Shown: positions 1-64,000 of the stretch, piece after piece
How the letters are laid out: each line of letters starts with the position of its first letter
Position numbering within the stretch: position 1 is the stretch's first letter
Assembly (NCBI GenBank): GCA_016214895.1
Contig: JACRMR010000020.1
Location: 105,812 to 169,811, forward strand
Direction: 5' to 3'
From: a candidate division KSB1 bacterium
GTDB lineage: Bacteria > Electryoneota > RPQS01
Length of the DNA stretch: 64,000 bases
The notes under the pieces: model-generated
Told to the model about the DNA's origin: nothing
The model's input: only the letters and a program-made list of their open reading frames with translations
Database searches by the model: none
Translations under genes and position numbers: made by a program

Positions 1-46
1 CGACCGCCACGCTGACCTTCTACACTGCTGTCGTCAGTTGCCCTTG

Positions 47-1603
47 ATGATCGCGTTTCTGCTCATCTCGATGTGCTGCTGCATCGGACTCGCGTACCCG
101 CGAGTCCTGCGTGTCCCCCTTGAGATTCCGACCATCCAAGCGGCACTGGACTCGACAAGTTCCGGAGATACGGTGCTCGTGGGAATGCACGAGTACTATG
201 AAGCCCTGCTCGCCCCCGCACACACGTTCTATTTGCTGGGGGACGTGGCGCCCGACACCGGCGACTTTGCGCGCCCCACGGTTGATCCATCGCTGATGAC
301 GGACCCGGTGCCTCGTGGCTGTCTGACAATCCCTGATGGAGCCGACGCGATCGTGCGTAACTTCCGCTTTCGCACGCGTACCAGCATCGCTGAGCGCGCC
401 CATCACTCGGGCATCGTCTGTGGTGAAGCTCACGCTGTGTTTGAATATTGCGTCATGGAATCCCTCCGAACCGGGCTTCGCGCCATTGCGGCCGGCAGCA
501 CGCTGATCAGTCTCGATCATTGCATTTTCCGCGCGGATAGCTTCTATTGCATTTACGCGCATCAAACGACCGTCACCGCCGACTATTGCGATTTTTCGGG
601 TCCCGATATCTACCAACTGCTTTGCGGGAGCGGGTCGCGGATCACGAACTGCCATTTTCGCGATGGAGATCACACACTGCTGGGCATTGGTGGTATCGAC
701 GTAGTGGTCCGGGGTTGTGTATTCGGCCCGTCGCCCCCCCTCAACTTTCCTGCACTGGTCTGCGACAACTTCGGTGGATCAATTATCGACAACGTGTTCT
801 CCAACCTCCAACAAGGGCAGGAAGTACTCGGCGTTACCATCGACTGCGCCCAGCCACTGCGAATAACGGGCAATACTTTCTATCAGAATCGCGGTGCGAT
901 CATGCAGCCGCGGGCCCAAATCCGGTTTTCCTGCCTCGACGGCGATCAGTTGCAACCCGTTGTTCTGGAGCGAAATGTGCTCGCCGCTTGTTCGGTGAAT
1001 GGGCTAAGCAAAGCACTCTCAATCGTCGCCGGAGTGCGAGCCTTTCGCAACCGAATCTCAGATATGCAACCACCACGCGTCCCCGCCGTACATTCGAACA
1101 CGACGGATTCAGTGGTGTTTCGCGAGAATGTTTTCATGAATAACGGATTCGGAATGACCCTCTGGAACGGTGAGATCGACGCGCGCTGGAACTACTGGGG
1201 CGACTCGACCGGGCCGTTTCATCCGGACTTGAATCCCGGTGGGCTGGGTGATGAAGTCAGCGACTTTGTGCTGTTCGAGCCATGGCATCCGGACACGAGC
1301 TTTCTCGATCTGCCCGATCCGCGCGCGCCATCGCCGACGGAGTTCTCGCTCTCAGTATATCCCAATCCATTCAACGGGCACACGCGGATTCGCTTCGTCG
1401 CTCCCGAGCCGGGCGTCTATTCGTTGGAACTCTTTGATCTGCTGGGCCGCCGGGTTGCCGAAATCTGGAACGGCCCATCCATCGCCACGCGCGAGATTCA
1501 CTTCGACGCGTCGATGCTGAGTTCAGGAATCTATTTCGTCAGAGCGAAAGACGCGATCTTCAACCGCCCGCTGGCCACGCAGAAGCTCGTGCTCCTGCGC
1601 TGA
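47..1603 (+). CDS. secreted right-handed beta-helix protein with T9SS sorting domain
   Basis: A 518-residue exported protein of unknown ligand. Residues 1-18 form a signal peptide (hydrophobic FLLISMCCCIGLA). The body to about residue 410 has short repeats around turns such as NCHFRDGDH, IIDNVF and ITGNTFYQN, typical of a pectate-lyase-like parallel beta-helix. The last 85 residues are a type IX secretion sorting domain: YPNPFN starts at Tyr438, followed by an LLGRRV turn and a SSGIYFVRA strand. This predicts export to the periplasm by Sec, crossing of the outer membrane by T9SS and surface attachment or release. ATG at 47 is preferred over TTG at 38 or 44 because it gives the cleanest signal peptide. 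No catalytic residues are recognisable. A strong hairpin follows the stop codon. Confidence 0.85.
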   Translation: MIAFLLISMCCCIGLAYPRVLRVPLEIPTIQAALDSTSSGDTVLVGMHEYYEALLAPAHTFYLLGDVAPDTGDFARPTVDPSLMTDPVPRGCLTIPDGADAIVRNFRFRTRTSIAERAHHSGIVCGEAHAVFEYCVMESLRTGLRAIAAGSTLISLDHCIFRADSFYCIYAHQTTVTADYCDFSGPDIYQLLCGSGSRITNCHFRDGDHTLLGIGGIDVVVRGCVFGPSPPLNFPALVCDNFGGSIIDNVFSNLQQGQEVLGVTIDCAQPLRITGNTFYQNRGAIMQPRAQIRFSCLDGDQLQPVVLERNVLAACSVNGLSKALSIVAGVRAFRNRISDMQPPRVPAVHSNTTDSVVFRENVFMNNGFGMTLWNGEIDARWNYWGDSTGPFHPDLNPGGLGDEVSDFVLFEPWHPDTSFLDLPDPRAPSPTEFSLSVYPNPFNGHTRIRFVAPEPGVYSLELFDLLGRRVAEIWNGPSIATREIHFDASMLSSGIYFVRAKDAIFNRPLATQKLVLLR

Positions 1604-1637
1604 GCATCACTCTCGCGAACTTGTACACAATGGACAA

Positions 1638-1676
1638 GGCGGGTCGTCCACACAAGGGACGACCCGCCTCGTTTTC
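1638..1676. terminator. bidirectional rho-independent terminator
   Basis: A perfect 12-bp stem (1638-1649 with 1657-1668) is followed on the plus strand by TCGTTTT. It lies between two convergent genes, so it probably ends both transcripts. Confidence 0.85.
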
Positions 1677-1690
1677 GCGCCAACCAATCG

Positions 1691-2695
1691 TTACGGCTGG
1701 TTTGCCGTCACGGCATAGTAGTACCTGAATGAACCGAGCGACGTGGAATCCACATATCCCGTGTCCGCGGTCGAAGCAAGATAGTACAGCGGCAATACTT
1801 GCACGTCCGGCACGATATCCCGATAGACCCTATACTCGGGCACACCCGACACGGGACTCCAGCTCAGCTTCGCGAGCAGGTTCACCGGCTGAACCACGAG
1901 ATGCATTGGCGCAGCAGGTGGAATCGGGTTGATCGTGGCAAACTCCCACACGTCGCCGGGTGTAACGCCGGCGGCGTTGCGCTCATCGATTCGCCAGTAG
2001 TAGGTGACTCCCAGACCAAGATCACCCGGCGGATCGTAACTCGTTGCCACCTGATTACCGCTGTAGTCCGGTGGATTCGTGGCCCCGAAATACACGTCAT
2101 GCGAACTTGCCAGCGGGTCAGCGGTCCACGCGAGTGTGGTCGTTATCGCCACGTCTCCGGCATGGTTCGCCGGCAGCGGATTCGTGGCGATACCCGGCAG
2201 CAATGGCGCCTCGTTGGACACCAGCACGAGGGTCGTGTTTTCACCGTCGATATCGGTTTGCAATGCTCCGCAGTACAGCCGTACCGTGCCTGCTCCCGCG
2301 GCTGGAGCCTGCCAGTTGAACGTTCCGGAGGCCAAGTCGCCGGTCGTGAAATGGACTCCGTTCGTTTCACCCGTGACGTTATAAACCACCGTACTCGTCC
2401 CTGCCGTGATTACACCGGCATTGGTCGCGCCCGTACCGAGTCGGCACGACGCATTGAAATTCACGATCGTTCCGCCGGACAATCTCGCGATTGTGAGCAG
2501 ATAAGTCTGGCCGGGAGTGTATGTCGCCGGAAACCCGCTGATCTGCACCGTTCCGTTCGCGGGCACGACCCCGTGGCAGGAACTCGCGCAGGTATTTCTT
2601 CCCGGCGCGCCCGAGCGTCCCGTATAGTTTGCATGCGCGAACACATTCGCCGCCAACACCGAAATCGACAACGCAACCAGTGCTATCCTGATCAT
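1691..2695 (-). CDS. secreted choice-of-anchor V / Reeler-like protein with CxxxCH motif
   Basis: A 334-residue exported protein. Residues 1-20 are a signal peptide ending NVFA. It is followed by SGAPGRNTCASSCHG (Cys36, Cys40, His41), the hallmark start of choice-of-anchor V (Reeler-like) domains, which extend to about residue 165. Two fibronectin-III-like segments follow, with the strands TTYYWRIDE and YRVYRDI. There is no T9SS sorting domain; the protein simply ends after the last beta domain. ATG at 2695 is chosen because AAGGA lies 8 nt upstream; TTG at 2701 is also open. Most family members have CxxCH here. The extra residue makes covalent haem c possible but unproven. Confidence 0.75.
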   Translation of the reverse strand: MIRIALVALSISVLAANVFAHANYTGRSGAPGRNTCASSCHGVVPANGTVQISGFPATYTPGQTYLLTIARLSGGTIVNFNASCRLGTGATNAGVITAGTSTVVYNVTGETNGVHFTTGDLASGTFNWQAPAAGAGTVRLYCGALQTDIDGENTTLVLVSNEAPLLPGIATNPLPANHAGDVAITTTLAWTADPLASSHDVYFGATNPPDYSGNQVATSYDPPGDLGLGVTYYWRIDERNAAGVTPGDVWEFATINPIPPAAPMHLVVQPVNLLAKLSWSPVSGVPEYRVYRDIVPDVQVLPLYYLASTADTGYVDSTSLGSFRYYYAVTANQP

Positions 2696-2726
2696 CTTCA
2701 ACGTCCTTTCCGCAGTTAAACCCTCA

Positions 2727-2885
2727 TCATTTGCAGTATCCCTTGTTCATCGTACAGCGCGGATATCCGTCGAAGTTCTCGTGAAATTCTTCACAATCGA
2801 ACGTGGAAGCGTCCGTCTTGGCAAGTCCAGGCGCTATCTTCATCATCGCACGGATAATCCGTACATCGAGTCCTTTGTCCGGCAT
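2727..2885 (-). CDS. possible small Cys-containing protein (52 aa)
   Basis: A 52-codon reading frame lies just upstream of, and in the same direction as, the CxxxCH secreted protein. It begins MPDKGLDVRII and ends CTMNKGYCK, with three Cys in the C-terminal half. An upstream ATG at 2924 lies inside the predicted promoter, so only the ATG at 2885 would be transcribed. There is no convincing Shine-Dalgarno sequence. It may be a leader peptide or chance. Confidence 0.3.
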   Translation of the reverse strand: MPDKGLDVRIIRAMMKIAPGLAKTDASTFDCEEFHENFDGYPRCTMNKGYCK

Positions 2886-2906
2886 TGTGCGCTGTACTTG
2901 ACCATG

Positions 2907-2934
2907 AATATAACACTTCGCCATCGCTTGTCAA
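2907..2934 (-). promoter_or_regulatory. sigma-70 promoter for the CxxxCH secreted protein
   Basis: TTGACA (2929-2934) and TATATT (2907-2912) are spaced by 16 nt on the minus strand. The predicted start near 2900 leaves a leader of about 205 nt before the ATG at 2695, covering the 52-codon frame. Confidence 0.65.
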
Positions 2935-3075
2935 TGGGTAGGACCGCAGAGCGGCGGAAAGGTGCAGCCGAGCGGATTGCGTTATTTTTCACAATATCAG
3001 CAAATCCGCCCGGCGAGGTCTAATTGTGCGGCTCGTTCTTCCGTCGGACGGGGTCAGTATGCCTCTCGCGGGGGC

Positions 3076-3106
3076 AAAACGAAGCCCGCGATTTTTCGCG
3101 GGCTTC
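3076..3106 (-). terminator. rho-independent terminator after trxA
   Basis: An 11-bp stem (3081-3091 with 3096-3106) with a short loop is followed on the minus strand by GTTTTGC, 27 nt past the thioredoxin stop. Apart from this, the 52-codon frame and the promoter, nothing is visible between 2702 and 3132. Confidence 0.8.
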
Positions 3107-3132
3107 ATGGTTTCGCAGGTGGGTGCGGGAGC

Positions 3133-3480
3133 TCAGGCGGCGGCCACGAGCGCATCGACCCGACTCTTCAGCGCTGCTTTGGGCATTGCGCCGACGACGC
3201 GATCGACGAGTTCACCGTTTTTGAAGAAGAGCATCGTGGGGATCGACTGAATGCCGAATTGCCGGGCGATGCCGTGATTATTATCGACATCCACCTTGGC
3301 AAAGCTGACTCGCCCCGCGTATTCGGTGGCCAGCTCCTTGACGATCGGCGCGATCATGCGGCAGGGGCCGCACCAGTCGGCATACGCATCTACGACCAGC
3401 ATCGAGTGCGATTTGAGCGCATTCGGAAATTCCGCATCGGTCATGTGCAAGACATCCGACGCCACGGTTTCGTTCGACAT
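3133..3480 (-). CDS. trxA: thioredoxin
   Basis: A 115-residue cytoplasmic dithiol-disulfide oxidoreductase that reduces protein disulfides using electrons from thioredoxin reductase. It has the classical active site WCGPC (Cys37, Cys40) and the cis-proline loop SIPT (Pro81). Length matches single-domain bacterial thioredoxins, with no signal peptide. It lies 25 nt downstream of a TlpA-like lipoprotein gene on the same strand, so the two probably share a transcript. A terminator follows. Confidence 0.95.
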   Translation of the reverse strand: MSNETVASDVLHMTDAEFPNALKSHSMLVVDAYADWCGPCRMIAPIVKELATEYAGRVSFAKVDVDNNHGIARQFGIQSIPTMLFFKNGELVDRVVGAMPKAALKSRVDALVAAA

Positions 3481-3505
3481 GAGCGGGTTAAGAGTTAAGG
3501 TTCAA

Positions 3506-4018
3506 TCAAGAGATCTTCAACAGGCCCTTGATCTTGTCTTCGAAGTAAGACTTGGGATGATAGCCCACGACCTTCTCGACGATCTCACCCTGTTGATTAA
3601 TAATATAGGTGGTAGGGATTGACGGCGGCGAGCCGAACAATGCCTGAGTTTCCTGATTGAAGATGCCACTGATGTAGGAGATCTTCATGTCATCGGTGAA
3701 CTTCTTCACGGCGGGCGTACCCTGGCGGGCGAAGGCGACCCCGGCAATGACGAGTCCCTTGTCTTTGTAGGAGTTGTAGAGTTCCACGAACTCGGGAATG
3801 CCCTTGCGGCAGGGGCCGCACCAGGTATCCCAGAAGTCAACGATCACGACTTTGCCGAAGTTCTCGCGCATATTGATCGTGGCGCCGTTCACATCGACCA
3901 TGGTGAAATTCAGGTTCTTAGCGTCCGCCGGGATAGCGGCTTTCTTGGCCGTTTCGCCCGAGCAGCCGACCGAGGCCATCAGTAGCAGAGCCAGTGAGAG
4001 CGCGGCGATCTTCCGCAT
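3506..4018 (-). CDS. TlpA/ResA-like thioredoxin-fold lipoprotein
   Basis: A 170-residue envelope-anchored thiol-disulfide oxidoreductase. The lipobox MASVGC puts the lipidated Cys at residue 19. The AhpC/TSA-type thioredoxin fold has WCGPC (Cys66, Cys69) and a cis-Pro loop SIPTTYI. TlpA/ResA proteins keep Cys pairs reduced in the periplasm, for example for cytochrome c maturation, but the partner is not known here. ATG at 4018 has AAGGAG 5 nt upstream. An in-frame ATG at 4054 follows AGGAGGAG but would place 12 extra residues before the signal peptide. It probably forms an operon with trxA. Confidence 0.9.
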   Translation of the reverse strand: MRKIAALSLALLLMASVGCSGETAKKAAIPADAKNLNFTMVDVNGATINMRENFGKVVIVDFWDTWCGPCRKGIPEFVELYNSYKDKGLVIAGVAFARQGTPAVKKFTDDMKISYISGIFNQETQALFGSPPSIPTTYIINQQGEIVEKVVGYHPKSYFEDKIKGLLKIS

Positions 4019-4160
4019 CTTGTCTCCTTGGAAAATGAATGAAATCAATTGCATCGCGTGCACTCCTCCTGAGGAATGTAATCTATGAACGAGGATCTAT
4101 TGTGAACGGTTCCATGGGCGACGGGGACGGGTCGCGAAGCGTGGTGTTGGCCGAACCGCT

Positions 4161-4240
4161 TCCGGCGGGGTGGGAGACTCCGCTCGGGGTGACTCTCCGA
4201 TCCGGCGGCGCGAGGACCCGCGGCCCGGCGGGGTCGGTAG
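4161..4240. repeat. dispersed GC-rich repeat copy A
   Basis: The stretch 4160-4192 matches 13548-13580 with one gap and about two substitutions. 4191-4205 (GACTCTCCGATCCGG) resembles the start of the 120-nt tandem unit at 5842. It lies in the 243-nt gap between the TlpA-like gene and alanine racemase, which holds no gene I can support. Confidence 0.6.
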
Positions 4241-4261
4241 CCCTGCTGGGCAAAGCGACCG

Positions 4262-5404
4262 CTATGAGAAATTCGAGTGGGCGATGAACTGCCGTTCGAG
4301 CCGAGGCGAGAGCCAAGTCGGCAGCTCGTAGGCCAAGGCACCGATCAGCGGGGCAAGCTCGTAGAGGTAGAGTGTGGAGTCGCCCTGCTTGCCCCAGAAC
4401 ACGACTTCTTCGCCGACCTCCGGTTTGCCCGTGCCGCAGAAGACGAAGCTTGCATCGCGACCCATGACGCCGACGAGTGGCACCCGTTTGCCGCGAAAGA
4501 GGACCGGAGCCTGCCCGGCGAAGGAACGCGGATAGCTGACGCCGAATCCGAGCGCGACCTCCGCACCCCAACCATCGGCCGGCGCGCGCCAGATTAAAGC
4601 GGTGGGAAATCCATGTCCACGCTTGACGCGTTGCACGCGGCGGATGCGACCCGCGAGAGTCATCACGGGTTGCAGCGGCAACGCGTCGCTAACTTCCGAG
4701 GTTGTCGGTTGACCATAGAGCGCGATGCCGGTGCGCACGAGATTTCCGGGAACATCCGGAATCGCCAGCGCGGCGGCGGAATTCGCGAGGTGAATCCAGC
4801 GCGGCTGTATTCCGAGCTTCGCGGCGCGGGCGACGATACGATTGAAGACGGCGATTTGCGCGCGTCCCTTCCGCTCATCCTGCGGACCGCTGTAGCCGAG
4901 ATGCGAGTAGATCGCGCAGACGTTGAGCTCACGCATCGCGGCGATTCTCGGCAACGCCCAGTCCGCGTCGTGCTCGGGAATGCCGACACGACCGAGGCCG
5001 GTATCGAACTTCACGTGCGTGGGGATTCGCATTCCCCGGTTTCGTGCGACCGCGGCCAAGTATTCGACTTTGTACCAGCTCGTGGCGGCGGCTTCGAGAT
5101 TATAATCGAGAAAGAGCTTAACGGGTTTGCCGACCCAGTCGGTCATGACGAGAATCGGCTGCGGGATTCCGGCTTTGCGGAGTTCGACTCCTTCGTCGGG
5201 CGAGCTGACACCGAAGGCGGTAACCCCGGCGGCGGCGAGCACGCGTGCGCACGGCACGAGGCCGTGCCCATAGCCGTTCCATTTGACCACCGCGAGCAGT
5301 CCGCGCGGTGAAACGCGCTCAAGCAGCAGCTGGGTGTTGATGCGCAGAGCATCGAGATCGATGCGGGCGACGGGATGTAGATCGAGGCTGCCTGACGAGA
5401 TCAC
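4262..5404 (-). CDS. alr: alanine racemase (divergent active site)
   Basis: A 380-residue PLP fold-III racemase that should interconvert L- and D-alanine for peptidoglycan. The N-terminal barrel opens with ARIDLDALRIN and carries the PLP lysine in AVVKWNGYGHG (Lys41). The C-terminal domain has GFGVSYPR at the position of the catalytic tyrosine loop. The family norm is K(A/G)(D/N)AYGHG and GYxDGYxR, so Trp42, Gly44 and the FGVS segment are unusual. GTG at 5404 gives the usual N-terminus; the open frame upstream to 5608 looks unrelated to the family. It could be a broad-specificity amino-acid racemase. Confidence 0.85.
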   Translation of the reverse strand: MISSGSLDLHPVARIDLDALRINTQLLLERVSPRGLLAVVKWNGYGHGLVPCARVLAAAGVTAFGVSSPDEGVELRKAGIPQPILVMTDWVGKPVKLFLDYNLEAAATSWYKVEYLAAVARNRGMRIPTHVKFDTGLGRVGIPEHDADWALPRIAAMRELNVCAIYSHLGYSGPQDERKGRAQIAVFNRIVARAAKLGIQPRWIHLANSAAALAIPDVPGNLVRTGIALYGQPTTSEVSDALPLQPVMTLAGRIRRVQRVKRGHGFPTALIWRAPADGWGAEVALGFGVSYPRSFAGQAPVLFRGKRVPLVGVMGRDASFVFCGTGKPEVGEEVVFWGKQGDSTLYLYELAPLIGALAYELPTWLSPRLERQFIAHSNFS

Positions 5405-5721
5405 AAACCGGAATGTACGCAGTTTCGCCCCGAAAAACAAGAAGGTTCGGCAAACTTGACAAAACGATGAGTAATGAGTGATAAACGCTGATTTTAGGGG
5501 GTCAGTGCAAATACATTTTTGACCAAACAAATCCCTAACTTGGTGAAAACTCGGAGTTTCAATCGTAGAACGTGTGATTAGAAAGACTCGAATTCTGCCT
5601 GGCGGCACTTGCCTTCGAGTGCCGCAACGGGAGGCCGATTGCTTGATCGACGAAGCGCACGCGCAGTCGCGATTCTTTCGGAAGGGTCACATGGAGACAT
5701 GTGACGCCAAGGATCGAGGAT

Positions 5722-6005
5722 GACTTTCCGATTCCGGGCGCCCGGGGACGGGTGATTCGGCGGACGAGTTCCCCCCCGGCCCCCCACTGGATGTGGGGGA
5801 AGACCGGACGAAGAGCGGGGTGCCCTTGCCCCGCCGGGCGAGACTCTCCGATTCCGGACACCCGGGGACGGGCGCCTCGGCGGAAGGGTTCCCCCCCGAC
5901 CCCCCACTGGATGTGGGGGGAGACCCGACGAAGAGCGGGGTGCCCTTGCCCCGCCGGCGGAGACTCTCCGATTCCGGGCACCCGGGGACGGGTGCCTTGG
6001 CGAGA
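5722..6005. repeat. 120-nt GC-rich tandem repeat, about 2.4 copies
   Basis: Copies start at 5722, 5842 and 5962 (partial), each opening GACT(C/T)TCCGATTCCGG. Full units are exactly 120 nt and about 85-90 percent alike by eye. Each full unit holds a C-run, the segment CCACTGGATGTGG and a G-run, able to fold into a very stable hairpin, plus the string GAGCGGGGTGCCCTTGCC. Related fragments occur at 4161, 13548 and 48495. Confidence 0.9.
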
Positions 6006-6038
6006 ATCGGGAATCGTGCTTCACAAGGGCCATTCAAG

Positions 6039-6067
6039 TTGACTCTGGGGCTATGGATGCTTATATT
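6039..6067 (+). promoter_or_regulatory. sigma-70 promoter for the membrane protein/radical SAM operon
   Basis: TTGACT (6039-6044) and TATATT (6062-6067) have a 17-nt spacer. The start near 6074 gives a leader of about 70 nt to the GTG at 6144. It lies 34 nt beyond the last repeat unit. Confidence 0.75.
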
Positions 6068-6143
6068 CGCACCAACGGGAATGGAGTTGCGCTGCAACGT
6101 GGTTATCGGTTACGCACTTCCCGTCAATTGAAGGGCGGCGGCG

Positions 6144-6524
6144 GTGGGAATCGCAAATCTCTATGCCGGTTGGATTGGGATATTCGGCGGATTCCTGACA
6201 GGTTTGATAATCGGTCTGATCTTCCATCGCGACCAGTGGTTAGGCGGATATAGCACGTGGCCCAGACGAATGATACGTCTGGGCCATGTTGCGTTCTTTG
6301 GCTTGGGTTTTATCAATCTGGCCTATGCGTTCACGCTGCAGGCCTTTGCGATCGAACCCGCCTCGAACTGGAGTTCGATTCTGTTCGTTGTCGGCGCGGC
6401 CACGATGCCCGCAGTGTGCTTTTTGTCGGCGTGGCGGAAGCCGTTTCGGCACTTATTCGCGATTCCGGTGCTCAGTCTGTTGATGGCGATATCCAGCTTT
6501 ATCTTAGAGGATTTGCGGGGATGA
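6144..6524 (+). CDS. small integral membrane protein
   Basis: A 126-residue protein of no recognised family. Hydrophobic segments near residues 8-26, 46-68, 78-96 and 105-121 suggest four membrane helices. Start is GTG at 6144: AAGGG lies 8 nt upstream and a stop codon at 6129 blocks any earlier start. It overlaps the radical SAM gene by ATGA, so the two are probably translationally coupled and may work together, for example with a membrane-linked substrate. That link is inference. Confidence 0.7.
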   Translation: MGIANLYAGWIGIFGGFLTGLIIGLIFHRDQWLGGYSTWPRRMIRLGHVAFFGLGFINLAYAFTLQAFAIEPASNWSSILFVVGAATMPAVCFLSAWRKPFRHLFAIPVLSLLMAISSFILEDLRG

Positions 6525-7846
6525 AGATTGCACTGATTGCCATGAGCGGGATTCGCGTGATGGATGCGGAACTGCTGCGCCTCGGGCTGACGCTGCCGGG
6601 CTTCGTGGAGCGCAGCGAGGTGATCGCGTCGCTGCCGAGCCTCGGTCTGTTGACGCTGGCGGGGATGACCCCGCCCGCGCATCGTATTGCGTACATCGAA
6701 GTCGGCGATTTGAACGCGCAATACCCGGACGGCGGCTTGCCGGGCGAGTATGATCTGGTGGCGATCTCGAGCTACAGCGCGCAGATGCACGAAGCGTATG
6801 AGCTGGCGGATCGCTTTCGCCTGCGGGGCGCGCGGGTGATCCTCGGCGGACTGCATGCGTCGAGTTTGCCGGAGGAGGCCGCGGCGCATGCCGACGCGGT
6901 CGTGATCGGCGAGGGCGAATCGTGGTGGCCGCAGGTATTGGAAGACGCGGAGCATCATCGCCTACAGCCGTTTTACGGTTCGGATCGCGTGGAGTTCGAT
7001 CTGGCGGAAGCACCGCTGCCTGCGTATGAATTGCTCGAGATTTCGAAGTACAACCGCCTGACAGTTCAGGCGAGTCGCGGATGTCCGCACCGCTGCGAGT
7101 TTTGCGGGAGTTCCTCACTACTCACGAGTCAGTACAAGCAGAAGCCGGCGGAGCGGGTGTTGGCGGAGATCGACAAGATCCGCGAGCTGTGGCCGCATCC
7201 GTTCATCGAATTCGCGGACGACAACGCGATTGTGAATCATGCCTACTGGCGGGGGCTGTTGCCGGAGTTGGCGCGGCGGGATGTCAAGTGGTTTGTAGAG
7301 ACGGATATTTCGCTGGCGCAGGATCCCGACTTGATCAAGGCGATGCGCGACGCGGGCTGCGCGCAGGTGCTGATCGGCCTGGAGAGTCCGGCGCGGAGCG
7401 ACTTGTACGGGCTTGAACTGCGGACGAATTGGAAGATGAAGCAGTGGAATCACTACCGCAAGGCCGTGCAAGCGATCCAGGAGCGCGGGATCAGCGTGAA
7501 CGGTTGTTTCGTGATTGGCCTGGACGGTCAGGACGATTCGGTGTTCGAACGGGTGTTTGAATTCGTGCGGGATACGGGGCTGCACGAGGTGCAGATCACG
7601 ATGCAGACGGCGTTTCCGGGGACCCCGCTGTTTTACCGGATGTTGAAGGAGGGGCGGCTGCTCAACCGGCACGATTGGCGTAGTTGCACGTTATTCGATG
7701 TCAACGTGAAGCCGTTGAAGATGAGCGAGAGCGCCCTGCGCGAGGGATTCCAGCAGTTGGCGCTGCGACTTTACGGCGATGAGTTCACGAAGCAGCGACG
7801 GGCGAGTTTCAAGCGCGCGTTGCGCGCGGGGGCGGAGCGGGAGTAG
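6521..7846 (+). CDS. B12-binding radical SAM protein
   Basis: A 441-residue enzyme with an N-terminal cobalamin-binding domain (VILGGLHASSLPEEA and VIGEGE, residues about 105-135). The radical SAM core has CPHRCEFC (Cys188, Cys192, Cys195) binding the 4Fe-4S cluster that cleaves SAM. The layout matches the BchE/HpnJ-type class that performs methylations, cyclisations or rearrangements on lipids, tetrapyrroles or peptides. The substrate cannot be read from sequence. Start ATG at 6521 overlaps the stop of the membrane-protein gene. A third gene follows after 30 nt. The frame is open upstream to 6257, but that part overlaps the membrane protein and is not family-like. Confidence 0.9.
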   Translation: MKIALIAMSGIRVMDAELLRLGLTLPGFVERSEVIASLPSLGLLTLAGMTPPAHRIAYIEVGDLNAQYPDGGLPGEYDLVAISSYSAQMHEAYELADRFRLRGARVILGGLHASSLPEEAAAHADAVVIGEGESWWPQVLEDAEHHRLQPFYGSDRVEFDLAEAPLPAYELLEISKYNRLTVQASRGCPHRCEFCGSSSLLTSQYKQKPAERVLAEIDKIRELWPHPFIEFADDNAIVNHAYWRGLLPELARRDVKWFVETDISLAQDPDLIKAMRDAGCAQVLIGLESPARSDLYGLELRTNWKMKQWNHYRKAVQAIQERGISVNGCFVIGLDGQDDSVFERVFEFVRDTGLHEVQITMQTAFPGTPLFYRMLKEGRLLNRHDWRSCTLFDVNVKPLKMSESALREGFQQLALRLYGDEFTKQRRASFKRALRAGAERE

Positions 7847-7876
7847 GCTGATCGCGAGCAATCACGGGAGGTGAAG

Positions 7877-8266
7877 ATGGCTACCGAGGCCGGTTGCGCC
7901 GCGCTCTATTATGCGGCGTTCGTGTACGACGGAATCCTCGGGTTGTTGTTGCTGGCGGTACCCGGGACGGTGTACACGGTGATGCACGAGACGCCGCCGG
8001 AGCATTTCGGGTATGTGCAATTCCCGGCGGCTTTGCTGCTGGTGTTCGCGGCGATGTTCTGGACGGTGGCGCGCGACCTGCAACGCAACCGCAATTTGAT
8101 TCCGTACCTGATTCTGTTCAAGCTGGCGTTTGCGAGCGTGGTGATCGGCTATTGGATCGCGGGGGACATTCCCGGGTTGTGGAAGCCGTTTTCGATCATC
8201 GACCTGTTATTTGCGGGGGCGTTCTATGGTTCGTGGTGGCGAACGCGGATTCCGCGCGCGGCGTAA
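7877..8266 (+). CDS. small integral membrane protein
   Basis: A 129-residue protein with hydrophobic segments near residues 10-32, 45-63, 75-95 and 100-120, so probably four membrane helices. Family not recognised. ATG at 7877 has GGGAGG 5-6 nt upstream; GTG at 7871 falls inside that ribosome binding site. It follows the radical SAM gene by 30 nt and is likely in the same operon. Confidence 0.7.
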   Translation: MATEAGCAALYYAAFVYDGILGLLLLAVPGTVYTVMHETPPEHFGYVQFPAALLLVFAAMFWTVARDLQRNRNLIPYLILFKLAFASVVIGYWIAGDIPGLWKPFSIIDLLFAGAFYGSWWRTRIPRAA

Positions 8267-8412
8267 ACGCCCGATTCGAGTGCAGGGGCCAGCGACGAGT
8301 TGGGCGCGCGGCAGGAAGTGAGGGCCGCGCCGACTCGCCGAGAGGGGCGGGGAGCTGACAACCCGCCGGGCGTCGAGCCGACGATTGTTGACACGGCGCC
8401 AGACTATAACAG

Positions 8413-8443
8413 AAACGGGCGGCCCAGATCGGGTCGCCCGTTT
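8413..8443. terminator. bidirectional rho-independent terminator
   Basis: AAACGGGC (8413-8420) pairs with GCCCGTTT (8436-8443), with further pairing inside. It lies between convergent genes; the minus-strand exit reads CCCGTTTCTG. Confidence 0.75.
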
Positions 8444-8464
8444 GCCGTCTCAGCAGCGCGCGGA

Positions 8465-9076
8465 TTACTTGCGCTTGTAGTGGATCTCCATCACCTTGAA
8501 TTCTTTCGGGGTGCCGACGGCGTCGTACATCTCGAACTTGTGGTTGTTGTCGTCGATCAAGGTCATGACATACTTGACGGGCTTGTCCTTGAGGTTCATC
8601 ATCGGATCGTCCATCTTGCCCAGCATGGTAATGGTCTTGCCGTCGGGGCTGCCGGTTCCTTCCGCGGTGGAGATCCCGGTGCCGAAGTCGTCGTTCCAAC
8701 TCATCCAATAGAGCTTGCGGAACTTGTCGTAGCCGGTCATGCCGATGCCGTGGTACGGCTGGCCCATCATGTCTCCGGTGAACTCGCTGTGCACCACGCG
8801 TCCACCCAGAATCATTTTGTCGATACAGCTCCCCTTGCTCTCCATCGGGGGCTGCGCGGGATCCATCCACATTTTGGAGGAGCAATCCCAATTCCCGACC
8901 ATTTTGGCGAGTGCGGCATGCTCGGCACCCGGGGTCCCAAGTTCCTTGCAGGCTTCCATCATCTTCTGCATCTCTTCGGGAGAGGGCTGCTTGTCCTGTG
9001 CGGGGGCGGAAACGGTCGCAGCGACGATGGCGGTCGCAACGACTGCGAAACGGAATGATCTGAAAAAGCTGAACAT
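8465..9076 (-). CDS. exported DUF1579-family protein
   Basis: A 203-residue protein with a signal peptide (residues 1-26, VSAPA) and mature sequence starting QDKQP. The body has features of DUF1579: GNWDCSSKMWMDP, GRVVHSEFTGDMMGQPYHG, GYDKFRKLYWMSW and a GKMDDPM strand, a lipocalin-like beta-barrel fold of unknown function. ATG at 9076 has AAAGGAG 6 nt upstream; the ATG at 9124 lies at the predicted transcription start. Cleavage would leave N-terminal Gln, a substrate for the glutaminyl cyclase at 56560. It has its own promoter and terminator. Confidence 0.85.
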   Translation of the reverse strand: MFSFFRSFRFAVVATAIVAATVSAPAQDKQPSPEEMQKMMEACKELGTPGAEHAALAKMVGNWDCSSKMWMDPAQPPMESKGSCIDKMILGGRVVHSEFTGDMMGQPYHGIGMTGYDKFRKLYWMSWNDDFGTGISTAEGTGSPDGKTITMLGKMDDPMMNLKDKPVKYVMTLIDDNNHKFEMYDAVGTPKEFKVMEIHYKRK

Positions 9077-9115
9077 AGCATCTCCTTTGGTTAGGTGGCT
9101 GAATTTGGATGCCCA

Positions 9116-9144
9116 AATGTACAAATTTCTCTAATTCGAGTCAA
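9116..9144 (-). promoter_or_regulatory. sigma-70 promoter for the DUF1579 gene
   Basis: TTGACT (9139-9144) and TACATT (9116-9121) have a 17-nt spacer on the minus strand, about 33 nt before the predicted leader end at the ATG. Confidence 0.7.
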
Positions 9145-9201
9145 GTTATGATTTGCAGAGTAGGAATTTTTTTTGGTCTGTCAACAGAGATACAACAAGA
9201 A

Positions 9202-9225
9202 CGGGCAGATCATTAGACCTGCCCG
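9202..9225 (-). terminator. hairpin terminator after the 38-aa gene
   Basis: CGGGCAG (9202-9208) pairs with CTGCCCG (9219-9225), 28 nt beyond the stop codon of the small gene. On the minus strand the exit is TTCTTGTTG, only moderately T-rich. Confidence 0.6.
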
Positions 9226-9253
9226 CAAGGGGAGTGCTCCGGCGTAGTCGGGG

Positions 9254-9370
9254 TCAGCGGTTGGGGACCGGGTTGGAGGGTTGGGAGTCGGCCTCGGTCT
9301 CGCGCACCAAGGAAAAGATGGACCGAAACGCGGATTCCAGAAGTCCGATCAGCAGCAGAGGTCGGTTCAT
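9254..9370 (-). CDS. 38-aa small protein with its own promoter
   Basis: A 38-codon gene beginning MNRPLLLIGLLESAF and ending SNPVPNR. The first 25 residues are hydrophobic or amphipathic and could bind or span a membrane; the tail is polar and Pro-rich. Support comes from a complete unit: promoter boxes with a 17-nt spacer at 9407-9435, AAGGA 5 nt before the ATG, and a hairpin after the stop. No homologue is recognised and the function is unknown. It could also be a small RNA with a chance frame. Confidence 0.5.
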   Translation of the reverse strand: MNRPLLLIGLLESAFRSIFSLVRETEADSQPSNPVPNR

Positions 9371-9406
9371 GATGGTCCTTGCGGTGGGTTGACAGTAACT
9401 GCACAC

Positions 9407-9435
9407 AAGATAGGGAGCAGTTCGCCGGCGCGCAA
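9407..9435 (-). promoter_or_regulatory. probable promoter of the 38-aa gene
   Basis: TTGCGC (9430-9435) and TATCTT (9407-9412) are separated by 17 nt on the minus strand, giving a leader of about 30 nt. Confidence 0.5.
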
Positions 9436-9533
9436 GGCGGGGAGACACGTCGATAGAGATAGAGGGCGGCGACGGTCGGCGAGCCAACTATAGTGAGTAG
9501 AGTGGCTGATTTGGCCGCTTGCCGTGGAGCGCA

Positions 9534-9559
9534 AGCGGCGACTCTTTCGAGTCGCCGCT
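9534..9559 (-). terminator. stem-loop terminator after the repeat lipoprotein
   Basis: An 11-bp perfect stem (9534-9544 with 9549-9559) and 4-nt loop lies 24 nt past the stop at 9583. It lacks a strong T-tract. Confidence 0.6.
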
Positions 9560-9582
9560 CATGAACGAGGAGTCAGTCAGAA

Positions 9583-10203
9583 TTACTTCTTGACCGGCTT
9601 CGCGGGGGCCGGCTTCGGCGCCGGTTTGAGCTTATTCAGCTCTTCCTGGGCCTTCATCATCGTCTCGGTACCCGCGAACTTGGGGTTCTTGACGAATTCT
9701 TCGGCCTTTGCGATCTTGGCCTTTTTGGCCAGTTTGGCGATTTTGTCCCATTCAGCCGCGGCCAGCTCATTACGAGCCTTCATACCGGCCGGGGTGTTGG
9801 GATACTTCGCGACGAGTTCATCGACCTTTTTGGCATCGTAGAGGCCCTGGGCTTGGGCATTACGGGCCTCATTGGCCGCCGGCGTGTCGGCATACTTGGC
9901 GAGCACTTCGTCGTACTTCTTCTCAGCCACGAGCTTGGCCGCGATGCGATTCTTGGCTTCGCCGACGAACTTGGTATCGGCGTAGTTGGCGAGGATTTCG
10001 TCGAATTTGCCATCGGCCAGCAGTTTTTCGGCGACCTTCTCTTTCGCTTGAGCCGCGATCGGCAGGTTCGAGTACTTGGCCATAATTTCCTCGTACTTAC
10101 CCGCATCAAACAGCTTTTGCGCGCGCTGCTCCGGCGACGCACAGCCGCCCGCCATCAGGGCGATGACCACTAGAACTGAGACGACACTTAACGTGCGCTT
10201 CAT
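9583..10203 (-). CDS. repeat-rich lipoprotein (paralogue 1)
   Basis: A 206-residue lipoprotein. The signal peptide ends in the lipobox MAGGC (lipidated Cys21). The mature part is built from four or more roughly 33-residue helical repeats of the type LFDAGKYEEIMAKYSN, LLADGKFDEILANYAD and LVAEKKYDEVLAKYAD, resembling degenerate TPR units. The C-terminus is Lys/Pro/Ala-rich (PAPKPAPAKPVKK). It may be a scaffold or peptidoglycan-associated adaptor in the envelope, but no function is known. ATG has AAGGAGGAG upstream. A shorter paralogue lies 179 nt upstream. Confidence 0.8.
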   Translation of the reverse strand: MKRTLSVVSVLVVIALMAGGCASPEQRAQKLFDAGKYEEIMAKYSNLPIAAQAKEKVAEKLLADGKFDEILANYADTKFVGEAKNRIAAKLVAEKKYDEVLAKYADTPAANEARNAQAQGLYDAKKVDELVAKYPNTPAGMKARNELAAAEWDKIAKLAKKAKIAKAEEFVKNPKFAGTETMMKAQEELNKLKPAPKPAPAKPVKK

Positions 10204-10382
10204 GGAAATTTACTCCTCCTTGGAGTACACTAAGATCTACCCGCCTGAATTCTCGCAGCGCGACATCGGGGCGAGTCTCCGGTGTGCCTTGCTTTCTATT
10301 GTTTGTAGAAAAAAAACGAAGGGGATCGGGCGGGCCAAACGGGCAGGCGGTCCGATCAGAGCCGCGGAGCCGCGACGGCAGC

Positions 10383-10985
10383 CTATTTCTTACCGGCCTT
10401 GCTGCGGATCTCCTGCAGGAGTCGGCTGGCCTCTTTGTAGGATGCGGTACCGGGCCACTTCTTCAGCAGCAGGTCAAATGCCTCTTCCTTGGCCTTACCT
10501 TTGAGCTTCTTGGCAGCCTCGAGATCGACCTTTGACAGCGAATCTTTGTACGCGGTAGCACGGGGCGCATCCGGGAAGCGCTTGAACAAAGTATCAAAGG
10601 CAGCGACGGTGATCAGGGAGTCAACGAGCTTGTCGCGCGACGACGCCGCGAACTGCGATCCGGGGAAAGAATCGAGCACAGCCTGGTATCGTCCGGCGTC
10701 AAAGAGCTGCCGGGCGAGTTCGTTTTTGGCTTTGAAGGCGGCTGGTGTATCTCGGTAATTTGCAAGTACTTCGGAGTAATTCTTGGCATTGACCAGCTCT
10801 TCGGCGACTTTGGCGCGGGCGCGGCGTCCGATTTCGAGGTCACTGAAGTTATCCATGACCTTTTGATACTCACCCTTGTCGAAGAGTTTCTGTGCCTGGG
10901 CGGCTCGGTTTGAACATCCGTTGATGCCGAGCAGTGCGAAAAGGAGGGTCAGGGAGAAAGTGAAGAGCAGAACGCGTTTGCTCAT
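10383..10985 (-). CDS. repeat-rich lipoprotein (paralogue 2)
   Basis: A 200-residue lipoprotein with lipobox GINGC (lipidated Cys24) and the same helical repeat design as its neighbour (LFDKGEYQKVMDNFSD, LVNAKNYSEVLANYRD, LFDAGRYQAVLDSFPG). It ends in a basic AGKK. The two are probably products of an old tandem duplication. ATG at 10985 is preferred because a promoter puts transcription start near 11023, too close to ATG 11015 or TTG 11018. No clear Shine-Dalgarno precedes 10985. Confidence 0.75.
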   Translation of the reverse strand: MSKRVLLFTFSLTLLFALLGINGCSNRAAQAQKLFDKGEYQKVMDNFSDLEIGRRARAKVAEELVNAKNYSEVLANYRDTPAAFKAKNELARQLFDAGRYQAVLDSFPGSQFAASSRDKLVDSLITVAAFDTLFKRFPDAPRATAYKDSLSKVDLEAAKKLKGKAKEEAFDLLLKKWPGTASYKEASRLLQEIRSKAGKK

Positions 10986-11030
10986 GACGAGATTATGCGA
11001 AGTGGTGCAGGCCATCAATTACAAACGGGG

Positions 11031-11059
11031 AATTTAGTCAATTTGACTCAGAAAGTCAA
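11031..11059 (-). promoter_or_regulatory. sigma-70 promoter for the paired lipoproteins
   Basis: TTGACT (11054-11059) and TAAATT (11031-11036) have a 17-nt spacer on the minus strand. Confidence 0.7.
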
Positions 11060-11264
11060 GCGGAATATCATATTTTTCACCACCCTACTCGTTCGGGCGA
11101 GACCAAAACGGTCGGTTGGTGAGCAGCTTGGCATCGCGTTTGGGGCGGCGAATTGTCGGCGTGGTCCCGTGTTTGCTGTCGCTCGGCAACATGCCGGGCG
11201 CGGGTTAGGACCGGCGAAACGGGGCGAAAATTCACAGTGATAAGATACAAGGTTTTGGAATCAC

Positions 11265-11293
11265 TTGCAATTATGACGGGTCGCGGCTATATT
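11265..11293 (+). promoter_or_regulatory. sigma-70 promoter for the ExbB/ExbD/TonB-like operon
   Basis: TTGCAA (11265-11270) and TATATT (11288-11293) with a 17-nt spacer give a start near 11300 and a 40-nt leader. The 355-nt divergent gap 10986-11340 otherwise holds only the opposing promoter; nothing is recognised at 11060-11260. Confidence 0.7.
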
Positions 11294-11340
11294 CCGAGCT
11301 ATAGCACTGTTCAGGGGTCACTCACCACCAAACCACCGAA

Positions 11341-11955
11341 ATGAGCCCACGTTTGAAACTCCTTGCGCGCCGGGAATCGCTCGCCATTGCGGGGCTGAGC
11401 TTGATTTTGACGGTCGTTTATCATTCACTATCCTACGCATCGCCCACGACGGGATCACGTTATGTCACGATGTCCGAGCGCATCGGCAATGTGCTGGTGT
11501 TGTTCCGCAATCTGGACGTCTGGATCTATTTTTTCCAGGGCATCTTGCTGTTCGGCGGCATCGGCCTCACGGTCTATTACATGGTCGTGTTTCACCGCAA
11601 AGGATTCATCGCGACTCTGCAGCATAAGACGGAAGAGCTGACAAAGACGTCCGATTTGCAGGCCGCGGTCAATTTTGAGTTGGAGAGCCTGGCGAATCGG
11701 TTCTTGTTTCTCGATCTCATGGTCGGCGGGGCGCCGGTCGCGGGCCTGTTGGGCACGGTCCTGGGTCTGGTGCAGGTGTTCAGTGAGCAGACGCTGGTGG
11801 AGAACGTGACGATGCAGACGATTGCGGGCGGGATGTACGTAGCGATGGTGACGACGGTGTGCGGCTTGATCGTCGCGCTGTTCGGCATCATCGGCCGACA
11901 CCTGTTGAACACGCGGTTGTCGGAGATTCGGGATACGCTGACCGGAGCCAGGTAA
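11341..11955 (+). CDS. ExbB/TolQ/MotA-family proton channel protein
   Basis: A 204-residue inner-membrane protein. Helix 1 lies near residues 14-32, helix 2 near 60-84. The conserved pair of helices after residue 125 carries GAPVAGLLGTVLGLVQVF and TIAGGMYVAMVTTVCGL, the motif of ExbB/TolQ subunits that form the pentameric channel using proton flow to drive a periplasmic arm. Length is close to ExbB. No Shine-Dalgarno is seen before ATG 11341. It starts an operon with an ExbD-like partner 3 nt downstream, so a dedicated motor is likely. Confidence 0.85.
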   Translation: MSPRLKLLARRESLAIAGLSLILTVVYHSLSYASPTTGSRYVTMSERIGNVLVLFRNLDVWIYFFQGILLFGGIGLTVYYMVVFHRKGFIATLQHKTEELTKTSDLQAAVNFELESLANRFLFLDLMVGGAPVAGLLGTVLGLVQVFSEQTLVENVTMQTIAGGMYVAMVTTVCGLIVALFGIIGRHLLNTRLSEIRDTLTGAR

Positions 11956-11958
11956 TCC

Positions 11959-12405
11959 ATGAGACGAACTCGCGATCCGTTCGACGAGTCGATGACGTCG
12001 CTCATTGATCTCGCCTTCAATTTGCTCTTGTTTTTTGTGATCTCGCTGGTGATTGTGCCTGAAGATCTGGTGCCGCTCAAGTTGCCGACGAATTTCGGCG
12101 AAGGGCAGCCGGATTTGAAGGTCGGTGACGAGATCATATTCCATGTGCTGCGCTCGGGCGCGGTGGTGGTCGAGGATCAGTTGCTGGCCGATTCGACGGT
12201 GCTCGACTCGCTGTTGTTTGCGCGGGCGGACACGCTGTTGTCGCAGTTTCACGCGTCGAAGCCGCAGGGCAAGGTGATTCTAAAGGCGGACAGCGGCGCG
12301 GTGTGGGACCGTCCGATCCAACTCATGCAGGCGGCGGGGAAGCAAGGCGTTCCGATCAGTATCGCCTTGACACCCGACGTGGGAAGTCCGGCGGCAATTC
12401 CATGA
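11959..12405 (+). CDS. ExbD/TolR-family protein
   Basis: A 148-residue single-pass inner-membrane protein. The cytoplasmic start MRRTRDPFDE is followed by SMTSLIDLAFNLLLFFVIS, with the proton-carrying Asp17 that is invariant in ExbD/TolR. The periplasmic part is about 110 residues, with the usual ILKADSG and PIQLMQAA elements of the ExbD fold. It would pair with the preceding ExbB-like protein. The stop overlaps the next ATG by ATGA. Confidence 0.85.
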   Translation: MRRTRDPFDESMTSLIDLAFNLLLFFVISLVIVPEDLVPLKLPTNFGEGQPDLKVGDEIIFHVLRSGAVVVEDQLLADSTVLDSLLFARADTLLSQFHASKPQGKVILKADSGAVWDRPIQLMQAAGKQGVPISIALTPDVGSPAAIP

Positions 12406-13511
12406 GCGACAAACAGGTCAAACGCGGCATTCACGGGGCATCGTTGGTGCTGACGACGATCATGCTGCTCACGATCCCGACGGTGAACCTGCCGAAGTCA
12501 CTGGCGGACGTGAAGCTGCCGTTGCTGTTGATTCCGATCGAGGAACTCATCCGCATCGAGCAGGAGCGACCCAAGCCGAAGCCGATCCCGCTGAGTCAAG
12601 CGGGGATTGCTTCGGCCAGCACCCATGCGCCGATTTTCGCGCCGACGGAGATTCAGGCGGAGCCGTCGGAGATCCTGGTGGCGGAGCCGTCGCTGGAGCA
12701 GCCGGAGTTTGGATTGCTGTCTCCGCTGTATGAAGTGCCGCCGCCGGAGAATCGCGAGCCGACGCGGATGGAACCGGTGTCGTCTCCGCTGCCGGACATG
12801 CTGACGATGCGGAGCAATGAAGGACCGTTAGTGCCGCCGGCCGCGATGCCGGCTCCGGTATCGCAACGCGGGGCGAACTACCGCGGGTCGGGCGCGGCGG
12901 ATCTTGATATGGCGACTCAGCCATCCTATACGGGACCGAATCTCAATCTACCGGCCAGCGACATACCCGCAACCGGACTCAGTCACGGAGACGCGGTCTC
13001 GACATCGCCGACACCGGGCGCGGCCCGGGGGGATCGGTATCAGAGCAACGCGGGCAATTCGACCGGTCCCGCGACGAGCGCGGGTTTGAGCGGGCCGGGC
13101 GACGATGTGATCGGCGAAGGCGAGTTGAGCGGCTTGCTGAACTGGTTGCGCAGTCAGCACGCGGAGTTTCCGCCGGTCGTGCAATCGTATATGGAGACTC
13201 GGAGTTCCGATTTACGCGGGATCACGAGTCACTCCGGGTGGGATATCTTCGTGCAGTTCAGCGAGGCGGAGCATCAGCTCAAGATCTTTCTGGCACGCGG
13301 TGGGATTGGAATTCTGCTGGCGGATTCCGACTTCAAGTCGCGCTCGCAGTTATTTGGCATGGGCAACGTGACGCGGGAGGGTGGAGTGATCAGCGCGATC
13401 GCGGCGCGGCGGGATAAGCCCACGACGGAGCGGACGGATGAATTTTATCGTGTGTTCACGGAATGGATGAGCACGATTGGCATTTCGTTGGGATCGAGGG
13501 CGGCGCGATGA
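12402..13511 (+). CDS. TonB-like membrane-anchored Pro-rich protein
   Basis: A 369-residue protein with a short basic N-terminus, one membrane segment (residues about 12-29) and a long Pro/Ala/Ser-rich linker to about residue 240 that starts with EQERPKPKPIP, like TonB. A folded C-terminal region (about 245-369) opens LLNWLRSQHAEFPPVV and contains GWDIFVQFSE and FLARGGIGILL. This end is not obviously a standard TonB C-terminal domain, so its outer-membrane partner may be novel, possibly the beta-barrel protein encoded two genes on. Coupled to both neighbours by ATGA overlaps. Confidence 0.7.
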   Translation: MSDKQVKRGIHGASLVLTTIMLLTIPTVNLPKSLADVKLPLLLIPIEELIRIEQERPKPKPIPLSQAGIASASTHAPIFAPTEIQAEPSEILVAEPSLEQPEFGLLSPLYEVPPPENREPTRMEPVSSPLPDMLTMRSNEGPLVPPAAMPAPVSQRGANYRGSGAADLDMATQPSYTGPNLNLPASDIPATGLSHGDAVSTSPTPGAARGDRYQSNAGNSTGPATSAGLSGPGDDVIGEGELSGLLNWLRSQHAEFPPVVQSYMETRSSDLRGITSHSGWDIFVQFSEAEHQLKIFLARGGIGILLADSDFKSRSQLFGMGNVTREGGVISAIAARRDKPTTERTDEFYRVFTEWMSTIGISLGSRAAR

Positions 13512-13585
13512 AATCTGAAATCCGAAATTCGAAATCCGAGTATCGATTCCGGCGGGGTCGGGAGACTCTGCGCGGGGTGAGGGAA
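13507..13585 (+). repeat. dispersed repeat inside the 5' end of the TPR gene
   Basis: 13508-13540 is a run of GAAATC-type heptads (GAAATCTGAAATCCGAAATT). 13548-13580 matches the repeat at 4160-4192 with one gap and about two substitutions. Both parts lie between the coupled start codon and the signal-peptide coding region. Confidence 0.7.
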
Positions 13586-14992
13586 GCGAAATCGCGCGCG
13601 GCCGCGCGGTGCTACGGAGGATGCTGCGCAATTCTGATGGCCCTGGTCTTGCTCGCGGGAACCGCGGTGGCGGGAAAGAAGCAGGCTCCGGCCCCGGCGG
13701 GAGTCGATTCGACGACCGTCCAGCAGGCGGATTCGTTGGCCCGGGAGCTGTTCGGCGACCAGAAGCGATTCGACGAGGCGCGTCGGCAGTTTGAAAACGG
13801 CAAGGATGATTTCAATGCCGGCGAAGCGTTCATTCGGGAGGCGGACTCGTTGCGCGCGATTGGAATTGACACGACGCTGCGTCGTCCGGGCGGAGTGTTC
13901 GGCCAGATCCGGCAGGCGCTCGGGGATACGGTACCCTCGTCGCGGGAACAGGATACGCGCAAGCGGGCCGAGGCGGCGTTCAAGCGCGCCGTGCGTGAAT
14001 TTGAGCAGGCCCAGAAGATTCAGCCCGACATGCAGGAGATCCCGCTCTGGCTGGTGGCGACGTACGATCGTTTGCAGGATTGGACGAAGTCGCTCGCGCT
14101 GTATCGCGAGATCCTGAATGAGCGCCAGGGCGAGGACCGGCTGTGGTTCAGTTACGGCTATGCGGCCCTGCGGGCGGGTCAATATGACAAGGCGGTGATG
14201 GCGTTCGGGCAGGCGATCTCGGTTCACTTTCTGGTGAATGAGGACTCGGCCCGGATTCCGAACCGTTACCGCGCATATCTGGGCGAGGCCTACATCAAGA
14301 CGTATCAGGACCGGCTCGCGCTGGAGCAGTTCCGGCAGGCGCAAGAATATGCCGCGGATACGAGCGAGCGCGCGGAGCTGCAGCGCACGATCGATTGGAT
14401 TCAGTGGGACGAGGGCGGGATTGCGACGGTGGAGTATCGCGATGCGGCGTTTCGGGCCGAGACCGAATCGCGTTGGAATGACGCACGGGAGGCGTATCTG
14501 GGCGGCATTCAAGCGTCGCGGAGTCCGGCCGCGCGCAACGAGTTGAGTTACCGGCTGACGCTACTCGAATTCCGGCAATCGTCGAAGTCGGATGCGCTCG
14601 CGCGGATGAAGTCACTGATCGATGGGACGCCCGATGCCAGCGACGAATGGCGTGAGAATTACGGCAAGATGTTGTATGCGTATGCGCAGGAGACGGAGCA
14701 GGGCGGCGATACGCGCGGCGCGCTGGGCTATTATTTGCAGGCCACGAAGTTTCCGTGGAGCGGGCAGGGCGTCGGCTATTTGGAGATTGCGCGCGTCGCG
14801 GCGAACGATCTGGACCAGGCGATTGAGCACGCAACGCACGCGCTGGAGTTTCCGCTCTCCGCGGAGCAGCGGCAGGCGGCCTACAAGCGGCTGGAAGAAG
14901 CCTATCGATCAAAAGGTAACTGGGACAAAATGAAATACTATCGCAGGTTGCAGGAAGGCGGTCCGGTCGAGGAGGGTGAAGCAAAGCGATGA
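13508..14992 (+). CDS. exported TPR-repeat protein
   Basis: A 494-residue protein if it starts at ATG 13508, which overlaps the previous stop by ATGA. The first 35 residues are Arg/Lys/Ser-rich and encoded by a dispersed repeat. A hydrophobic signal segment CCAILMALVLLAGTAVA follows, then mature GKKQAPAP. The rest is helical with TPR-like units (AFKRAVREFEQAQKIQPD, SLALYREILNERQGE, YDKAVMAFGQAI, ALEQFRQAQEYA). It probably serves as a periplasmic scaffold in the energised complex. A later start at 13637 would shorten the signal peptide. Confidence 0.75.
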   Translation: MKSEIRNSKSEYRFRRGRETLRGVREAKSRAAARCYGGCCAILMALVLLAGTAVAGKKQAPAPAGVDSTTVQQADSLARELFGDQKRFDEARRQFENGKDDFNAGEAFIREADSLRAIGIDTTLRRPGGVFGQIRQALGDTVPSSREQDTRKRAEAAFKRAVREFEQAQKIQPDMQEIPLWLVATYDRLQDWTKSLALYREILNERQGEDRLWFSYGYAALRAGQYDKAVMAFGQAISVHFLVNEDSARIPNRYRAYLGEAYIKTYQDRLALEQFRQAQEYAADTSERAELQRTIDWIQWDEGGIATVEYRDAAFRAETESRWNDAREAYLGGIQASRSPAARNELSYRLTLLEFRQSSKSDALARMKSLIDGTPDASDEWRENYGKMLYAYAQETEQGGDTRGALGYYLQATKFPWSGQGVGYLEIARVAANDLDQAIEHATHALEFPLSAEQRQAAYKRLEEAYRSKGNWDKMKYYRRLQEGGPVEEGEAKR

Positions 14993-16749
14993 ATCTATGC
15001 CTTACCGTTTTGCAGTTCGCCCGGTCTCGTTGGCGAGAGTTTCGGGTCGGTGGTATGCTGTTCGTGGCGGTGCTTGCGCTGACGACGGATGCGACCTACG
15101 CGGCCGGCGATTTGGAGTTCAAGCTGATCACGCTGAAGACGATCAGCGATCAGCGGGAGATCGGGTTGATTCGCAACGAACTGCTGCTCGGTTCGGAAGC
15201 CATCGACCGCATCGTGATTACCGATCTGTTGAATGACGGGTTTGATGAGAACGATTTTATGCAGCTCTATCCGACGGGCCGCGTCGTACGGATCCAGCGG
15301 ATTGAACCGCGGCTGGACTCGCTGCTGCGATCTTACAAGCTGCCGTCGAACGTGGAGATTCATGAATCGAAGTCGTTTTTTACGAAGTACGATTCGACTT
15401 CGCGGGTGCGCAACGGCGGCCAGGCGTTGGGGTACGGGCTGTTGGGCGGGATCAGCGAGCGGTTGTATCGCGGGTACCGGGGAACGGATGTGGAAGGCTA
15501 TTTCAAATTTACGCCGAGCGGGATGGCGATTCAAGCCTGGAATTTCGATTCGACGAAGGTCCGATTTCCGCCGCCCGATGCGCCGCGGGTGGACACATTT
15601 TATGTGTATTTGCACGACACGATCCGCGTTCCGGAAGTCGTAACAGTCGCGGCGGAACCGATCGTGATTCGCGACACGGTGTATATACCTAGCGAGTTGT
15701 TGCTGCGCCCGCGCGGCATGTTTTATCGTGTGGGATTAGGGCTTGTGGGCGGCAGCTACCACACGGGCTTGCGCGAGGTTTCGCGCGGTCGCTTGACGTT
15801 GGGGGCGGGCAATGAGTGGGATTTCGGAGTGTGGGATCCGTGGATCAGCGGCCGGCAGGATGTGGATTCGCGGATTGGGTTGCGGTTTCTGGCGGACATG
15901 GCGCCCTGGAAGAGCGACACGCTGTCGCCGCGATTTCTGGGGACGTCGATGGAGGCGATGTACATTCCGGCGTGGGATCGTTCGCTGTTCGCCTTCGTGG
16001 GCATGCGGGCCTATCTTGACGATGATCCGTTCTGGGATCGCGCGCGGGCCGCGTGGGACGAAGCGGATTACGAGGAGCCGTCGGCGCAGGATTTATCGCA
16101 GTACGAATTGACGTTTAAGGGCGGATTGGACAAGTTAAGCGCCACCGGCGCGGGCAAGAAGCTGGGCTTATGGCTGAAGCTCGCGGGGTTTATCAACACG
16201 AACAAGTCGGGTTACGACGTGACGGTGGCCGGACCCGTGGTTGGCCGGTTCTACAGTTCCGCGCAGCCGCTGCGGTTCCGTTGGGAGCATAGCGGCGGCG
16301 GCGACATCGAACTTGGCTTGAACGCGCGGCTCAGCGACTTCGCGCAATTGACGATCAGCGCGGGCGATTATCAGTTGCCGAACTTCGCCTGGGAATACAC
16401 GGACTCGACGCTGGGCGCAAACGGGACGCGGACGGGCCTGATTCGCGCGCAGCAGATTTATCAGACGGTCGCGGTGCGGATCGCGCCGATCAACTCGGAG
16501 GACGCGCGGTTGTCGCTGGAGGGCTGGTTCCGCAACCACAGCTTCACGAAGTCGAACAAGCGCGGCGAGGACAACGCGATCATCGAGCGTGTGTTCCTGC
16601 CGTACTTCGAGACGCCGGAAATGGGCGGCGCGGTGCAGCTCGACATATCGTTTGTGCGGGTCGAGGCCGGTGCGAAGTATTTTGCGCCGCCGGACGGTCT
16701 GAACGCAGTCGTGCGGCCTTATGGATCGGTGCATTTCATGATTCAGTAG
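14989..16749 (+). CDS. predicted outer-membrane beta-barrel protein of the ExbBD operon
   Basis: A 586-residue exported protein with signal peptide to about residue 39 (TYAAGD). Residues 40-210 form a soluble region with a repeated Asp-rich style (ITDLLNDGFDENDF). From about residue 240 to the end, alternating amphipathic strands (MFYRVGLGLVGGSYH, DSRIGLRFLADM, GLWLKLAGFI) suggest a beta-barrel, ending YGSVHFMIQ. It is the last gene of the operon, ATGA-coupled to the TPR gene and followed by a terminator. It does not look like a TonB-dependent receptor: no plug or TonB box is recognised. Confidence 0.7.
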   Translation: MNLCLTVLQFARSRWREFRVGGMLFVAVLALTTDATYAAGDLEFKLITLKTISDQREIGLIRNELLLGSEAIDRIVITDLLNDGFDENDFMQLYPTGRVVRIQRIEPRLDSLLRSYKLPSNVEIHESKSFFTKYDSTSRVRNGGQALGYGLLGGISERLYRGYRGTDVEGYFKFTPSGMAIQAWNFDSTKVRFPPPDAPRVDTFYVYLHDTIRVPEVVTVAAEPIVIRDTVYIPSELLLRPRGMFYRVGLGLVGGSYHTGLREVSRGRLTLGAGNEWDFGVWDPWISGRQDVDSRIGLRFLADMAPWKSDTLSPRFLGTSMEAMYIPAWDRSLFAFVGMRAYLDDDPFWDRARAAWDEADYEEPSAQDLSQYELTFKGGLDKLSATGAGKKLGLWLKLAGFINTNKSGYDVTVAGPVVGRFYSSAQPLRFRWEHSGGGDIELGLNARLSDFAQLTISAGDYQLPNFAWEYTDSTLGANGTRTGLIRAQQIYQTVAVRIAPINSEDARLSLEGWFRNHSFTKSNKRGEDNAIIERVFLPYFETPEMGGAVQLDISFVRVEAGAKYFAPPDGLNAVVRPYGSVHFMIQ

Positions 16750-16773
16750 CCGGTGCGGCGAGCTGGACGCATC

Positions 16774-16805
16774 AAAATCCCCGCGAGTCGTCGCGGGGAT
16801 TTTTG
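16774..16805. terminator. strong bidirectional rho-independent terminator
   Basis: A 13-bp stem (16774-16786 with 16791-16803) with AAAA and TTTTT flanks separates the beta-barrel gene from convergent pgl. Confidence 0.9.
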
Positions 16806-16828
16806 TGTCGGGGTGTGCGGTGGTTTGC

Positions 16829-17551
16829 TCAGCGGATCTTGCGGGCGGCGGCGTGATCGAGGAGCCACAGGCACTCGCCGGGTGCGGGATCCACGCGCGC
16901 GGCGGGAAGTTGTACACGGTTTTCGTGAATGATCTCGTGGACGCGCTGCGCTTTTGCTTCGCCGCAGACGAGGAAGATGACGCGGCGGGCGCGGTTGATC
17001 AGATTCAGCGTGAAGGTGATGCGGTGACGCACCGGCTGATCGACCTCGACGGCTTCGATGAGGCTCGCGGATTCCAAGGCGGGCTGGCCGGGAAATAGCG
17101 AAGCGGTGTGGCCGTCGGCTCCCATGCCGAGCAGAATCACGTCGAACACGGGAGGACCGGGATCGAGCCGCGCGCGCAGCGTGCGGGCGTATTCGGCAGC
17201 GGCTTCACGCGGGTCGATCTCGCCGCGGATGCGGAACACTTCACCGATGGGCATCCGGTCCAGCAGCAGACGTTTGGCGATCGCGAAATTGGAGTCGGGG
17301 GAGTCGGGCGGCACACAGCGCTCGTCGCTCCAGAAGACTTCCCAGTTTTCCCAGGCCATCTCATCGCGCCATTCCTCGGTGGTGAGCCGCGCGAACAGCA
17401 GACCCGGAGTCGTGCCGCCGGAGAGTGCGACGCGAAATACACCACGCTCGGCGACGGCCTCGGTCTGAGATTCGAAGATGAGATCGGCGGCGGCGTCCGC
17501 CACGTCGTCGGGGGTTTCGCAGAAGACGATTTGTCGAGAATCCGCGGTCAT
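16829..17551 (-). CDS. pgl: 6-phosphogluconolactonase
   Basis: A 240-residue cytoplasmic enzyme hydrolysing 6-phosphogluconolactone to 6-phosphogluconate. Family motifs are VALSGGTTPGLLFARL, the FWSDERCVPPDSPDSNF loop and ILLGMGADGHTASLFPG. Length fits the DevB type. ATG at 17551 overlaps the opcA stop by ATGA; the longer frame to 17617 intrudes on opcA. It is the last gene of gnd-zwf-opcA-pgl. Confidence 0.95.
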   Translation of the reverse strand: MTADSRQIVFCETPDDVADAAADLIFESQTEAVAERGVFRVALSGGTTPGLLFARLTTEEWRDEMAWENWEVFWSDERCVPPDSPDSNFAIAKRLLLDRMPIGEVFRIRGEIDPREAAAEYARTLRARLDPGPPVFDVILLGMGADGHTASLFPGQPALESASLIEAVEVDQPVRHRITFTLNLINRARRVIFLVCGEAKAQRVHEIIHENRVQLPAARVDPAPGECLWLLDHAAARKIR

Positions 17552-18501
17552 GCCCGTCGCTCGAGTCGCGCGCGGGCGAGGTTCAGGGTGGATTCCATGA
17601 CGGGATCGCGTCCCCACACTCGGAGCTCGGCGGAGATGAGATCGGTCATTGCCCGCTCGACTTGAGCCTCAGGCGCAGCCTGCACTCGGCCGTCGGCGAG
17701 CAACAGTTCGGTTGTGTTGGCATCGGCGACGATCTCGCAGACGGGACTGCCGCCGTGGTGATGCAGCGTGGTCTCGATCCAGCAGGCGAACAGTAGATCG
17801 GCGGCGCTCAGGCCGCTGGCGGGCAATCGCAGTCCGCGAATCGGCGGCCGCGACGTGCTCTCATACCATCTCACGAACGCGACGCGACGCGGCTGTAATC
17901 GGGTCCAGCACAGGTCCGAACATACGGCATCCCTTCCGAGCAGTTGTCGTAAGGAGAAGAATTCGCGCAGCGCGGCGGCGGAGCTTGCGGGCCTGATCAA
18001 GTCGGTGATGACGCGGTTCGCGGAATGGCCGAACTGCAAGAGCAAGGGATGCGCGGAATCGACGGCCGCATCCCAGATCAGCACGATCGGCAGGCCGGGC
18101 AGCATGAGCGAGAGCAAAGTGGATGCGATATGGTGCAGGCCCGAGCCGGTGACTTCGAGGGAGATGAACTCGCTGCAAATCTGCGGCGCATTCGGCGCGG
18201 GTTGGTGGCAATAAGCCGTAACCCAGGCGGTCTGCGTGGGCGGCGCGGCGGGATCGCCCATACGCAGGAGGATGCTGCGGGAGGGGTGCGCGAGTGTCAG
18301 GCGGGCGAGCAGATTGCCGGCGTTATCATCCGCGGCGGGCGCCACGTACACGAGATTGAAGGCGGTGGCGCGGGTGACGGACTCGGTGTCGCCGCCTTTC
18401 GCGGCATCGCGCCAGAGCGTTTCGAGTTCGCGTTCGATGGCCGCGACGTCAACTTCGCAGGGGTCCGCGAGGGCGTAAACGGCTGGGCCGGTCTCGCTCA
18501 T
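17548..18501 (-). CDS. opcA: glucose-6-phosphate dehydrogenase assembly protein OpcA
   Basis: A 317-residue protein matching OpcA, best known in cyanobacteria and actinobacteria, where it activates or helps assemble glucose-6-phosphate dehydrogenase, partly in response to redox state. Features are the RSILLRMGDP strand, the LPGLPIVLIWDA segment, and the C-terminal LPASGLSAADLLFACWIETT helix. ATG at 18501 overlaps the zwf stop as TGATG, and its own stop overlaps pgl. This placement directly after zwf strengthens the assignment. Confidence 0.85.
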   Translation of the reverse strand: MSETGPAVYALADPCEVDVAAIERELETLWRDAAKGGDTESVTRATAFNLVYVAPAADDNAGNLLARLTLAHPSRSILLRMGDPAAPPTQTAWVTAYCHQPAPNAPQICSEFISLEVTGSGLHHIASTLLSLMLPGLPIVLIWDAAVDSAHPLLLQFGHSANRVITDLIRPASSAAALREFFSLRQLLGRDAVCSDLCWTRLQPRRVAFVRWYESTSRPPIRGLRLPASGLSAADLLFACWIETTLHHHGGSPVCEIVADANTTELLLADGRVQAAPEAQVERAMTDLISAELRVWGRDPVMESTLNLARARLERRA

Positions 18502-20039
18502 CAGATCTTTCTCCAGCGGCGGCCATCTTGTGCCAAGAGAATATCGGCTTCGGCCGGTCCCCAACTGCCCGCGGGGTACTGTGGCAGCTCAGAAGCGATG
18601 TCCTGTTCCCAGTGCTTGAGGATCGGTGAGGCGAAGCTCCACCCCGCTTCGACCGCATCGCGCCGGGCGTAGAGCGTGGGATCGCCGAGCATGCCGTCGA
18701 GCAGCAACCGCTCATAGGCATCGGAGATTCGACCGCCGAACGACGTTCCGTAACGAAACTCCATGTCCACGCCGCGCAAGTGCAGCGCATGCCCGGGCAG
18801 TTTCGCGTTGAACTTCAGACTGATTCCTTCATTGGGTTGAATGCGGATGGCCAGCGTGTTGCGCTCGACTTGATTCAGCGGCGAGTCGTCGAACACCATA
18901 TGCGGGACATCGCGGAACTGTATGGCGACCTCGGTCGAGCGTTTCGGCATGCGCTTACCCGTGCGCAGATAGAATGGGACGCCCTTCCAGCGCCAGTTGT
19001 CGATCCACAGGCGCAGCGCGGTAAAGGTTTCCGTGCGCGATTGCGGATTCACGCCCTGCTCCGCAAGATATTCGGGGACGGCGCGACCACTCACGGCACC
19101 GGCGGCATACTGCGCGCGCACGACGGACTTGCGCACATCGTCGGCGGTCAACGGTCGAATCGCGGCGAGCGCTTTGTTCTTTTCGTCGCGAATGGCCTCC
19201 GGAGTGAGCGTGGCGGGCGGCTCCATCGCCACCATGGCCAGAATCTGCAACAAGTGATTTTGGATCATGTCGCGCAGCGCGCCGGACTCTTCGTAATACG
19301 CGGCGCGATCCTCGACGCCGAGTGCTTCGGCCGCGGTGATCTGGACGTGGTCGATGTAGCGGTAGTTCCAGAGCGGCTCGAACAGTGCATTCGCGAGCCG
19401 CAGGACGAGAATGTTCTGGACGGTCTCTTTGCCAAGATAGTGATCGATGCGATAGATCTGCTGCTCGTCGAAGGCTTCGGCGAGGGTGGTATTCAGGCGG
19501 CGGGCGGTTTGGAGATCGCGCCCGAAGGGTTTTTCGACGATGATGCGGGTCCAACCGTTTTCGGCTGAACGCGCGAGTCCCGACGCTCCGAGTTTGAGCA
19601 CCAGCGGCTCATAAGTCGAGGGCGGAACGGAGAGGTAAAAGAGGATATTGTCGCGGGTGTTGTGTGCCGCCGCGATCTGCTTCAGCTTATCGGGCAGCGT
19701 GACAAACGGATTCGTGCCGGACAGTTCCTCGCTGTGGACGAACAGGCGGTGGGCGAAGCGCTCGAGGAAATCGGGATCGCGCGGGGAATCGGGGGCGAAT
19801 TTTGCGGCGGAATCGAGGACCGTGGCGCGGAATACGCTCGCGTCGAGGGGTCGGCGCGACACCGCGATCATCACAGTCTCGCGAGCCAGCTCACCGCCGC
19901 GCGCAAGGTTCATGAGCGCGGGAAAGAGCTTGCGTTGCGCGAGGTCTCCGGTAGCGCCGAAGATCACGATCAGGCAGGGATCGGCGGCCCGATCTTGCAG
20001 GAGTCCGGCGCGGAAGGGGTTGTCGCCCGTGTTGGTCAT
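18501..20039 (-). CDS. zwf: glucose-6-phosphate 1-dehydrogenase
   Basis: A 512-residue cytoplasmic dehydrogenase oxidising glucose-6-phosphate to the lactone with NAD(P). It has the nucleotide-binding GATGDLAQRKLFPAL (residues 28-42), EKPFGRDL (169-176) and the substrate signature RIDHYLGKE (197-205). Length is full for the family. ATG at 20039 overlaps the gnd stop by ATGA. It is the second gene of the oxidative pentose phosphate operon, which supplies NADPH and ribulose-5-phosphate. Confidence 0.97.
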   Translation of the reverse strand: MTNTGDNPFRAGLLQDRAADPCLIVIFGATGDLAQRKLFPALMNLARGGELARETVMIAVSRRPLDASVFRATVLDSAAKFAPDSPRDPDFLERFAHRLFVHSEELSGTNPFVTLPDKLKQIAAAHNTRDNILFYLSVPPSTYEPLVLKLGASGLARSAENGWTRIIVEKPFGRDLQTARRLNTTLAEAFDEQQIYRIDHYLGKETVQNILVLRLANALFEPLWNYRYIDHVQITAAEALGVEDRAAYYEESGALRDMIQNHLLQILAMVAMEPPATLTPEAIRDEKNKALAAIRPLTADDVRKSVVRAQYAAGAVSGRAVPEYLAEQGVNPQSRTETFTALRLWIDNWRWKGVPFYLRTGKRMPKRSTEVAIQFRDVPHMVFDDSPLNQVERNTLAIRIQPNEGISLKFNAKLPGHALHLRGVDMEFRYGTSFGGRISDAYERLLLDGMLGDPTLYARRDAVEAGWSFASPILKHWEQDIASELPQYPAGSWGPAEADILLAQDGRRWRKI

Positions 20040-20935
20040 GCCTTTTTCACGGCGTGGCCGCCGAATTCGTTGCGCAGCGCGGAAATCAAGCGCAGACCGT
20101 AGGCGTTGTCATGGCGCGAAGCAAACCGCGCGAACAGGCTGGCGGCGATCACATAGGCGGGGACGTCGCGGTCGATCGCTTCCTGTAGCGTCCAGCGGCC
20201 TTCGCCGGAGTCCGCGACGTAGGCTTTTACGGCAGCGAGTTCGGGATCCTTTTCCAGTGCGCGAGTCGTCAGTTCGAGCAGCCAAGAGCGCACGACGCTG
20301 CCCTGTTCCCAGAGCTTGGAGATGCGCGCGAGATCCAGATTGAAGGGCGAGCTCTTGAGAATCTCGAAGCCCTCGCCGTAGGCCTGCATCATGCCGTATT
20401 CAATGCCGTTGTGCACCATCTTGGTGTAATGTCCGGAGCCGACTCCGCCGGTATGCAGATAGCCGTTTTCCGGAGCGAGTGTTTTCAGGGCGGGTTCCAG
20501 ATAAGCAAATGGTTCTGGTTCACCGCCGACCATCAGGCAATATCCGACTTGCAAGCCCCAGATGCCGCCGGACGTTCCGGCATCCATGAAATGGAGTGCT
20601 TTGGTCTTGAGCAGCTCGCCGCGCCGGATGGAATCCTTGTAGTTGGCGTTGCCGCCATCGATCACGATGTCACCGGGTTTGAGCAGGTCCATGAGTTCGA
20701 CGAGGGCGCTCTCGGTGACGTTTCCGGCCGGCAACATTACCCACACGGCTTTGCGTCCGCCGGGCATATTCCGGACGACGTCGTGGAGGGTTGCGGCCCC
20801 GACGGCGCCCTGGCGAACGGCGTCCGCGACGGGACCGGGGCTGCGATTTCCGGCGATGATGGAATGTCCGCCGCGGAGCAGGCGCTCCACCATATTTCCG
20901 CCCATACGGCCCAGACCGAAGAAACCTAAGACCAT
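20036..20935 (-). CDS. gnd: 6-phosphogluconate dehydrogenase (decarboxylating, short type)
   Basis: A 299-residue enzyme converting 6-phosphogluconate to ribulose-5-phosphate and CO2. It has the NAD(P) site GFFGLGRMGGNM, the DGGNANYKDS segment, GTSGGIWGLQVGY, and the catalytic region HYTKMVHNGIEYGMM. The roughly 300-residue size is that of the short, often NAD-linked type, not the 470-residue form. ATG at 20935 has AGGA 9 nt upstream; the longer frame to 21112 is not family-like. It is the first gene of the operon; no clear promoter was found in the 192-nt gap. Confidence 0.95.
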   Translation of the reverse strand: MVLGFFGLGRMGGNMVERLLRGGHSIIAGNRSPGPVADAVRQGAVGAATLHDVVRNMPGGRKAVWVMLPAGNVTESALVELMDLLKPGDIVIDGGNANYKDSIRRGELLKTKALHFMDAGTSGGIWGLQVGYCLMVGGEPEPFAYLEPALKTLAPENGYLHTGGVGSGHYTKMVHNGIEYGMMQAYGEGFEILKSSPFNLDLARISKLWEQGSVVRSWLLELTTRALEKDPELAAVKAYVADSGEGRWTLQEAIDRDVPAYVIAASLFARFASRHDNAYGLRLISALRNEFGGHAVKKA

Positions 20936-21074
20936 AGTGAGTATTCCTGCAAGTTGGTGTTGATTGATAGGCTCGCCGACCGGGTCAGGCGCGCTGGGGA
21001 AAAGGTGTCGAATTTTGGGGAATGTTGCAACTCCGGTGCCGCAAATGCGGCGGACCGTCCGGGAGGAATGCGAA

Positions 21075-21102
21075 GCCCCCTTCGTCCGGAAACGAAGGGG
21101 GC
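21075..21102 (-). terminator. rho-independent terminator
   Basis: An 11-bp stem (21075-21085 with 21092-21102) lies 25 nt past the stop of the T9SS protein at 21128 and closes the 16-gene minus-strand run. Confidence 0.75.
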
Positions 21103-21127
21103 GACATCGCACATCGCGCCGGGGCGC

Positions 21128-22831
21128 TTACTTCAGCAGGACAACCTTGCGCGTGACGGTGGTTCCGTTGGCACTCAGTTGCGCGAAATAGAGGCCGGAA
21201 GTCAACTCGCTCGCGTCAAAATGAACGATATGAGCGCCGGCGGCCATGGCACCGTCCACCAACGTTGCAACCTGTTGCCCGGCGAGGTTGTAGATTCGCA
21301 GGGCGATGTTGCCTGGGTTGGCAAGCTCAAAGGCGAAGTCAGTCGATGCGTTGAACGGATTCGGGTAGTTGCCGGCGAAATCGAAGCCGCGGGCAACCGT
21401 CGGATCGTCATCGACTCCGTTAATGTCATCACCGGGCACCGCAATAACCTGGACCGCCCAGCTGACGATGCTGCCGATGTCTTCGGCATGGTTATCGTAA
21501 ACCAGCAGAGTCCAGCTGCCTTCGGCGGGAGCGGAGTCAAAGATGTTTAACGGGTTTGCAGGGCGCAGCGTGCCGGAATAGGGCGGCGACGTGAAGAAGA
21601 TGTAGTCCGTGGCTTCGTCATCGAACATCACGTCTTCGATATTGTCACCCCAGATATTCAGGTTGTGCTGGTACAGCTGGACGGTGCGGCCGTCGGGCGC
21701 ACGCAGCCAGACGTCGAGATCTCCAATCCACGAGTGCTCGATGTTGACCCTGACGTTCAGATCGAGGACGGTGAAGTTCAGCGGGAAGCTGATCGGCCAC
21801 GAGGTGGTGTCGAAGTCCAGCACAGCCCGGGGGAGGCCCAGGGCAGGATAGGTCCGCGTCAGCGTGTCTTGTCGTTGCAGAACCAAGTTCGCCGAATCCG
21901 TCACCGCACCGACATTGACATTGATGTTCGCCAGGGTCCCAAGTTCATAGTGAACGCCGGCATTGATGCTGATACTGTGAACTCCGGCGGGAATGAAGTT
22001 GAACCGGTACGAGCCATCATCGAGGCAAATGGTCTGGTATCCGAGTCCGTCAACGGTGACGGCCACATCGGCATCGGTGATCGGCCGAAAGTGGGTTTCA
22101 TCCACGGCCCAGCGGATCACACCGGCGAACGATCCGGTGGGTCCGATGGCATCGGTGTTGATTTCGAAGTCATCGAACTTGAGCACGAATCGATTAGACG
22201 ACGTGCAATGGAGCGCGATATAGATCGACTGATCGGCGAAGGCGGCGAGGTCAACTATGTGTCGAGTCCACTGCACCGGCGCATCGTTGACGGTTTCAAT
22301 CACCGTGGTGAAGTCCTCGGGCGCGAATCCGGTCGTGGAGACGCGGATTTCGTAGGATTCGAGAAACGCAGGGTCCTGCGAGGCGGCGTAATAGTGCAGA
22401 TTCAGTCCGGCGCCGGCGGTGATTTGCGGCAGGATGAGCCAGTCGTTGTTGGGCAGGCCGCCGTCATTGTAGTGAACCATGGCGATGCGCGTTCCGCTGC
22501 GGGCGTTTTCGCGACCATAGTTAAAGACTTCGAACAGGGAATTGCGATTCCACTGGTTGCAGAAGCCACCATCCTGGTCGATTCGGCGCCAGCCGCTGGG
22601 AAGATCGCCGCTCACGATCGATTCGAAATCTTCGCTATAGACCACATCATCAAGGCTGCGCGAGCCGCTGCGTCCGGGCAGATCACCGGCCAGCGGAAGG
22701 GCGGGCGGATCGGCGCTGACATCCGCTTTGCTCGCGGGGCTGAAGGGGAGTTTGGCGGTTGGGCCGCCGGCGAGAGCGACCGCGGCAGCAAGGCAACTCG
22801 TCAAAAGGACCGCGGTAAGAAACCGTTTCAT
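21128..22831 (-). CDS. T9SS-exported protein with choice-of-anchor J, regulatory and P domains
   Basis: A 567-residue surface or secreted protein. A signal peptide to about residue 21 (VALA) precedes a cleaved-adhesin/choice-of-anchor J domain (residues about 65-230; YSEDFES, GWRRIDQDGG, NDWLILPQI). A carboxypeptidase-regulatory-like domain follows (about 235-320; DDGSYRFNFIPAGVHSI), then a proprotein-convertase P domain (about 345-465; IEHSWIGDLDVWLRAPDG, GSWTLLVYDNH). It ends in a T9SS sorting domain (NYPNPFNAST, GLYFAQL, KVVLLK). There is no protease domain, so it is probably an adhesin or binding protein. The next T9SS gene lies 59 nt upstream. Confidence 0.9.
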   Translation of the reverse strand: MKRFLTAVLLTSCLAAAVALAGGPTAKLPFSPASKADVSADPPALPLAGDLPGRSGSRSLDDVVYSEDFESIVSGDLPSGWRRIDQDGGFCNQWNRNSLFEVFNYGRENARSGTRIAMVHYNDGGLPNNDWLILPQITAGAGLNLHYYAASQDPAFLESYEIRVSTTGFAPEDFTTVIETVNDAPVQWTRHIVDLAAFADQSIYIALHCTSSNRFVLKFDDFEINTDAIGPTGSFAGVIRWAVDETHFRPITDADVAVTVDGLGYQTICLDDGSYRFNFIPAGVHSISINAGVHYELGTLANINVNVGAVTDSANLVLQRQDTLTRTYPALGLPRAVLDFDTTSWPISFPLNFTVLDLNVRVNIEHSWIGDLDVWLRAPDGRTVQLYQHNLNIWGDNIEDVMFDDEATDYIFFTSPPYSGTLRPANPLNIFDSAPAEGSWTLLVYDNHAEDIGSIVSWAVQVIAVPGDDINGVDDDPTVARGFDFAGNYPNPFNASTDFAFELANPGNIALRIYNLAGQQVATLVDGAMAAGAHIVHFDASELTSGLYFAQLSANGTTVTRKVVLLK

Positions 22832-22890
22832 CTGAACTTCTCCTGAGAGGGGGGGAATATGAAGGAACAGAAATCTCGTAATGAAGAAGG

Positions 22891-24459
22891 CTATTTGACC
22901 AGCGCGATTTTGCGGGTCAGGGTCTGGCCGGGCGATTGCAGGCGCGCGAAGTAGATGCCGCTGGGCAGGTTTCCGGCGGCGAGATAGACATGATGTACGC
23001 CTGCGTCGGCGCGCGCATTCAGTAGTACGCTGACCTGTCGTCCGGTGATATCGAAGAGCGTAAGCGTCACGTATTGCGGAGCGTCGAGCGAGAATCGGAA
23101 TTCGGTCGAGCTATTGAACGGATTGGGGTAGTTAGTCAACAGCTCGAAATCGTCCGGACGCGCGGGTCGAGGATCATCCGCGGACATGGGGACGGTGATG
23201 TGTAGCGCGAAGCTGACAATCCGACCTTCGGTATTCAGAAAGAAATCCGCCGCCAGCAGCTGCCACTCACCACGCGTGGTATGACCGTCAATCGCTGAGA
23301 GCGTTCCGTGCGGGCGAAATCTTCCGGTAAACGGTCCGGTTCCGTCATTGATCGACAGCTCGGCCTCGTCGTCCAGCGTCGTCTCCGTCAGATTAGCGTC
23401 CGTGCGCACTTGGGGGAAGTTCACTAGATCGACCGCCGTCGCTTCCGGATCAATGATCTGCACGATCAGGTCATACACCCGAGGATGCTCGAGATTGATC
23501 GTCACATCCACGTCGCTGACCGAGAAGTCGTCATTCACGAACAGGCTCATCGTAACGCCGCTCGACGTCGTGTCCGGAATCGTCACTGGCGGGTCGTCAC
23601 TGGCGTAGTCGACGCTGTTGATCAGCGAAACGAGGCTGGTGTCTATGACTGTGAAACCGCCCTCAACGATCTCGACTCCGCTCACCAGCACAGTGTCGTA
23701 GGTGGCCTTTGTGAACTGGAGTGTGTACAGGCCGGGAGCGATGTCCGCGAATTCGTAGCGGCCCTGCGAGCTGGTGGTGGTCGAGTCTTCGGAGTCGATC
23801 AGCTTGACCTTGACCAGCGAGAGCGGTGAGCGAGTTACGCGATTCACCACGCGACCGCTCAGCGGAACCGCCCGGTTGATTTCGATGGCCCAGTGCTCGA
23901 TGAAGCCGGTGTCGTCGGCGAATTCATCTTCTACGCGCAGTGTCCAGGTTCCGTTCGGGTCGATGCCGTCAAGCGAGTCCAGACGTTGCAGCGGACGAAA
24001 CGAACCGGTGAACGGCGGCGCGCCTTCATAGATGCCAAGATCGGCTTCATCATCGAACCAGCAATCGGTCAGATTCTCCACGGAATCACCGGGAAAGCGA
24101 CGCAGCAGGAGAATTTCGGAGGCGGAGTCATTGGGGGCGATCAGCGTAATGTGCAAGTCGCGCACCCAGGGGTGCGTGATGGTCACGCGCACGTTGAGAT
24201 CCGTGACTTCGGTCTCGCCGCTGATCTGAATTGATGACGTGGCGACTCCGCCCGGACCGTCGGGAATCGGCAGGTGAATCTCTCCTGATTCATGAACGCC
24301 GTCAAGCGTGTGCACTGGAGTCCGCTCCGCGGTCGAGCCGATTACGGTTCGGCCGCAATGTTTTCCATCGAGCGGCTTGGGTGAGGCGGCGGCCAGCGCC
24401 AGATAGATCAGCGCCAGCGTCGCGACAACAACGGCGAGTTTCAGTACGGGCAGCTTCAC
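22891..24459 (-). CDS. T9SS-exported protein with two P domains
   Basis: A 522-residue protein. Residues 1-25 form a signal peptide or anchor (LALIYLALAAASP). Two proprotein-convertase P domains (about 75-195 and 290-415; THPWVRDLHITLIAP, LEHPRVYDLIVQIIDP) flank a carboxypeptidase-regulatory-like domain (about 200-265; GRYEFADIAPGLYTLQF). The C-terminus is a T9SS sorting domain (TNYPNPFNSST, SGIYFARL). No catalytic domain is present. The GTG start at 24459 overlaps the preceding stop as GTGA, so translation should be coupled to the oxidoreductase gene upstream, an odd pairing of a surface and a cytoplasmic protein. Confidence 0.85.
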   Translation of the reverse strand: MKLPVLKLAVVVATLALIYLALAAASPKPLDGKHCGRTVIGSTAERTPVHTLDGVHESGEIHLPIPDGPGGVATSSIQISGETEVTDLNVRVTITHPWVRDLHITLIAPNDSASEILLLRRFPGDSVENLTDCWFDDEADLGIYEGAPPFTGSFRPLQRLDSLDGIDPNGTWTLRVEDEFADDTGFIEHWAIEINRAVPLSGRVVNRVTRSPLSLVKVKLIDSEDSTTTSSQGRYEFADIAPGLYTLQFTKATYDTVLVSGVEIVEGGFTVIDTSLVSLINSVDYASDDPPVTIPDTTSSGVTMSLFVNDDFSVSDVDVTINLEHPRVYDLIVQIIDPEATAVDLVNFPQVRTDANLTETTLDDEAELSINDGTGPFTGRFRPHGTLSAIDGHTTRGEWQLLAADFFLNTEGRIVSFALHITVPMSADDPRPARPDDFELLTNYPNPFNSSTEFRFSLDAPQYVTLTLFDITGRQVSVLLNARADAGVHHVYLAAGNLPSGIYFARLQSPGQTLTRKIALVK

Positions 24460-25565
24460 GCGACACTCACCTCCGTAGTCAACCGTACATTCATGGATTG
24501 CAGGTCGTTCACAAATCGGTTCGGCTCGACGATATGTCCCATCATCTGCAGACCTGAGTTCGGTTTGAGCGAACCGTCGAGGTATTGTTTCAAACAGGCG
24601 ACGACGGGCGCCGCAGTAATCAGGTAGCCGTCATCACTTTCGGCAACCATGCTCACGGAAAGCGGCTGTTCGTTTTTCAATCCCTTGACCTCGACGATCA
24701 TTTGAATGGTCTCGGGCGGCTTGAAGAACTTGGTCGAACTCCAGATGAACAGCTTCGCGAGCCGGTCGCGCACGAGGTCCGAGCGGGACTTTCCGAACAT
24801 GGCCACCAAGGGAAAGACGAGGTAATCTGTAACCGGATCGAACCCCGCGACATACATCGCGAGGTCACGGATTCCGAGCATTTGCGGCAACGGTTTCAGT
24901 TCGTCGAGGAACATTGCGTAGCAGGTCCTCACACCGAAGCGTGGACCAAAATCGAATTTGGCGGTGTCGCGGTAGCCGGATTTGCGCCACTGCCCCGCGC
25001 GGCAGATTTCGGCGTGGTAGTCGGCGAGTTCCTCGACGAATTCGCGCGCGGAGTCGAGCGTCTCGATCCTGGCATGCACAAGGAGACCGATGGAAACGGA
25101 ATTCAACCGGTCAAAGCGCGGGGCGAGATAACGGATCAGCGCCGCGGGCAAGCCCGGATGGAATCCGGCCTGCGTGATGAACAAGCGGCCCGCAGCTTCG
25201 ATTTGCCTGGCCAGCGGCGCCAGCGCGGGGTACACGTTCGGGCCGAAGTGAATGTCGAGGTAATCGACCCCGGCATCGAGACAGATTTCCGCGATCTCGT
25301 CAACATGTTTCGCGCTGGCGGAGGCGATCAGGACCAGCTCGGCTTTCGTGATCACATGCGACGCGCTTTCAATATCGGCGGCGTCCACATAGACGCCGTG
25401 TACGCGTTCGCCGGGGAAGTCGCGATTCAGCCGGCTGGCGAAGTCGTTAGCTTTATCCAGATTTCGCCCGGCGATAATCACGCGGGCGTCGGTCTCGCGC
25501 AGGATCATTCGCGCGAGCGCGGAGCCGGCGCCGCCGTAGCCGCCAATCAGCAAGATGGTCTTCAT
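24456..25565 (-). CDS. saccharopine-dehydrogenase-like NAD(P)-binding oxidoreductase
   Basis: A 369-residue protein with an N-terminal Rossmann fold (LIGGYGGAGSALAR, residues 6-19, then VIIAGRNLDKA) of the saccharopine dehydrogenase NADP-binding family, and a C-terminal catalytic-like domain with GFHPGLPAALIRYLAP and GGYLDIHFG-type turns. The reaction is not known; relatives include saccharopine dehydrogenase and trans-acting enoyl reductases. The window also holds a lysine 6-aminotransferase, but no direct link is shown. ATG at 25565 has GGAGG about 9 nt upstream. The frame to 25823 overlaps the GNAT gene and is rejected. Confidence 0.8.
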   Translation of the reverse strand: MKTILLIGGYGGAGSALARMILRETDARVIIAGRNLDKANDFASRLNRDFPGERVHGVYVDAADIESASHVITKAELVLIASASAKHVDEIAEICLDAGVDYLDIHFGPNVYPALAPLARQIEAAGRLFITQAGFHPGLPAALIRYLAPRFDRLNSVSIGLLVHARIETLDSAREFVEELADYHAEICRAGQWRKSGYRDTAKFDFGPRFGVRTCYAMFLDELKPLPQMLGIRDLAMYVAGFDPVTDYLVFPLVAMFGKSRSDLVRDRLAKLFIWSSTKFFKPPETIQMIVEVKGLKNEQPLSVSMVAESDDGYLITAAPVVACLKQYLDGSLKPNSGLQMMGHIVEPNRFVNDLQSMNVRLTTEVSVA

Positions 25566-25629
25566 GAGCACTGCCTCCGGCGCTTGCGTCGCTGCCGGGA
25601 CAAACGAGGAATGTCGCGCGCGCTTTCGT

Positions 25630-26082
25630 TCAATTGAGATCGAGCGTGTATCCCACCCAGCCCGCGCTCTTCGTATCGTACGGATCGAACAAGTACTGTG
25701 CCGTGACGTCCATGTTCTTGATGAACCAGACGATTCGCCGGTGCTTCCGTTTTCTCGCCCAACGCAACGCATGATCGAACAGTTGGCGGCCGAAGCCATT
25801 TTCGCGGTGCGGCACGGAGACAAACAGGTCCTGAATCCGCGGAAACTGTTCCGCGTGCAGTGTTGACGGGGTAAGAAAGATCGAAATGAAACCCACCGGT
25901 TGACCGCTGGAGGTGCGGCCGAGGAAGATGGTGCCCAGTCTCTCGTTGGCCAGAATTTCGCTCAGGTACCGTTCATTTTGAGCGACGTCAACTTTGTCGA
26001 TGGTCTCGTCAAGTTCCTGATACTCGGCAACCAGCTCAAGCAGGTCTTTCAGGTCGGCGGTGCGCGCCGTAGAAACATTCAT
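25630..26082 (-). CDS. GNAT-family N-acetyltransferase
   Basis: A 150-residue cytoplasmic acetyltransferase. It has the GNAT order: an N-terminal strand TARTADLKDLLELVAEY, a central PVGFISIFL strand, and the acetyl-CoA loop as VPHRENGFGRQLFDHAL, a variant of R/QxxGxG/A. Length is typical. Substrate unknown. It sits in the long minus-strand run, 64 nt before the oxidoreductase gene and 69 nt after thiolase. Confidence 0.85.
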   Translation of the reverse strand: MNVSTARTADLKDLLELVAEYQELDETIDKVDVAQNERYLSEILANERLGTIFLGRTSSGQPVGFISIFLTPSTLHAEQFPRIQDLFVSVPHRENGFGRQLFDHALRWARKRKHRRIVWFIKNMDVTAQYLFDPYDTKSAGWVGYTLDLN

Positions 26083-26151
26083 GGCTATGGATGTGCGAAA
26101 CGATAGCGTGAATTGTATCGAGGGGACCGAATGCGGCGCTCCGGGCCGCGG

Positions 26152-27351
26152 TTAGGGGAGTTCGAGCAGGATGGCTTGGCCCTGACCGACGCCGACGCAG
26201 AGGCCGGCGATGCCGTATCGGGTATCGTAACGGCGCATGGAGAAGGCCAGGGTTCCGGCCAGTCGAGTTCCCGACATGCCCAGCGGATGGCCGATAGCGA
26301 TCGCGCCGCCATGCGGGTTGACGCGGTCGATGACGGGATCGAGTTCGGCGATCACGGCGAGCATTTGCGCGGCGAAGGCTTCGTTGAGTTCCCACAGACC
26401 GATCTCGAATTTACTGCGGCCTGTGCGGGCGAGCAACTTCTCGACGGCCGGGACGGGGCCGACGCCCATGTAGCGCGGATCGACCCCGGCCGAGGCGGTG
26501 CCGAGCATCTTGCAGAGCGGCTTGAGGTTGTGCTCGCGGACGAACTGATCGGAGGCCAGCAGGCAGGCGGCCGCGCCGTCGTTCAGCGATGACGAGTTAC
26601 CGGCGGTGACCGTGCCGTCCTTGCGAAAGGCCGGTCGCAGCGCGGCCAGTTGTGCCAGTGATGTATCGGAGCGCGGCTGCTCGTCTTTGTCGAGCACGGT
26701 CAGCTCGCCTTTTTTGCCCGGAATTTCGACGGGGATGATCTCGGCGTTGAAAAAGCCGGCCCGTTGTGCCGCGACGGCTTTTTCGTGCGACTCGAGCGCG
26801 AACTGATCCTGCTTATCACGGGAGATATTCCACTTCTGTGCGACATTTTCGGCGGTCTCGCCCATAGACTCCAGCGGGAACAGCTCTTTCATTCTGGCAT
26901 TCGGGTATCTCCAGCCCAGCGTAGTGTCGTAGGCCGTGAGATTGCCGAATTGAAAGGCGTTTTCGAGTTTCGGTACCGAGAACGGTGCGCGCGTCATGGA
27001 CTCGACGCCGCCGGCGAGTACACAGTGATTCTCGCCGCTCTTGATCGCGCGAAAGCCGCAGGCAATCGCCTCCATGCCGGACGCGCACAGGCGGTTGATC
27101 GTGACGGCGGGGACGCTGTGCGGCAGCCCGGCGAGCAGCACGGCCATGCGCGCGACGTTGCGATTGTCTTCGCCCGCCTGATTCGCGCAGCCGAGATAGA
27201 CTTCGTCGATTCGTTCGGGATCGAGGGAATTGCGCTCGACCAGTCTCTTCAGTACCAGCGCCGCCATGTCGTCGGGCCGCACGGATTTGAGGATTCCGTT
27301 GTGCCGTCCGACCGGCGTGCGCGTCATATCGCAGAGGTAAACTTCAGGCAT
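26152..27351 (-). CDS. acetyl-CoA acyltransferase (thiolase)
   Basis: A 399-residue thiolase, cleaving 3-oxoacyl-CoA or condensing acyl-CoAs. The acyl-accepting Cys89 is in [10 protein letters not shown], His355 in AIGHPLG and Cys385 in GLCVGVGQG. Closest in style to FadA/PcaF/PaaJ thiolases. Two 3-hydroxyacyl-CoA dehydrogenase-like genes lie 3-5 kb upstream on the same strand, fitting a fatty-acid or aromatic-acid beta-oxidation role. ATG at 27351 is 2 nt from the upstream stop. Confidence 0.93.
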
Positions 27352-27353
27352 AT

Positions 27354-28130
27354 CTACGCGTCGGTCGGTTGGCAATCGCGGTCCGACGCCCAAGTTGCCT
27401 TACCATTCAAGTCGTATGTGGCTGCGCGTACTCCGGTTTCGTGAACACCAATGGACGCTCGGGGATGACCATCGGAATCACACAATACGATTTGAAATCC
27501 TGCCTTATCAGAACGGATCATAACTCCCATGTTGCCCTTAGGACTCGAAATCATGATGGCCGGCTGGCCAGAAGCGTCACTTGTCGTGAAATGCACAGCT
27601 CCCCTCTTCCCAGTACCCAGCAGACTCATCGAAATCGACTCGTCCTCTTGGCTGAATGATAGCATGAACCGTGAATTACCTCGCTTATCGACGACACCGA
27701 TTGAAGGTTGAGAGTCCACGCCCTCGAATCCAACGATCACTCCTGCTCCATTTGAATTCAGTAGACTTATGCAAGGCTGCGGCTCAGATTCAAGGACTAT
27801 GCGAGGATTCTCTGCCGAATCGCGGACAGAGATATGGCGAGTCGACATTGAATCCGCAGTTGCAGTAGGAGTGACAGTGCCGTCCACCAAGAGCTCAGCC
27901 GAGTCGCTATCGTTCTCGACGGAGAAGCTTAAGCGCACTCTGCCCTGCTTGTCACTTGCGCTGACATAAGGTTGCGAAGACACTTCATCTAAACCAATCA
28001 ATATGCCCGCACCTGTTTGATTGCGCAACCCAATAGTGGGGTGGCCACGTGAAGCATCCAAAGTAATGCGTGGTTGGCCAGATTCGTCAACAATTGCAAG
28101 GTAATCGGTAAAGACGGGTTCGGGCTTCAT
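27354..28130 (-). CDS. duplicated beta-repeat protein of unknown function
   Basis: A 258-residue protein with no signal peptide and no recognised family. Residues 11-81 and 99-171 are clear tandem repeats ([13 protein letters not shown] / [13 protein letters not shown], then [14 protein letters not shown] / [14 protein letters not shown], then [14 protein letters not shown] / [16 protein letters not shown]). A third degenerate unit starts near 180 ([13 protein letters not shown]). The pattern suggests a beta-solenoid or beta-roll. The gene is visibly less GC-rich than its neighbours, hinting at transfer. The stop of the S9 peptidase directly abuts its ATG, with AAGGA just before it. Confidence 0.7.
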
Positions 28131-30059
28131 CTATTCCTTCACCTTGACCGTCTTTGGCTTGAGGTAGGCGTCGAAGAATTCGATCTGCTTTTCGTAGGTC
28201 TGGATCGTGTTCTCTTTCTTGGCGGAGCCGTGGCCTTCGTCGGCGAAGATCAGCGTATCGACGATGCCGCCATTGGCGCTGATGGCCGCGCACATTTGGC
28301 GGGCTTCGCCGATGGGGACGCGCGGATCGTTGGCGCCGTGGATCAGTAGCAGCGGCGTCTTGACGTCGCCGGCTTTGTGGATCGGCGAGATCGTCGCGAG
28401 GAAAGTCGAGTCCGACAGCGGGCCATATTCGGCTTCGCGCAGCGCACGGCGATAGGACGCGGTGTTGGTGAGGAAGGTCACGAAATTCGCAATCCCGACA
28501 TCACAGACGGCGGCGGAGAACAGCGTCGGGTATTCGGTGATCATCCCGAGTGAAACATAGCCGCCATAGGAGCCGCCGCGAATGGCCATCATGCCCGGCG
28601 CGGAATAGCCCAGCTTGACCAACCAATCGGCCGCAGCCTTGTAATCTTTCAGCGAATCCTTGCGCTTCTTGTAATTGTCGAGGGCCATGAAGTCGCGGCC
28701 ATAACCCGACGAGCCGCGCGGATTGACCGCCAGCACACCGTAGCCGTTCAACATCAGATACTGATAGTTGCGGATGAAGCCGGGGCGCGCCTGACCCTCG
28801 GGGCCGCCGTGCGCGTCGATCACGAACGGGACAGGTTGACCTTGCTTCCAGCTCGGCGGCAGATAGAGGAAGGCGGGAATCTGCAACTTGTCGAAACTCT
28901 CGAAGCGGACGAGCCGGGGTTCGATGAACATGCTGCGATCAATCCCGGCATAGATCGAGAACGTAAGCTGTTTGAGCTCTTTGGTCGTCGGGTTCCACTT
29001 CCAGACATCGGGTGCGCGAGTGGGGCCCGAAAAGGAGACGTAGATGTTGCCGTGCTTGTCGGAGCCGCCCGCGCCGAGCAGACCGTCGAGGGGCGGATTG
29101 GGCAGCGGCTGCTTCGTCGTGAAGTCACGCATGTACATCCGCGCGTAGCCATCTTCGTTCACTTCCGCGAACTGAATCCGTTTGTCGCGGGAGAAACCGC
29201 AGCCTTCGACTTCCCACTTGGTGTCGAACCAGCCATCGTTGACGTATTCGAGTTTCCTGGTGGTCAAGTCCAAGGTTGCGATCTTGGACATGCCGCTGGG
29301 ATTATCATTGCAGGTCAGCCAGATTGTCTGTCCGTCAGGCATCAGCTCGATGCTGCCGTAAACTACATCGCCCGAATCGTTGTTCAACTGCTCGTGACGG
29401 CCGGTCTTGAGGTCAACGAGAAAGAGATCGTTGTTGACATTGGATGTGTAGCGCGCGACGATGATCCTCGAATCATCCTCGGACAGGTCGTTGATCGCCA
29501 GATTGCCGCGCACGCCGTTCGTGTCGCCAAAGACCTTGGCGTAGTTACCCGTCGCCATCTCGAACCGGTAGATGAAGAAGTCCTTCAGATTCTCCTCGTT
29601 GGAGCGGAAGAAGAAGGACTGGTCATCATGCGCCCACGCGACGTTGCCGAACTGAACGTTGGGCATGTCGATGAGCTGCTGCTGTCGTCCGGATTGCGGA
29701 TCCATCCAGAACAGTTGCGAGTTCTCATTGCCGCCGACCGCCGCGGTCGTGATCGCCTGATCGCCCGCCCACGACAGCGAGAAGCCACTCACGCCATCGG
29801 TAAACGTGGTCAGCTGCATCGGCCAACCGGCCTCATTGACACGGTAAACCTGCGGCTCGCCGGACATGTTGGCGGTAAAATAGACGTCTTTGCCGTCCCA
29901 GCTCACGCCGGACGGTCCACAGCCTCCGATCTGGAGAAACGTGGCGATCTTCGGAACATAGGGGCGGTGCTTGAAGCTGGCCGATTGCTGCGCCTGCGCG
30001 GCGGACACTAAAGTCAGAACGAGCGCGGCGAAAATGGTGATCGGATTCTTGGTGTTCAT
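28131..30059 (-). CDS. exported S9-family prolyl oligopeptidase-like peptidase
   Basis: A 642-residue serine peptidase. The signal peptide ends SAAQA and the mature chain begins QQSAS. Residues about 40-380 form a WD40/PD40-like propeller (TANMSGEPQVYRV, FFFRSNEENL). The alpha/beta-hydrolase domain has the nucleophile in GGSYGGY (Ser497), the acid in GANDPRVP (Asp578) and the base in DEGHG (His610), so it should be active on short peptides in the periplasm or outside. ATG at 30059 gives the signal peptide; the frame to 30194 is not used. Confidence 0.92.
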   Translation of the reverse strand: MNTKNPITIFAALVLTLVSAAQAQQSASFKHRPYVPKIATFLQIGGCGPSGVSWDGKDVYFTANMSGEPQVYRVNEAGWPMQLTTFTDGVSGFSLSWAGDQAITTAAVGGNENSQLFWMDPQSGRQQQLIDMPNVQFGNVAWAHDDQSFFFRSNEENLKDFFIYRFEMATGNYAKVFGDTNGVRGNLAINDLSEDDSRIIVARYTSNVNNDLFLVDLKTGRHEQLNNDSGDVVYGSIELMPDGQTIWLTCNDNPSGMSKIATLDLTTRKLEYVNDGWFDTKWEVEGCGFSRDKRIQFAEVNEDGYARMYMRDFTTKQPLPNPPLDGLLGAGGSDKHGNIYVSFSGPTRAPDVWKWNPTTKELKQLTFSIYAGIDRSMFIEPRLVRFESFDKLQIPAFLYLPPSWKQGQPVPFVIDAHGGPEGQARPGFIRNYQYLMLNGYGVLAVNPRGSSGYGRDFMALDNYKKRKDSLKDYKAAADWLVKLGYSAPGMMAIRGGSYGGYVSLGMITEYPTLFSAAVCDVGIANFVTFLTNTASYRRALREAEYGPLSDSTFLATISPIHKAGDVKTPLLLIHGANDPRVPIGEARQMCAAISANGGIVDTLIFADEGHGSAKKENTIQTYEKQIEFFDAYLKPKTVKVKE

Positions 30060-30147
30060 GGTTGGATATCGCCTGCCGCGGGTCGCGGTGTTGAGGTTCC
30101 GCGCGCCTCCGGTTCCGCCGGGTACCGAACTGGAGGGTTCGTAACGA

Positions 30148-30723
30148 TTACTTCTTCCAGCTGTGATAATGCGGCAGCAACGGGTGCGTGTCATCGATGC
30201 TGTTGGACATCACGGTCGCGACGCTGAACTCCGTGGCTTTGCCGTCGAACGAGATCAACGGCAGCTTGCCGCTCTCCCCGAGGTAGTTGCCGTTTGAGGA
30301 CTCGAAAGTTTCCGAGCCGGTGTCGAGATAATAAAGTACCGGGCAGCAGTCACAGTTGGCCGCGCGCATGAAACCGGCGCTGTCCCACGAGGAGAAGGTG
30401 AACTTGATTTCGCCGACCAGCACGCCGCCTTCCTCGTAGAGTTTTTTCTCGGTGACGCGAAACGCAGCGTTCTCGTCTTCCCACTTCGTGCCTTCGACGT
30501 AGTCCGTCACGAGTTCGGCAAAGTCCTTGAACGAGACGTCCTTGTCATCGTCATCGCTCGACAGCAGATTGATGAAGCGAATCGAGCCCGTACCGCTGCC
30601 ATCGGCGCTCACCTTGAAACGATACTCTTTCTTCTCGGCGACGATGCAACCGGACGCGAGCAGCGAGACCAGCGCCGCCAAGCAGAGCCGGGCGATCAGT
30701 CGTGAATGCGGGAATTTTGGCAT
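30148..30723 (-). CDS. hypothetical lipoprotein
   Basis: A 191-residue protein with a signal peptide and lipobox LLASGC (lipidated Cys26). The mature part starts with IVAEKKEYRFKVSADGSGTGSI, rich in beta propensity, has a DDDDKD acidic stretch and a CDCC cluster near residue 128. The pattern is seen in uncharacterised FCB lipoproteins; no function is assigned. ATG at 30723 is chosen for the signal peptide. It lies 34 nt after the dehydrogenase-like gene. Confidence 0.7.
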   Translation of the reverse strand: MPKFPHSRLIARLCLAALVSLLASGCIVAEKKEYRFKVSADGSGTGSIRFINLLSSDDDDKDVSFKDFAELVTDYVEGTKWEDENAAFRVTEKKLYEEGGVLVGEIKFTFSSWDSAGFMRAANCDCCPVLYYLDTGSETFESSNGNYLGESGKLPLISFDGKATEFSVATVMSNSIDDTHPLLPHYHSWKK

Positions 30724-30757
30724 GGGAGGAAGGGTTAGAGCAGACAAAAAACCGGAA

Positions 30758-31573
30758 TCAGCGGTAGGTGTGAAAGCCCTGTCCGACGAGCACACCGGTG
30801 CGCCCGGCGCGAACTTGTCGTTTCAGGAGTGGCACGGGGCGGTAGCGCTCCTCTTTGAATTCCGCGAACAAACCATCCATCACGGCGACCACGCGGTCGA
30901 GGCCGATTTGATCGCCCCAGGCGAGCGGCCCGGCGGGATAGTTCACACCGAGTTTCATCGCGGAGTCGATTTCGGCGGCGGTGGCGATGCGCTCTTGCAG
31001 CGCCAACGCGGCCTCGTTGACGAGGCAACAGACGGCGCGGACGAGCACTCCCGCGGGCGCATCTTCCACGTGCACGGCGGTCATACCGAGGCTCTCGCAG
31101 AACCGGCGTGCCGTGTGGAGCGCTTCACGCGTCGTGTCCGGCGCCGTCATCAATTCGGCGACCTTGGTCTCCGCGAACGGCGGAAGCATGGAGACGCCGA
31201 TCACACGTTCGGGCATGAGCATCTCGCGGACCAACTCGCCCGTAGAGATCGCCATGGTCAGCGTCAGGATCGGCACCTGCTCATTGAAAACGTCTTCGAG
31301 ATAGAGCAGGGTTTCGGCCTTGGCTCCGAGATCCGTGCAATGTAGTTCGATGGCGAGATCGAAATCGTCCTCGCCAATAACCGACTCGGAATTCAGCACC
31401 GGGAAGTTCTGCGGCGCCTGCTCGACCTCTTCGTCAGGAATCAGCAGACTCACCTGGTGTCCCGCCGCGCGCGCGCGGGCGCCGATCGCAAGGGCATCGG
31501 TCAGCGGTCCGCAGACCAGCAGTCGTTCGATGGGATAGAATTCGCCGGTCAGATCGACGCTGTCACTTGCCAT
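30758..31573 (-). CDS. 3-hydroxyacyl-CoA dehydrogenase-like protein, degenerate NAD site
   Basis: A 271-residue protein. The first third resembles a Rossmann fold without the glycine motif (ERLLVCGPLTDALAIG). The C-terminal third is a 3-hydroxyacyl-CoA dehydrogenase C-terminal domain (LVNEAALALQERIATAAEIDSAMKLG, NYPAGPLAWGDQIGLDRV). This equals the second half of fused enzymes of the PaaH/PaaC type, here encoded separately and overlapping the complete dehydrogenase gene by 11 nt. It probably forms a complex with it and may not bind NAD itself. Confidence 0.8.
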   Translation of the reverse strand: MASDSVDLTGEFYPIERLLVCGPLTDALAIGARARAAGHQVSLLIPDEEVEQAPQNFPVLNSESVIGEDDFDLAIELHCTDLGAKAETLLYLEDVFNEQVPILTLTMAISTGELVREMLMPERVIGVSMLPPFAETKVAELMTAPDTTREALHTARRFCESLGMTAVHVEDAPAGVLVRAVCCLVNEAALALQERIATAAEIDSAMKLGVNYPAGPLAWGDQIGLDRVVAVMDGLFAEFKEERYRPVPLLKRQVRAGRTGVLVGQGFHTYR

Positions 31574-32432
31574 CGGCGTATTCGTAGAAGCCGCGGCCAC
31601 TCTTGCGCCCGAGGTATCCGGCATCGAGCATTTTTTTCTGAATCGGATGCGGACGGTAGCGCGGATCCTCGAAGTAGGCTTCCCAGATCGAGCGCGTCGC
31701 CGTGAAGTTGATATCGATTCCGATCAGATCCATGAGTTCAAACGGACCCATCTTGAATCCGCCGGCCCTGAGGATTTCGTCGATGGTCTTCACGTCCGCG
31801 ACGCCTTCGCCAAGGCAGCGCAAGGCTTCGCCGTAGAACGGGCGGGCGCACCGATTGACGATGAAACCGGGCGAATCTTGCACGAGCACCGGTTCCTTGC
31901 CGATGTCGCGCGCGAAACCCAGACAACGCTCGACGACATCGGGGGCGGTCTGGTGTGCCTTCACTACCTCAACCAGTTTCATCCGCGCGGGCGGATTAAA
32001 GAAATGCAAGCCGGCCACCCGGTGCGGAAATCGCGTTGGCGCGGCAATCGCGGTTACGGAAAGCGAGCTGGTATTGGTCGCCAGCACGGCATCGGGTGAC
32101 ACGAGGTCATCGCACTTGGCGAACAGCTCTTGCTTGAGTTCAAGGCGCTCCGGCACGGCTTCGATGACCAGTTCAACGCCCTCACAATCGCCGAGCATTT
32201 GCGTGTATTTCAACCGCGCATGGACCGCCCGTTCGGCCTCCCGGTCGAGTTTGCCCAGCTCGACGCCCTTTTTCAGATCCGTTTCGATGGATTTTTGCGC
32301 GCGCTTCTGGACATCGGGCGCAGGTTCGAACAATACGACATCGCATCCGGCCAGCGCGCAGACCTGCGCGATTCCGGCGCCCATCGTGCCGGCGCCGAGC
32401 ACGGCGGTTTTGTTGAAACCCTGCGTGCTCAC
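31563..32432 (-). CDS. 3-hydroxyacyl-CoA (3-hydroxybutyryl-CoA) dehydrogenase
   Basis: A 289-residue NAD-dependent enzyme oxidising 3-hydroxyacyl-CoA to 3-oxoacyl-CoA. It has GAGTMG (residues 13-18), IEAVPE, the catalytic His in GLHFFNPP, and DSPGFIVNR leading into the C-terminal helical domain with GFKMGPFELMDLIG. Length matches Hbd/PaaH core enzymes. The GTG start directly abuts the ankyrin gene stop (TAAGTG). With the following HCDH-like gene and thiolase it makes the last two steps of beta-oxidation. Confidence 0.93.
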   Translation of the reverse strand: MSTQGFNKTAVLGAGTMGAGIAQVCALAGCDVVLFEPAPDVQKRAQKSIETDLKKGVELGKLDREAERAVHARLKYTQMLGDCEGVELVIEAVPERLELKQELFAKCDDLVSPDAVLATNTSSLSVTAIAAPTRFPHRVAGLHFFNPPARMKLVEVVKAHQTAPDVVERCLGFARDIGKEPVLVQDSPGFIVNRCARPFYGEALRCLGEGVADVKTIDEILRAGGFKMGPFELMDLIGIDINFTATRSIWEAYFEDPRYRPHPIQKKMLDAGYLGRKSGRGFYEYADGK

Positions 32433-32987
32433 TTACTCAAGGGCTCCGCACTGTTTGAGCAATTGCATCATCTGCGCGGCTTTCGCGTAGGCGGCGACAC
32501 GCAACGGTGTCCAGCCGTTTTCATTGTGATCATTGACATCCGCGCCGCCGGCGATCAGCACTTTTGCCACCGCCACGTTGTCGTTCAGGCCGCACAGATT
32601 GAGCGGTGTCTGTTTGTTGTTATCGCGTGTGTAGAGCAGCGCTCCGGCCTTGAGCAGCAGCGCCGCCGCACCGGAATCCCCGGACAGCGCACAGCAGTGC
32701 AGCGGTGTGAAGCCGTCGTTGTTGACGGCATTGACGTCCACCCCGCCGGCGACCAAATAGCGAATCACCGTGTCGGCGCCGCCCCAGGCGGCATAGTGCA
32801 AGACCGTGGAGTTATTGGCGTCGAAGTCATTCAGCGAGGAGCCGTTGGTCGTGAACAATTTGAGCAGTTCCAGATCCCCGTCGTGGGCGGCCTGCAAGAT
32901 CGTCCCCGGCGCACTCTGCGCGGGCAGCAGCGTGTGCAGCGCGAGCATCGTGAGCAGGACGCTCGTCCAGCGGATCGTCGAATTCAT
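32433..32987 (-). CDS. exported ankyrin-repeat protein
   Basis: A 184-residue protein with a signal peptide (LLPA) and predicted mature start QSAPG. Four to five ankyrin repeats follow (NSTVLHYAAWGGADTVIRYL, DGFTPLHCCALSG, KQTPLNLCGLND, NGWTPLRVAAYA). These mediate protein binding; in the periplasm the partner is unknown. Mature Gln fits the glutaminyl cyclase encoded at 56560. It lies 34 nt after the TPR-thioredoxin gene. Confidence 0.88.
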   Translation of the reverse strand: MNSTIRWTSVLLTMLALHTLLPAQSAPGTILQAAHDGDLELLKLFTTNGSSLNDFDANNSTVLHYAAWGGADTVIRYLVAGGVDVNAVNNDGFTPLHCCALSGDSGAAALLLKAGALLYTRDNNKQTPLNLCGLNDNVAVAKVLIAGGADVNDHNENGWTPLRVAAYAKAAQMMQLLKQCGALE

Positions 32988-33021
32988 CGCACCCGCCCTG
33001 GGGAGATCGTTGGCGGCATGG

Positions 33022-34500
33022 TTACTTCAACAACTCCTTGGTCTGCCACTCCAGTGACTCGCCGAGGCTGGGATCGTATCCCACGTGACGATAGGCGATT
33101 TTGCCGTTCTTGTCAATCACGACCAGCGTCGGAATTCCCTGCACGCCATAGTTGCGCGCGATTTCATCGGTACCCAGCAGAATCGGGAAGTGAATCCCGC
33201 GCTCTTCGACGAACGGCTTTACGCCGCCGGTGCCACCGCGCTCCCAGACGTTGACTCCAAAGACTTCCACGCCCGCGGGTCTGGACTCCGAATAGAACTT
33301 GTCGAGCAGCGGCATGGTCTTGCGGCACGGGCCGCACCAGGTCGCCCAGAAATCCAGAATTACGACCTTGCCCCGCAGGCTCGATAATTTGACGTCTTTG
33401 CCATCGAGCCCGTTCACGGTGAAATCCGGGGCCTCCGCGCCGAGGCGTTGTTCGATGGCCGCTTCGCGCCGTTGCGGGGCCGTCTTGGCCATCTCCTGCA
33501 TGTAGGCCAGCAAGTCCTTCTGCTGGTTCGCCTCAATCCGATTCAGCAGGTCATCCCAACGCGGATCCGATTTGATTGGAATCAGGTCTTCATCCTGCTT
33601 GTACTGCTCAAGGTCATTATAACCGCCATCAGTCGCGGCAAACAGCGCGGTAAATGCCGAGTCAGTCATTCCGCTCAGCGTGAAGGCGCAAGCGAGGTTG
33701 TAGTAGTTTTCGCCGCGGGGTTCGGCGGCGACGGCCTTGCGCATGGACCGCACGTAGCCGGTCCAGTCCGCCTGCTCGCGTTGCGCCGCACCCAGCGTGT
33801 ACAGCGCGTCAACGTGCGCGGGGTTCTGTTTGAGGAAGTCGGTGACGAGCTTGGTGGCCTTGTCGATGTCGCCGGCACAGAGCCGCAGTCGGAGTTGGAT
33901 CGGTTCGAATCGCTCGGGCTGCATGCCGGCGAGTTTGGCATACACTTCGTCGGCGGACTTGGGATCGTCGCGTCGTTCGAAGATTTCGCCCAGCGCGGCC
34001 ACCGCATAGGGTTGGGACGGATTCGCGTCGATCGCCTTGCGCAGCGCCTGTTCAGCTTTGACCAGTCCCTGATCCTGATCGAAGGTCATGGAGGTGCCGC
34101 GAAGCGCGTTGCCCCAGTAATTATCCGGTTCGACCTGCAGAATCTTATCCGCGTAATCCTGACGTTCGCGCGGCGAAGCGGACATCCGACCGGCCAGAAA
34201 CAGCGCGGCGAGGTTTTGCGGGTTGGCTTCGGCGCGGTCCGCATAGAACTTGCGGGTAGCTTCGACGTTTTCCTGCGCGAGTTCCGTGGATACGAGTAGC
34301 TGCAACTCCACATCGTCCGGCGCGCGATCGCGAAAGGCGCGCGCCACGATCAGCCGTTGCGCGAACGTTTTCGTCGAGTCCAGCGCGGCGCGATAGTCGC
34401 TGATGCTGGCGGGAGTCTGGTACGGTCGAACGGATAGCTCAAGAGCGAAGGCGGCCAGGGAGGATGCGCCGGCGAGCAGGACGAGCAGGAGTTTGGTCAT
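33022..34500 (-). CDS. exported TPR-thioredoxin (TlpA-like) fusion
   Basis: A 492-residue envelope protein. A signal peptide (about 19 residues) precedes TPR-like helices to about residue 330 (ALFLAGRMSASPRERQDYA, AEQALRKAIDANPSQPYA, VDALYTLGAAQREQ). A TlpA/ResA thioredoxin domain fills residues 355-492 with WCGPC (Cys389, Cys392) and GIPTLVVID. It should be a periplasmic disulfide reductase with a protein-binding arm. ATG at 34500 overlaps the upstream lipoprotein stop by ATGA. It is the third thioredoxin-fold gene in the window. Confidence 0.9.
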   Translation of the reverse strand: MTKLLLVLLAGASSLAAFALELSVRPYQTPASISDYRAALDSTKTFAQRLIVARAFRDRAPDDVELQLLVSTELAQENVEATRKFYADRAEANPQNLAALFLAGRMSASPRERQDYADKILQVEPDNYWGNALRGTSMTFDQDQGLVKAEQALRKAIDANPSQPYAVAALGEIFERRDDPKSADEVYAKLAGMQPERFEPIQLRLRLCAGDIDKATKLVTDFLKQNPAHVDALYTLGAAQREQADWTGYVRSMRKAVAAEPRGENYYNLACAFTLSGMTDSAFTALFAATDGGYNDLEQYKQDEDLIPIKSDPRWDDLLNRIEANQQKDLLAYMQEMAKTAPQRREAAIEQRLGAEAPDFTVNGLDGKDVKLSSLRGKVVILDFWATWCGPCRKTMPLLDKFYSESRPAGVEVFGVNVWERGGTGGVKPFVEERGIHFPILLGTDEIARNYGVQGIPTLVVIDKNGKIAYRHVGYDPSLGESLEWQTKELLK

Positions 34501-35246
34501 CGGGAAATGTCGGGAACAGGATCAGGATCGGGAGGGATAAGTTCGCCGCGGCCGGGGTGCTTGACCTTGACCAGCTCACGAACGTAGTCCGGTCCGCCGA
34601 TCTGTTCTTTGACCAGACCGACACCGGGGGCAAACCAGCGCGAGACGACGAGCCGGGCTTGCTCGATTTGCAGCTGATAGTCCTGGACGGTCAGCGAGCC
34701 GTCATTTCGTCTCGACGTCAACGAATCGAACAGTTCGGGCGACGCTTCGGTCACGGTTCGATAGCAATGCTCGAAGGTTCCGGCCGGGACGGTGACCGAT
34801 TCGAATCCCGCCATGACGGTGCGGGTTCCCGTGTCGGGATCATCCCAGCCTTCGCCGCGGGCGACGGATTCGTCAACCCAAACTTGCCGGAACTCGGGCA
34901 CAATCCGCGGGGATTCGAGCATGGTCAGCGGCTTCGTCGTGGCAAAGGTGATAGCGGAATCACTCTGGATCAAAGTGCCGTCGCCCATGTCGATACCGTC
35001 GATCGTCAGCGAGAAGACCTTCACGCGTTTGCCGCCCAACCAGTTCTGCCGCCAACTATATTCGGTGGTGACGTCGCCCCGCCGCTGGCGGTAAACCATC
35101 GTTCTCCGGTCCAGCAGCGGGAAGTGGGCGGTTCCGGCAATCGGGTACTTTCGTTCCGGTCCGCCGCAACCGGACGCGAGCACGAACAGCAACAGCGCGC
35201 CAATCGCGACTCCCCGAAACTCCGCTCGACAAGACGAACGCTTCAC
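34497..35246 (-). CDS. hypothetical lipoprotein
   Basis: A 249-residue protein with signal peptide and lipobox LASGC (lipidated Cys27). The mature part is beta-rich (RTMVYRQRRGDVTTEYSW, GFESVTVPAGTFEHCYRT, WFAPGVGLVKEQIG), a layout shared by outer-membrane lipoproteins that resemble the DUF3108/LolA-like fold; I cannot assign a family firmly. The C-terminus is Pro/Asp-rich. Coupled to the TPR-thioredoxin gene by ATGA. Confidence 0.75.
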   Translation of the reverse strand: MKRSSCRAEFRGVAIGALLLFVLASGCGGPERKYPIAGTAHFPLLDRRTMVYRQRRGDVTTEYSWRQNWLGGKRVKVFSLTIDGIDMGDGTLIQSDSAITFATTKPLTMLESPRIVPEFRQVWVDESVARGEGWDDPDTGTRTVMAGFESVTVPAGTFEHCYRTVTEASPELFDSLTSRRNDGSLTVQDYQLQIEQARLVVSRWFAPGVGLVKEQIGGPDYVRELVKVKHPGRGELIPPDPDPVPDISR

Positions 35247-35279
35247 ACGACTCCCATCAAATGCATCAACCCGATTTGC

Positions 35280-37313
35280 CTACGGAGTGGGATCAATCGC
35301 CGTCACGCGAAACATTCGGATGGTGTCCACGGTCGCGGGGGCGACGTAGAACGTGTCCGTCACGGTGTCGATCGCGAGAAACGGGTCGAGCGCGTAGCGA
35401 GCGGCATAGATAACGTATCCGGGCACCGGCGGATCGAGCGCACATCCGATGGACGACACGTAGATTCCGCCCCAGACAACTTTGATGCTGTCCTCCAGTC
35501 CGATGATCACGACGCTGTCCGGTTCATCGGGCACGGAGAACTGCGTCACGGTCATCGGAAATTCAAAGTAATCGTTGACTGCGTTTGCCGCATTCGTTCG
35601 CATCCGCAGCGTATCCGCGAACGAGCCGTCGAGCCCGTCACCGAAACGCGGCAAGATCGAACACGAAGTGTACGCCCCGGGTGCCACGTAGAACGAATCG
35701 GCACACGTTTCCTGCGCGGAGAAGCCCGGCGTGGTCAGCGGCAGCGGTACGGAGACCAGCAAGGTATCGGTGCCAAAATTTTTGATGTGAAGTGCGCGTT
35801 GGCGGGCGGTCCCGCACTCGACCACACCGATATCCCACGAATAGATCGGGGTGGTCTGGTCGGGCAATTCGATGAAGGCGATTTGGCCGTTGCTGGATCG
35901 GACGGAGAAATCGATGTCTGATTCATCGCTACCGCCGACGGGCAGTTGTGTCACGCGAATCCGGCAGCTGTCCGATGGCGGCTGGCCGATGGCGACGACC
36001 TCGGCGCCGTCGTCCGGGGTACTGCCGGTCAGGATTTCCCACGGGCCATCGGGGTAATCGCGGTTCAGCTCGATTCTTACATTAGCGACGGGCGGGCTGC
36101 TGAACCATGAAACCGTGTACGGAAGCAACACGGTCCACTCCTCATAGCCGTTGGGCGCCAGCAGCGAGAGCGCGCCTTCGGCCCCGGTCTTGACCAAGTA
36201 GATATCCGCGTTTCCACTGAAGGAGAAGCTGTATCCACACATCACGATCCCGCCGTCACTCATCTGTTCGGCATCGAGACAGTAATCCTGTTGAGCGCCG
36301 CCGTAGTTGCGCGTCCACGTGACCACGCCGTCGGGCGTGTATCGGGAAAGGAAGTAATCGGTTGATCCAACGGCGAGGGAGTAACCGGCTAGATAGCATC
36401 CACCTTCCGCGGTAGGCATGACCGACCACGCGGGACCTCCGCCGACTCCCGCCGTCCGCGTCCAGGTGGTGTCACCGGTTCCGGTAATCTTCAGCAGGTA
36501 GGGATCGCCGGAGGGGAATCCGGTGGACGTGGTGTAGCCGCAAACGAAGTAGCCGCCGGTATTGTCCGGACGAATCGAGTAGCCGACGTCGGTCAGCGTG
36601 CCGCCGTAAGTACGGGTCCAGAGCGTGTCGCCGTTGGCATCCGTCCGCACGACATAGACGCCCTCGGCACCCGCGCCCGCCGATGATGAATACCCGGCAA
36701 TCACGAAGCCACCGTCAGATTCAAGGATAATATCATGACCGACTTCTGATCCGGTGCCGCCGATGCGTCGCGTCCAGAGGGTATCGCCGACGGAGCTGAA
36801 TCTCACGAGCCACAATTGCGATCCGCCGGAGTTGCGCGTGCCGCACATGATGTAGCCGCCGTCGTCCGTCTGTTGCACGCCGTAACCGCGTTCAATGGCG
36901 CCCGATGTTCCGACGTATTTCACCCACGACGTATCCCCCGCGGCGGTGAGCTTCACGAGCCAGGCATCGCCGGTGCTATTGATCTTTTTGGAGAAACCGG
37001 TGAGGATGTACCCGCCATCGCTGGTCTGTTGGATGTCGAATGCCTGATCGTCCGGCACACCTCCGACGGTCCGGGTCCATTCCAGTGTACCGGCGGCCGA
37101 GTATTTGAGCACGTAGCCGTCGATCCCGCCGGCGCCGAACGAGCGGGTCTCTCCGGCCAACACAAAGCCGCCATCGTCGGTTAGATCGAGGGCGTTGGCA
37201 TAGTCAATGTTACCGCCTCCCGTGACGCGTGTCCAGAGGGTGTCCGGGTCGGGCTGGGCGATCGCACCAACGGTCATGCTGAGGCAAACGGTTAACATAA
37301 TAAGTTTCAACAT
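35280..37313 (-). CDS. secreted seven-repeat propeller protein with choice-of-anchor D domain
   Basis: A 677-residue exported protein. The signal peptide ends VGAIA and the mature chain begins QPDPD. Seven roughly 48-residue repeats of the type DDGGFVLAGETRS...DGYVLKYSAAGTLEWTRTVGG follow to about residue 365, which should close a seven-bladed beta-propeller. Next is a Pro-rich segment (LLAPNGYEEWTVLLPYTVSW) and a choice-of-anchor D/ASPM-like domain (about 480-590). A short fibronectin-like end lacks a T9SS sorting domain. ATG at 37313 is chosen for the signal peptide. A near-consensus promoter lies upstream. Confidence 0.85.
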   Translation of the reverse strand: MLKLIMLTVCLSMTVGAIAQPDPDTLWTRVTGGGNIDYANALDLTDDGGFVLAGETRSFGAGGIDGYVLKYSAAGTLEWTRTVGGVPDDQAFDIQQTSDGGYILTGFSKKINSTGDAWLVKLTAAGDTSWVKYVGTSGAIERGYGVQQTDDGGYIMCGTRNSGGSQLWLVRFSSVGDTLWTRRIGGTGSEVGHDIILESDGGFVIAGYSSSAGAGAEGVYVVRTDANGDTLWTRTYGGTLTDVGYSIRPDNTGGYFVCGYTTSTGFPSGDPYLLKITGTGDTTWTRTAGVGGGPAWSVMPTAEGGCYLAGYSLAVGSTDYFLSRYTPDGVVTWTRNYGGAQQDYCLDAEQMSDGGIVMCGYSFSFSGNADIYLVKTGAEGALSLLAPNGYEEWTVLLPYTVSWFSSPPVANVRIELNRDYPDGPWEILTGSTPDDGAEVVAIGQPPSDSCRIRVTQLPVGGSDESDIDFSVRSSNGQIAFIELPDQTTPIYSWDIGVVECGTARQRALHIKNFGTDTLLVSVPLPLTTPGFSAQETCADSFYVAPGAYTSCSILPRFGDGLDGSFADTLRMRTNAANAVNDYFEFPMTVTQFSVPDEPDSVVIIGLEDSIKVVWGGIYVSSIGCALDPPVPGYVIYAARYALDPFLAIDTVTDTFYVAPATVDTIRMFRVTAIDPTP

Positions 37314-37375
37314 CTTGCACTCCTTTATCGTCGTCGCTCTATCCATGTTTCATCTATGCAATACCCCAATTGGCC

Positions 37376-37404
37376 AATATACCAAAATCACTCAGGATTG
37401 TCAA
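37376..37404 (-). promoter_or_regulatory. near-consensus sigma-70 promoter
   Basis: TTGACA (37399-37404), a 17-nt spacer and TATATT (37376-37381) on the minus strand, in a local AT-rich patch. It drives the propeller gene and perhaps the whole run down to 21128. Confidence 0.85.
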
Positions 37405-37520
37405 GCAACTCAAGGATTTTGAGTAGTTTGGGGTGGGTAATGGCTTGGCATTGCGCGTGGTTAGTCGCTGCGGCAGCGTTCGATACGCGGGAAATTCGAT
37501 GCTTTCTCTCCGGCCCGGCT

Positions 37521-38693
37521 CTACTTCTTCAAGCGTGCGGAGAGCCGAGCGGCCAGTAGGGCATCCTCTTGGAGCGACTTGCGGAGCTGTTCCAGGCTCA
37601 TGGTCCGGAATTCGGGATTTGGAACCTGCAACCGGGCATGGTCGAGGTTGGATTCGTTATACCAATCCGGGATGGCCGAGACGGTTAGCATGTTCTCAAA
37701 CGGGAGCTGGAAGACGTACCCATCGCAGTAATCCTGCAGTTTGAACGCGTCGTATCCCGCCGCATAGACCGCCCCGGGCGCGGGCAGTGAGCCGAACGGA
37801 GTTCCTTTCGTGTCGAAGGCGACCGGGTATGCGGTCGGGCCGAGTTCAGCCATCAGCGCGTCCACCACGCCCTCTACCGGTCTGACCAATCCCTTGTCGT
37901 AGCCTCCGGCCTTGTACCACGGCGAATGCAGGAAGATCGTGATCGCGCGTTTGCCGACGGCGCGATAGACGAAGTTGCCCATGCGGTCCGTTTCGAAGCG
38001 GATGAACTTGCCGGTGGCACCATCCACGATCGGTTGCTGGAATTCGCTGAACGCGTGATGCATTCCGCTATAGACGCAGACTTTACGGCCCGCGTTGACC
38101 TGATTGAGAATGACATCAGCCCAAAACTTCTCGCCGCCGCCGCGCCAGACTTGGCGCTTGATCTCATCGTTGTCGCGATCCGCTTCGGTCTTGATCAGAC
38201 TCCAGTCCGGGGAATCATTCACACCGAGAATCCGGAACCGCGGTGCCGTCGCGGGCAGGTCGTGGTTGAGCGTCCAGGCCGCCTTGTAGATATCCACGTA
38301 CTCCTGAAATCCCCAGGGCACAAATTGCAAGAACACGATCTTGCGCGCGAGCATCTCATCGTAGGTCGGCGAGTTCAGCAGCGAATCGATCAGCGGCTGG
38401 TCCTCGCGTCGCGCGAACTCCGTGGCCAGAATTCGCACACTGTCAGCATAGAGTTTTGGAATTAGGTTCTGGACGAAATGCAGATCCTGCCCGAGCTTGT
38501 GAAATTCACCGATGAACACGACGTCATGATCCTTGAACTTGGTCAGCACGTACTCCACCGGCCGTTGACCGTGCTGTTGCAGGTACTCTGACAACGTGGA
38601 TTTCAGTTGCGGCGTCAGTAGCGACGCCGTTCGTTTTTCAGTGCAACCGGACAAACCAACGACAAGCAGGACAAGCAGCATGAGTAACTGCAT
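37521..38693 (-). CDS. ChaN-like lipoprotein
   Basis: A 390-residue lipoprotein (lipobox VGLSGC, lipidated Cys17). The body resembles the ChaN/EreA-like fold: IGEFHKLGQDLHFVQNLIPKLY near the start, RILATEFARREDQPLID, and CVYSGMHHAFSEF with paired histidines. ChaN-like domains are linked to haem binding or hydrolysis. Binding is not shown here, and the protein is longer than ChaN (about 280). ATG at 38693 has GGAGG 4 nt upstream. Confidence 0.75.
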   Translation of the reverse strand: MQLLMLLVLLVVGLSGCTEKRTASLLTPQLKSTLSEYLQQHGQRPVEYVLTKFKDHDVVFIGEFHKLGQDLHFVQNLIPKLYADSVRILATEFARREDQPLIDSLLNSPTYDEMLARKIVFLQFVPWGFQEYVDIYKAAWTLNHDLPATAPRFRILGVNDSPDWSLIKTEADRDNDEIKRQVWRGGGEKFWADVILNQVNAGRKVCVYSGMHHAFSEFQQPIVDGATGKFIRFETDRMGNFVYRAVGKRAITIFLHSPWYKAGGYDKGLVRPVEGVVDALMAELGPTAYPVAFDTKGTPFGSLPAPGAVYAAGYDAFKLQDYCDGYVFQLPFENMLTVSAIPDWYNESNLDHARLQVPNPEFRTMSLEQLRKSLQEDALLAARLSARLKK

Positions 38694-38732
38694 AGGACCT
38701 CCGTTTACTCGGAAAGTTGCAGAACAGAAAGC

Positions 38733-38748
38733 GCCCCGTTGCCGGGGC
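38733..38748 (-). terminator. short hairpin terminator
   Basis: GCCCCG (38733-38738) pairs with CGGGGC (38743-38748); the minus-strand exit is GCTTTCTG. It follows the small frame at 38794. Confidence 0.55.
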
Positions 38749-38793
38749 TTATGTTGCTGAGATCGTGGAGTTGCATACGCGGCGCTCGCCCGC

Positions 38794-38910
38794 TCACTTA
38801 CCGGCGGGCCGGAAGAATGCAATCAGCCCGAAGCAGCCGGGCTCATTCTGGAAGACTCCGATCAGTCCCCGCAGCCCAGGCAAGCCCCGATAGCCCAGAT
38901 CGCGACCCAT
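38794..38910 (-). CDS. possible 38-aa small protein
   Basis: A 38-codon frame, 22 nt after the epimerase stop, beginning MGRDLGYRGLPGLRG and ending IAFFRPAGK. It is Gly- and Leu-rich with a hydrophobic C-terminal half. Evidence is a strong GGAGGTGG 7 nt before ATG 38910 and a hairpin after the stop. No family is recognised. It could be chance in a GC-rich intergenic region. Confidence 0.4.
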   Translation of the reverse strand: MGRDLGYRGLPGLRGLIGVFQNEPGCFGLIAFFRPAGK

Positions 38911-38932
38911 GGATCTTCCACCTCCGTCCGGG

Positions 38933-39829
38933 TCATACTTCGCGTTGCGCATTTCGTATTGCCGTTTCCAGCTCCGCATCGCGGAACCGGAACCCCGCGA
39001 GCGTCAGTCGTCGCGGAATCGCTCGAATGCTGTCCGTAGCCATCTCCTCCACCACCCTGCCGAACAGGAGGCGCAGCGCCAGTGGCGGTACCCGGAGGAG
39101 CGCCGGGCGATGCAGCACACGGCCCAGCGTCCGCGCAAATTCGTTCATCGTTACCGGGTTGGGCGAGCAGACATTTAGCGCGCCGGTGGCCGCTTCGTTC
39201 TCTATGGCGAACACGAAGGCGGCAGCGGTGTCTTCGAGGGCACACCATGGCAGGTATTGCCGCCCGTTGCCAATGGGTCCGCCGACGCCGAATTGAAATG
39301 CGGGGAGCATCTGTTTCAGGAGTCCGGCCTTGCGGGACAATACCGGTGCGATCCGCAGATTCACGACGCGGATTCCCGCTTGACGCGCGGGTTCACAAGC
39401 AGCCTCCCAGTCCCGCACGAGTTCCGCCAGAAAGCCGCTTCCCAGTCCTGCGGACTCGTCGAGCACGCGGTCGCCCTGATCGCCGTAGTAACCGATCCCT
39501 GAAGCACACACGATTACGCTGGGCGGCTTGGGCAGACCGGCGAGACTCATGCAGAGCGCGTGAGTCGCGTCAATCCGGCTTGCGCGAATCTGCTGCTTGA
39601 TCGCAGCGGTGATTCGTCCGTGGCCGATGCTGCGTGCCGCCAGATGCACGACGGCATCGCCTGGCGGAAGGTCGGCGCCCGGCGACACACCCGTTCGCGG
39701 ATTCCAGCCGATTTCACCGGCATCGGCGACGCCGCGCGTCAGCCTGACGGTCACGTGTCCCCGCGCCCGCAGCTGTCGTGTCACCGCGGAACCGATCAGG
39801 CCCGTCGCGCCGGCAATCCAGACGTTCAC
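38933..39829 (-). CDS. TIGR01777-family NAD-dependent epimerase-like protein (YfcH type)
   Basis: A 298-residue member of the SDR-like TIGR01777/YfcH family. The nucleotide site is IAGATGLIGSAVTRQL, with CASGIGYYGDQGD as the Tyr loop region and VLSRKAGLLKQMLPAF and GNGRQYLPWCALED downstream. The C-terminal DUF1731-type segment ends with LTLAGFRFRDAELETAI. The reaction is unknown; SulA-like cell-division effects are reported for relatives. GTG at 39829 (GAGG 5 nt upstream) is preferred over the frame from 39868, which overlaps the upstream gene. Confidence 0.88.
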   Translation of the reverse strand: MNVWIAGATGLIGSAVTRQLRARGHVTVRLTRGVADAGEIGWNPRTGVSPGADLPPGDAVVHLAARSIGHGRITAAIKQQIRASRIDATHALCMSLAGLPKPPSVIVCASGIGYYGDQGDRVLDESAGLGSGFLAELVRDWEAACEPARQAGIRVVNLRIAPVLSRKAGLLKQMLPAFQFGVGGPIGNGRQYLPWCALEDTAAAFVFAIENEAATGALNVCSPNPVTMNEFARTLGRVLHRPALLRVPPLALRLLFGRVVEEMATDSIRAIPRRLTLAGFRFRDAELETAIRNAQREV

Positions 39830-39836
39830 CGAAGCC

Positions 39837-40235
39837 TCAGGAAACTCCGCCGCCGCGCTTAAGTTCACGCCCCTTCACAATCACGTAAGCGATGAGCGCG
39901 AACACGAAGAACACCAGCAGCATCCACGCCACGGCCTGCAGCGTGCCGATGATGGTGCGGTAGAGTTCCAGTGACCAGCGCTCGGCTGTCAGTTCAAGAA
40001 TGGTGCTGTTCTCGCCCTGCGGAAAGACGTAGCGCTCAAAATCCCACACCCGCACGCCGCCGGACAGACCTGTGACGAAAATCGCGAAGCCGAGGTACCG
40101 GGTCCAGGCCTTGTAGATTTCCTCGCCCACCAGTCGATGCAGGATCTCATTGACCGATTTCCGGAAGACACGTGCCACCACGACGCAGGTGATAAACGAA
40201 GCCGCGAAGGTAACCGCCAGCAATGTAAAGAACAT
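39837..40235 (-). CDS. small integral membrane protein
   Basis: A 132-residue protein with three membrane helices near residues 2-22, 47-62 and 98-121, and a basic C-terminus (KGRELKRGGGVS). No family is recognised. It lies 7 nt upstream of the epimerase gene start and 11 nt after the VOC gene stop, so it is in the same operon. Confidence 0.7.
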   Translation of the reverse strand: MFFTLLAVTFAASFITCVVVARVFRKSVNEILHRLVGEEIYKAWTRYLGFAIFVTGLSGGVRVWDFERYVFPQGENSTILELTAERWSLELYRTIIGTLQAVAWMLLVFFVFALIAYVIVKGRELKRGGGVS

Positions 40236-40246
40236 ACTTCCCTCTC

Positions 40247-40645
40247 TTAGAGATAGACAAACTGCAGGACGCAGAACTGATTGTCGTCGGGGTCAGAAAA
40301 CCAGAAAAGCTGAAGTCCTTCGAGCTGCTGCAATTCCGTGACCTTGATCTGCTTGGCGACAAAGGCCTGGCGTTCGCGTTCGGGATTGTCGGATTGAAAC
40401 ACGACATAGGGCGCGGCGATGCCCGCGCGAGTCACCGGGCGTCCGGGGTGGTCCTGGCGGATCGAGAGGTCCGCGCCACAGGGCAGTCGCAGCGCGACGA
40501 CGTTCCAGGCATGATCGCGCCGCACGACACCGGCGCCGAGTTTTTCCTCGTAGAACTGGATCGCGCGATCGAGATCGCTGACCCAGAGCATGGTCGTCAG
40601 ACAACGCAGTCCACCCGGATGTGGTGCGATGGTATCAGGCATCAT
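40247..40645 (-). CDS. VOC-family (glyoxalase-like) protein
   Basis: A 132-residue vicinal-oxygen-chelate protein: LRCLTTMLWVSDLDRAIQFYEEKLGAGVV at the start, VALRLPCGADLSI in the middle, LQLFWFSDPDDNQFCVLQ at the end. Relatives are metal-dependent lyases, dioxygenases or binding proteins. The end motif FSDPDDNQ is typical of glyoxalase/bleomycin-resistance members. The start overlaps rsmI by 11 nt. Confidence 0.88.
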   Translation of the reverse strand: MMPDTIAPHPGGLRCLTTMLWVSDLDRAIQFYEEKLGAGVVRRDHAWNVVALRLPCGADLSIRQDHPGRPVTRAGIAAPYVVFQSDNPERERQAFVAKQIKVTELQQLEGLQLFWFSDPDDNQFCVLQFVYL

Positions 40646-41372
40646 TCTGCTCGTCCTCCGTTGTGCTGATCGGATGTCGGATATAGCTTGTTCCGGCGAT
40701 CACCATGACAAACTCGCCGCGGGGTTCCGTGCGCTCGAAGTGCCGGAGGTGATCGCTCAAGGACCCGCGCCGGATCTCTTCGTAAACTTTCGTCAGCTCT
40801 CTGGCCACGGCGGCGGGTCGGTCGCCGAGTCGCAGGAGCAGTTCACGCAGGGTCTTCACTAATCGATGCGGGCTTTCGTACAACACGATGGTGCGCGGCT
40901 CGTCGGCCAGCGTTTGCAAGCGGGTCTGTCTGCCTTTCTTATGCGGCAGGAAACCCTCGAACACGAAACGGTCGGTCGGTAGCCCGGCCAGTGACAGCGC
41001 CATGACAAGCGCGCTCGCACCCGGGACTGCCGTAATCCGTACGCCAGCCCGAACCGCCGCGTCCACCAGCACCGTTCCCGGATCGGAAATGCCGGGGGTA
41101 CCGGCGTCGCTGACCAGCCCGATTCGCTTTCCCGCGTTAAGCTGCTCGATAATCCACGGGAGTTTGCTCCGCAGATTGTGGCTACCATAGGACGACGTGG
41201 GGATTTCGATCTGATAGTGTCCCAGCAGCCGGGCGGAGTGTCGCGTGTCCTCGCAGAGCAGCAGGTCCACGCCGCGCAGCAGTTCCACGGCCCGATAGGA
41301 GAGATCACCCAGATTGCCGATCGGGGTCGCCACCAGAATCAACTCGCCCTGATCCGTGCGTAGAGGTTGCAT
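40635..41372 (-). CDS. rsmI: 16S rRNA (cytidine1402-2'-O)-methyltransferase
   Basis: A 245-residue SAM-dependent methyltransferase that modifies C1402 in the ribosomal P-site region. Family motifs are LILVATPIGNLGDLSYRA, LLCEDTRHSARLLGHY, GLVSDAGTPGISDPG, AVPGASALVMALSLAGLP and FEGFLPHKKGRQ. Length is slightly short of E. coli RsmI (286), lacking the extra C-terminal part. It probably heads the rsmI-VOC-membrane protein-epimerase operon. Confidence 0.95.
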   Translation of the reverse strand: MQPLRTDQGELILVATPIGNLGDLSYRAVELLRGVDLLLCEDTRHSARLLGHYQIEIPTSSYGSHNLRSKLPWIIEQLNAGKRIGLVSDAGTPGISDPGTVLVDAAVRAGVRITAVPGASALVMALSLAGLPTDRFVFEGFLPHKKGRQTRLQTLADEPRTIVLYESPHRLVKTLRELLLRLGDRPAAVARELTKVYEEIRRGSLSDHLRHFERTEPRGEFVMVIAGTSYIRHPISTTEDEQNDA

Positions 41373-41403
41373 GGTAAACTTATGGCAGCGACTCGCCAGA
41401 GTA

Positions 41404-41433
41404 CAGCGGGACTCCCTTAAGGGAGTCCCGCTG
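41404..41433. terminator. 30-nt perfect palindrome, probable terminator
   Basis: A 13-bp stem (41404-41416 with 41421-41433) closes a TTAA loop, 78 nt after the lysine aminotransferase stop. Neither side has a T-tract, so it may instead stabilise the RNA end. Confidence 0.55.
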
Positions 41434-41510
41434 CCCTGACATGATGAGCGAAAACGGCCGCGAACGGAGGCAGACTCCGTTTGCAGCGGTGAAGCACACC
41501 GACCCGTGGG

Positions 41511-42863
41511 TCAGGCCACGGGCTGCCACTCCACCTCTTTGGTCATGCGGGCCAACGATTTTTGGAAGATGCTCAAGCCTTCTTGCACTTCGCTGGGACT
41601 GATGGTGAGCGGCGGACGGAATCGCACGGAGCGAATTCCGCACGGCAGGAGAACGACGCCTGCTTCGTAGAAATCCCGGCGCATATGATCGCGCACGGCC
41701 GGGGTCGGCAGATCAAACGCGCACATCAGGCCTTTCCCGCGCACGTTTGAGATGAGATGCGGGAACTCTTCTTCGAGCCTCTGCAAACCGTTGTGCAAGA
41801 GGTCGCCGGTCTTCGTCGCGTTCTCCAGCAGCTTCTCTTCCTGAATGATTTCCAGATAGAGCTTGAAGCGGTACATGTCGATCAGATTTCCGCCCCACGT
41901 GGAATTCAGACGACTCCCGACGTGGAAGCAGTTGTCCGGGATATCGTCGATTCGCGGTCCGCAGAGGAAGCCGCAGACCTGCGACTTTTTGCCGAACGCC
42001 AGCATGTCGGGCTGCACGTCCGCATGCTGATGGGACCACCACTTGCCGGTCAACCCGACGCCGGCCTGGACTTCGTCCACAATGAACATCGCGTCGTTTT
42101 CGTTGCAGAGTCGGCGCAATTCTTTCATGAACTCGGGCCGGAAGTGATTGTCGCCACCCTCACCCTGAATCGGTTCGATGATGATGGCACAGACTTCGTC
42201 ACGGTTGTCGAGAAACGCCGTTTTGATTTGGGCGATGGCGATTTTTTCGCGGTTCTCAACATCTTCGAGATTGCCCTCCGTCAGCGGGAACTTGACTTTG
42301 GGGCTGATGATGCGCGGCCAGTCGAACTTCGCGAAGTACTTGTACTTGTTCGGATCGGCGGTGTTGGTCATCGACATCGTGTAGCCCGTCCGGCCGTGGA
42401 AGGCTTCCTCGAAGTGGATGACCTTGTTGCCGATCTCGCGGCGGTAACCCTTCGCGAGATTCTTGCGTACCTTCCAGTCCATCGCGGCCTTGATGGCGTT
42501 TTCGACACCCAGCGCGCCCCCCGCGACATAGAAGGAGTACTTCATGTACGGCGGCACGGCGCTGCGGTGAAACGTGTCAACGAATTCGGCCATCTCCACG
42601 GTGTAGAGATCGGAGTTCGTGATGTTGTTGACCGCGAGTCGGCCGAGTTTCTGAATCATCTCCGGCGTAGTCAGCTTCGGATGATTGAATCCGACCGGCG
42701 ATGACGCGAAGAAGCTGAAGAAGTCAAGGTATTTGCGACCGGTGCGCAGATCGTAGAAGTAGGAACCCTGCGACTTCTCCAGATCGAAGACGAGCTCGAA
42801 CCCATCGGCGAGCATATACTTGCCGAGGGTCGCATGAACATTATGTGGCGTGATGTGAGTCAT
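41511..42863 (-). CDS. lat: L-lysine 6-aminotransferase
   Basis: A 450-residue class-III PLP aminotransferase that moves the epsilon-amino group of lysine to 2-oxoglutarate, giving 2-aminoadipate semialdehyde. It has the LAT-type segment AFGKKSQVCG (PLP Lys292), FIVDEVQAGVG, EAFHGRTGYTMSMTNT and GGALGVENAIKAAMDWK. The preserved GKKSQVCG string favours lysine 6-aminotransferase over ornithine or GABA enzymes. ATG at 42863 has GAGGAG about 9 nt upstream. The aldehyde dehydrogenase at 48667 could oxidise its product. Confidence 0.9.
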   Translation of the reverse strand: MTHITPHNVHATLGKYMLADGFELVFDLEKSQGSYFYDLRTGRKYLDFFSFFASSPVGFNHPKLTTPEMIQKLGRLAVNNITNSDLYTVEMAEFVDTFHRSAVPPYMKYSFYVAGGALGVENAIKAAMDWKVRKNLAKGYRREIGNKVIHFEEAFHGRTGYTMSMTNTADPNKYKYFAKFDWPRIISPKVKFPLTEGNLEDVENREKIAIAQIKTAFLDNRDEVCAIIIEPIQGEGGDNHFRPEFMKELRRLCNENDAMFIVDEVQAGVGLTGKWWSHQHADVQPDMLAFGKKSQVCGFLCGPRIDDIPDNCFHVGSRLNSTWGGNLIDMYRFKLYLEIIQEEKLLENATKTGDLLHNGLQRLEEEFPHLISNVRGKGLMCAFDLPTPAVRDHMRRDFYEAGVVLLPCGIRSVRFRPPLTISPSEVQEGLSIFQKSLARMTKEVEWQPVA

Positions 42864-43049
42864 GGTAAACTCTCCTCTATGGCTATGGTGATCCTGGCGA
42901 TGACGTGTTGCACAAATTCGGACATAAGTCATCGCGGCGGGTCACAAGAGCCTGTCTGCCGTTGCGCAAACTGGTGGAGATTGGTCAGACTCAGCATGGT
43001 ATCACTTTCTCCCCCGTCCGCCGGGGAGATCACGGAGGTTTCATCTATC

Positions 43050-43925
43050 TCAGGCGGTCAGGAATTTCTGGATAATCGCTCGGGTCTCCGCTTCGGCATC
43101 GAGCATCGGATATTCGCCGGCATCCACGCGATGCAGTTCGGCGGCGGTGCTCAATTCCGTGTCCGCCCCGGTTGCGAGTGCCGCGTCCCGGCTACCGATA
43201 ATCGCGAGCTTGTGCCCCGGGAATTCACGCCACACGGCACGATGCGCGGCGGCACGATCGTCAAACGCGGCGCGGGCCCGCTTGATCTCGGATGGACCAG
43301 GGGCAGCACCCGAGCCCAATAGCAGCTCCTCAAAGAATGGCGTCCATGTGGCGGCGCACGTGGCGCTCATATTTTGCGCGACATACCGACTCAGTGCCGT
43401 GGCCGACCAGCGCCCACCGCCAAACCACGATGCAATTCGCGCGCCCAATGATCGGGGGACCGGTGTCCACGGTGATGGTTGAATCAGCGCAAGTCGCCTG
43501 ACCCGACCAGGATGTCGTCCCATGAACTCGAGGCCGATGGCGGCTCCCATGCCGTGTCCAACCAGATCGAACTCGGCGACACGTTGCGTCGCCAGCATGT
43601 CGAACAACCACTGACGGCAACGCTCCGCTGACCACTCGAACGGTTGGCTCGCGAACGCTGACCGCGAACGCCCCCAGCCGGGCAAGTCGGGTGCGATCAC
43701 CAACCGCTCGCGCGAGATTCCTGTGAGCAGCGGCCGCCACAGGAATGAGGCGCCGGGAATTCCGTGCAGGAAGACGGCGGGAAACGCATCCAACCGGCCT
43801 TCGATGATTGCGAATGTCCGCACCCCGCCCGCGGCAAATTCCTGATGGTCCAGTTCATCCGCTTCAAACCAGGCGCGGGGACGAACCGGATGGGACGAGC
43901 TTCCGGCAGGAAACGCTTCGCTCAA
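43050..43925 (-). CDS. alpha/beta-hydrolase fold protein lacking catalytic Ser and His
   Basis: A 291-residue alpha/beta-hydrolase fold protein with an intact scaffold: FLHGIPGASFLWRPLL (oxyanion region), APDLPGWGRS, and the nucleophile elbow as GHGMG (residues 123-127) where the family has GHSMG. The base position reads AGEYPML, with Glu271 in place of His. The acid Asp247 (GSRDAAL) remains. Both changes are clear in the DNA (GGC and GAA codons). It therefore should not be a standard serine hydrolase. It lies 6 nt after a DinB gene. Confidence 0.85.
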   Translation of the reverse strand: MSEAFPAGSSSHPVRPRAWFEADELDHQEFAAGGVRTFAIIEGRLDAFPAVFLHGIPGASFLWRPLLTGISRERLVIAPDLPGWGRSRSAFASQPFEWSAERCRQWLFDMLATQRVAEFDLVGHGMGAAIGLEFMGRHPGRVRRLALIQPSPWTPVPRSLGARIASWFGGGRWSATALSRYVAQNMSATCAATWTPFFEELLLGSGAAPGPSEIKRARAAFDDRAAAHRAVWREFPGHKLAIIGSRDAALATGADTELSTAAELHRVDAGEYPMLDAEAETRAIIQKFLTA

Positions 43926-43931
43926 TGCAAA

Positions 43932-44393
43932 TTATGGCTGGTAATCGTAAATCATGACCGGCGCGATCCCCAGCATGCGCAGGTATGCCGTGAGCTGTCC
44001 GCGATGGTGCCAGTGCTCGTCGTACATGAAATTGGCGAACTGTGCGCCGGTGAATTTTTCACCCCACGCCGTGATCTCTTTATCCAGCTGGGCATCAGTC
44101 ACGTTCGCCCAATCGGTCCAGAATTTCGCCTCGCAATCGGCCATGTACTTGAGCGCGTCAGCTTTGCTCTTCAGCGGCACATCATCGGAGAACTTCGATT
44201 CGCCCGCGACGAGCGTGGCAATCGTGTCCGGCAGCTGGCCGTACATATGCGATACGATTTCCGCGACACTGCGCGCACCCTCACCGGAACGAAAATCGAA
44301 TTTCTCGGTCGGGAACTGCTCCACGATCCGGCGCGTCACGCCCAGGACCATCCGCAGATAACCGAACTTCGCATCTAACATTTGCTTGTTCAT
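43932..44393 (-). CDS. DinB-family protein
   Basis: A 153-residue four-helix-bundle protein of the DinB/YfiT superfamily. The metal-binding histidines are likely in EIVSHMYGQL and the C-terminal DEHWHHRGQLTAYLRMLG. Members are thiol- or metal-dependent transferases, mostly uncharacterised. It is paired with the hydrolase-fold gene downstream. A second, more distant DinB-like gene lies at 45526. Confidence 0.88.
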   Translation of the reverse strand: MNKQMLDAKFGYLRMVLGVTRRIVEQFPTEKFDFRSGEGARSVAEIVSHMYGQLPDTIATLVAGESKFSDDVPLKSKADALKYMADCEAKFWTDWANVTDAQLDKEITAWGEKFTGAQFANFMYDEHWHHRGQLTAYLRMLGIAPVMIYDYQP

Positions 44394-44455
44394 CTTGAAC
44401 TCAATAGTTTAGGTATGAAATGGTTCAGCCAGTCCAACTCAATGGAACTCCGTCT

Positions 44456-44791
44456 TCACCGTCCCGGCACGGAGAACAGCAGGATGCCCCACACGACGAA
44501 TACCGCTCCGGCAATGCCCGCGCCGAACAGCCGCATATTGCCCTCCCGCGAGTGCGAGTAGCGGCGCGACTGATTGAATTTCAGGAAAGCCGTCACCGCC
44601 GCCAGCGCCGGCAGCACCAGCAGCGCCGCTCCCAGCACGAGGATGATTGGCAAAGATAGTTCCGCGAGCTGGCGCATCGTCCGATAGACGGGATTCGCGG
44701 CGAAGAGAATTCCGGCGAAATAGGCTGACCAAAGGACTCCCGGAACCAGCAGCTCCCACCAGATTGCGCGCGTGCCGCTGTGTCTTTTCAT
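44456..44791 (-). CDS. small integral membrane protein
   Basis: A 111-residue protein with membrane segments near residues 12-32, 45-68 and 88-108. No family recognised. The ATG directly follows the PIN gene stop (TGAATG), so translation is probably coupled. Confidence 0.65.
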   Translation of the reverse strand: MKRHSGTRAIWWELLVPGVLWSAYFAGILFAANPVYRTMRQLAELSLPIILVLGAALLVLPALAAVTAFLKFNQSRRYSHSREGNMRLFGAGIAGAVFVVWGILLFSVPGR

Positions 44792-45241
44792 TCAGGCGAA
44801 CAACGCCTCGAAGGGATTTTCCACCGTCAGCTCGCGGATCGCCGCGAAGCCGTTGGAATTGGCGGTGACGATGGTCCGCACGCCGTGTTCGAGCAGCGTG
44901 GCGGCGATCTGCGATTCTATGAATCTGCCGCGCTGAACCGGGTACTTCTCCATCAATCGCAAGGCGCGTTTGTAGGTCAGCGCATCGGCTTCCAGCACCT
45001 GCGGCTGCGGATACCTGGTCAGCCGTTCCAGTGCTTTCGCGACCTGCGCGGGGGCCAGCGGTTTGCGCACCCGTCGCGGATCGGTCAGAATCTCCGCCAG
45101 TTCCAGGAGGCTTGTTTCGCACACGCAGGCCAACCATTTGCCGCCGATGGCTTGTTCCAGGACATCGACGGCGCGTCCATGCAGCGGCGCGGCGGTGTCC
45201 AGTGCGTACAGGAGCACAGAGGTATCGAGTCCTTTGACCAT
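44792..45241 (-). CDS. PIN-domain protein (putative toxin, weakened active site)
   Basis: A 149-residue PIN domain, the ribonuclease fold of VapC toxins. The first acid is Asp6 in GLDTSVLLYALD and the second is in ETSLLELAEIL (Glu42/Glu47). The third position reads FIESQIAATLLEHG (Glu109 instead of Asp), and the final loop is TANSNGF, lacking the usual Asp. It could be a weakened or altered nuclease. It is 3 nt downstream of a small HTH gene that would be its antitoxin. Confidence 0.8.
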   Translation of the reverse strand: MVKGLDTSVLLYALDTAAPLHGRAVDVLEQAIGGKWLACVCETSLLELAEILTDPRRVRKPLAPAQVAKALERLTRYPQPQVLEADALTYKRALRLMEKYPVQRGRFIESQIAATLLEHGVRTIVTANSNGFAAIRELTVENPFEALFA

Positions 45242-45244
45242 CGG

Positions 45245-45529
45245 CTATCCTCGCAGCGGGTCGATCACACCGATTTCCTGCGCGAGCTTGACGAACTCCT
45301 TCAGTCCATGACGGGGCTTTGCCGGCTCGTGGTTCGCCTCTTTCCGTTGTTTGCGTCGGGCGTTCTGCGCCTGCTTGGCGATCAGAATCTCTGCGCTTTG
45401 CCGCGGGAATCGCCACAGCCGGCCGACTTTGAGGGCGGACAGTTTGCCGTCGCGCGCCATTTTCGTGGCGGTACTCACGCTGATTTTGAGCGTCCGCGCG
45501 ATCTCCGCCGTCGTGAGATAGTCGCTCAC
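45245..45529 (-). CDS. excisionase/MerR-type HTH protein, probable antitoxin of the PIN protein
   Basis: A 94-residue DNA-binding protein. Residues 1-50 form the excisionase-family HTH (YLTTAEIARTLKISVSTATKMARDGKL...RLWRFPRQ), and the C-terminal half is a basic linker (NARRKQRKEAN) with a helix that probably covers the toxin. HTH-PIN pairs of this order are common toxin-antitoxin modules. ATG overlaps the upstream DinB-like stop by ATGA. Confidence 0.8.
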   Translation of the reverse strand: MSDYLTTAEIARTLKISVSTATKMARDGKLSALKVGRLWRFPRQSAEILIAKQAQNARRKQRKEANHEPAKPRHGLKEFVKLAQEIGVIDPLRG

Positions 45530-46011
45530 ACCTTGATTCCCAGAGCCCGTTTCAGAATGGCGATCTGTCCGGCATGATACGTATCATGTTGCAGTACGCC
45601 GAGGTACAAATCCGCGCGCTTGAACTTGCGGGATGGCGCGGCCGGCTCGTCGAGCGTGTCGTCTGTGGCCGCCGCGAGCATCGCATCCCATTCCGACTGC
45701 GTGGCTTTCAGTTTCGCGACCGCGGCTTTCCACGCGCGTTCGGAAGAGTCCTTGATCCGCGGAAAATTCTCCGTCTTACTCACAGCCTTCCGGCTGCCGT
45801 GGATCCCGCGCAGCGGTCCGGCCTTCCAGGTTATCATGTGCAACACGAGTTCCCAGATCGAATGCGCGCCGTCAATCGGCTTGGCAATCGCATCCTTGGC
45901 TTTGACGTTTCGCAGCAGGGAAGCGACTCCCGGACCGTACCACGGACTGCCGGTAATTGTCTTGCGATAATAGGGTCGCAGTCGCTTGACTTGGGTGTGC
46001 TGTGCGGCCAT
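45526..46011 (-). CDS. DinB-superfamily protein
   Basis: A 161-residue helical protein. HSIWELVLHMITWK and the C-terminal GVLQHDTYHAGQIAILKRALG hold the three metal-type histidines of the DinB superfamily. Function unknown. It begins the short operon DinB - HTH - PIN - membrane protein. Confidence 0.85.
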   Translation of the reverse strand: MAAQHTQVKRLRPYYRKTITGSPWYGPGVASLLRNVKAKDAIAKPIDGAHSIWELVLHMITWKAGPLRGIHGSRKAVSKTENFPRIKDSSERAWKAAVAKLKATQSEWDAMLAAATDDTLDEPAAPSRKFKRADLYLGVLQHDTYHAGQIAILKRALGIKV

Positions 46012-46047
46012 TGCTGCCTCTTGCGAGTTAACCGGATGCGCCGAATT

Positions 46048-47589
46048 CTACAACTCGGCGCGCACGAAATAGAATCGACGGAGGTCTGTCGCGCCCGCGG
46101 CGATGACAAACTCGGTAGCGGTCACGCGGTCGAGAAACGTCCACAGGTCGGGATCCGCCAAGAGCTCCGTCGCGCTGAAGATCGCGTACGTTGCGGGGAC
46201 GGTTGGCAACCCGGCGACATTGGTATCCGGCGGCAACCAGCGCAGTCGCAGGCCATTGTCAACGCGGTTGCTGACGGTCAATTGCTGCACGGGACCCGGA
46301 GCGAGCATGGTTTCGCCGGGTTGTGGCCAGGCGGCGAGCCGCTCGTAAACGGTGTCGCACAGCTGCGTGGACAGCGCGATCATGGCAGCGGAATCGGGCG
46401 CGTTTGCCGCGCGCCACTGATTCAAGAGCGGCAGCGTCTGTTCAAACACGTAGCTTTCGAGCGGGAACGTGGTGAGATGAATCCCCCCGCCGCGCCCGTC
46501 ATTCAAGATGTACGTGTCGAGCGTGTCCTGCCAGCCGTCGAAGTGTTGCGCGAAAGTCCTGAGGCGCAGCCCCGCATCGGACAACGGCGCCGTCACAGGC
46601 CCGTTGACGAAGGACGGCGTGGAATGCGGCGCGAGCCAGAACGGAATCATGACGCCGTACTGCACAGCCATCGGGAATGCCCACATGGTCGTGAGCAGCG
46701 GATCTTCGTCCGGCAACACGCCTTCGATCACCAGCGCGGAAACACTGATGCGGCGGCAGATCGCTCCGGATGTGGAAATCCAACCGACCGGCAGTCCACC
46801 CTGCTGACCTTCGTATGGCAGCGGATAGGGATTGAAGGAACTCGTCGTGCGCAGATCGCGCATGACACCCGCGGCCATGAATTCGACGTCGAGCGTATCG
46901 GCGGCGGCAGCCGCTTCGATCAGTGCTTTCGCGCGATCGTGCCGATACACACCGATCCGACCCTGTGTGCTGCCCGCATACGACCAATTGGAGCGCACCA
47001 GCACTCCCGTCGGCGAGTCGGCGGCGTCGTAGCGAATATAGGAGTGCGTGTAGGTTTCGAACATCGCGGCGCCGCCCGCGGTGTCGATCACTCCATAGAT
47101 CGCCGGAGCGGTGTAGCCACCGACATTCGCAGAATCCAGAATGGTCTGGAACTCAGCGACTACGCGGCAAGTTTGCAGTGCCAGCTTGATAATCCAGCCG
47201 TCGTCATCGTCGCCCGCGATGGTGTCGGGCGTATTCCAATTGTTGGCGTCTTCGATGGCGAAGCCCGCGCGGTTCACGCCGCCCCACGCCTGCGTGGAAT
47301 CGCCCGCGTTGGTGATTGTAATATAATCCAGTGGCCCGTCATTGAAATAGACGATTTCCTGATCCTCGATGGAACGATCACGGTTCTTCCAGAGCAGCGG
47401 CCGGCCGGAAGCCGTCGCCGACCCCGCGATCACAGCCGTAGTGCAACCGCCCGGATCGATGAGATCGCTGTTTCGCTCGCGGAGCATTGCCTGCTGCCGG
47501 GACATGCCGAGACCGATCACCGCCGCCACGACCAGCGTGGCGCTGATGACGATCACTCGCGTCCGTAGTCTTGCACCGGGCAGTTGCAT
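46048..47589 (-). CDS. C45-like Ntn-hydrolase family protein
   Basis: A 513-residue protein with an N-terminal membrane anchor (residues about 10-28) and then GGCTTAVIAGSATASGRPLLWKNRD. In the C45 acyltransferase/peptidase family such a Cys (here Cys49) becomes the N-terminal nucleophile after self-cleavage. Downstream GGVNRAGFAIEDANNWN and RSNWSYAG fit that fold. The last 100 residues resemble a fibronectin-III-like domain. It may act in the periplasm; substrate unknown. Phospholipase-B-like is an alternative. Confidence 0.75.
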   Translation of the reverse strand: MQLPGARLRTRVIVISATLVVAAVIGLGMSRQQAMLRERNSDLIDPGGCTTAVIAGSATASGRPLLWKNRDRSIEDQEIVYFNDGPLDYITITNAGDSTQAWGGVNRAGFAIEDANNWNTPDTIAGDDDDGWIIKLALQTCRVVAEFQTILDSANVGGYTAPAIYGVIDTAGGAAMFETYTHSYIRYDAADSPTGVLVRSNWSYAGSTQGRIGVYRHDRAKALIEAAAAADTLDVEFMAAGVMRDLRTTSSFNPYPLPYEGQQGGLPVGWISTSGAICRRISVSALVIEGVLPDEDPLLTTMWAFPMAVQYGVMIPFWLAPHSTPSFVNGPVTAPLSDAGLRLRTFAQHFDGWQDTLDTYILNDGRGGGIHLTTFPLESYVFEQTLPLLNQWRAANAPDSAAMIALSTQLCDTVYERLAAWPQPGETMLAPGPVQQLTVSNRVDNGLRLRWLPPDTNVAGLPTVPATYAIFSATELLADPDLWTFLDRVTATEFVIAAGATDLRRFYFVRAEL

Positions 47590-47619
47590 CGAATTACTTG
47601 CTTTCCCTGACGTGGTTGG

Positions 47620-48135
47620 TTACAGATGGCGCGGTTTCACGGAGAATTTCTGGCCCAAAGCATCCGCGACTAACGAACGGTGACAGGCTTCAGGCTTCGC
47701 TTCCACACAGCACAGGCAGATGGCGAGCGGTCCACCCTGAGCGCGCCGCTCCTCGATGAACTCGACAATGCGCTTCAGGTTGGCGGCGCGCAGCACGGTC
47801 CGCTTGAATTGCGCGACGAATTCCGGCGCCAGGGCTTCGCGCGAGCGTTGGCCGACGCCGCTGTACTTGTCCGCCTCATACTGCTGCGCGCGGAGCGCAT
47901 CGGGCGTGGCCAACTCCAGCGCGTGATGGTACTCGATGCCCAGCTCCGCCAGCCGCTCCTGCAGATAGGTACTGTTTACGAAGCGGTACTCCGCGCCGCG
48001 CACTCCGCGTCGCGCCCTGATGTCCACGAAGACGTCGATTTTATGCTCGACAATCCGGTCGAAGAACTCGGCTTCGTTGCTCCCGTAAACTCCGATGGTG
48101 AACAAACGTAGCGTACCCGGAAGCTGAGCTTTCAT
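47620..48135 (-). CDS. DUF488-family protein
   Basis: A 171-residue cytoplasmic protein. LFTIGVYGSNEAEFFDRIVEHKI, VDIRARRGVRGAEYRFVN, and the C-terminal LCCVEAKPEACHRSLVADAL with CxxxxxxxCHR are hallmarks of DUF488. The function is not established for this family. It lies 30 nt downstream of an 85-residue gene. Confidence 0.88.
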   Translation of the reverse strand: MKAQLPGTLRLFTIGVYGSNEAEFFDRIVEHKIDVFVDIRARRGVRGAEYRFVNSTYLQERLAELGIEYHHALELATPDALRAQQYEADKYSGVGQRSREALAPEFVAQFKRTVLRAANLKRIVEFIEERRAQGGPLAICLCCVEAKPEACHRSLVADALGQKFSVKPRHL

Positions 48136-48165
48136 CGTGGCCTCCTCACCCGTAATCGCAGCCGG

Positions 48166-48423
48166 CTATTTGTGCGTCTTGTTCGTGGAGGGCTTGTGCG
48201 CGACCGCTTTCACTTCGTGGCCCTTCTGATCGTGGATCAGCTTGATGAACTTGGACCAGGTGATCGTTTTCTTGGGCGCGGCATGATGTCCGTCGAACCA
48301 GCGCAGACCGCCGCGTCCGATTTTCAGCCTGCCGAGCAGAACCTTGCCTTTGTAAACATGAAAATCCGCCGGAACGGTTCCGAGATCATGCTCGGGAATG
48401 TCGAAAGTAACTTTGTTGGGCAT
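48166..48423 (-). CDS. small hypothetical protein (85 aa)
   Basis: An 85-residue basic protein (MPNKVTFDIPEHDLGTVPADF) with a beta-rich first half (VYKGKVLLGRLKIGRGGLRWFDG) and a Lys/His-rich tail. No family is recognised. It stands alone with a plausible coding pattern and lies in line with the DUF488 gene. Confidence 0.6.
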   Translation of the reverse strand: MPNKVTFDIPEHDLGTVPADFHVYKGKVLLGRLKIGRGGLRWFDGHHAAPKKTITWSKFIKLIHDQKGHEVKAVAHKPSTNKTHK

Positions 48424-48494
48424 CTGCTTATTTTAGTTGTTTCACTCTGCTTCTCGTCGCGGCGGTCGTCCTCGGTCACTCGGAATCGACATTC

Positions 48495-48540
48495 GGGTCT
48501 CCCCCCAGTCTCTGGGGGGACCAAGGGGGGTCGGAGAGAA
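48495..48540. repeat. dispersed GC-rich hairpin repeat, minus orientation
   Basis: TCCCCCCAG (48500-48508) pairs with CTGGGGGGA (48512-48520). Read on the minus strand it shares CCGACCCCCC and GGGGGGAGACCCGA with the 120-nt unit at 5842, around a different loop. Confidence 0.65.
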
Positions 48541-48560
48541 TCTGCTCCCCAGATATTTGC

Positions 48561-48590
48561 CCCGTACGGCAGTTCACACCGCCATACGGG
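48561..48590 (-). terminator. probable terminator after the aldehyde dehydrogenase
   Basis: CCCGTACGGC (48561-48570) pairs with GCCATACGGG (48581-48590) with one G-U pair, 77 nt past the stop. T-tract weak. Confidence 0.5.
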
Positions 48591-48666
48591 AAGCCACATT
48601 CCATCGTGACTTAGTCGATCAGTCTGGCACCCGGCGCAGCCACCACGGGTCCAGCAACGATGCCGC

Positions 48667-50241
48667 TCAGTCGTCGATCTGCGCGCGCTGCATTTTGCCG
48701 GAGTAATCAACGTAGCAGGCTTTGGTCTCGGAATAGAATTCGTAGGCGCCCCAGCCGCCTTCGCGGTGGCCGTTGCCGGTGCCCTTCATGCCGCCGAACG
48801 GCATGTGAGCTTCCGCGCCGATGGTGGCGGCATTGACATAAGTCAAACCGGTTTCCAGATCGCGGAACGCGCGATAGGCCCGATTCACGTCCTGTGTGAA
48901 CACGGCGCTGGACAGGCCGAACTCGATATCATTCGCGACTTCAATCGCCTGATCGAAATTCTTGACCTTGATCACCGACACGACGGGGCCGAAGATCTCT
49001 TCCTGCGACGTGCGCATCTTGGGCTTGCAGCCGGTGAAGATCGTGGGTTGCAGGAAATGGCCGTTCTTATGCTCGGGCGTCGTCAGCCGCTTGCCGCCGT
49101 ACGCGAGCGTGGCACCATCCTGCTTGCCGATCTCAATGTAATCGAGGTCCGTTTTCAATTGCTCCGCCGACACCGCCGGCCCCATGGTCACGCCTTCGTC
49201 GTTGCCGTAGCCGATCTTCAGCTTCTTCGTCGCCTTGATAAATTTCTCGACGAACTCATCGTGAATGCCATCTTCGACGATCACGCGTGACGACGCCGTG
49301 CAGCGCTGCCCGGTCGTACCGAATCCCGCCCAGACACAGGCATCGACCGCCAGCTCGAGGTTGGCATCGTTGCAAATGAGCGTGCAGTTCTTGCCCCCCA
49401 GCTCCATGGCGAGTCGTTTCAGCCGCGGTCCGGCGAGTTCCGCGATCTTGCGGCCCACGCCGCACGAACCGGTGAATGACACGACCGGAGTGTCCGGGTG
49501 CTCGACGATGGCATTGCCGACTTTGGACCCGGAGCCGAACACGACGTTCACAACTTCCGGCGGGAAGCCGGCATCGAGCACGGCGTTGATGAGATTCCAG
49601 ACCGACAGCGGAGTAATTTCGGCGGGCTTAATCACGACCGTGTTGCCGCACATCAGCGCGGGGAACATCTTCCAGGTCGGAATCGCCATCGGGAAATTCC
49701 ACGGCGTCACCAGACCGCACACGCCGATCGGAAAGCGCATCGTCATGTTAAACTTATTGGGCAGTTCGCTCGGGACGGTCTTGCCGAATAACCGGTAACC
49801 TTCGCCGCAGGCGTACATAGCGGTATCGATCCCTTCCTGTACATCGCCGCGCGTTTCGAAGATCGGCTTGCCCATCTCACGCGTCATCTGCCAGGCATAC
49901 AGCTCTTTCCGCTCCTGCATGATATCGACGAGGCGGTAGAACATCTTCGCCTTGTGCGGCGGAGGAACGAGTCTCCACCACTGAAACGCCTTCTTCGCCG
50001 ATTTGACAGCCCTGTCAACGTCTTCCTTGGTCGAGCGCGGAAAGGTCCCGATCAGATCTTCGGTGTTCGCCGGGTTGCGATTTTCCGACACTTCGCCGCT
50101 GGAGCTATCGCACCACTTTCCCGCGATAAAGTTTTGGTAGGTCTTGGTGTCATGCTTAAACGGGTATTTGCCCTGCATTTTCCCGTTTGTCTTGGATTTG
50201 TCGGCTTTGGCAGCCGGTTTCTTGGTCACAGTCTCAGCCAT
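48667..50241 (-). CDS. aldehyde dehydrogenase (candidate 2-aminoadipate semialdehyde dehydrogenase)
   Basis: A 524-residue NAD(P)-dependent aldehyde dehydrogenase. It has VTPWNFPMAIP (Asn182), the general base in AMELGGKN (Glu280) and catalytic Cys314 in GQRCTASS. The first 25 residues are a Lys/Ala-rich extension. Substrate class cannot be fixed from sequence, but lat 6 kb away makes 2-aminoadipate semialdehyde, so a role in lysine breakdown is plausible. GGAG sits 10 nt before the ATG, and a promoter with a leader of about 130 nt lies upstream. Confidence 0.93.
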   Translation of the reverse strand: MAETVTKKPAAKADKSKTNGKMQGKYPFKHDTKTYQNFIAGKWCDSSSGEVSENRNPANTEDLIGTFPRSTKEDVDRAVKSAKKAFQWWRLVPPPHKAKMFYRLVDIMQERKELYAWQMTREMGKPIFETRGDVQEGIDTAMYACGEGYRLFGKTVPSELPNKFNMTMRFPIGVCGLVTPWNFPMAIPTWKMFPALMCGNTVVIKPAEITPLSVWNLINAVLDAGFPPEVVNVVFGSGSKVGNAIVEHPDTPVVSFTGSCGVGRKIAELAGPRLKRLAMELGGKNCTLICNDANLELAVDACVWAGFGTTGQRCTASSRVIVEDGIHDEFVEKFIKATKKLKIGYGNDEGVTMGPAVSAEQLKTDLDYIEIGKQDGATLAYGGKRLTTPEHKNGHFLQPTIFTGCKPKMRTSQEEIFGPVVSVIKVKNFDQAIEVANDIEFGLSSAVFTQDVNRAYRAFRDLETGLTYVNAATIGAEAHMPFGGMKGTGNGHREGGWGAYEFYSETKACYVDYSGKMQRAQIDD

Positions 50242-50375
50242 GGGAAAGAATCTCCGATTTTGGGTCTATGTAAAGGACCTTGTTGGACTCGGTATCATCG
50301 CTTTCGCTCGCCGGGTCAGCGGCCGGAAACCCGGCCTCATGGCGGACCTTCCGAACCGACTTAGCGAAACTCTAC

Positions 50376-50404
50376 AAGATACGAAACATAGGCGCAAACG
50401 TCAA
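50376..50404 (-). promoter_or_regulatory. sigma-70 promoter for the aldehyde dehydrogenase
   Basis: TTGACG (50399-50404) and TATCTT (50376-50381) have a 17-nt spacer on the minus strand. Confidence 0.65.
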
Positions 50405-50531
50405 CCCCTTCCGTACTCGTTAAGAATTGTTTTAACAATATCTTATAACCTGACAGACACACGCCTCTCCGGGTTGCCTCGTCGCGGCGCTGGAGTAGTA
50501 CTACCGGACCAGGCCGGTTCAGCCATCCCCG

Positions 50532-50578
50532 GCAGGAGCTGACGGAAGCGCCGCAGTCGGCTCCTGCTGCTGCCTTTT
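50532..50578 (+). promoter_or_regulatory. hairpin followed by T-run in the kinase leader (possible attenuator)
   Basis: GCAGGAGCTGAC (50532-50543) pairs with GTCGGCTCCTGC (50556-50567), loop 12 nt, then TGCTGCCTTTT. It lies 130 nt before the histidine kinase ATG on the same strand. Confidence 0.4.
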
Positions 50579-50708
50579 CCCCACCAGTAATGGAACCCGA
50601 TTTGCACGCCAGTATCCGTCAGCCGTCCGCTCGCACGATCAGGTCCGGTGCGGTTCGGCCCATCGCCGCTATTCCTAACTATTTCAACTCCGATAGTGGA
50701 GCACTTAC

Positions 50709-53273
50709 ATGTTTCGACGAGTCCGTGACCAAATCTTGCTCTTACTGGCCCTGATCGCGTTAGCCTCGGTGGGAATCATCGTCGCCTATCGCAACGCGCA
50801 GTTGCGGCAGATGCACAGCCTGCTGCGCGATCGGACGGCGACGGAACGCGTGCGACTGCGGGAAGCCGTCAAGTTCCTTGGCGACGGTCCGGTGACGATG
50901 GTGGGCGAATGTTCGCAGTGGGACGGGATCAATGAATTCGTCGCGTCGCGCGACACCGCCTGGGTGGCGCGAAATCTCCGGCGGTCGCTGAGCGCAAATG
51001 AAGAGCAGGCCGCATGGATCCTCGATGCGCAAAAGGAACTCATCTACGCAACGAACCTACTGGGTGAGGCGGAGTTGAATGCGTTTCCGTTAACACCGCA
51101 AGAGTGCGCCCGCCTGCTGGACGGACGGCCGTTTGCCGACTTCTTCGGCCTGTCCGCGCTCGGTCTGGTCAAATATTGTGCGGCGCCGATTCAACCGGCT
51201 GCCGACACCGCGCGAACGAGTGCCCCGCGCGGGTATCTCATCATTGGCAGACTGTGGGACCGGGCGGTCCTCTCCGAACTGAATAGCCTGTCGTCCAGCG
51301 AAACGCGGCTGGTCCCGGTCGGCGAGGCGTGCCAGGACCAAGTGACGACCCATCGAATTCCCGCGTCGATCATCATTCAGGATACGCTCACGGGGTGGGA
51401 CAGCCAGCCGCTGGTGGTGATCTGCTCGAGCAGCGAGTTTCCCGTGGGCGCCAGTTTCATGGGGTTCATGCGGTTGATGTATTGGGGCACGATCCTGCTA
51501 TCGTTGGCGATGCTCGGCATCGTCGCACTTTTCATGTTGAATTCGGTGAGCAAGCCGCTGGCCATGATTTCGAGCGCGCTCCGGGACGGCGATCCGACAG
51601 CACTCACTGCGCTGCTGGATCGCCGGACCGAATTTGGCACGATCTCCCGTCTGATCCGCGAATTTTTCGCGCAACGGGACTCGTTGATCCAGGCGATGGT
51701 GCGGCAGGAACAGGCCGAGCTCGAGGGTCGGCGCTCGGTCTCGCTGCTGGAGGCGACGCTGGACTCGACCGCGGACGGTATTTTGGTGGTAGCCGCTGAC
51801 GGCAGAGTCAGCAGCTACAACCGTCGGTTCATCGACATGTGGCAAATTCCGCCGGAGCTGATTTCGACGCGGGACGACCAGGCGCTGCTCAATCACGTTC
51901 TCGTTCAGCTGTCGTGCCCGGAGGAATTCCTCTCGCGGGTCAATGAGTTGTACAATCATCCTGAAGAGTCCAGCTTTGAAGTCGTCGCGTTTCTGGATGG
52001 CCGGGTCTTCGAGCGCTACTCGCAGCCGCAGCGCGTAGGCCGGGAGATCGTGGGCAGAGTCTGGAGCTTCCGGGATGTTTCCCGGCAGCGCAAATCCGAG
52101 GCCGAGCGGGATCAGTTTGAGCAGCAGTTGCGTCGGTCCCAAAAGCTCGAGACCATCGGCACGCTGGCGGGCGGCGTGGCGCACGACTTCAATAACATTT
52201 TGACGCCGATCCTGGGCTATGCGGACATGACGCTGTTGCAGTTGCCACCCGAGAATCCGACCCGCACGCACATCGAGAGTATCTCGCGTGCCGCGCTGCG
52301 CGCCAAGGATTTGGTCAAGCAAATTCTTACGTTCAGCCGGCAGACGGAACAGGAGCATCGCCCGATGCTGGTCCAGCTGATCGTCAAGGAAGCAACCAAA
52401 CTGCTGCGGGCATCGATTCCTTCGACCATTGAAATTGTCGAGGACATCGACACCAACGTCCCTCCGGTGAACTGTGATCCGACGCAGATTCACCAGGTGT
52501 TAATGAATCTATGCACGAATGCCGCGCATGCCATGCGCGCGAACGGCGGCACGTTGTCAATCGAACTCATCAGATTCGAGCTCGACGCGACGACGGAGGC
52601 CGGAGCTCAGACGCTCCCCCCCGGCGCCTACGTTCGTCTGATCGTCGAGGACACGGGCGAGGGCATGGATCAGGCGACGCTTGACCGGGCGTTCGAGCCG
52701 TTCTTCACGACGAAGAAGCCCGGCGAAGGCACCGGACTGGGGTTGTCCGTTGTGCACGGAATCGTCAAGTCACACGGTGGCGTGATTTCGGCGAGTAGTG
52801 AACTTGGCCAAGGGACGCGCTTTGAGATTGAATTGCCCTGCACGGAGGCCTTCGTTGAAACCGACACTCCGCAGCCGGATGGGCCGATGGGCGGGCAGGG
52901 TGTGATTCTGCTGGTGGACGACGAACCGGACAATGTTGATATGGCAAAGGAGATGCTCGAATTCCTGGGCTACGAGGTCGTCGCCTGCTGTACGGCGGCT
53001 GATGCGTTGGCCAATTTCCGCGAGGATCCGGCGAAATTTGACGTCGTGATCACAGATCAGACCATGCCGCACATGACCGGCGCTCAGCTTGGGTCCGAGA
53101 TTCTTCTGCTTCGTCCCGACACACCGATCATCCTCATGACCGGATTCAGTGAGACGGTGACGCAGAAGAACTATCGTCGATACGGTTTTCGCGAAATCGT
53201 GATGAAGCCGATTCTCGCGCGCGATTTGCACAACGCGGTCCAGCGCTGCATCACGGCGGCGGCGATCTCCTGA
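50709..53273 (+). CDS. hybrid sensor histidine kinase with receiver domain
   Basis: An 854-residue inner-membrane sensor. Membrane helix 1 lies near residues 9-26, a CHASE4-like periplasmic sensor to about 255, membrane helix 2 at about 257-280, and a HAMP-like linker with SKPLAMISSALRDGD. A PAS domain follows (about 345-460; LEATLDSTADGILVV), then HisKA with His492 in GGVAHDFNNIL. The ATPase domain has NLCTNAAHAM and GTGLGLSVVHGIV. The C-terminal receiver carries LLVDDEPDN and the phospho-acceptor Asp783 in ITDQTMPHM. No separate response regulator adjoins it. ATG has GTGGAG upstream. Confidence 0.93.
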   Translation: MFRRVRDQILLLLALIALASVGIIVAYRNAQLRQMHSLLRDRTATERVRLREAVKFLGDGPVTMVGECSQWDGINEFVASRDTAWVARNLRRSLSANEEQAAWILDAQKELIYATNLLGEAELNAFPLTPQECARLLDGRPFADFFGLSALGLVKYCAAPIQPAADTARTSAPRGYLIIGRLWDRAVLSELNSLSSSETRLVPVGEACQDQVTTHRIPASIIIQDTLTGWDSQPLVVICSSSEFPVGASFMGFMRLMYWGTILLSLAMLGIVALFMLNSVSKPLAMISSALRDGDPTALTALLDRRTEFGTISRLIREFFAQRDSLIQAMVRQEQAELEGRRSVSLLEATLDSTADGILVVAADGRVSSYNRRFIDMWQIPPELISTRDDQALLNHVLVQLSCPEEFLSRVNELYNHPEESSFEVVAFLDGRVFERYSQPQRVGREIVGRVWSFRDVSRQRKSEAERDQFEQQLRRSQKLETIGTLAGGVAHDFNNILTPILGYADMTLLQLPPENPTRTHIESISRAALRAKDLVKQILTFSRQTEQEHRPMLVQLIVKEATKLLRASIPSTIEIVEDIDTNVPPVNCDPTQIHQVLMNLCTNAAHAMRANGGTLSIELIRFELDATTEAGAQTLPPGAYVRLIVEDTGEGMDQATLDRAFEPFFTTKKPGEGTGLGLSVVHGIVKSHGGVISASSELGQGTRFEIELPCTEAFVETDTPQPDGPMGGQGVILLVDDEPDNVDMAKEMLEFLGYEVVACCTAADALANFREDPAKFDVVITDQTMPHMTGAQLGSEILLLRPDTPIILMTGFSETVTQKNYRRYGFREIVMKPILARDLHNAVQRCITAAAIS

Positions 53274-53302
53274 TTGCACGACTCTTCTGAGGACAATTGA
53301 AA

Positions 53303-53328
53303 CAGAGGCGACCCGCCGGTCGCCTCTG
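53303..53328. terminator. bidirectional stem-loop terminator
   Basis: An 11-bp perfect stem (53303-53313 with 53318-53328) with a 4-nt loop separates the convergent histidine kinase and AraC-type genes. Confidence 0.7.
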
Positions 53329-53363
53329 AGGTGCTGTGATCACTCTCCCGCTGGAGCTCCGCG

Positions 53364-54299
53364 TTACACGACGGAATTCGCCCCGGAAATCGATAGTGCT
53401 CCGTCGCGCTCGACAGGCATGCAGACCTCGGTCAACAGCTCATCTTCGTTCGTGCTTTGCGGATTGTTGAGGTAGAATTCGAGGCCTGCCGAGGAACGGA
53501 GGCGGTAGTTCGAATTCGGAATCCAGCGTCCGCACAGCTCTGTGTAGGTCTCACCCAGTTTGTTGTAGGAACCCTTGTGAACCGCGACGGCGAACTCGCC
53601 GCCGCCGACCGTTTGTACACCGACGACTCCCGCGGCGGTGACTTCGCGATCCACCACGAGACATGCATCATAGCGGATCTTCTCGGGCGGGGTTACCTCG
53701 GGGTCATCGTGGCAGATTCCGAGCATTTTGGGCACACCGTGGACGAGTCCCCGGGGAAACGCCCATTGAAACAACGTTTGCCATGCCGCGCCGATGGCCG
53801 GGCACCCGTAGGGGCCGGAGGCCCGCACAAAGATGACGGTGATCGGTTCAATCGTTTTGATCGCGACGTCCATTTCGGATTCTCCTTGCGGTAATCGGTC
53901 AAGTTCCACTTGTCCGCGCACACTGAACGGAATCCGATTCCGCGTCACAGCCGGCGGCGACTTCTGCTTGCGATATTCCGAAGGCGGATGTCCGAACATG
54001 GCGCCGAATGACCGCGAAAAGGCATCGAGTGTTTCGTACCCGGCCTGAAAGGCAATCTGGGTCACGGAATCCTGTTCCAGCTTCAGCATAACCGCGGCCC
54101 GCTCCAGACGCAATCGCCGCACATGGTCCATGACCGATTCGCCGGTCATGCCGCGAAATATGCGGTGAAAGTGATAGGGCGAGAAATTGGCGATGGCCGC
54201 GAGTTGATCCAGCTCGATCGCTTCGTCGAGATGGGTCTGGATGTGCACGAGTACGCGCAGCAGCCGTGTGCGGTAGTCCTGTTCGGTACTTTCCTTCAT
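53364..54299 (-). CDS. AraC-family regulator with GyrI-like effector domain
   Basis: A 311-residue transcription factor of the Rob/SoxS-plus-GyrI layout. The N-terminal double HTH (residues about 10-115) includes LAAIANFSPYHFHRIFRGMTG and IAFQAGYETLDAFSRSFGAMFG. The GyrI-like (AraC effector-binding) domain spans about 140-305 (RASGPYGCPAIGAAW, YDACLVVDREV, VAVHKGSYNKLGETY, EVCMPVE). Such proteins sense small hydrophobic or cationic ligands and control efflux or stress genes. Targets are unknown; it is alone on its strand. Confidence 0.92.
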   Translation of the reverse strand: MKESTEQDYRTRLLRVLVHIQTHLDEAIELDQLAAIANFSPYHFHRIFRGMTGESVMDHVRRLRLERAAVMLKLEQDSVTQIAFQAGYETLDAFSRSFGAMFGHPPSEYRKQKSPPAVTRNRIPFSVRGQVELDRLPQGESEMDVAIKTIEPITVIFVRASGPYGCPAIGAAWQTLFQWAFPRGLVHGVPKMLGICHDDPEVTPPEKIRYDACLVVDREVTAAGVVGVQTVGGGEFAVAVHKGSYNKLGETYTELCGRWIPNSNYRLRSSAGLEFYLNNPQSTNEDELLTEVCMPVERDGALSISGANSVV

Positions 54300-54365
54300 T
54301 GAATACCTGGCGCCTAATTTAGGGAGTTGTGCCGCGCAATACCCGACCGATTTTGCGCAAATGTG

Positions 54366-54391
54366 AATCCCCCCGGGTGTTCGGGGGGATT
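54366..54391 (-). terminator. rho-independent terminator
   Basis: AATCCCCCCG (54366-54375) pairs with CGGGGGGATT (54382-54391), 24 nt past the stop of the T9SS protein. Confidence 0.75.
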
Positions 54392-54414
54392 TTGCTCATT
54401 GGAAGGGAGACCGG

Positions 54415-55392
54415 TCATTTCAGCAGGACCAGCCGTTTGCCCCGCGAGACCCCGGCGCTCGTGACCTCCACCCAGTAGATTCCAGACGCCCACTTGTGTC
54501 CCTCAATGGTCACGCGATGCGGCCCTGCGGCAAACTCTCCGGAAGCGAGCGTGCCGATCGCGCGTCCCATCAGGTCAAACAGGGTCACGTTGACATGCGC
54601 TCGCGCACTCAACTCGAAGGGAATCGTTGCGCTTTGGTTAAACGGATTGGGATAGACGTCACCGACGTGCAGGTTGCCGGGCAATGGCGGCAGTGGGGGG
54701 TCCGCGGCGTTCCCGACTTCGAGTGTAAAATCGACGTTGTCCGGGAAATTGGTTTGTTCGACTTCGATGGGCGCGGGAGTGGCGCCGCCGAAGATATCTT
54801 GCGGTTCGCCCGGATCCGGAGTGAAGTTGTTATTCAGGTCCATGAACGCGCGGGCATAATAGGTTCCGAAGCTGTCCACGAACGCCGTGTAGTCGCCGTT
54901 GCCGGTGTCGGTCAACAGGAACCCGATGCCCGCCGGAACCGCGTCGAAGGTCGGAGTGTGAAAGGCTTGAATGAAAGTTCCACCGGTTTCGGCTCCGGCG
55001 TAGGTGATCGTGCCGCTAAACCCGCCGGTATTCGGGGGGCTCAGGGTGATGTCGATCCCGGCGGTATCTGATGTTAATTGCAGGACCGTTGGCACACCCG
55101 TGTCTCCGTAGAAGCCACGCGGTTCGTCCAGATCCGGCAGCAGGTTCGTATTCAGATCCTGATACGCCATGATCAGATACCCGCCCGCATCCAACCCGGC
55201 GAAGGAATACTCCAGATTGAACGGGTTCGCCACGGTGATGAAGAACGTGTCGAGCGTCGTGGGAACGGCGTAGATCCAGCGGAGCGGGAAGCCGTCACCG
55301 CCAATAACCTCTCCGGACAGTGTAAATGCCCGGGCGGAAACGGCCGGCATGGTCAATAGTAGAAGTGCACAAAAAAGTCGGCGCGGATGCAT
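54415..55392 (-). CDS. T9SS-exported protein with two calcium-site-like repeats
   Basis: A 325-residue secreted protein. A signal peptide ends SARA. Two homologous beta domains (about 20-120 and 125-220) each carry a DLN-type acidic loop, MAYQDLNTNLLPDLDEP and AFMDLNNNFTPDPGEP, resembling DUF2141 and EF-hand-like Ca sites. A Pro linker and T9SS sorting domain follow (GDVYPNPFNQSATI, SGIYWVEV, RLVLLK). It may bind metal or polymer; no enzymatic motif. ATG at 55392 has AAGGAAGGGG upstream; the longer frame to 55692 is rejected. Confidence 0.85.
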   Translation of the reverse strand: MHPRRLFCALLLLTMPAVSARAFTLSGEVIGGDGFPLRWIYAVPTTLDTFFITVANPFNLEYSFAGLDAGGYLIMAYQDLNTNLLPDLDEPRGFYGDTGVPTVLQLTSDTAGIDITLSPPNTGGFSGTITYAGAETGGTFIQAFHTPTFDAVPAGIGFLLTDTGNGDYTAFVDSFGTYYARAFMDLNNNFTPDPGEPQDIFGGATPAPIEVEQTNFPDNVDFTLEVGNAADPPLPPLPGNLHVGDVYPNPFNQSATIPFELSARAHVNVTLFDLMGRAIGTLASGEFAAGPHRVTIEGHKWASGIYWVEVTSAGVSRGKRLVLLK

Positions 55393-55431
55393 CTCGTTCC
55401 CCTTCCTTTGAGGACATATCTGATTATTCAT

Positions 55432-55460
55432 ATTGTACAAAAAACGAACCACAGAGTCAA
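55432..55460 (-). promoter_or_regulatory. sigma-70 promoter for the T9SS protein
   Basis: TTGACT (55455-55460) and TACAAT (55432-55437) have a 17-nt spacer on the minus strand; leader about 35 nt. Confidence 0.7.
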
Positions 55461-55588
55461 ACTGCCCCCCGGCTTCAGCAGTCGGCGGTGAGCAATTCGT
55501 GGCAATTTGGACTAATTTCAGATAGTGATCGGTGACTGTGCGGCTGCGGCTGGGAGGTTTAAGGCATGGGCCGGTGTGTGTGCTCAGC

Positions 55589-55617
55589 TTGAACGGGGCG
55601 CAGAATTGCCGTATATT
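55589..55617 (+). promoter_or_regulatory. sigma-70 promoter for lgt-QC-tmk
   Basis: TTGAAC (55589-55594) and TATATT (55612-55617) have a 17-nt spacer. The start near 55625 gives a 93-nt leader to the lgt ATG. Confidence 0.7.
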
Positions 55618-55717
55618 ATAGATTGCACTCAACTTGGCGAGCGGAAACGGACACGGGCGCAACCCGCTCGGACCGGGGCGCGACGTCAACAAGCGATTGG
55701 GACCAGGCGTTTAGTTC

Positions 55718-56563
55718 ATGCACCCTATTCTATTCGAAATCGGGCCTTTTGCGCTGCATAGTTACGGCTTGGCGATGGCTGTCGCCTTCGGGCTGGGCAT
55801 TTGGATTGCAATGCAGCGCAGTGGCGCGCGCGGGTTGGGCGACAAGTACGCGATGGATCTGTCGGTCATGATTCTGATCTTTTCGCTGTTGGGTGCGCGC
55901 ATCAGCTACGTGTTTACTCATTTGGAGGAGTTCAGGCAATATCCGCTCGACGCGATCTCGCCGATTCAGCACAATGGCAAGATCGGAATCGCGGGACTCG
56001 TGTTATTGGGCGGAGTGGTCGCCGGGTTCGCGACCGCCTACGTTTTCGGCCGACGTCGCCAAGTGCCGTTCCTCGTGACGACGGACATCTTTGTCCCGTC
56101 GCTCGCGCTGGGCATTGCGATTGGGCGCATCGGATGTTTTTTCAACGGCTGTTGTTTCGGCCTGCCCACGGAGCTTCCGTGGTGCATGCACTTTCCCGCC
56201 GAGAGTATTGCGGGCGGGGTCTTTCCTGAGACTTGCCTGCATCCGACGCAACTATATGAATGCCTGTGGATGTTGCTGACCTTCGGTTTCCTGCTGGGGA
56301 TAGATCGCAGACCGCGCGGGATCGGTCGCGTGACCGGCTGGTTTCTGCTGTTGAACGGCACCGGGCGGTTCTACGTTGAGAGCCTGCGCTGGTACGAGCA
56401 GAGCATGATCGTGTTTCAAGGTGCGTCCCTGCGAATCACGATCTCCCAACTCGTGTCGCTCGGGTTGGCGCTCACCGGGCTGGTTCTGCTGTTCCGCAGG
56501 TTGCCGCTGCCGAGACCGTCGGAGCAGCGCGCCGCTGAGCATGCCAAGGTTCGCATCTCATGA
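55718..56563 (+). CDS. lgt: prolipoprotein diacylglyceryl transferase
   Basis: A 281-residue inner-membrane enzyme that moves diacylglycerol from phosphatidylglycerol to the lipobox Cys. It has seven likely membrane helices and the signature GRIGCFFNGCCFG, plus HPTQLYE, NGTGRFYVESLR and HSYGLAMA near the start. At least six lipoproteins in this window would be substrates. The stop overlaps the cyclase start by ATGA. Confidence 0.96.
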   Translation: MHPILFEIGPFALHSYGLAMAVAFGLGIWIAMQRSGARGLGDKYAMDLSVMILIFSLLGARISYVFTHLEEFRQYPLDAISPIQHNGKIGIAGLVLLGGVVAGFATAYVFGRRRQVPFLVTTDIFVPSLALGIAIGRIGCFFNGCCFGLPTELPWCMHFPAESIAGGVFPETCLHPTQLYECLWMLLTFGFLLGIDRRPRGIGRVTGWFLLLNGTGRFYVESLRWYEQSMIVFQGASLRITISQLVSLGLALTGLVLLFRRLPLPRPSEQRAAEHAKVRIS

Positions 56564-57345
56564 TGCGATTCATCTGCGTAGCGACGAGCCTCTTGTTCTT
56601 GGCGGTGTCCGGTTTTGGTCTTGATCTCGCGGCGGTGGGCGCGCGCATGGGGATCGCTGTGCGGCAGATCGAGATCACAGCCGAACTTCCGCACGACACG
56701 GCGAGCTTCACGCAGGGACTGGAATTGTACGACGGTGTGCTGTATGAGAGTACGGGTCTCTATGGGCAATCTTCGTTGCGCGCGCTCGATCCGAAATCCG
56801 GTGTGGTGCTGCGGACGGTTGCACTGCCCGCCGGTTTCTTTGCCGAGGGGCTGACGGTGATGAATGACCGGTTGATCCAGCTCACGTGGCAGGAACATAC
56901 GGCGTTTCTCTACGATTTGAAAACGCTGGAGCGCAGCGGCATGTGGGCATACTCGGAGGATGGCTGGGGGTTGACGCACGACGGGGCGTCGTTCATCATG
57001 AGCGACGGGACGACCAATTTGTTGTTTCGCGCGGCGTCTGATTTCACGTTGACGCGCATCCAGCCGGTACAATTCGGCCAGGGCCGGCTGAACAACCTGA
57101 ATGAACTGGAGTACGCGAACGGCCGGGTCTATGCCAACGTGTTGGGCGTGGACTGCCTGTTGGAAATCGACCCGCAATCGGGCGAGACCACGGCAGTGAT
57201 CGATTGTGCGCGGCTGCGCGCGGCGGTTCCGGGCGATGCGGAGCAATTACCCCTCAACGGCATCGCGATCGATCGCGCCACGGGCGAGTTTCTGCTGACA
57301 GGCAAGCACTGGCCGACCCTGTTTCGGGTCCGGCTTTCACCATAG
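56560..57345 (+). CDS. glutaminyl-peptide cyclotransferase (plant-type)
   Basis: A 261-residue exported enzyme converting N-terminal Gln to pyroglutamate. Signal peptide about 20 residues. The five-bladed propeller of the plant/bacterial glutamine cyclotransferase family shows TASFTQGLELYDGVLYESTGLYGQSSL, FFAEGLTVMNDRLIQLTWQE, DGWGLTHDGASFIMSDGT and LNELEYANGRVYANV. In Bacteroidota this enzyme caps many exported proteins. Coupled to lgt by ATGA and followed by tmk after 6 nt. Confidence 0.92.
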   Translation: MMRFICVATSLLFLAVSGFGLDLAAVGARMGIAVRQIEITAELPHDTASFTQGLELYDGVLYESTGLYGQSSLRALDPKSGVVLRTVALPAGFFAEGLTVMNDRLIQLTWQEHTAFLYDLKTLERSGMWAYSEDGWGLTHDGASFIMSDGTTNLLFRAASDFTLTRIQPVQFGQGRLNNLNELEYANGRVYANVLGVDCLLEIDPQSGETTAVIDCARLRAAVPGDAEQLPLNGIAIDRATGEFLLTGKHWPTLFRVRLSP

Positions 57346-57351
57346 CAACTC

Positions 57352-57966
57352 ATGGGTCTATTTTTGACGTTCGAAGGGATTGACGGGTCGGGCAAATCGA
57401 CGCAGATCGGACTGACCGAACGCTGGCTGAAAGACGAAGGCTATTCCGTGCTGGTGCGCCGCGAGCCGGGTGGAACGGATCTCGGCGAGGCCATTCGCGC
57501 GATCTTGTTGGATCCCCGGTGGACCGCCATGCATCCGCGGGCCGAGTATCTGCTCTATTCCGCCTCCCGCGCTCAGCTCGTGGAAGCGGTCGTGCGGCCT
57601 TACTTGTTGAACGAGCGTTCGGTGATGATCCTTGATCGTTACATGGATTCTTCGACGGCCTATCAGGGCGGCGGGCGCGAGATCGGCGCGGAGGTTATTG
57701 CGGCTATTCATCCGTTTGTCACGGGCGGACTGGTTCCCGACCTGACGATCTATCTCGATTTGGACTGGGCGACCTCGCAAACGCGGCGCGCACACGAACA
57801 ACCGGATCGACTCGAACAGAATGCGCACGATTTCTTTGACCGCGTGCGCACTACGTATGTGAACATCAGCAAGAAGTTCCCGGAGCGCGTGGTCCGGATA
57901 GACGCGAGCGGCAGCGTGGAAGAGGTGTTCGCGCGGATTCAGCGGCGGATTCGGGGTAAGTTGTAA
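57352..57966 (+). CDS. tmk: thymidylate kinase
   Basis: A 204-residue cytoplasmic kinase phosphorylating dTMP to dTDP. P-loop FEGIDGSGKST (residues 7-17), the RREPGGTDLGEAIR segment and the DRYMDSSTAYQGGGR signature are present; full length. Last gene of the lgt operon; a weak 7-bp hairpin (57953-57974) spans its stop. Confidence 0.96.
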   Translation: MGLFLTFEGIDGSGKSTQIGLTERWLKDEGYSVLVRREPGGTDLGEAIRAILLDPRWTAMHPRAEYLLYSASRAQLVEAVVRPYLLNERSVMILDRYMDSSTAYQGGGREIGAEVIAAIHPFVTGGLVPDLTIYLDLDWATSQTRRAHEQPDRLEQNAHDFFDRVRTTYVNISKKFPERVVRIDASGSVEEVFARIQRRIRGKL

Positions 57967-58033
57967 GTTACCCCAGGACCACCTCGAGCCGATTGCGGGG
58001 TGGCGGCAATTCTTATAGATACCGGAGACAATC

Positions 58034-61000
58034 ATGCGACGCGTACTCTGGACGATCGTGGGACTCTTGAGTCTCATCAACAGTTCGGCCTATGCCGATA
58101 CGACCTGGGTGACGAGCGGAGATGTCACGGGCCTGTGGATATCTCCGCAAAGCCCGTATGTGATTACGGGCGATGTCTCGGTGCCAAGTGGCGGCACGTT
58201 GATCATCGGACCGGGAGTCACGGTCTCCTTCGCCGGGCAATACCATTTCAATGTGCGCGGGGCCTTACGCGCGCTGGGGGTCGCGGAGGATTCAATCCGG
58301 TTTACGACGGACACGCTGGCCAACCCGGCGCGGTGGCAAGGCCTGCGCTTCGTGTCGGCGCATAATTCCAGCGAACTCAACTATTGCGTGATCGAAAACG
58401 GCAAGGCCATTCTGGAGGGCGCGGATCGCGCGGGCGGCGGCATTGACATGCAGACGACCACGATGACGATTCGACGCACGACGTTTCGGCGGTGTCAGGC
58501 GGCGGTCGATGGCGGGGCGATTCATGTCCGCGAAGGCAGCAATCCCCTGCTTGAGGACTGCGTAATCGAGCGCTGCACCGCGGGCCAGGGCGGGGGCGCG
58601 CTACTGATCCGCAATTCATCGGGCGTGATTCGCCGGACGGTGATGCGAGACAACCGCTCCGCACTGTACGGCGGAGCGCTGTTTGTGCGAAACGACTCCT
58701 ATCTGGTATTGGAGGATTGTCGAATCGAGCGTAACATAGCCGTCTTCGACGGCGGTGCGGTGTGTGGCTCGCACAGTGGGTCGAACATCGTCGCCCGCAG
58801 GTGTTACGTGGCTAACAATCAGGCCGGTTCGCGCGGCGGCGGCGTTTTCGGCCGGGACTGGCGGATGACCTTTGAGAATTGCGTTTTTGATTCCAATAGC
58901 GCGGACTCCGGGGGCTGTTGCAACACGGTGGTGAGTGCCGGGCGCTACGCGCGCTTCTATCATTGCACGCTGTCTGGCAATGCAGCCGCCGTGGGTGGGG
59001 CCATTTGGTGCAACCGCGGACCGATCGAACTCATCAACAGCATCGTTGCCGGCACGACCGGGGGCGCAGCCCTGGAGATTAACCCGATCAGCCCGGATTC
59101 GGCCAGCGTGCGTGCGTGTGCATATTGGAACAACACGCTTGGTGATGTCGGCGGGATTCCGTTTTCGGAGCACTTCGGTGTGGTCGATTCTCTGAACGCG
59201 AATGATTATCCGTGTGACCGACTCGGAAATATCTTCGCCGATCCGCAATTCATGGACTCACTGACCGGCAACTATCGGTTACGCGACACCAGCCCGTGCA
59301 TCGGCGCGGCGCTGGGCGGCATCCTCGCCGAGGATATTCAGCAGGTCGAGCGCCCGTTTCCGGAGTTCACGATGCCCGACATCGGCGCATTTGAGAGCGA
59401 GATCGGCGGCACGCACCATTTTCTTTGCGGACCGGTTGCCGGTCTGATCGGCCCCGGGGACGTTACGGCCGGCTGTGATCTGGTGATCAACGCGGGCGAC
59501 TCGCTGACGATCGCTCCCGGCACGCGGATGCTCTTTCCCCCGGGAGCGAAGTTAAGCGTGCTGGGAACGCTGCTCGCCGAGGGTACGGAAACGGACTCGA
59601 TCTATTTTACGCGCTCCCAGCCGACCGATACGAGTGGTTGGTTCGGTGTACGAATGTTGTCGCTCGACGGACTGCGGACGTCACGCATGCGCTACTGCGT
59701 AGTCGAGTACGGCGGAGCGTCCGGCAACCCGGCCTCGCGTGGAGGTGGTCTGGAGGTCGCGAATTCAGCCGCGCTGGAGATCAGCCACTGTGAGCTTCGG
59801 TACAATGCCGCGGTATTGTATGGCGGTGGCATGGCCATCGACGGCTCGGCCTCGGTAGTCATGCAATACTGTCGGTTCCTGCTCAATCGCGCGGCCAATC
59901 CGGGCGGTCAGGGCGGTGGGCTGTTCGTGGGCAGTTCAGATGCGCAGTTCGTCTCGGATTGTGTGTTTGACTCGAACATGTCGGCCTCGAACGGCGGCGG
60001 AGTGTACTTTCAATCCTCCGGTTCGGAGTTTCTCAACTGCCGAATCATCGGGAACAGCTCCCGTTCGGGCGCCGGACTGCACCTCGCCGCCGACGATTGT
60101 CGCGTGTACGGCTGCACGTTTCAGTTAAATCGTGCGAGCTCGGAGGGCGGCGGCATAGTGGCCTATTTCCGTTCGGAATTCGATTCGTGTTGGATCACGG
60201 AAAACGCCGCCGAAACCCGCGGGGGCGGTGTGGCGATGTACGGTGCGGGCGGTCATCCCGTGTTTTCGCGGTGCCTGATCGCGCATAATCAGAGCGGATT
60301 CGGCGGCGGCGTTTACGCGTGGCTTGGCGGAGATCTGGAACGGTGCACCGTGGTTGACAACACGGGCAGCTCCGGCGGGGGAATATATTCCACGGGCAGC
60401 GGCTTGGTAATGAACTCGACCGTGGTCAGCCGCTCCGTCGGCGTTGGTATTTACTTTGCCCCTGATGTGGACTCCGTTGAGTTCATGTACTGCGACACTT
60501 ACGGAAACTCGGATTCTGATCTTGGTGGTCCAGGGAACCCCCCTGAGTTTCCACCGGACCTCGGCATGATCGCAACCCTGAATGCGCGGGGCGACTCCTG
60601 CGACATCTATTCCAACGTCAGCTTGGATCCGTGGTTCGAGGATGCTGAGAACCGCGACTATCATGTGCAGGCGCTATCGCCGTGTATCGACGCCGGTTCT
60701 CCGGAGCTGGCGCCTGATCCCGATGGCTCGCTTGCCGATATCGGCGCGTTCTTTACGACCTCGCCGTTCTCGACCCCGGAGCCGTTTGCGCTGACTGCAC
60801 CGGGCGCCGGCGACACGCTGCGCGACAGCGTTGTATTTTCCTGGGAAGCGGCCGTGGATCCGGACACCGGCGAGTCTATCTGGTACGAGTTGGAATTCGC
60901 GGCGTTGGATACGTTTGCGCAGGCCTGGGAGGTTCTGGTCACCCACGATGCAGGACAGCTCACGCAGCGCGCGGTTAACATAGATTCACTTCCGCGACGC

Positions 61001-62398
61001 GAGCGGGCCGCATACTACTGGTATGTGTTGGCGCATTCGCACTATCCCCGCTACACCACGCGTAGCGCCGAGACGCGACGGTATTACCCGTGGAACTATG
61101 CCTCACCGCCGCCCTTCAATTTGCTGGCTCCGGATGCGGGAGATACGCTGCGCGGACTCACGGAGTTTTCTTGGGAAACAGCCGTTGATCCGGACACCGG
61201 CGAGGTCATTTGGTACGAAGTGGAATTCGCGGCACTCGATACAATCCAACAGACGTGGCAAACCCTGGCCACGTACTTCACCGGTCCATCCACCAGTCGT
61301 TGGATTGATATTGATTCTCTGCCGCGGGTTGACCACGCGACCACTCATTGGTACGCGCTGGCTCACACGCAACTTCCGGAAGCCACCACGCGCAGCGCGC
61401 AGATTCGGCAATTCTATCCCTGGCGCTACACACCGCCCGCACCGTTCAATCTAATCAGCCCCGCCGACGAGGACACACTTCAGCTGCCGGCGCAGCGGTT
61501 CTGCTGGCATTCGACCACGGATCGTGATCCGGGCGACACCGTGCGCTACCGACTCGTCGTTACCGTCGAGGACAGCGTGACGCATCAGGTGACGGAGCTG
61601 CGCTCGCTGGACACCGGCACGGACACCTGTGTGACGGCTACGTTTGATTCGCTGGAGCACGGCCGCTGGACTCACCTGGACTGGCACGCTACGGCGCGCA
61701 GTTCTCAACCGCAGGGCGAGGTTTTCAGCGCGGAGACTCGCCAGCTCGTTTGGATCATGGGACCGCCGCGCAGCCTTCCGCGGCCTTTCCATTTGACGGC
61801 GCCGCCCAGTGGCGCGACGCTCGGCGGCCTCGTGGAGTTTCGATGGCAGGCGACCGTCGATCCGGATTCGGGCGAGCACATCACGTTTGACTTGCAGTTC
61901 CTCAGCTACGACTCGTTGACGCAGGAACTGGATACGGTGGCCACACTTGCCGCCGGGCCGTTCACACACTTTACGACGAATGTCAATGTGCTCGACCAGC
62001 GTGAGCATGTTTCCTACTACTGGCATGTGCTGGCTAATTCGCTCTATCCTCCGCTTGCGGTGCGCAGTATCGAGCAAGATCCATTCGTTCTGGACACGAC
62101 GCAGGCGACGGCGAACCGCACGACCGAGTTGCCGCGCGAGTTTGCCTTGCGGGCGATCTATCCCAATCCGTTTAACTCGTCGACGACGATTTCCTTTGAC
62201 TTACCGCGCCCGAGCGCGGTATCGATGCGCGTCTACGATGTGACCGGTCGGGCCACCGCGACGTTGATCGAATCGCCACTGGAGGCCGGATCACACCGCC
62301 TGACTTTTGATGCCCACGGATTGGCCGCGGGAGTGTATTTTGTAAGCCTGCAGGCGGAGGGATATTCCGCCACGCGCAAGCTGTTGTTGTTGAAATGA
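58034..62398 (+). CDS. giant T9SS beta-helix protein with four Fn3-like repeats
   Basis: A 1454-residue surface or secreted protein. A signal peptide (about 21 residues) precedes two right-handed beta-helix regions (about 25-460 and 475-910) with repeated GGG and NC/C-turn motifs (YGGALFVRNDSYLVLEDC, GGGLEVANSAALEISHC). They resemble pectate-lyase-like or polymorphic outer-membrane protein helices, each starting with a GPGVTVSFAG / APGTRMLFPPG step. Four fibronectin-like repeats follow (about 915-1355), then a T9SS sorting domain (YPNPFNSSTTISF, GVYFVSLQ). GGAGA precedes ATG 58034. A role in adhesion or polysaccharide binding is inferred. Confidence 0.9.
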   Translation: MRRVLWTIVGLLSLINSSAYADTTWVTSGDVTGLWISPQSPYVITGDVSVPSGGTLIIGPGVTVSFAGQYHFNVRGALRALGVAEDSIRFTTDTLANPARWQGLRFVSAHNSSELNYCVIENGKAILEGADRAGGGIDMQTTTMTIRRTTFRRCQAAVDGGAIHVREGSNPLLEDCVIERCTAGQGGGALLIRNSSGVIRRTVMRDNRSALYGGALFVRNDSYLVLEDCRIERNIAVFDGGAVCGSHSGSNIVARRCYVANNQAGSRGGGVFGRDWRMTFENCVFDSNSADSGGCCNTVVSAGRYARFYHCTLSGNAAAVGGAIWCNRGPIELINSIVAGTTGGAALEINPISPDSASVRACAYWNNTLGDVGGIPFSEHFGVVDSLNANDYPCDRLGNIFADPQFMDSLTGNYRLRDTSPCIGAALGGILAEDIQQVERPFPEFTMPDIGAFESEIGGTHHFLCGPVAGLIGPGDVTAGCDLVINAGDSLTIAPGTRMLFPPGAKLSVLGTLLAEGTETDSIYFTRSQPTDTSGWFGVRMLSLDGLRTSRMRYCVVEYGGASGNPASRGGGLEVANSAALEISHCELRYNAAVLYGGGMAIDGSASVVMQYCRFLLNRAANPGGQGGGLFVGSSDAQFVSDCVFDSNMSASNGGGVYFQSSGSEFLNCRIIGNSSRSGAGLHLAADDCRVYGCTFQLNRASSEGGGIVAYFRSEFDSCWITENAAETRGGGVAMYGAGGHPVFSRCLIAHNQSGFGGGVYAWLGGDLERCTVVDNTGSSGGGIYSTGSGLVMNSTVVSRSVGVGIYFAPDVDSVEFMYCDTYGNSDSDLGGPGNPPEFPPDLGMIATLNARGDSCDIYSNVSLDPWFEDAENRDYHVQALSPCIDAGSPELAPDPDGSLADIGAFFTTSPFSTPEPFALTAPGAGDTLRDSVVFSWEAAVDPDTGESIWYELEFAALDTFAQAWEVLVTHDAGQLTQRAVNIDSLPRRERAAYYWYVLAHSHYPRYTTRSAETRRYYPWNYASPPPFNLLAPDAGDTLRGLTEFSWETAVDPDTGEVIWYEVEFAALDTIQQTWQTLATYFTGPSTSRWIDIDSLPRVDHATTHWYALAHTQLPEATTRSAQIRQFYPWRYTPPAPFNLISPADEDTLQLPAQRFCWHSTTDRDPGDTVRYRLVVTVEDSVTHQVTELRSLDTGTDTCVTATFDSLEHGRWTHLDWHATARSSQPQGEVFSAETRQLVWIMGPPRSLPRPFHLTAPPSGATLGGLVEFRWQATVDPDSGEHITFDLQFLSYDSLTQELDTVATLAAGPFTHFTTNVNVLDQREHVSYYWHVLANSLYPPLAVRSIEQDPFVLDTTQATANRTTELPREFALRAIYPNPFNSSTTISFDLPRPSAVSMRVYDVTGRATATLIESPLEAGSHRLTFDAHGLAAGVYFVSLQAEGYSATRKLLLLK
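60777..62100 (+). repeat. four intragenic fibronectin-like repeats
   Basis: Units begin near 60777, 61106, 61438 and 61780 with PF(A/N/H)L-type starts. Units 1 and 2 are closest (WEAAVDPDTGESIWYELEF against WETAVDPDTGEVIWYEVEF), suggesting recent duplication. Confidence 0.8.
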
Positions 62399-62420
62399 AG
62401 GATATCTTTTCGAGGACTCC

Positions 62421-64000
62421 ATGACGAAGCGTTTGTGGGTTACGCTGGCGGCGTTCTGGTTGGGCGCAAGCTCGGTCTGGGCCGGACGGCCTTCGGCGCA
62501 GGATACGCTGTACGAGCAGATTCGACACAACATCAATCTGTTCGGCGACGTGTACCGCGAAATCACCTTGAAGTATGTCGATACGATCGACCCGAACCAG
62601 TTTATTCAGGCGGGCATCGACGGCATGCTCTCGACACTCGATCCGTACACGGTGTTCATCGCCGAAGACGAGACGGACGATCTCGACGTGATCACGCAGG
62701 GCAAGTACGGCGGCGTGGGGTTGGAGATCGGCGTGCGCGGCACGGACAAAGTGCTGACCGTGATTTCGGCCATGGACGATTCGCCGGCGCAGCGCGTAGG
62801 TATTCGCAACGGTGACCGCGTATTGGCGATTGACGGCAAATCGACGCTGGGATTTTCGACCAACGACGCCGCGCATTTGCTGCGCGGCGAGCCGGGCACG
62901 GAGGTGAGTCTGACGATTGAGCGGACGGGCAGTTCCGAACCGATCGAATTCGTGATCACGCGCCGCGACATTGATATCAAAGATGTCCCGTACTCCGGTT
63001 TCGTGAAGCCGGGCGTGGGCTATCTCAAGCTTTCGCATTTTTCGCGGCGGGCGCCGGACGAGCTGGAAGCGGCGATCCGGGAACTCAAGGAAGGCGGCAT
63101 GACGTCGCTGATTCTCGACTTGCGCGGCAATCCGGGTGGACTTCTGAGTTCGGCGATTGGTGTGTTGCAGCGGTTTTGCGGCAAGGGTGAAGAGGTGCTC
63201 GCCGTGCGCGGTCGCGGTGCGGAAGCGGGACAAGTCTTCCGCATGCCTGCCGATCCCGTGGCGGGCGACATACCGCTGGCCGTGCTCGTCGATGGCGGTT
63301 CCGCTTCGGCGGCGGAGATTGTGGCCGGGGCGGTGCAGGACCTCGATCGCGGCGTGATTATCGGCGAAACCACGTTCGGCAAGGGCCTGGTGCAATCCGT
63401 GATCGCGTTTGAAACGGGTGAAGCGCTGAAACTGACGACGGCGAAGTACTACACGCCGTCCGGCCGCCTGATTCAGCGCGTTGACTATTTCCACGACCAG
63501 GACAGCGTGATCGTCCTCCCCGCCTCGGAAAACCGCGCCGGCAGCTTCGTCACCCGTAACGGTCGGCCGGTCGAAGGCGGCGGCGGCATCGATCCTGATC
63601 TCGAGGTCGCGACTCCCAAACCCGGTCCGCTCGGCACGGAACTTTGGCGTCAGGGATTGTTCTTTGACTATGCGACAGAATACCGTGCCACTCATCCCAC
63701 GCTGACATCCGAGAAGCTGGATGACGGTACGATGGCGAATTTTCGAGCCTGGCTGCTGGCACGCGGATTCAGTTACGATGTGGACGGGCACCAGGAAGTA
63801 ATGGCGCTCAAGAAAATGCTGGAAGATGCCGGACTCGCGGACAGTTCGAGCGCGGATTTTGACCATCTTGAGCAGTTGTTGAGCAAACGCCGTGATCAGG
63901 ATTTCGCCGCCGAGCGCGATTTTATTCGTCGCAGCATCGAACAGGAGATTGCGACGAGTTTATGGGGACCGCGCGGGCGCATCGAGGCGACGTTCGACGA
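62421..64000 (+). CDS. S41 C-terminal processing peptidase, cut by the window end
   Basis: At least 526 residues; the frame is open to the last base. Signal peptide about 21 residues (SVWA), then a helical part, a PDZ domain (about 90-175; GGVGLEIGVRG, RVGIRNGDRVLAIDG), and the peptidase core with ILDLRGNPGGLLSSAIGV. The catalytic dyad is predicted as Ser296 in GGSASAAEI and Lys321 in TFGKGLVQ. It trims C-termini of envelope proteins. It follows the beta-helix gene by 22 nt and may share its transcript. The C-terminal part beyond 64000 is missing. Confidence 0.93.
   Translation, partial: MTKRLWVTLAAFWLGASSVWAGRPSAQDTLYEQIRHNINLFGDVYREITLKYVDTIDPNQFIQAGIDGMLSTLDPYTVFIAEDETDDLDVITQGKYGGVGLEIGVRGTDKVLTVISAMDDSPAQRVGIRNGDRVLAIDGKSTLGFSTNDAAHLLRGEPGTEVSLTIERTGSSEPIEFVITRRDIDIKDVPYSGFVKPGVGYLKLSHFSRRAPDELEAAIRELKEGGMTSLILDLRGNPGGLLSSAIGVLQRFCGKGEEVLAVRGRGAEAGQVFRMPADPVAGDIPLAVLVDGGSASAAEIVAGAVQDLDRGVIIGETTFGKGLVQSVIAFETGEALKLTTAKYYTPSGRLIQRVDYFHDQDSVIVLPASENRAGSFVTRNGRPVEGGGGIDPDLEVATPKPGPLGTELWRQGLFFDYATEYRATHPTLTSEKLDDGTMANFRAWLLARGFSYDVDGHQEVMALKKMLEDAGLADSSSADFDHLEQLLSKRRDQDFAAERDFIRRSIEQEIATSLWGPRGRIEATFD

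Follow-up and report, generated by a model that had tools for sequence, protein, structure and literature searches.

Five co-oriented genes occupy positions 11341-16749 on the forward strand of the window, a stretch of 64,000 nucleotides from contig JACRMR010000020.1 of a candidate division KSB1 bacterium (assembly GCA_016214895.1). ORF reading placed the genes at 11341-11955, 11959-12405, 12402-13511, 13508-14992 and 14989-16749. Genes 1 and 2 are spaced by 3 nt, and the three following junctions are ATGA overlaps (at 12402, 13508 and 14989). The terminator, a perfect 13-bp hairpin at 16774-16803 (+) that is probably common to the convergent gene, folds at -27 kcal/mol over a 48-nt stretch (z = -6). 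The first-pass annotation of the locus as five coupled genes, joined by three ATGA overlaps and one gap of 3 nt and closed by one terminator, was correct at every coordinate. The single promoter that it placed at 11265-11293 was recovered by a promoter scan as a 9/12 match; the scan returned 5 matches of this type in 6 kb, where 1.5 ± 1.3 were expected. Because such matches also arise by chance nearby, this site is weak evidence for a promoter and does not stand clearly above chance. Two small repeat lipoproteins are encoded divergently upstream, at 10383-11018 (-) and 9583-10203 (-). Both are conserved companions of the operon in the family, the first at the same position in relatives, and they are candidate members of the machine at most. 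A homologue of the second lipoprotein sits near SprA in the source genome.

Genes 1 and 2 encode the subunits of an ion-channel motor. Gene 1 (11341-11955, +) encodes an ExbB-like channel subunit of 204 aa (MotA_ExbB, E 9e-20) and gene 2 (11959-12405, +) an ExbD-like channel subunit of 148 aa (ExbD, E 4e-11), both domains exceeding the Pfam cut-off. Alignment with two proteins of the source genome, TolQ and the housekeeping ExbB, located a GLLGT motif at aa 135-139 and a TT pair at aa 171-172 of the ExbB-like protein. Asp17 of the ExbD-like protein (codon 12007-12009) aligned with the channel Asp of ExbD/TolR in 10 of 10 aligned sequences from the source genome and its relatives. The Pfam matches and this alignment confirmed that the two homologues carry the proton-channel residues, Asp17 included, as had been proposed. 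The source genome (3.2 Mb, 26 contigs) encodes three MotA_ExbB proteins, corresponding to a TolQ-TolR-TolA(TonB_C)-TolB locus, a classical ExbB-ExbD-ExbD-TonB locus and the 11341-16749 operon. Its TonB_C proteins were found in two loci, both apart from this operon. Since separate Tol and Ton loci are present, the operon is neither the TonB nor the Tol system of the genome.

Gene 3 (12402-13511, +) encodes a TonB-like force transducer of 369 aa, made of a single hydrophobic segment at aa about 10-28 (the transmembrane anchor), an arm containing 12-20% Pro (aa 30-235) and a C-terminal head domain of 132 aa (13113-13508, +; alignments A1, A5 and A6). No Pfam or NCBIfam match to the protein was detected, even at E<1, and profile searches of the head against PDB sequences returned chance matches only. 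AlphaFold modelled the head with a pLDDT of 86.5 and a pTM of 0.82 as helix-helix-six strands-helix, a predicted alpha2-beta6-alpha layout, and comparison of this model with PDB folds gave no match at E<=0.001. The head had no vWA match in Pfam, and its predicted layout differs from that of a vWA domain. The earlier description of a TonB-like anchor and Pro-rich arm followed by an unrecognised domain therefore stands: that domain matches no recognised family, and the possibility that it was a standard TonB_C was ruled out by the Pfam, NCBIfam, PDB-sequence and PDB-fold searches. As judged from these comparisons, the TonB_C head is replaced in gene 3 by an unrelated, conserved head.

Gene 4 (13508-14992, +) encodes an exported TPR protein of 494 aa with sub-threshold TPR matches in Pfam. 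Gene 5 (14989-16749, +) encodes a barrel-like outer-membrane protein of 586 aa that is conserved in relatives and has no family match. It combines an N-domain of about 195 aa (15106-15690, +), supported by synteny and by its occurrence as a free protein in a sister system, and a predicted beta-barrel region (15691-16746, +) in which a low-confidence model places about 13 strands between aa 320 and 583. The overall pLDDT of the gene 5 model was poor (51.6). The nearest solved structures of the barrel part were almost all outer-membrane barrels, none of them at E<=0.001. Gene 5 had been described as a predicted barrel without plug or TonB box. The barrel-like character was retained, and the Pfam and NCBIfam searches returned no match, hence no receptor, plug or Tol-Pal family; the conserved N-domain is an addition to that description. 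Profile searches of the N-domain against PDB sequences gave chance matches only. Its matches in genomes G150 and G287 were likewise attributed to chance, the one in G150 being a RelA/SpoT protein.

In a search of relatives, nine more genomes from the same family and order yielded the transducer at E 9e-35 or better. Weak matches, with E between 6e-5 and 3e-7, came from three genomes in another family of the phylum. The order that recurs in the family is two divergent lipoproteins, ExbB, ExbD, transducer, TPR and barrel; it is complete in two genomes and elsewhere cut by a contig end or rearranged. In several genera pgl follows downstream, then zwf-gnd. Each of the five proteins shares 44-62% identity with its counterparts in three relatives, one of which belongs to a sister family, and the association of the five genes therefore exceeds chance. 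Gene-neighbourhood comparison thus answered the question of whether the order is kept elsewhere: it holds in relatives from the family and the order. In G011, an insertion separates the transducer and TPR genes.

A sister system with its own motor genes was found in two of the three genomes with weak matches, and in one more genome found by profile; the third weak match is cut short by a contig end. The sister system reads PorP/SprF-like, ExbB, ExbD, ExbD, transducer, TPR lipoprotein, free N-domain protein and SUMF1-domain proteins. The best NCBIfam match of the SUMF1 proteins was GldK, below cut-off (two scanned), and the PorP-like protein exceeded the cut-off of Pfam and fell short of that of NCBIfam. 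PorP/SprF-like and GldK-like genes are usual, not constant, in the sister system, and no PorP or GldK gene was found in the 11341-16749 operon itself. Besides other families of the phylum, the sister system occurs in the family of the window operon, in G001 and G005 (in both beside a window-type system) and in G007 (alone). A genome from another phylum, G088, encodes the core of the system, with ExbB-ExbD-ExbD, TPR and N-domain genes, an ORF resembling the transducer and a gene with weak likeness to SUMF1. Profile comparison indicated that gene 4 is homologous to the TPR protein of the sister system (99.7% probability), and reading of the N-termini revealed a lipobox in its counterparts from both the sister family and the sister system. 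The N-domain displayed 15 invariant columns across 10 sequences from both systems; it is fused to the barrel in the 11341-16749 operon and free in the sister system, where a PorP/SprF-like barrel is encoded instead. No homology between the barrels of the two systems was detectable by profile comparison, which also rejected PorP as an identity for the gene 5 barrel. Head, TPR protein and N-domain appear to form a constant core, around which the motor and the outer-membrane companion would be exchangeable.

The transducer carries an anchor resembling that of the housekeeping TonB in four genomes, within a window-type system in G002, G004 and G005 and a sister-type system in G007. The swapped anchor has the motif YGSxxLK...GxNLxxGL..S, followed by SxxxH in three of the four transducers; in G002 the His is replaced by Phe. 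According to a recent survey, this His is the residue by which TonB and TolA contact their motors (PMC12204202). No dedicated ExbB for the swapped system was found in the four genomes; TolQ and the housekeeping ExbB were found in all of them. Transducers adjoining ExbB/ExbD genes are without the TonB-like anchor. In G002, G005 and G007 the swapped transducer is in place and within a contig. In G004 its gene lies at another site, and the lipoprotein genes are followed directly by the TPR-barrel pair. G002 is the weakest case of a missing ExbB because this genome is only 56% complete. Since the head bears a TonB anchor, incomplete assembly alone does not explain the swap. The barrel tree required at least three changes, whether gains or reversals, to account for the window-type swaps, because G005 is set apart from G009, a member of its own genus, and G004 is set apart from G006 and G010. 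Judging by the anchor motif and this tree, the relatives have repeatedly switched the same head between a dedicated motor and a TonB anchor. We take the exchange of anchors to argue strongly that the head bears the load and is driven by motors of the ExbBD type. Such a repeated swap amounts to nature's controlled exchange, and makes the head directly testable as a force-bearing part.

Channel residues, topology, a tight conserved operon and the exchange of anchors are observed directly in the sequences. We consider it probable that the products form a dedicated force machine that spans the envelope and has an outer-membrane partner of its own, because the operon is a third ExbBD set, its order is conserved, head, TPR protein and N-domain are kept together and the motor is swapped, and also because SprA adjoins the system in the sister family and the source genome encodes at least 150 sorting tails. 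The analysis thus supports the original proposal of a proton-driven machine distinct from generic TonB uptake, with a function that we infer from sequence. Proton flow through a motor of the ExbB5-ExbD2 type would move the transducer. The head would grip the TPR protein and the N-domain through putative contacts and could pull or turn the predicted barrel. Energy from the inner membrane would in this way work one specific outer-membrane assembly, which would most likely serve the export, placement or movement of cell-surface proteins, not nutrient uptake. In this uncultured bacterium of the FCB group, the machine is probably proton-driven and its head probably works its own barrel.

The surroundings of the system suggest a link to type IX secretion (T9SS). 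A search of 41 genomes found the translocon protein SprA in 40, with scores above cut-off in 36. TIGR04183 sorting tails were scored up to a ceiling of 150; each of the 16 genomes searched had 64 or more, and the source genome reached the ceiling, so that its number is at least 150. None of 39 genomes of the phylum yielded GldL; in the same search, extended to outside genomes until positives appeared, three of the outside genomes scored above cut-off. In the two sister-family genomes SprA is encoded divergently next to the operon, and these two adjacencies may reflect one event. PorP/SprF-like and GldK-like genes accompany the sister system. On these grounds, the operon could be the core T9SS/gliding energiser of the lineage, with ExbBD replacing GldLM, a reading that we regard as unlikely. 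Head and N-domain are absent from 21 of the 39 genomes of the phylum, 19 of which have SprA over cut-off, and the system is present in G005 and G024, which have no convincing SprA. Of the 18 genomes with the system, 16 had SprA above cut-off, and of the 21 without it, 19 did. There is thus no association between the two across the phylum, and a role in handling surface proteins is consequently drawn from synteny only. In the source genome SprA lies about 175 kb from the operon. Comparison with GldL, GldM and GldN profiles built from GldL-bearing genomes led to the rejection of the ExbB-like protein as GldL (0.9% probability), of the head as GldM (0.1%) and of the N-domain as GldN (0.1%, with a GldN profile from two sequences only). 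The more general idea that, in this T9SS-bearing lineage outside Bacteroidota, the GldLM motor of T9SS or gliding was replaced by ExbB/ExbD motors with a new head is hardly stronger and is put forward tentatively. The operon and the sister system with its PorP/GldK genes would then be two versions of one machine, driven in some genomes even by the housekeeping TonB motor, a proposal that is equally speculative. For genomes that are rich in T9SS tails and have no detectable GldL, the operon is a concrete candidate for the power source of this secretion.

That the operon encodes a specialised importer of the TonB type, working with an atypical receptor, appears improbable. Such an importer would account for the presence of ExbB, ExbD, a TonB-like topology and an outer-membrane barrel in one operon, and for anchors that are interchangeable with that of TonB. 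However, TonB_C is missing, no plug or receptor family was matched, the conserved neighbourhood has neither a transporter gene nor an enzyme gene such as an uptake locus would have, and the sister system encodes PorP/SprF-like and SUMF1 proteins instead. A Tol-Pal-like envelope-maintenance system is very improbable: among NCBIfam models, those for TolQ and TolR gave the two channel subunits their best scores, albeit far below the cut-offs, but the source genome has its TolQ-TolR-TolA-TolB locus elsewhere, TolQ was found in 12 of 12 relatives searched, mostly beside TolR and TolA, and the operon is without TolB, Pal or TonB_C.

The dedicated force machine was finally compared with known systems. 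To our knowledge, few classes of ion-driven envelope force transducers exist: TonB, TolA, a recently proposed vWA class and the GldM/MotB types. No description of the present system was found in the part of the open-licence literature that was covered. With a MotA_ExbB domain, an ExbD domain and the channel Asp, the encoded motor is of the ExbB/TolQ/MotA type, for which a 5:2 stoichiometry and proton conduction are presumed here. Like ExbB-ExbD-TonB, it combines an ExbB/ExbD motor with a one-TM, Pro-rich transducer, and in four relatives a TonB anchor lies under the head; unlike it, the operon has no TonB_C or TonB-dependent receptor and encodes its own TPR and N-domain-barrel proteins. It shares TolQ/TolR-like motor subunits with Tol-Pal, but is without the TolA domain, TolB and Pal, and the TolQ-TolR-TolA-TolB genes form a separate locus. 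The likeness to GldKLMN/PorP lies in the PorP/SprF-like and GldK-like genes beside the motor of the sister system and in the SprA neighbour of the sister family, whereas the motor is ExbB/ExbD, head and N-domain are unlike GldM and GldN, and PorP and GldK are missing from the operon. The closest precedent is provided by vWA-headed force transducers, which have a TPR gene beside a TolQ/TolR-like motor (PMC12204202). Both have a non-TonB head on a one-TM, Pro-rich transducer, a TolQ/TolR-like motor and a TPR gene, but the head described here has no vWA match and another predicted layout, and an outer-membrane barrel is encoded in the operon. Because it lacks a defining feature of each, the operon falls outside the TonB, Tol-Pal, GldLM and vWA classes. 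It is most likely a variant of ExbBD-type force machines with a previously undescribed head, and extends the classes of force transducers by a head domain that has an outer-membrane partner of its own.

Two small repeat lipoproteins, kept across the family, are encoded divergently from the operon on the minus strand (window 9583-11018), and a homologue was found near the gene for the T9SS translocon SprA elsewhere in the same genome (locus L092, 16202-16876). Also on the minus strand is the gene for a secreted-looking DUF1579 protein (window 8465-9124; E = 4e-42). After the operon, the pentose phosphate genes pgl-zwf-gnd are convergent with it (window 16829-21112, minus strand), an arrangement also seen in several genera. 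The window contains a T9SS sorting tail of the TIGR04183 family (21140-21367, minus strand), and the genome as a whole encodes at least 150.

In genome G011, the operon is split between the transducer and TPR genes by an insert (locus L023, 4846-8904) made of a DNA-methyltransferase-like gene, an adjacent gene that possibly encodes the matching restriction partner, and one for a sorting-tail repeat protein. One named record carrying the operon (L079) is labelled Candidatus Puniceispirillum; based on its relatives, this label looks misassigned. Outside the phylum, genome G088 contains an ExbB-ExbD-ExbD set, a transducer-like ORF, TPR and N-domain genes and a weakly SUMF1-like gene (locus L117, 4746-11464).
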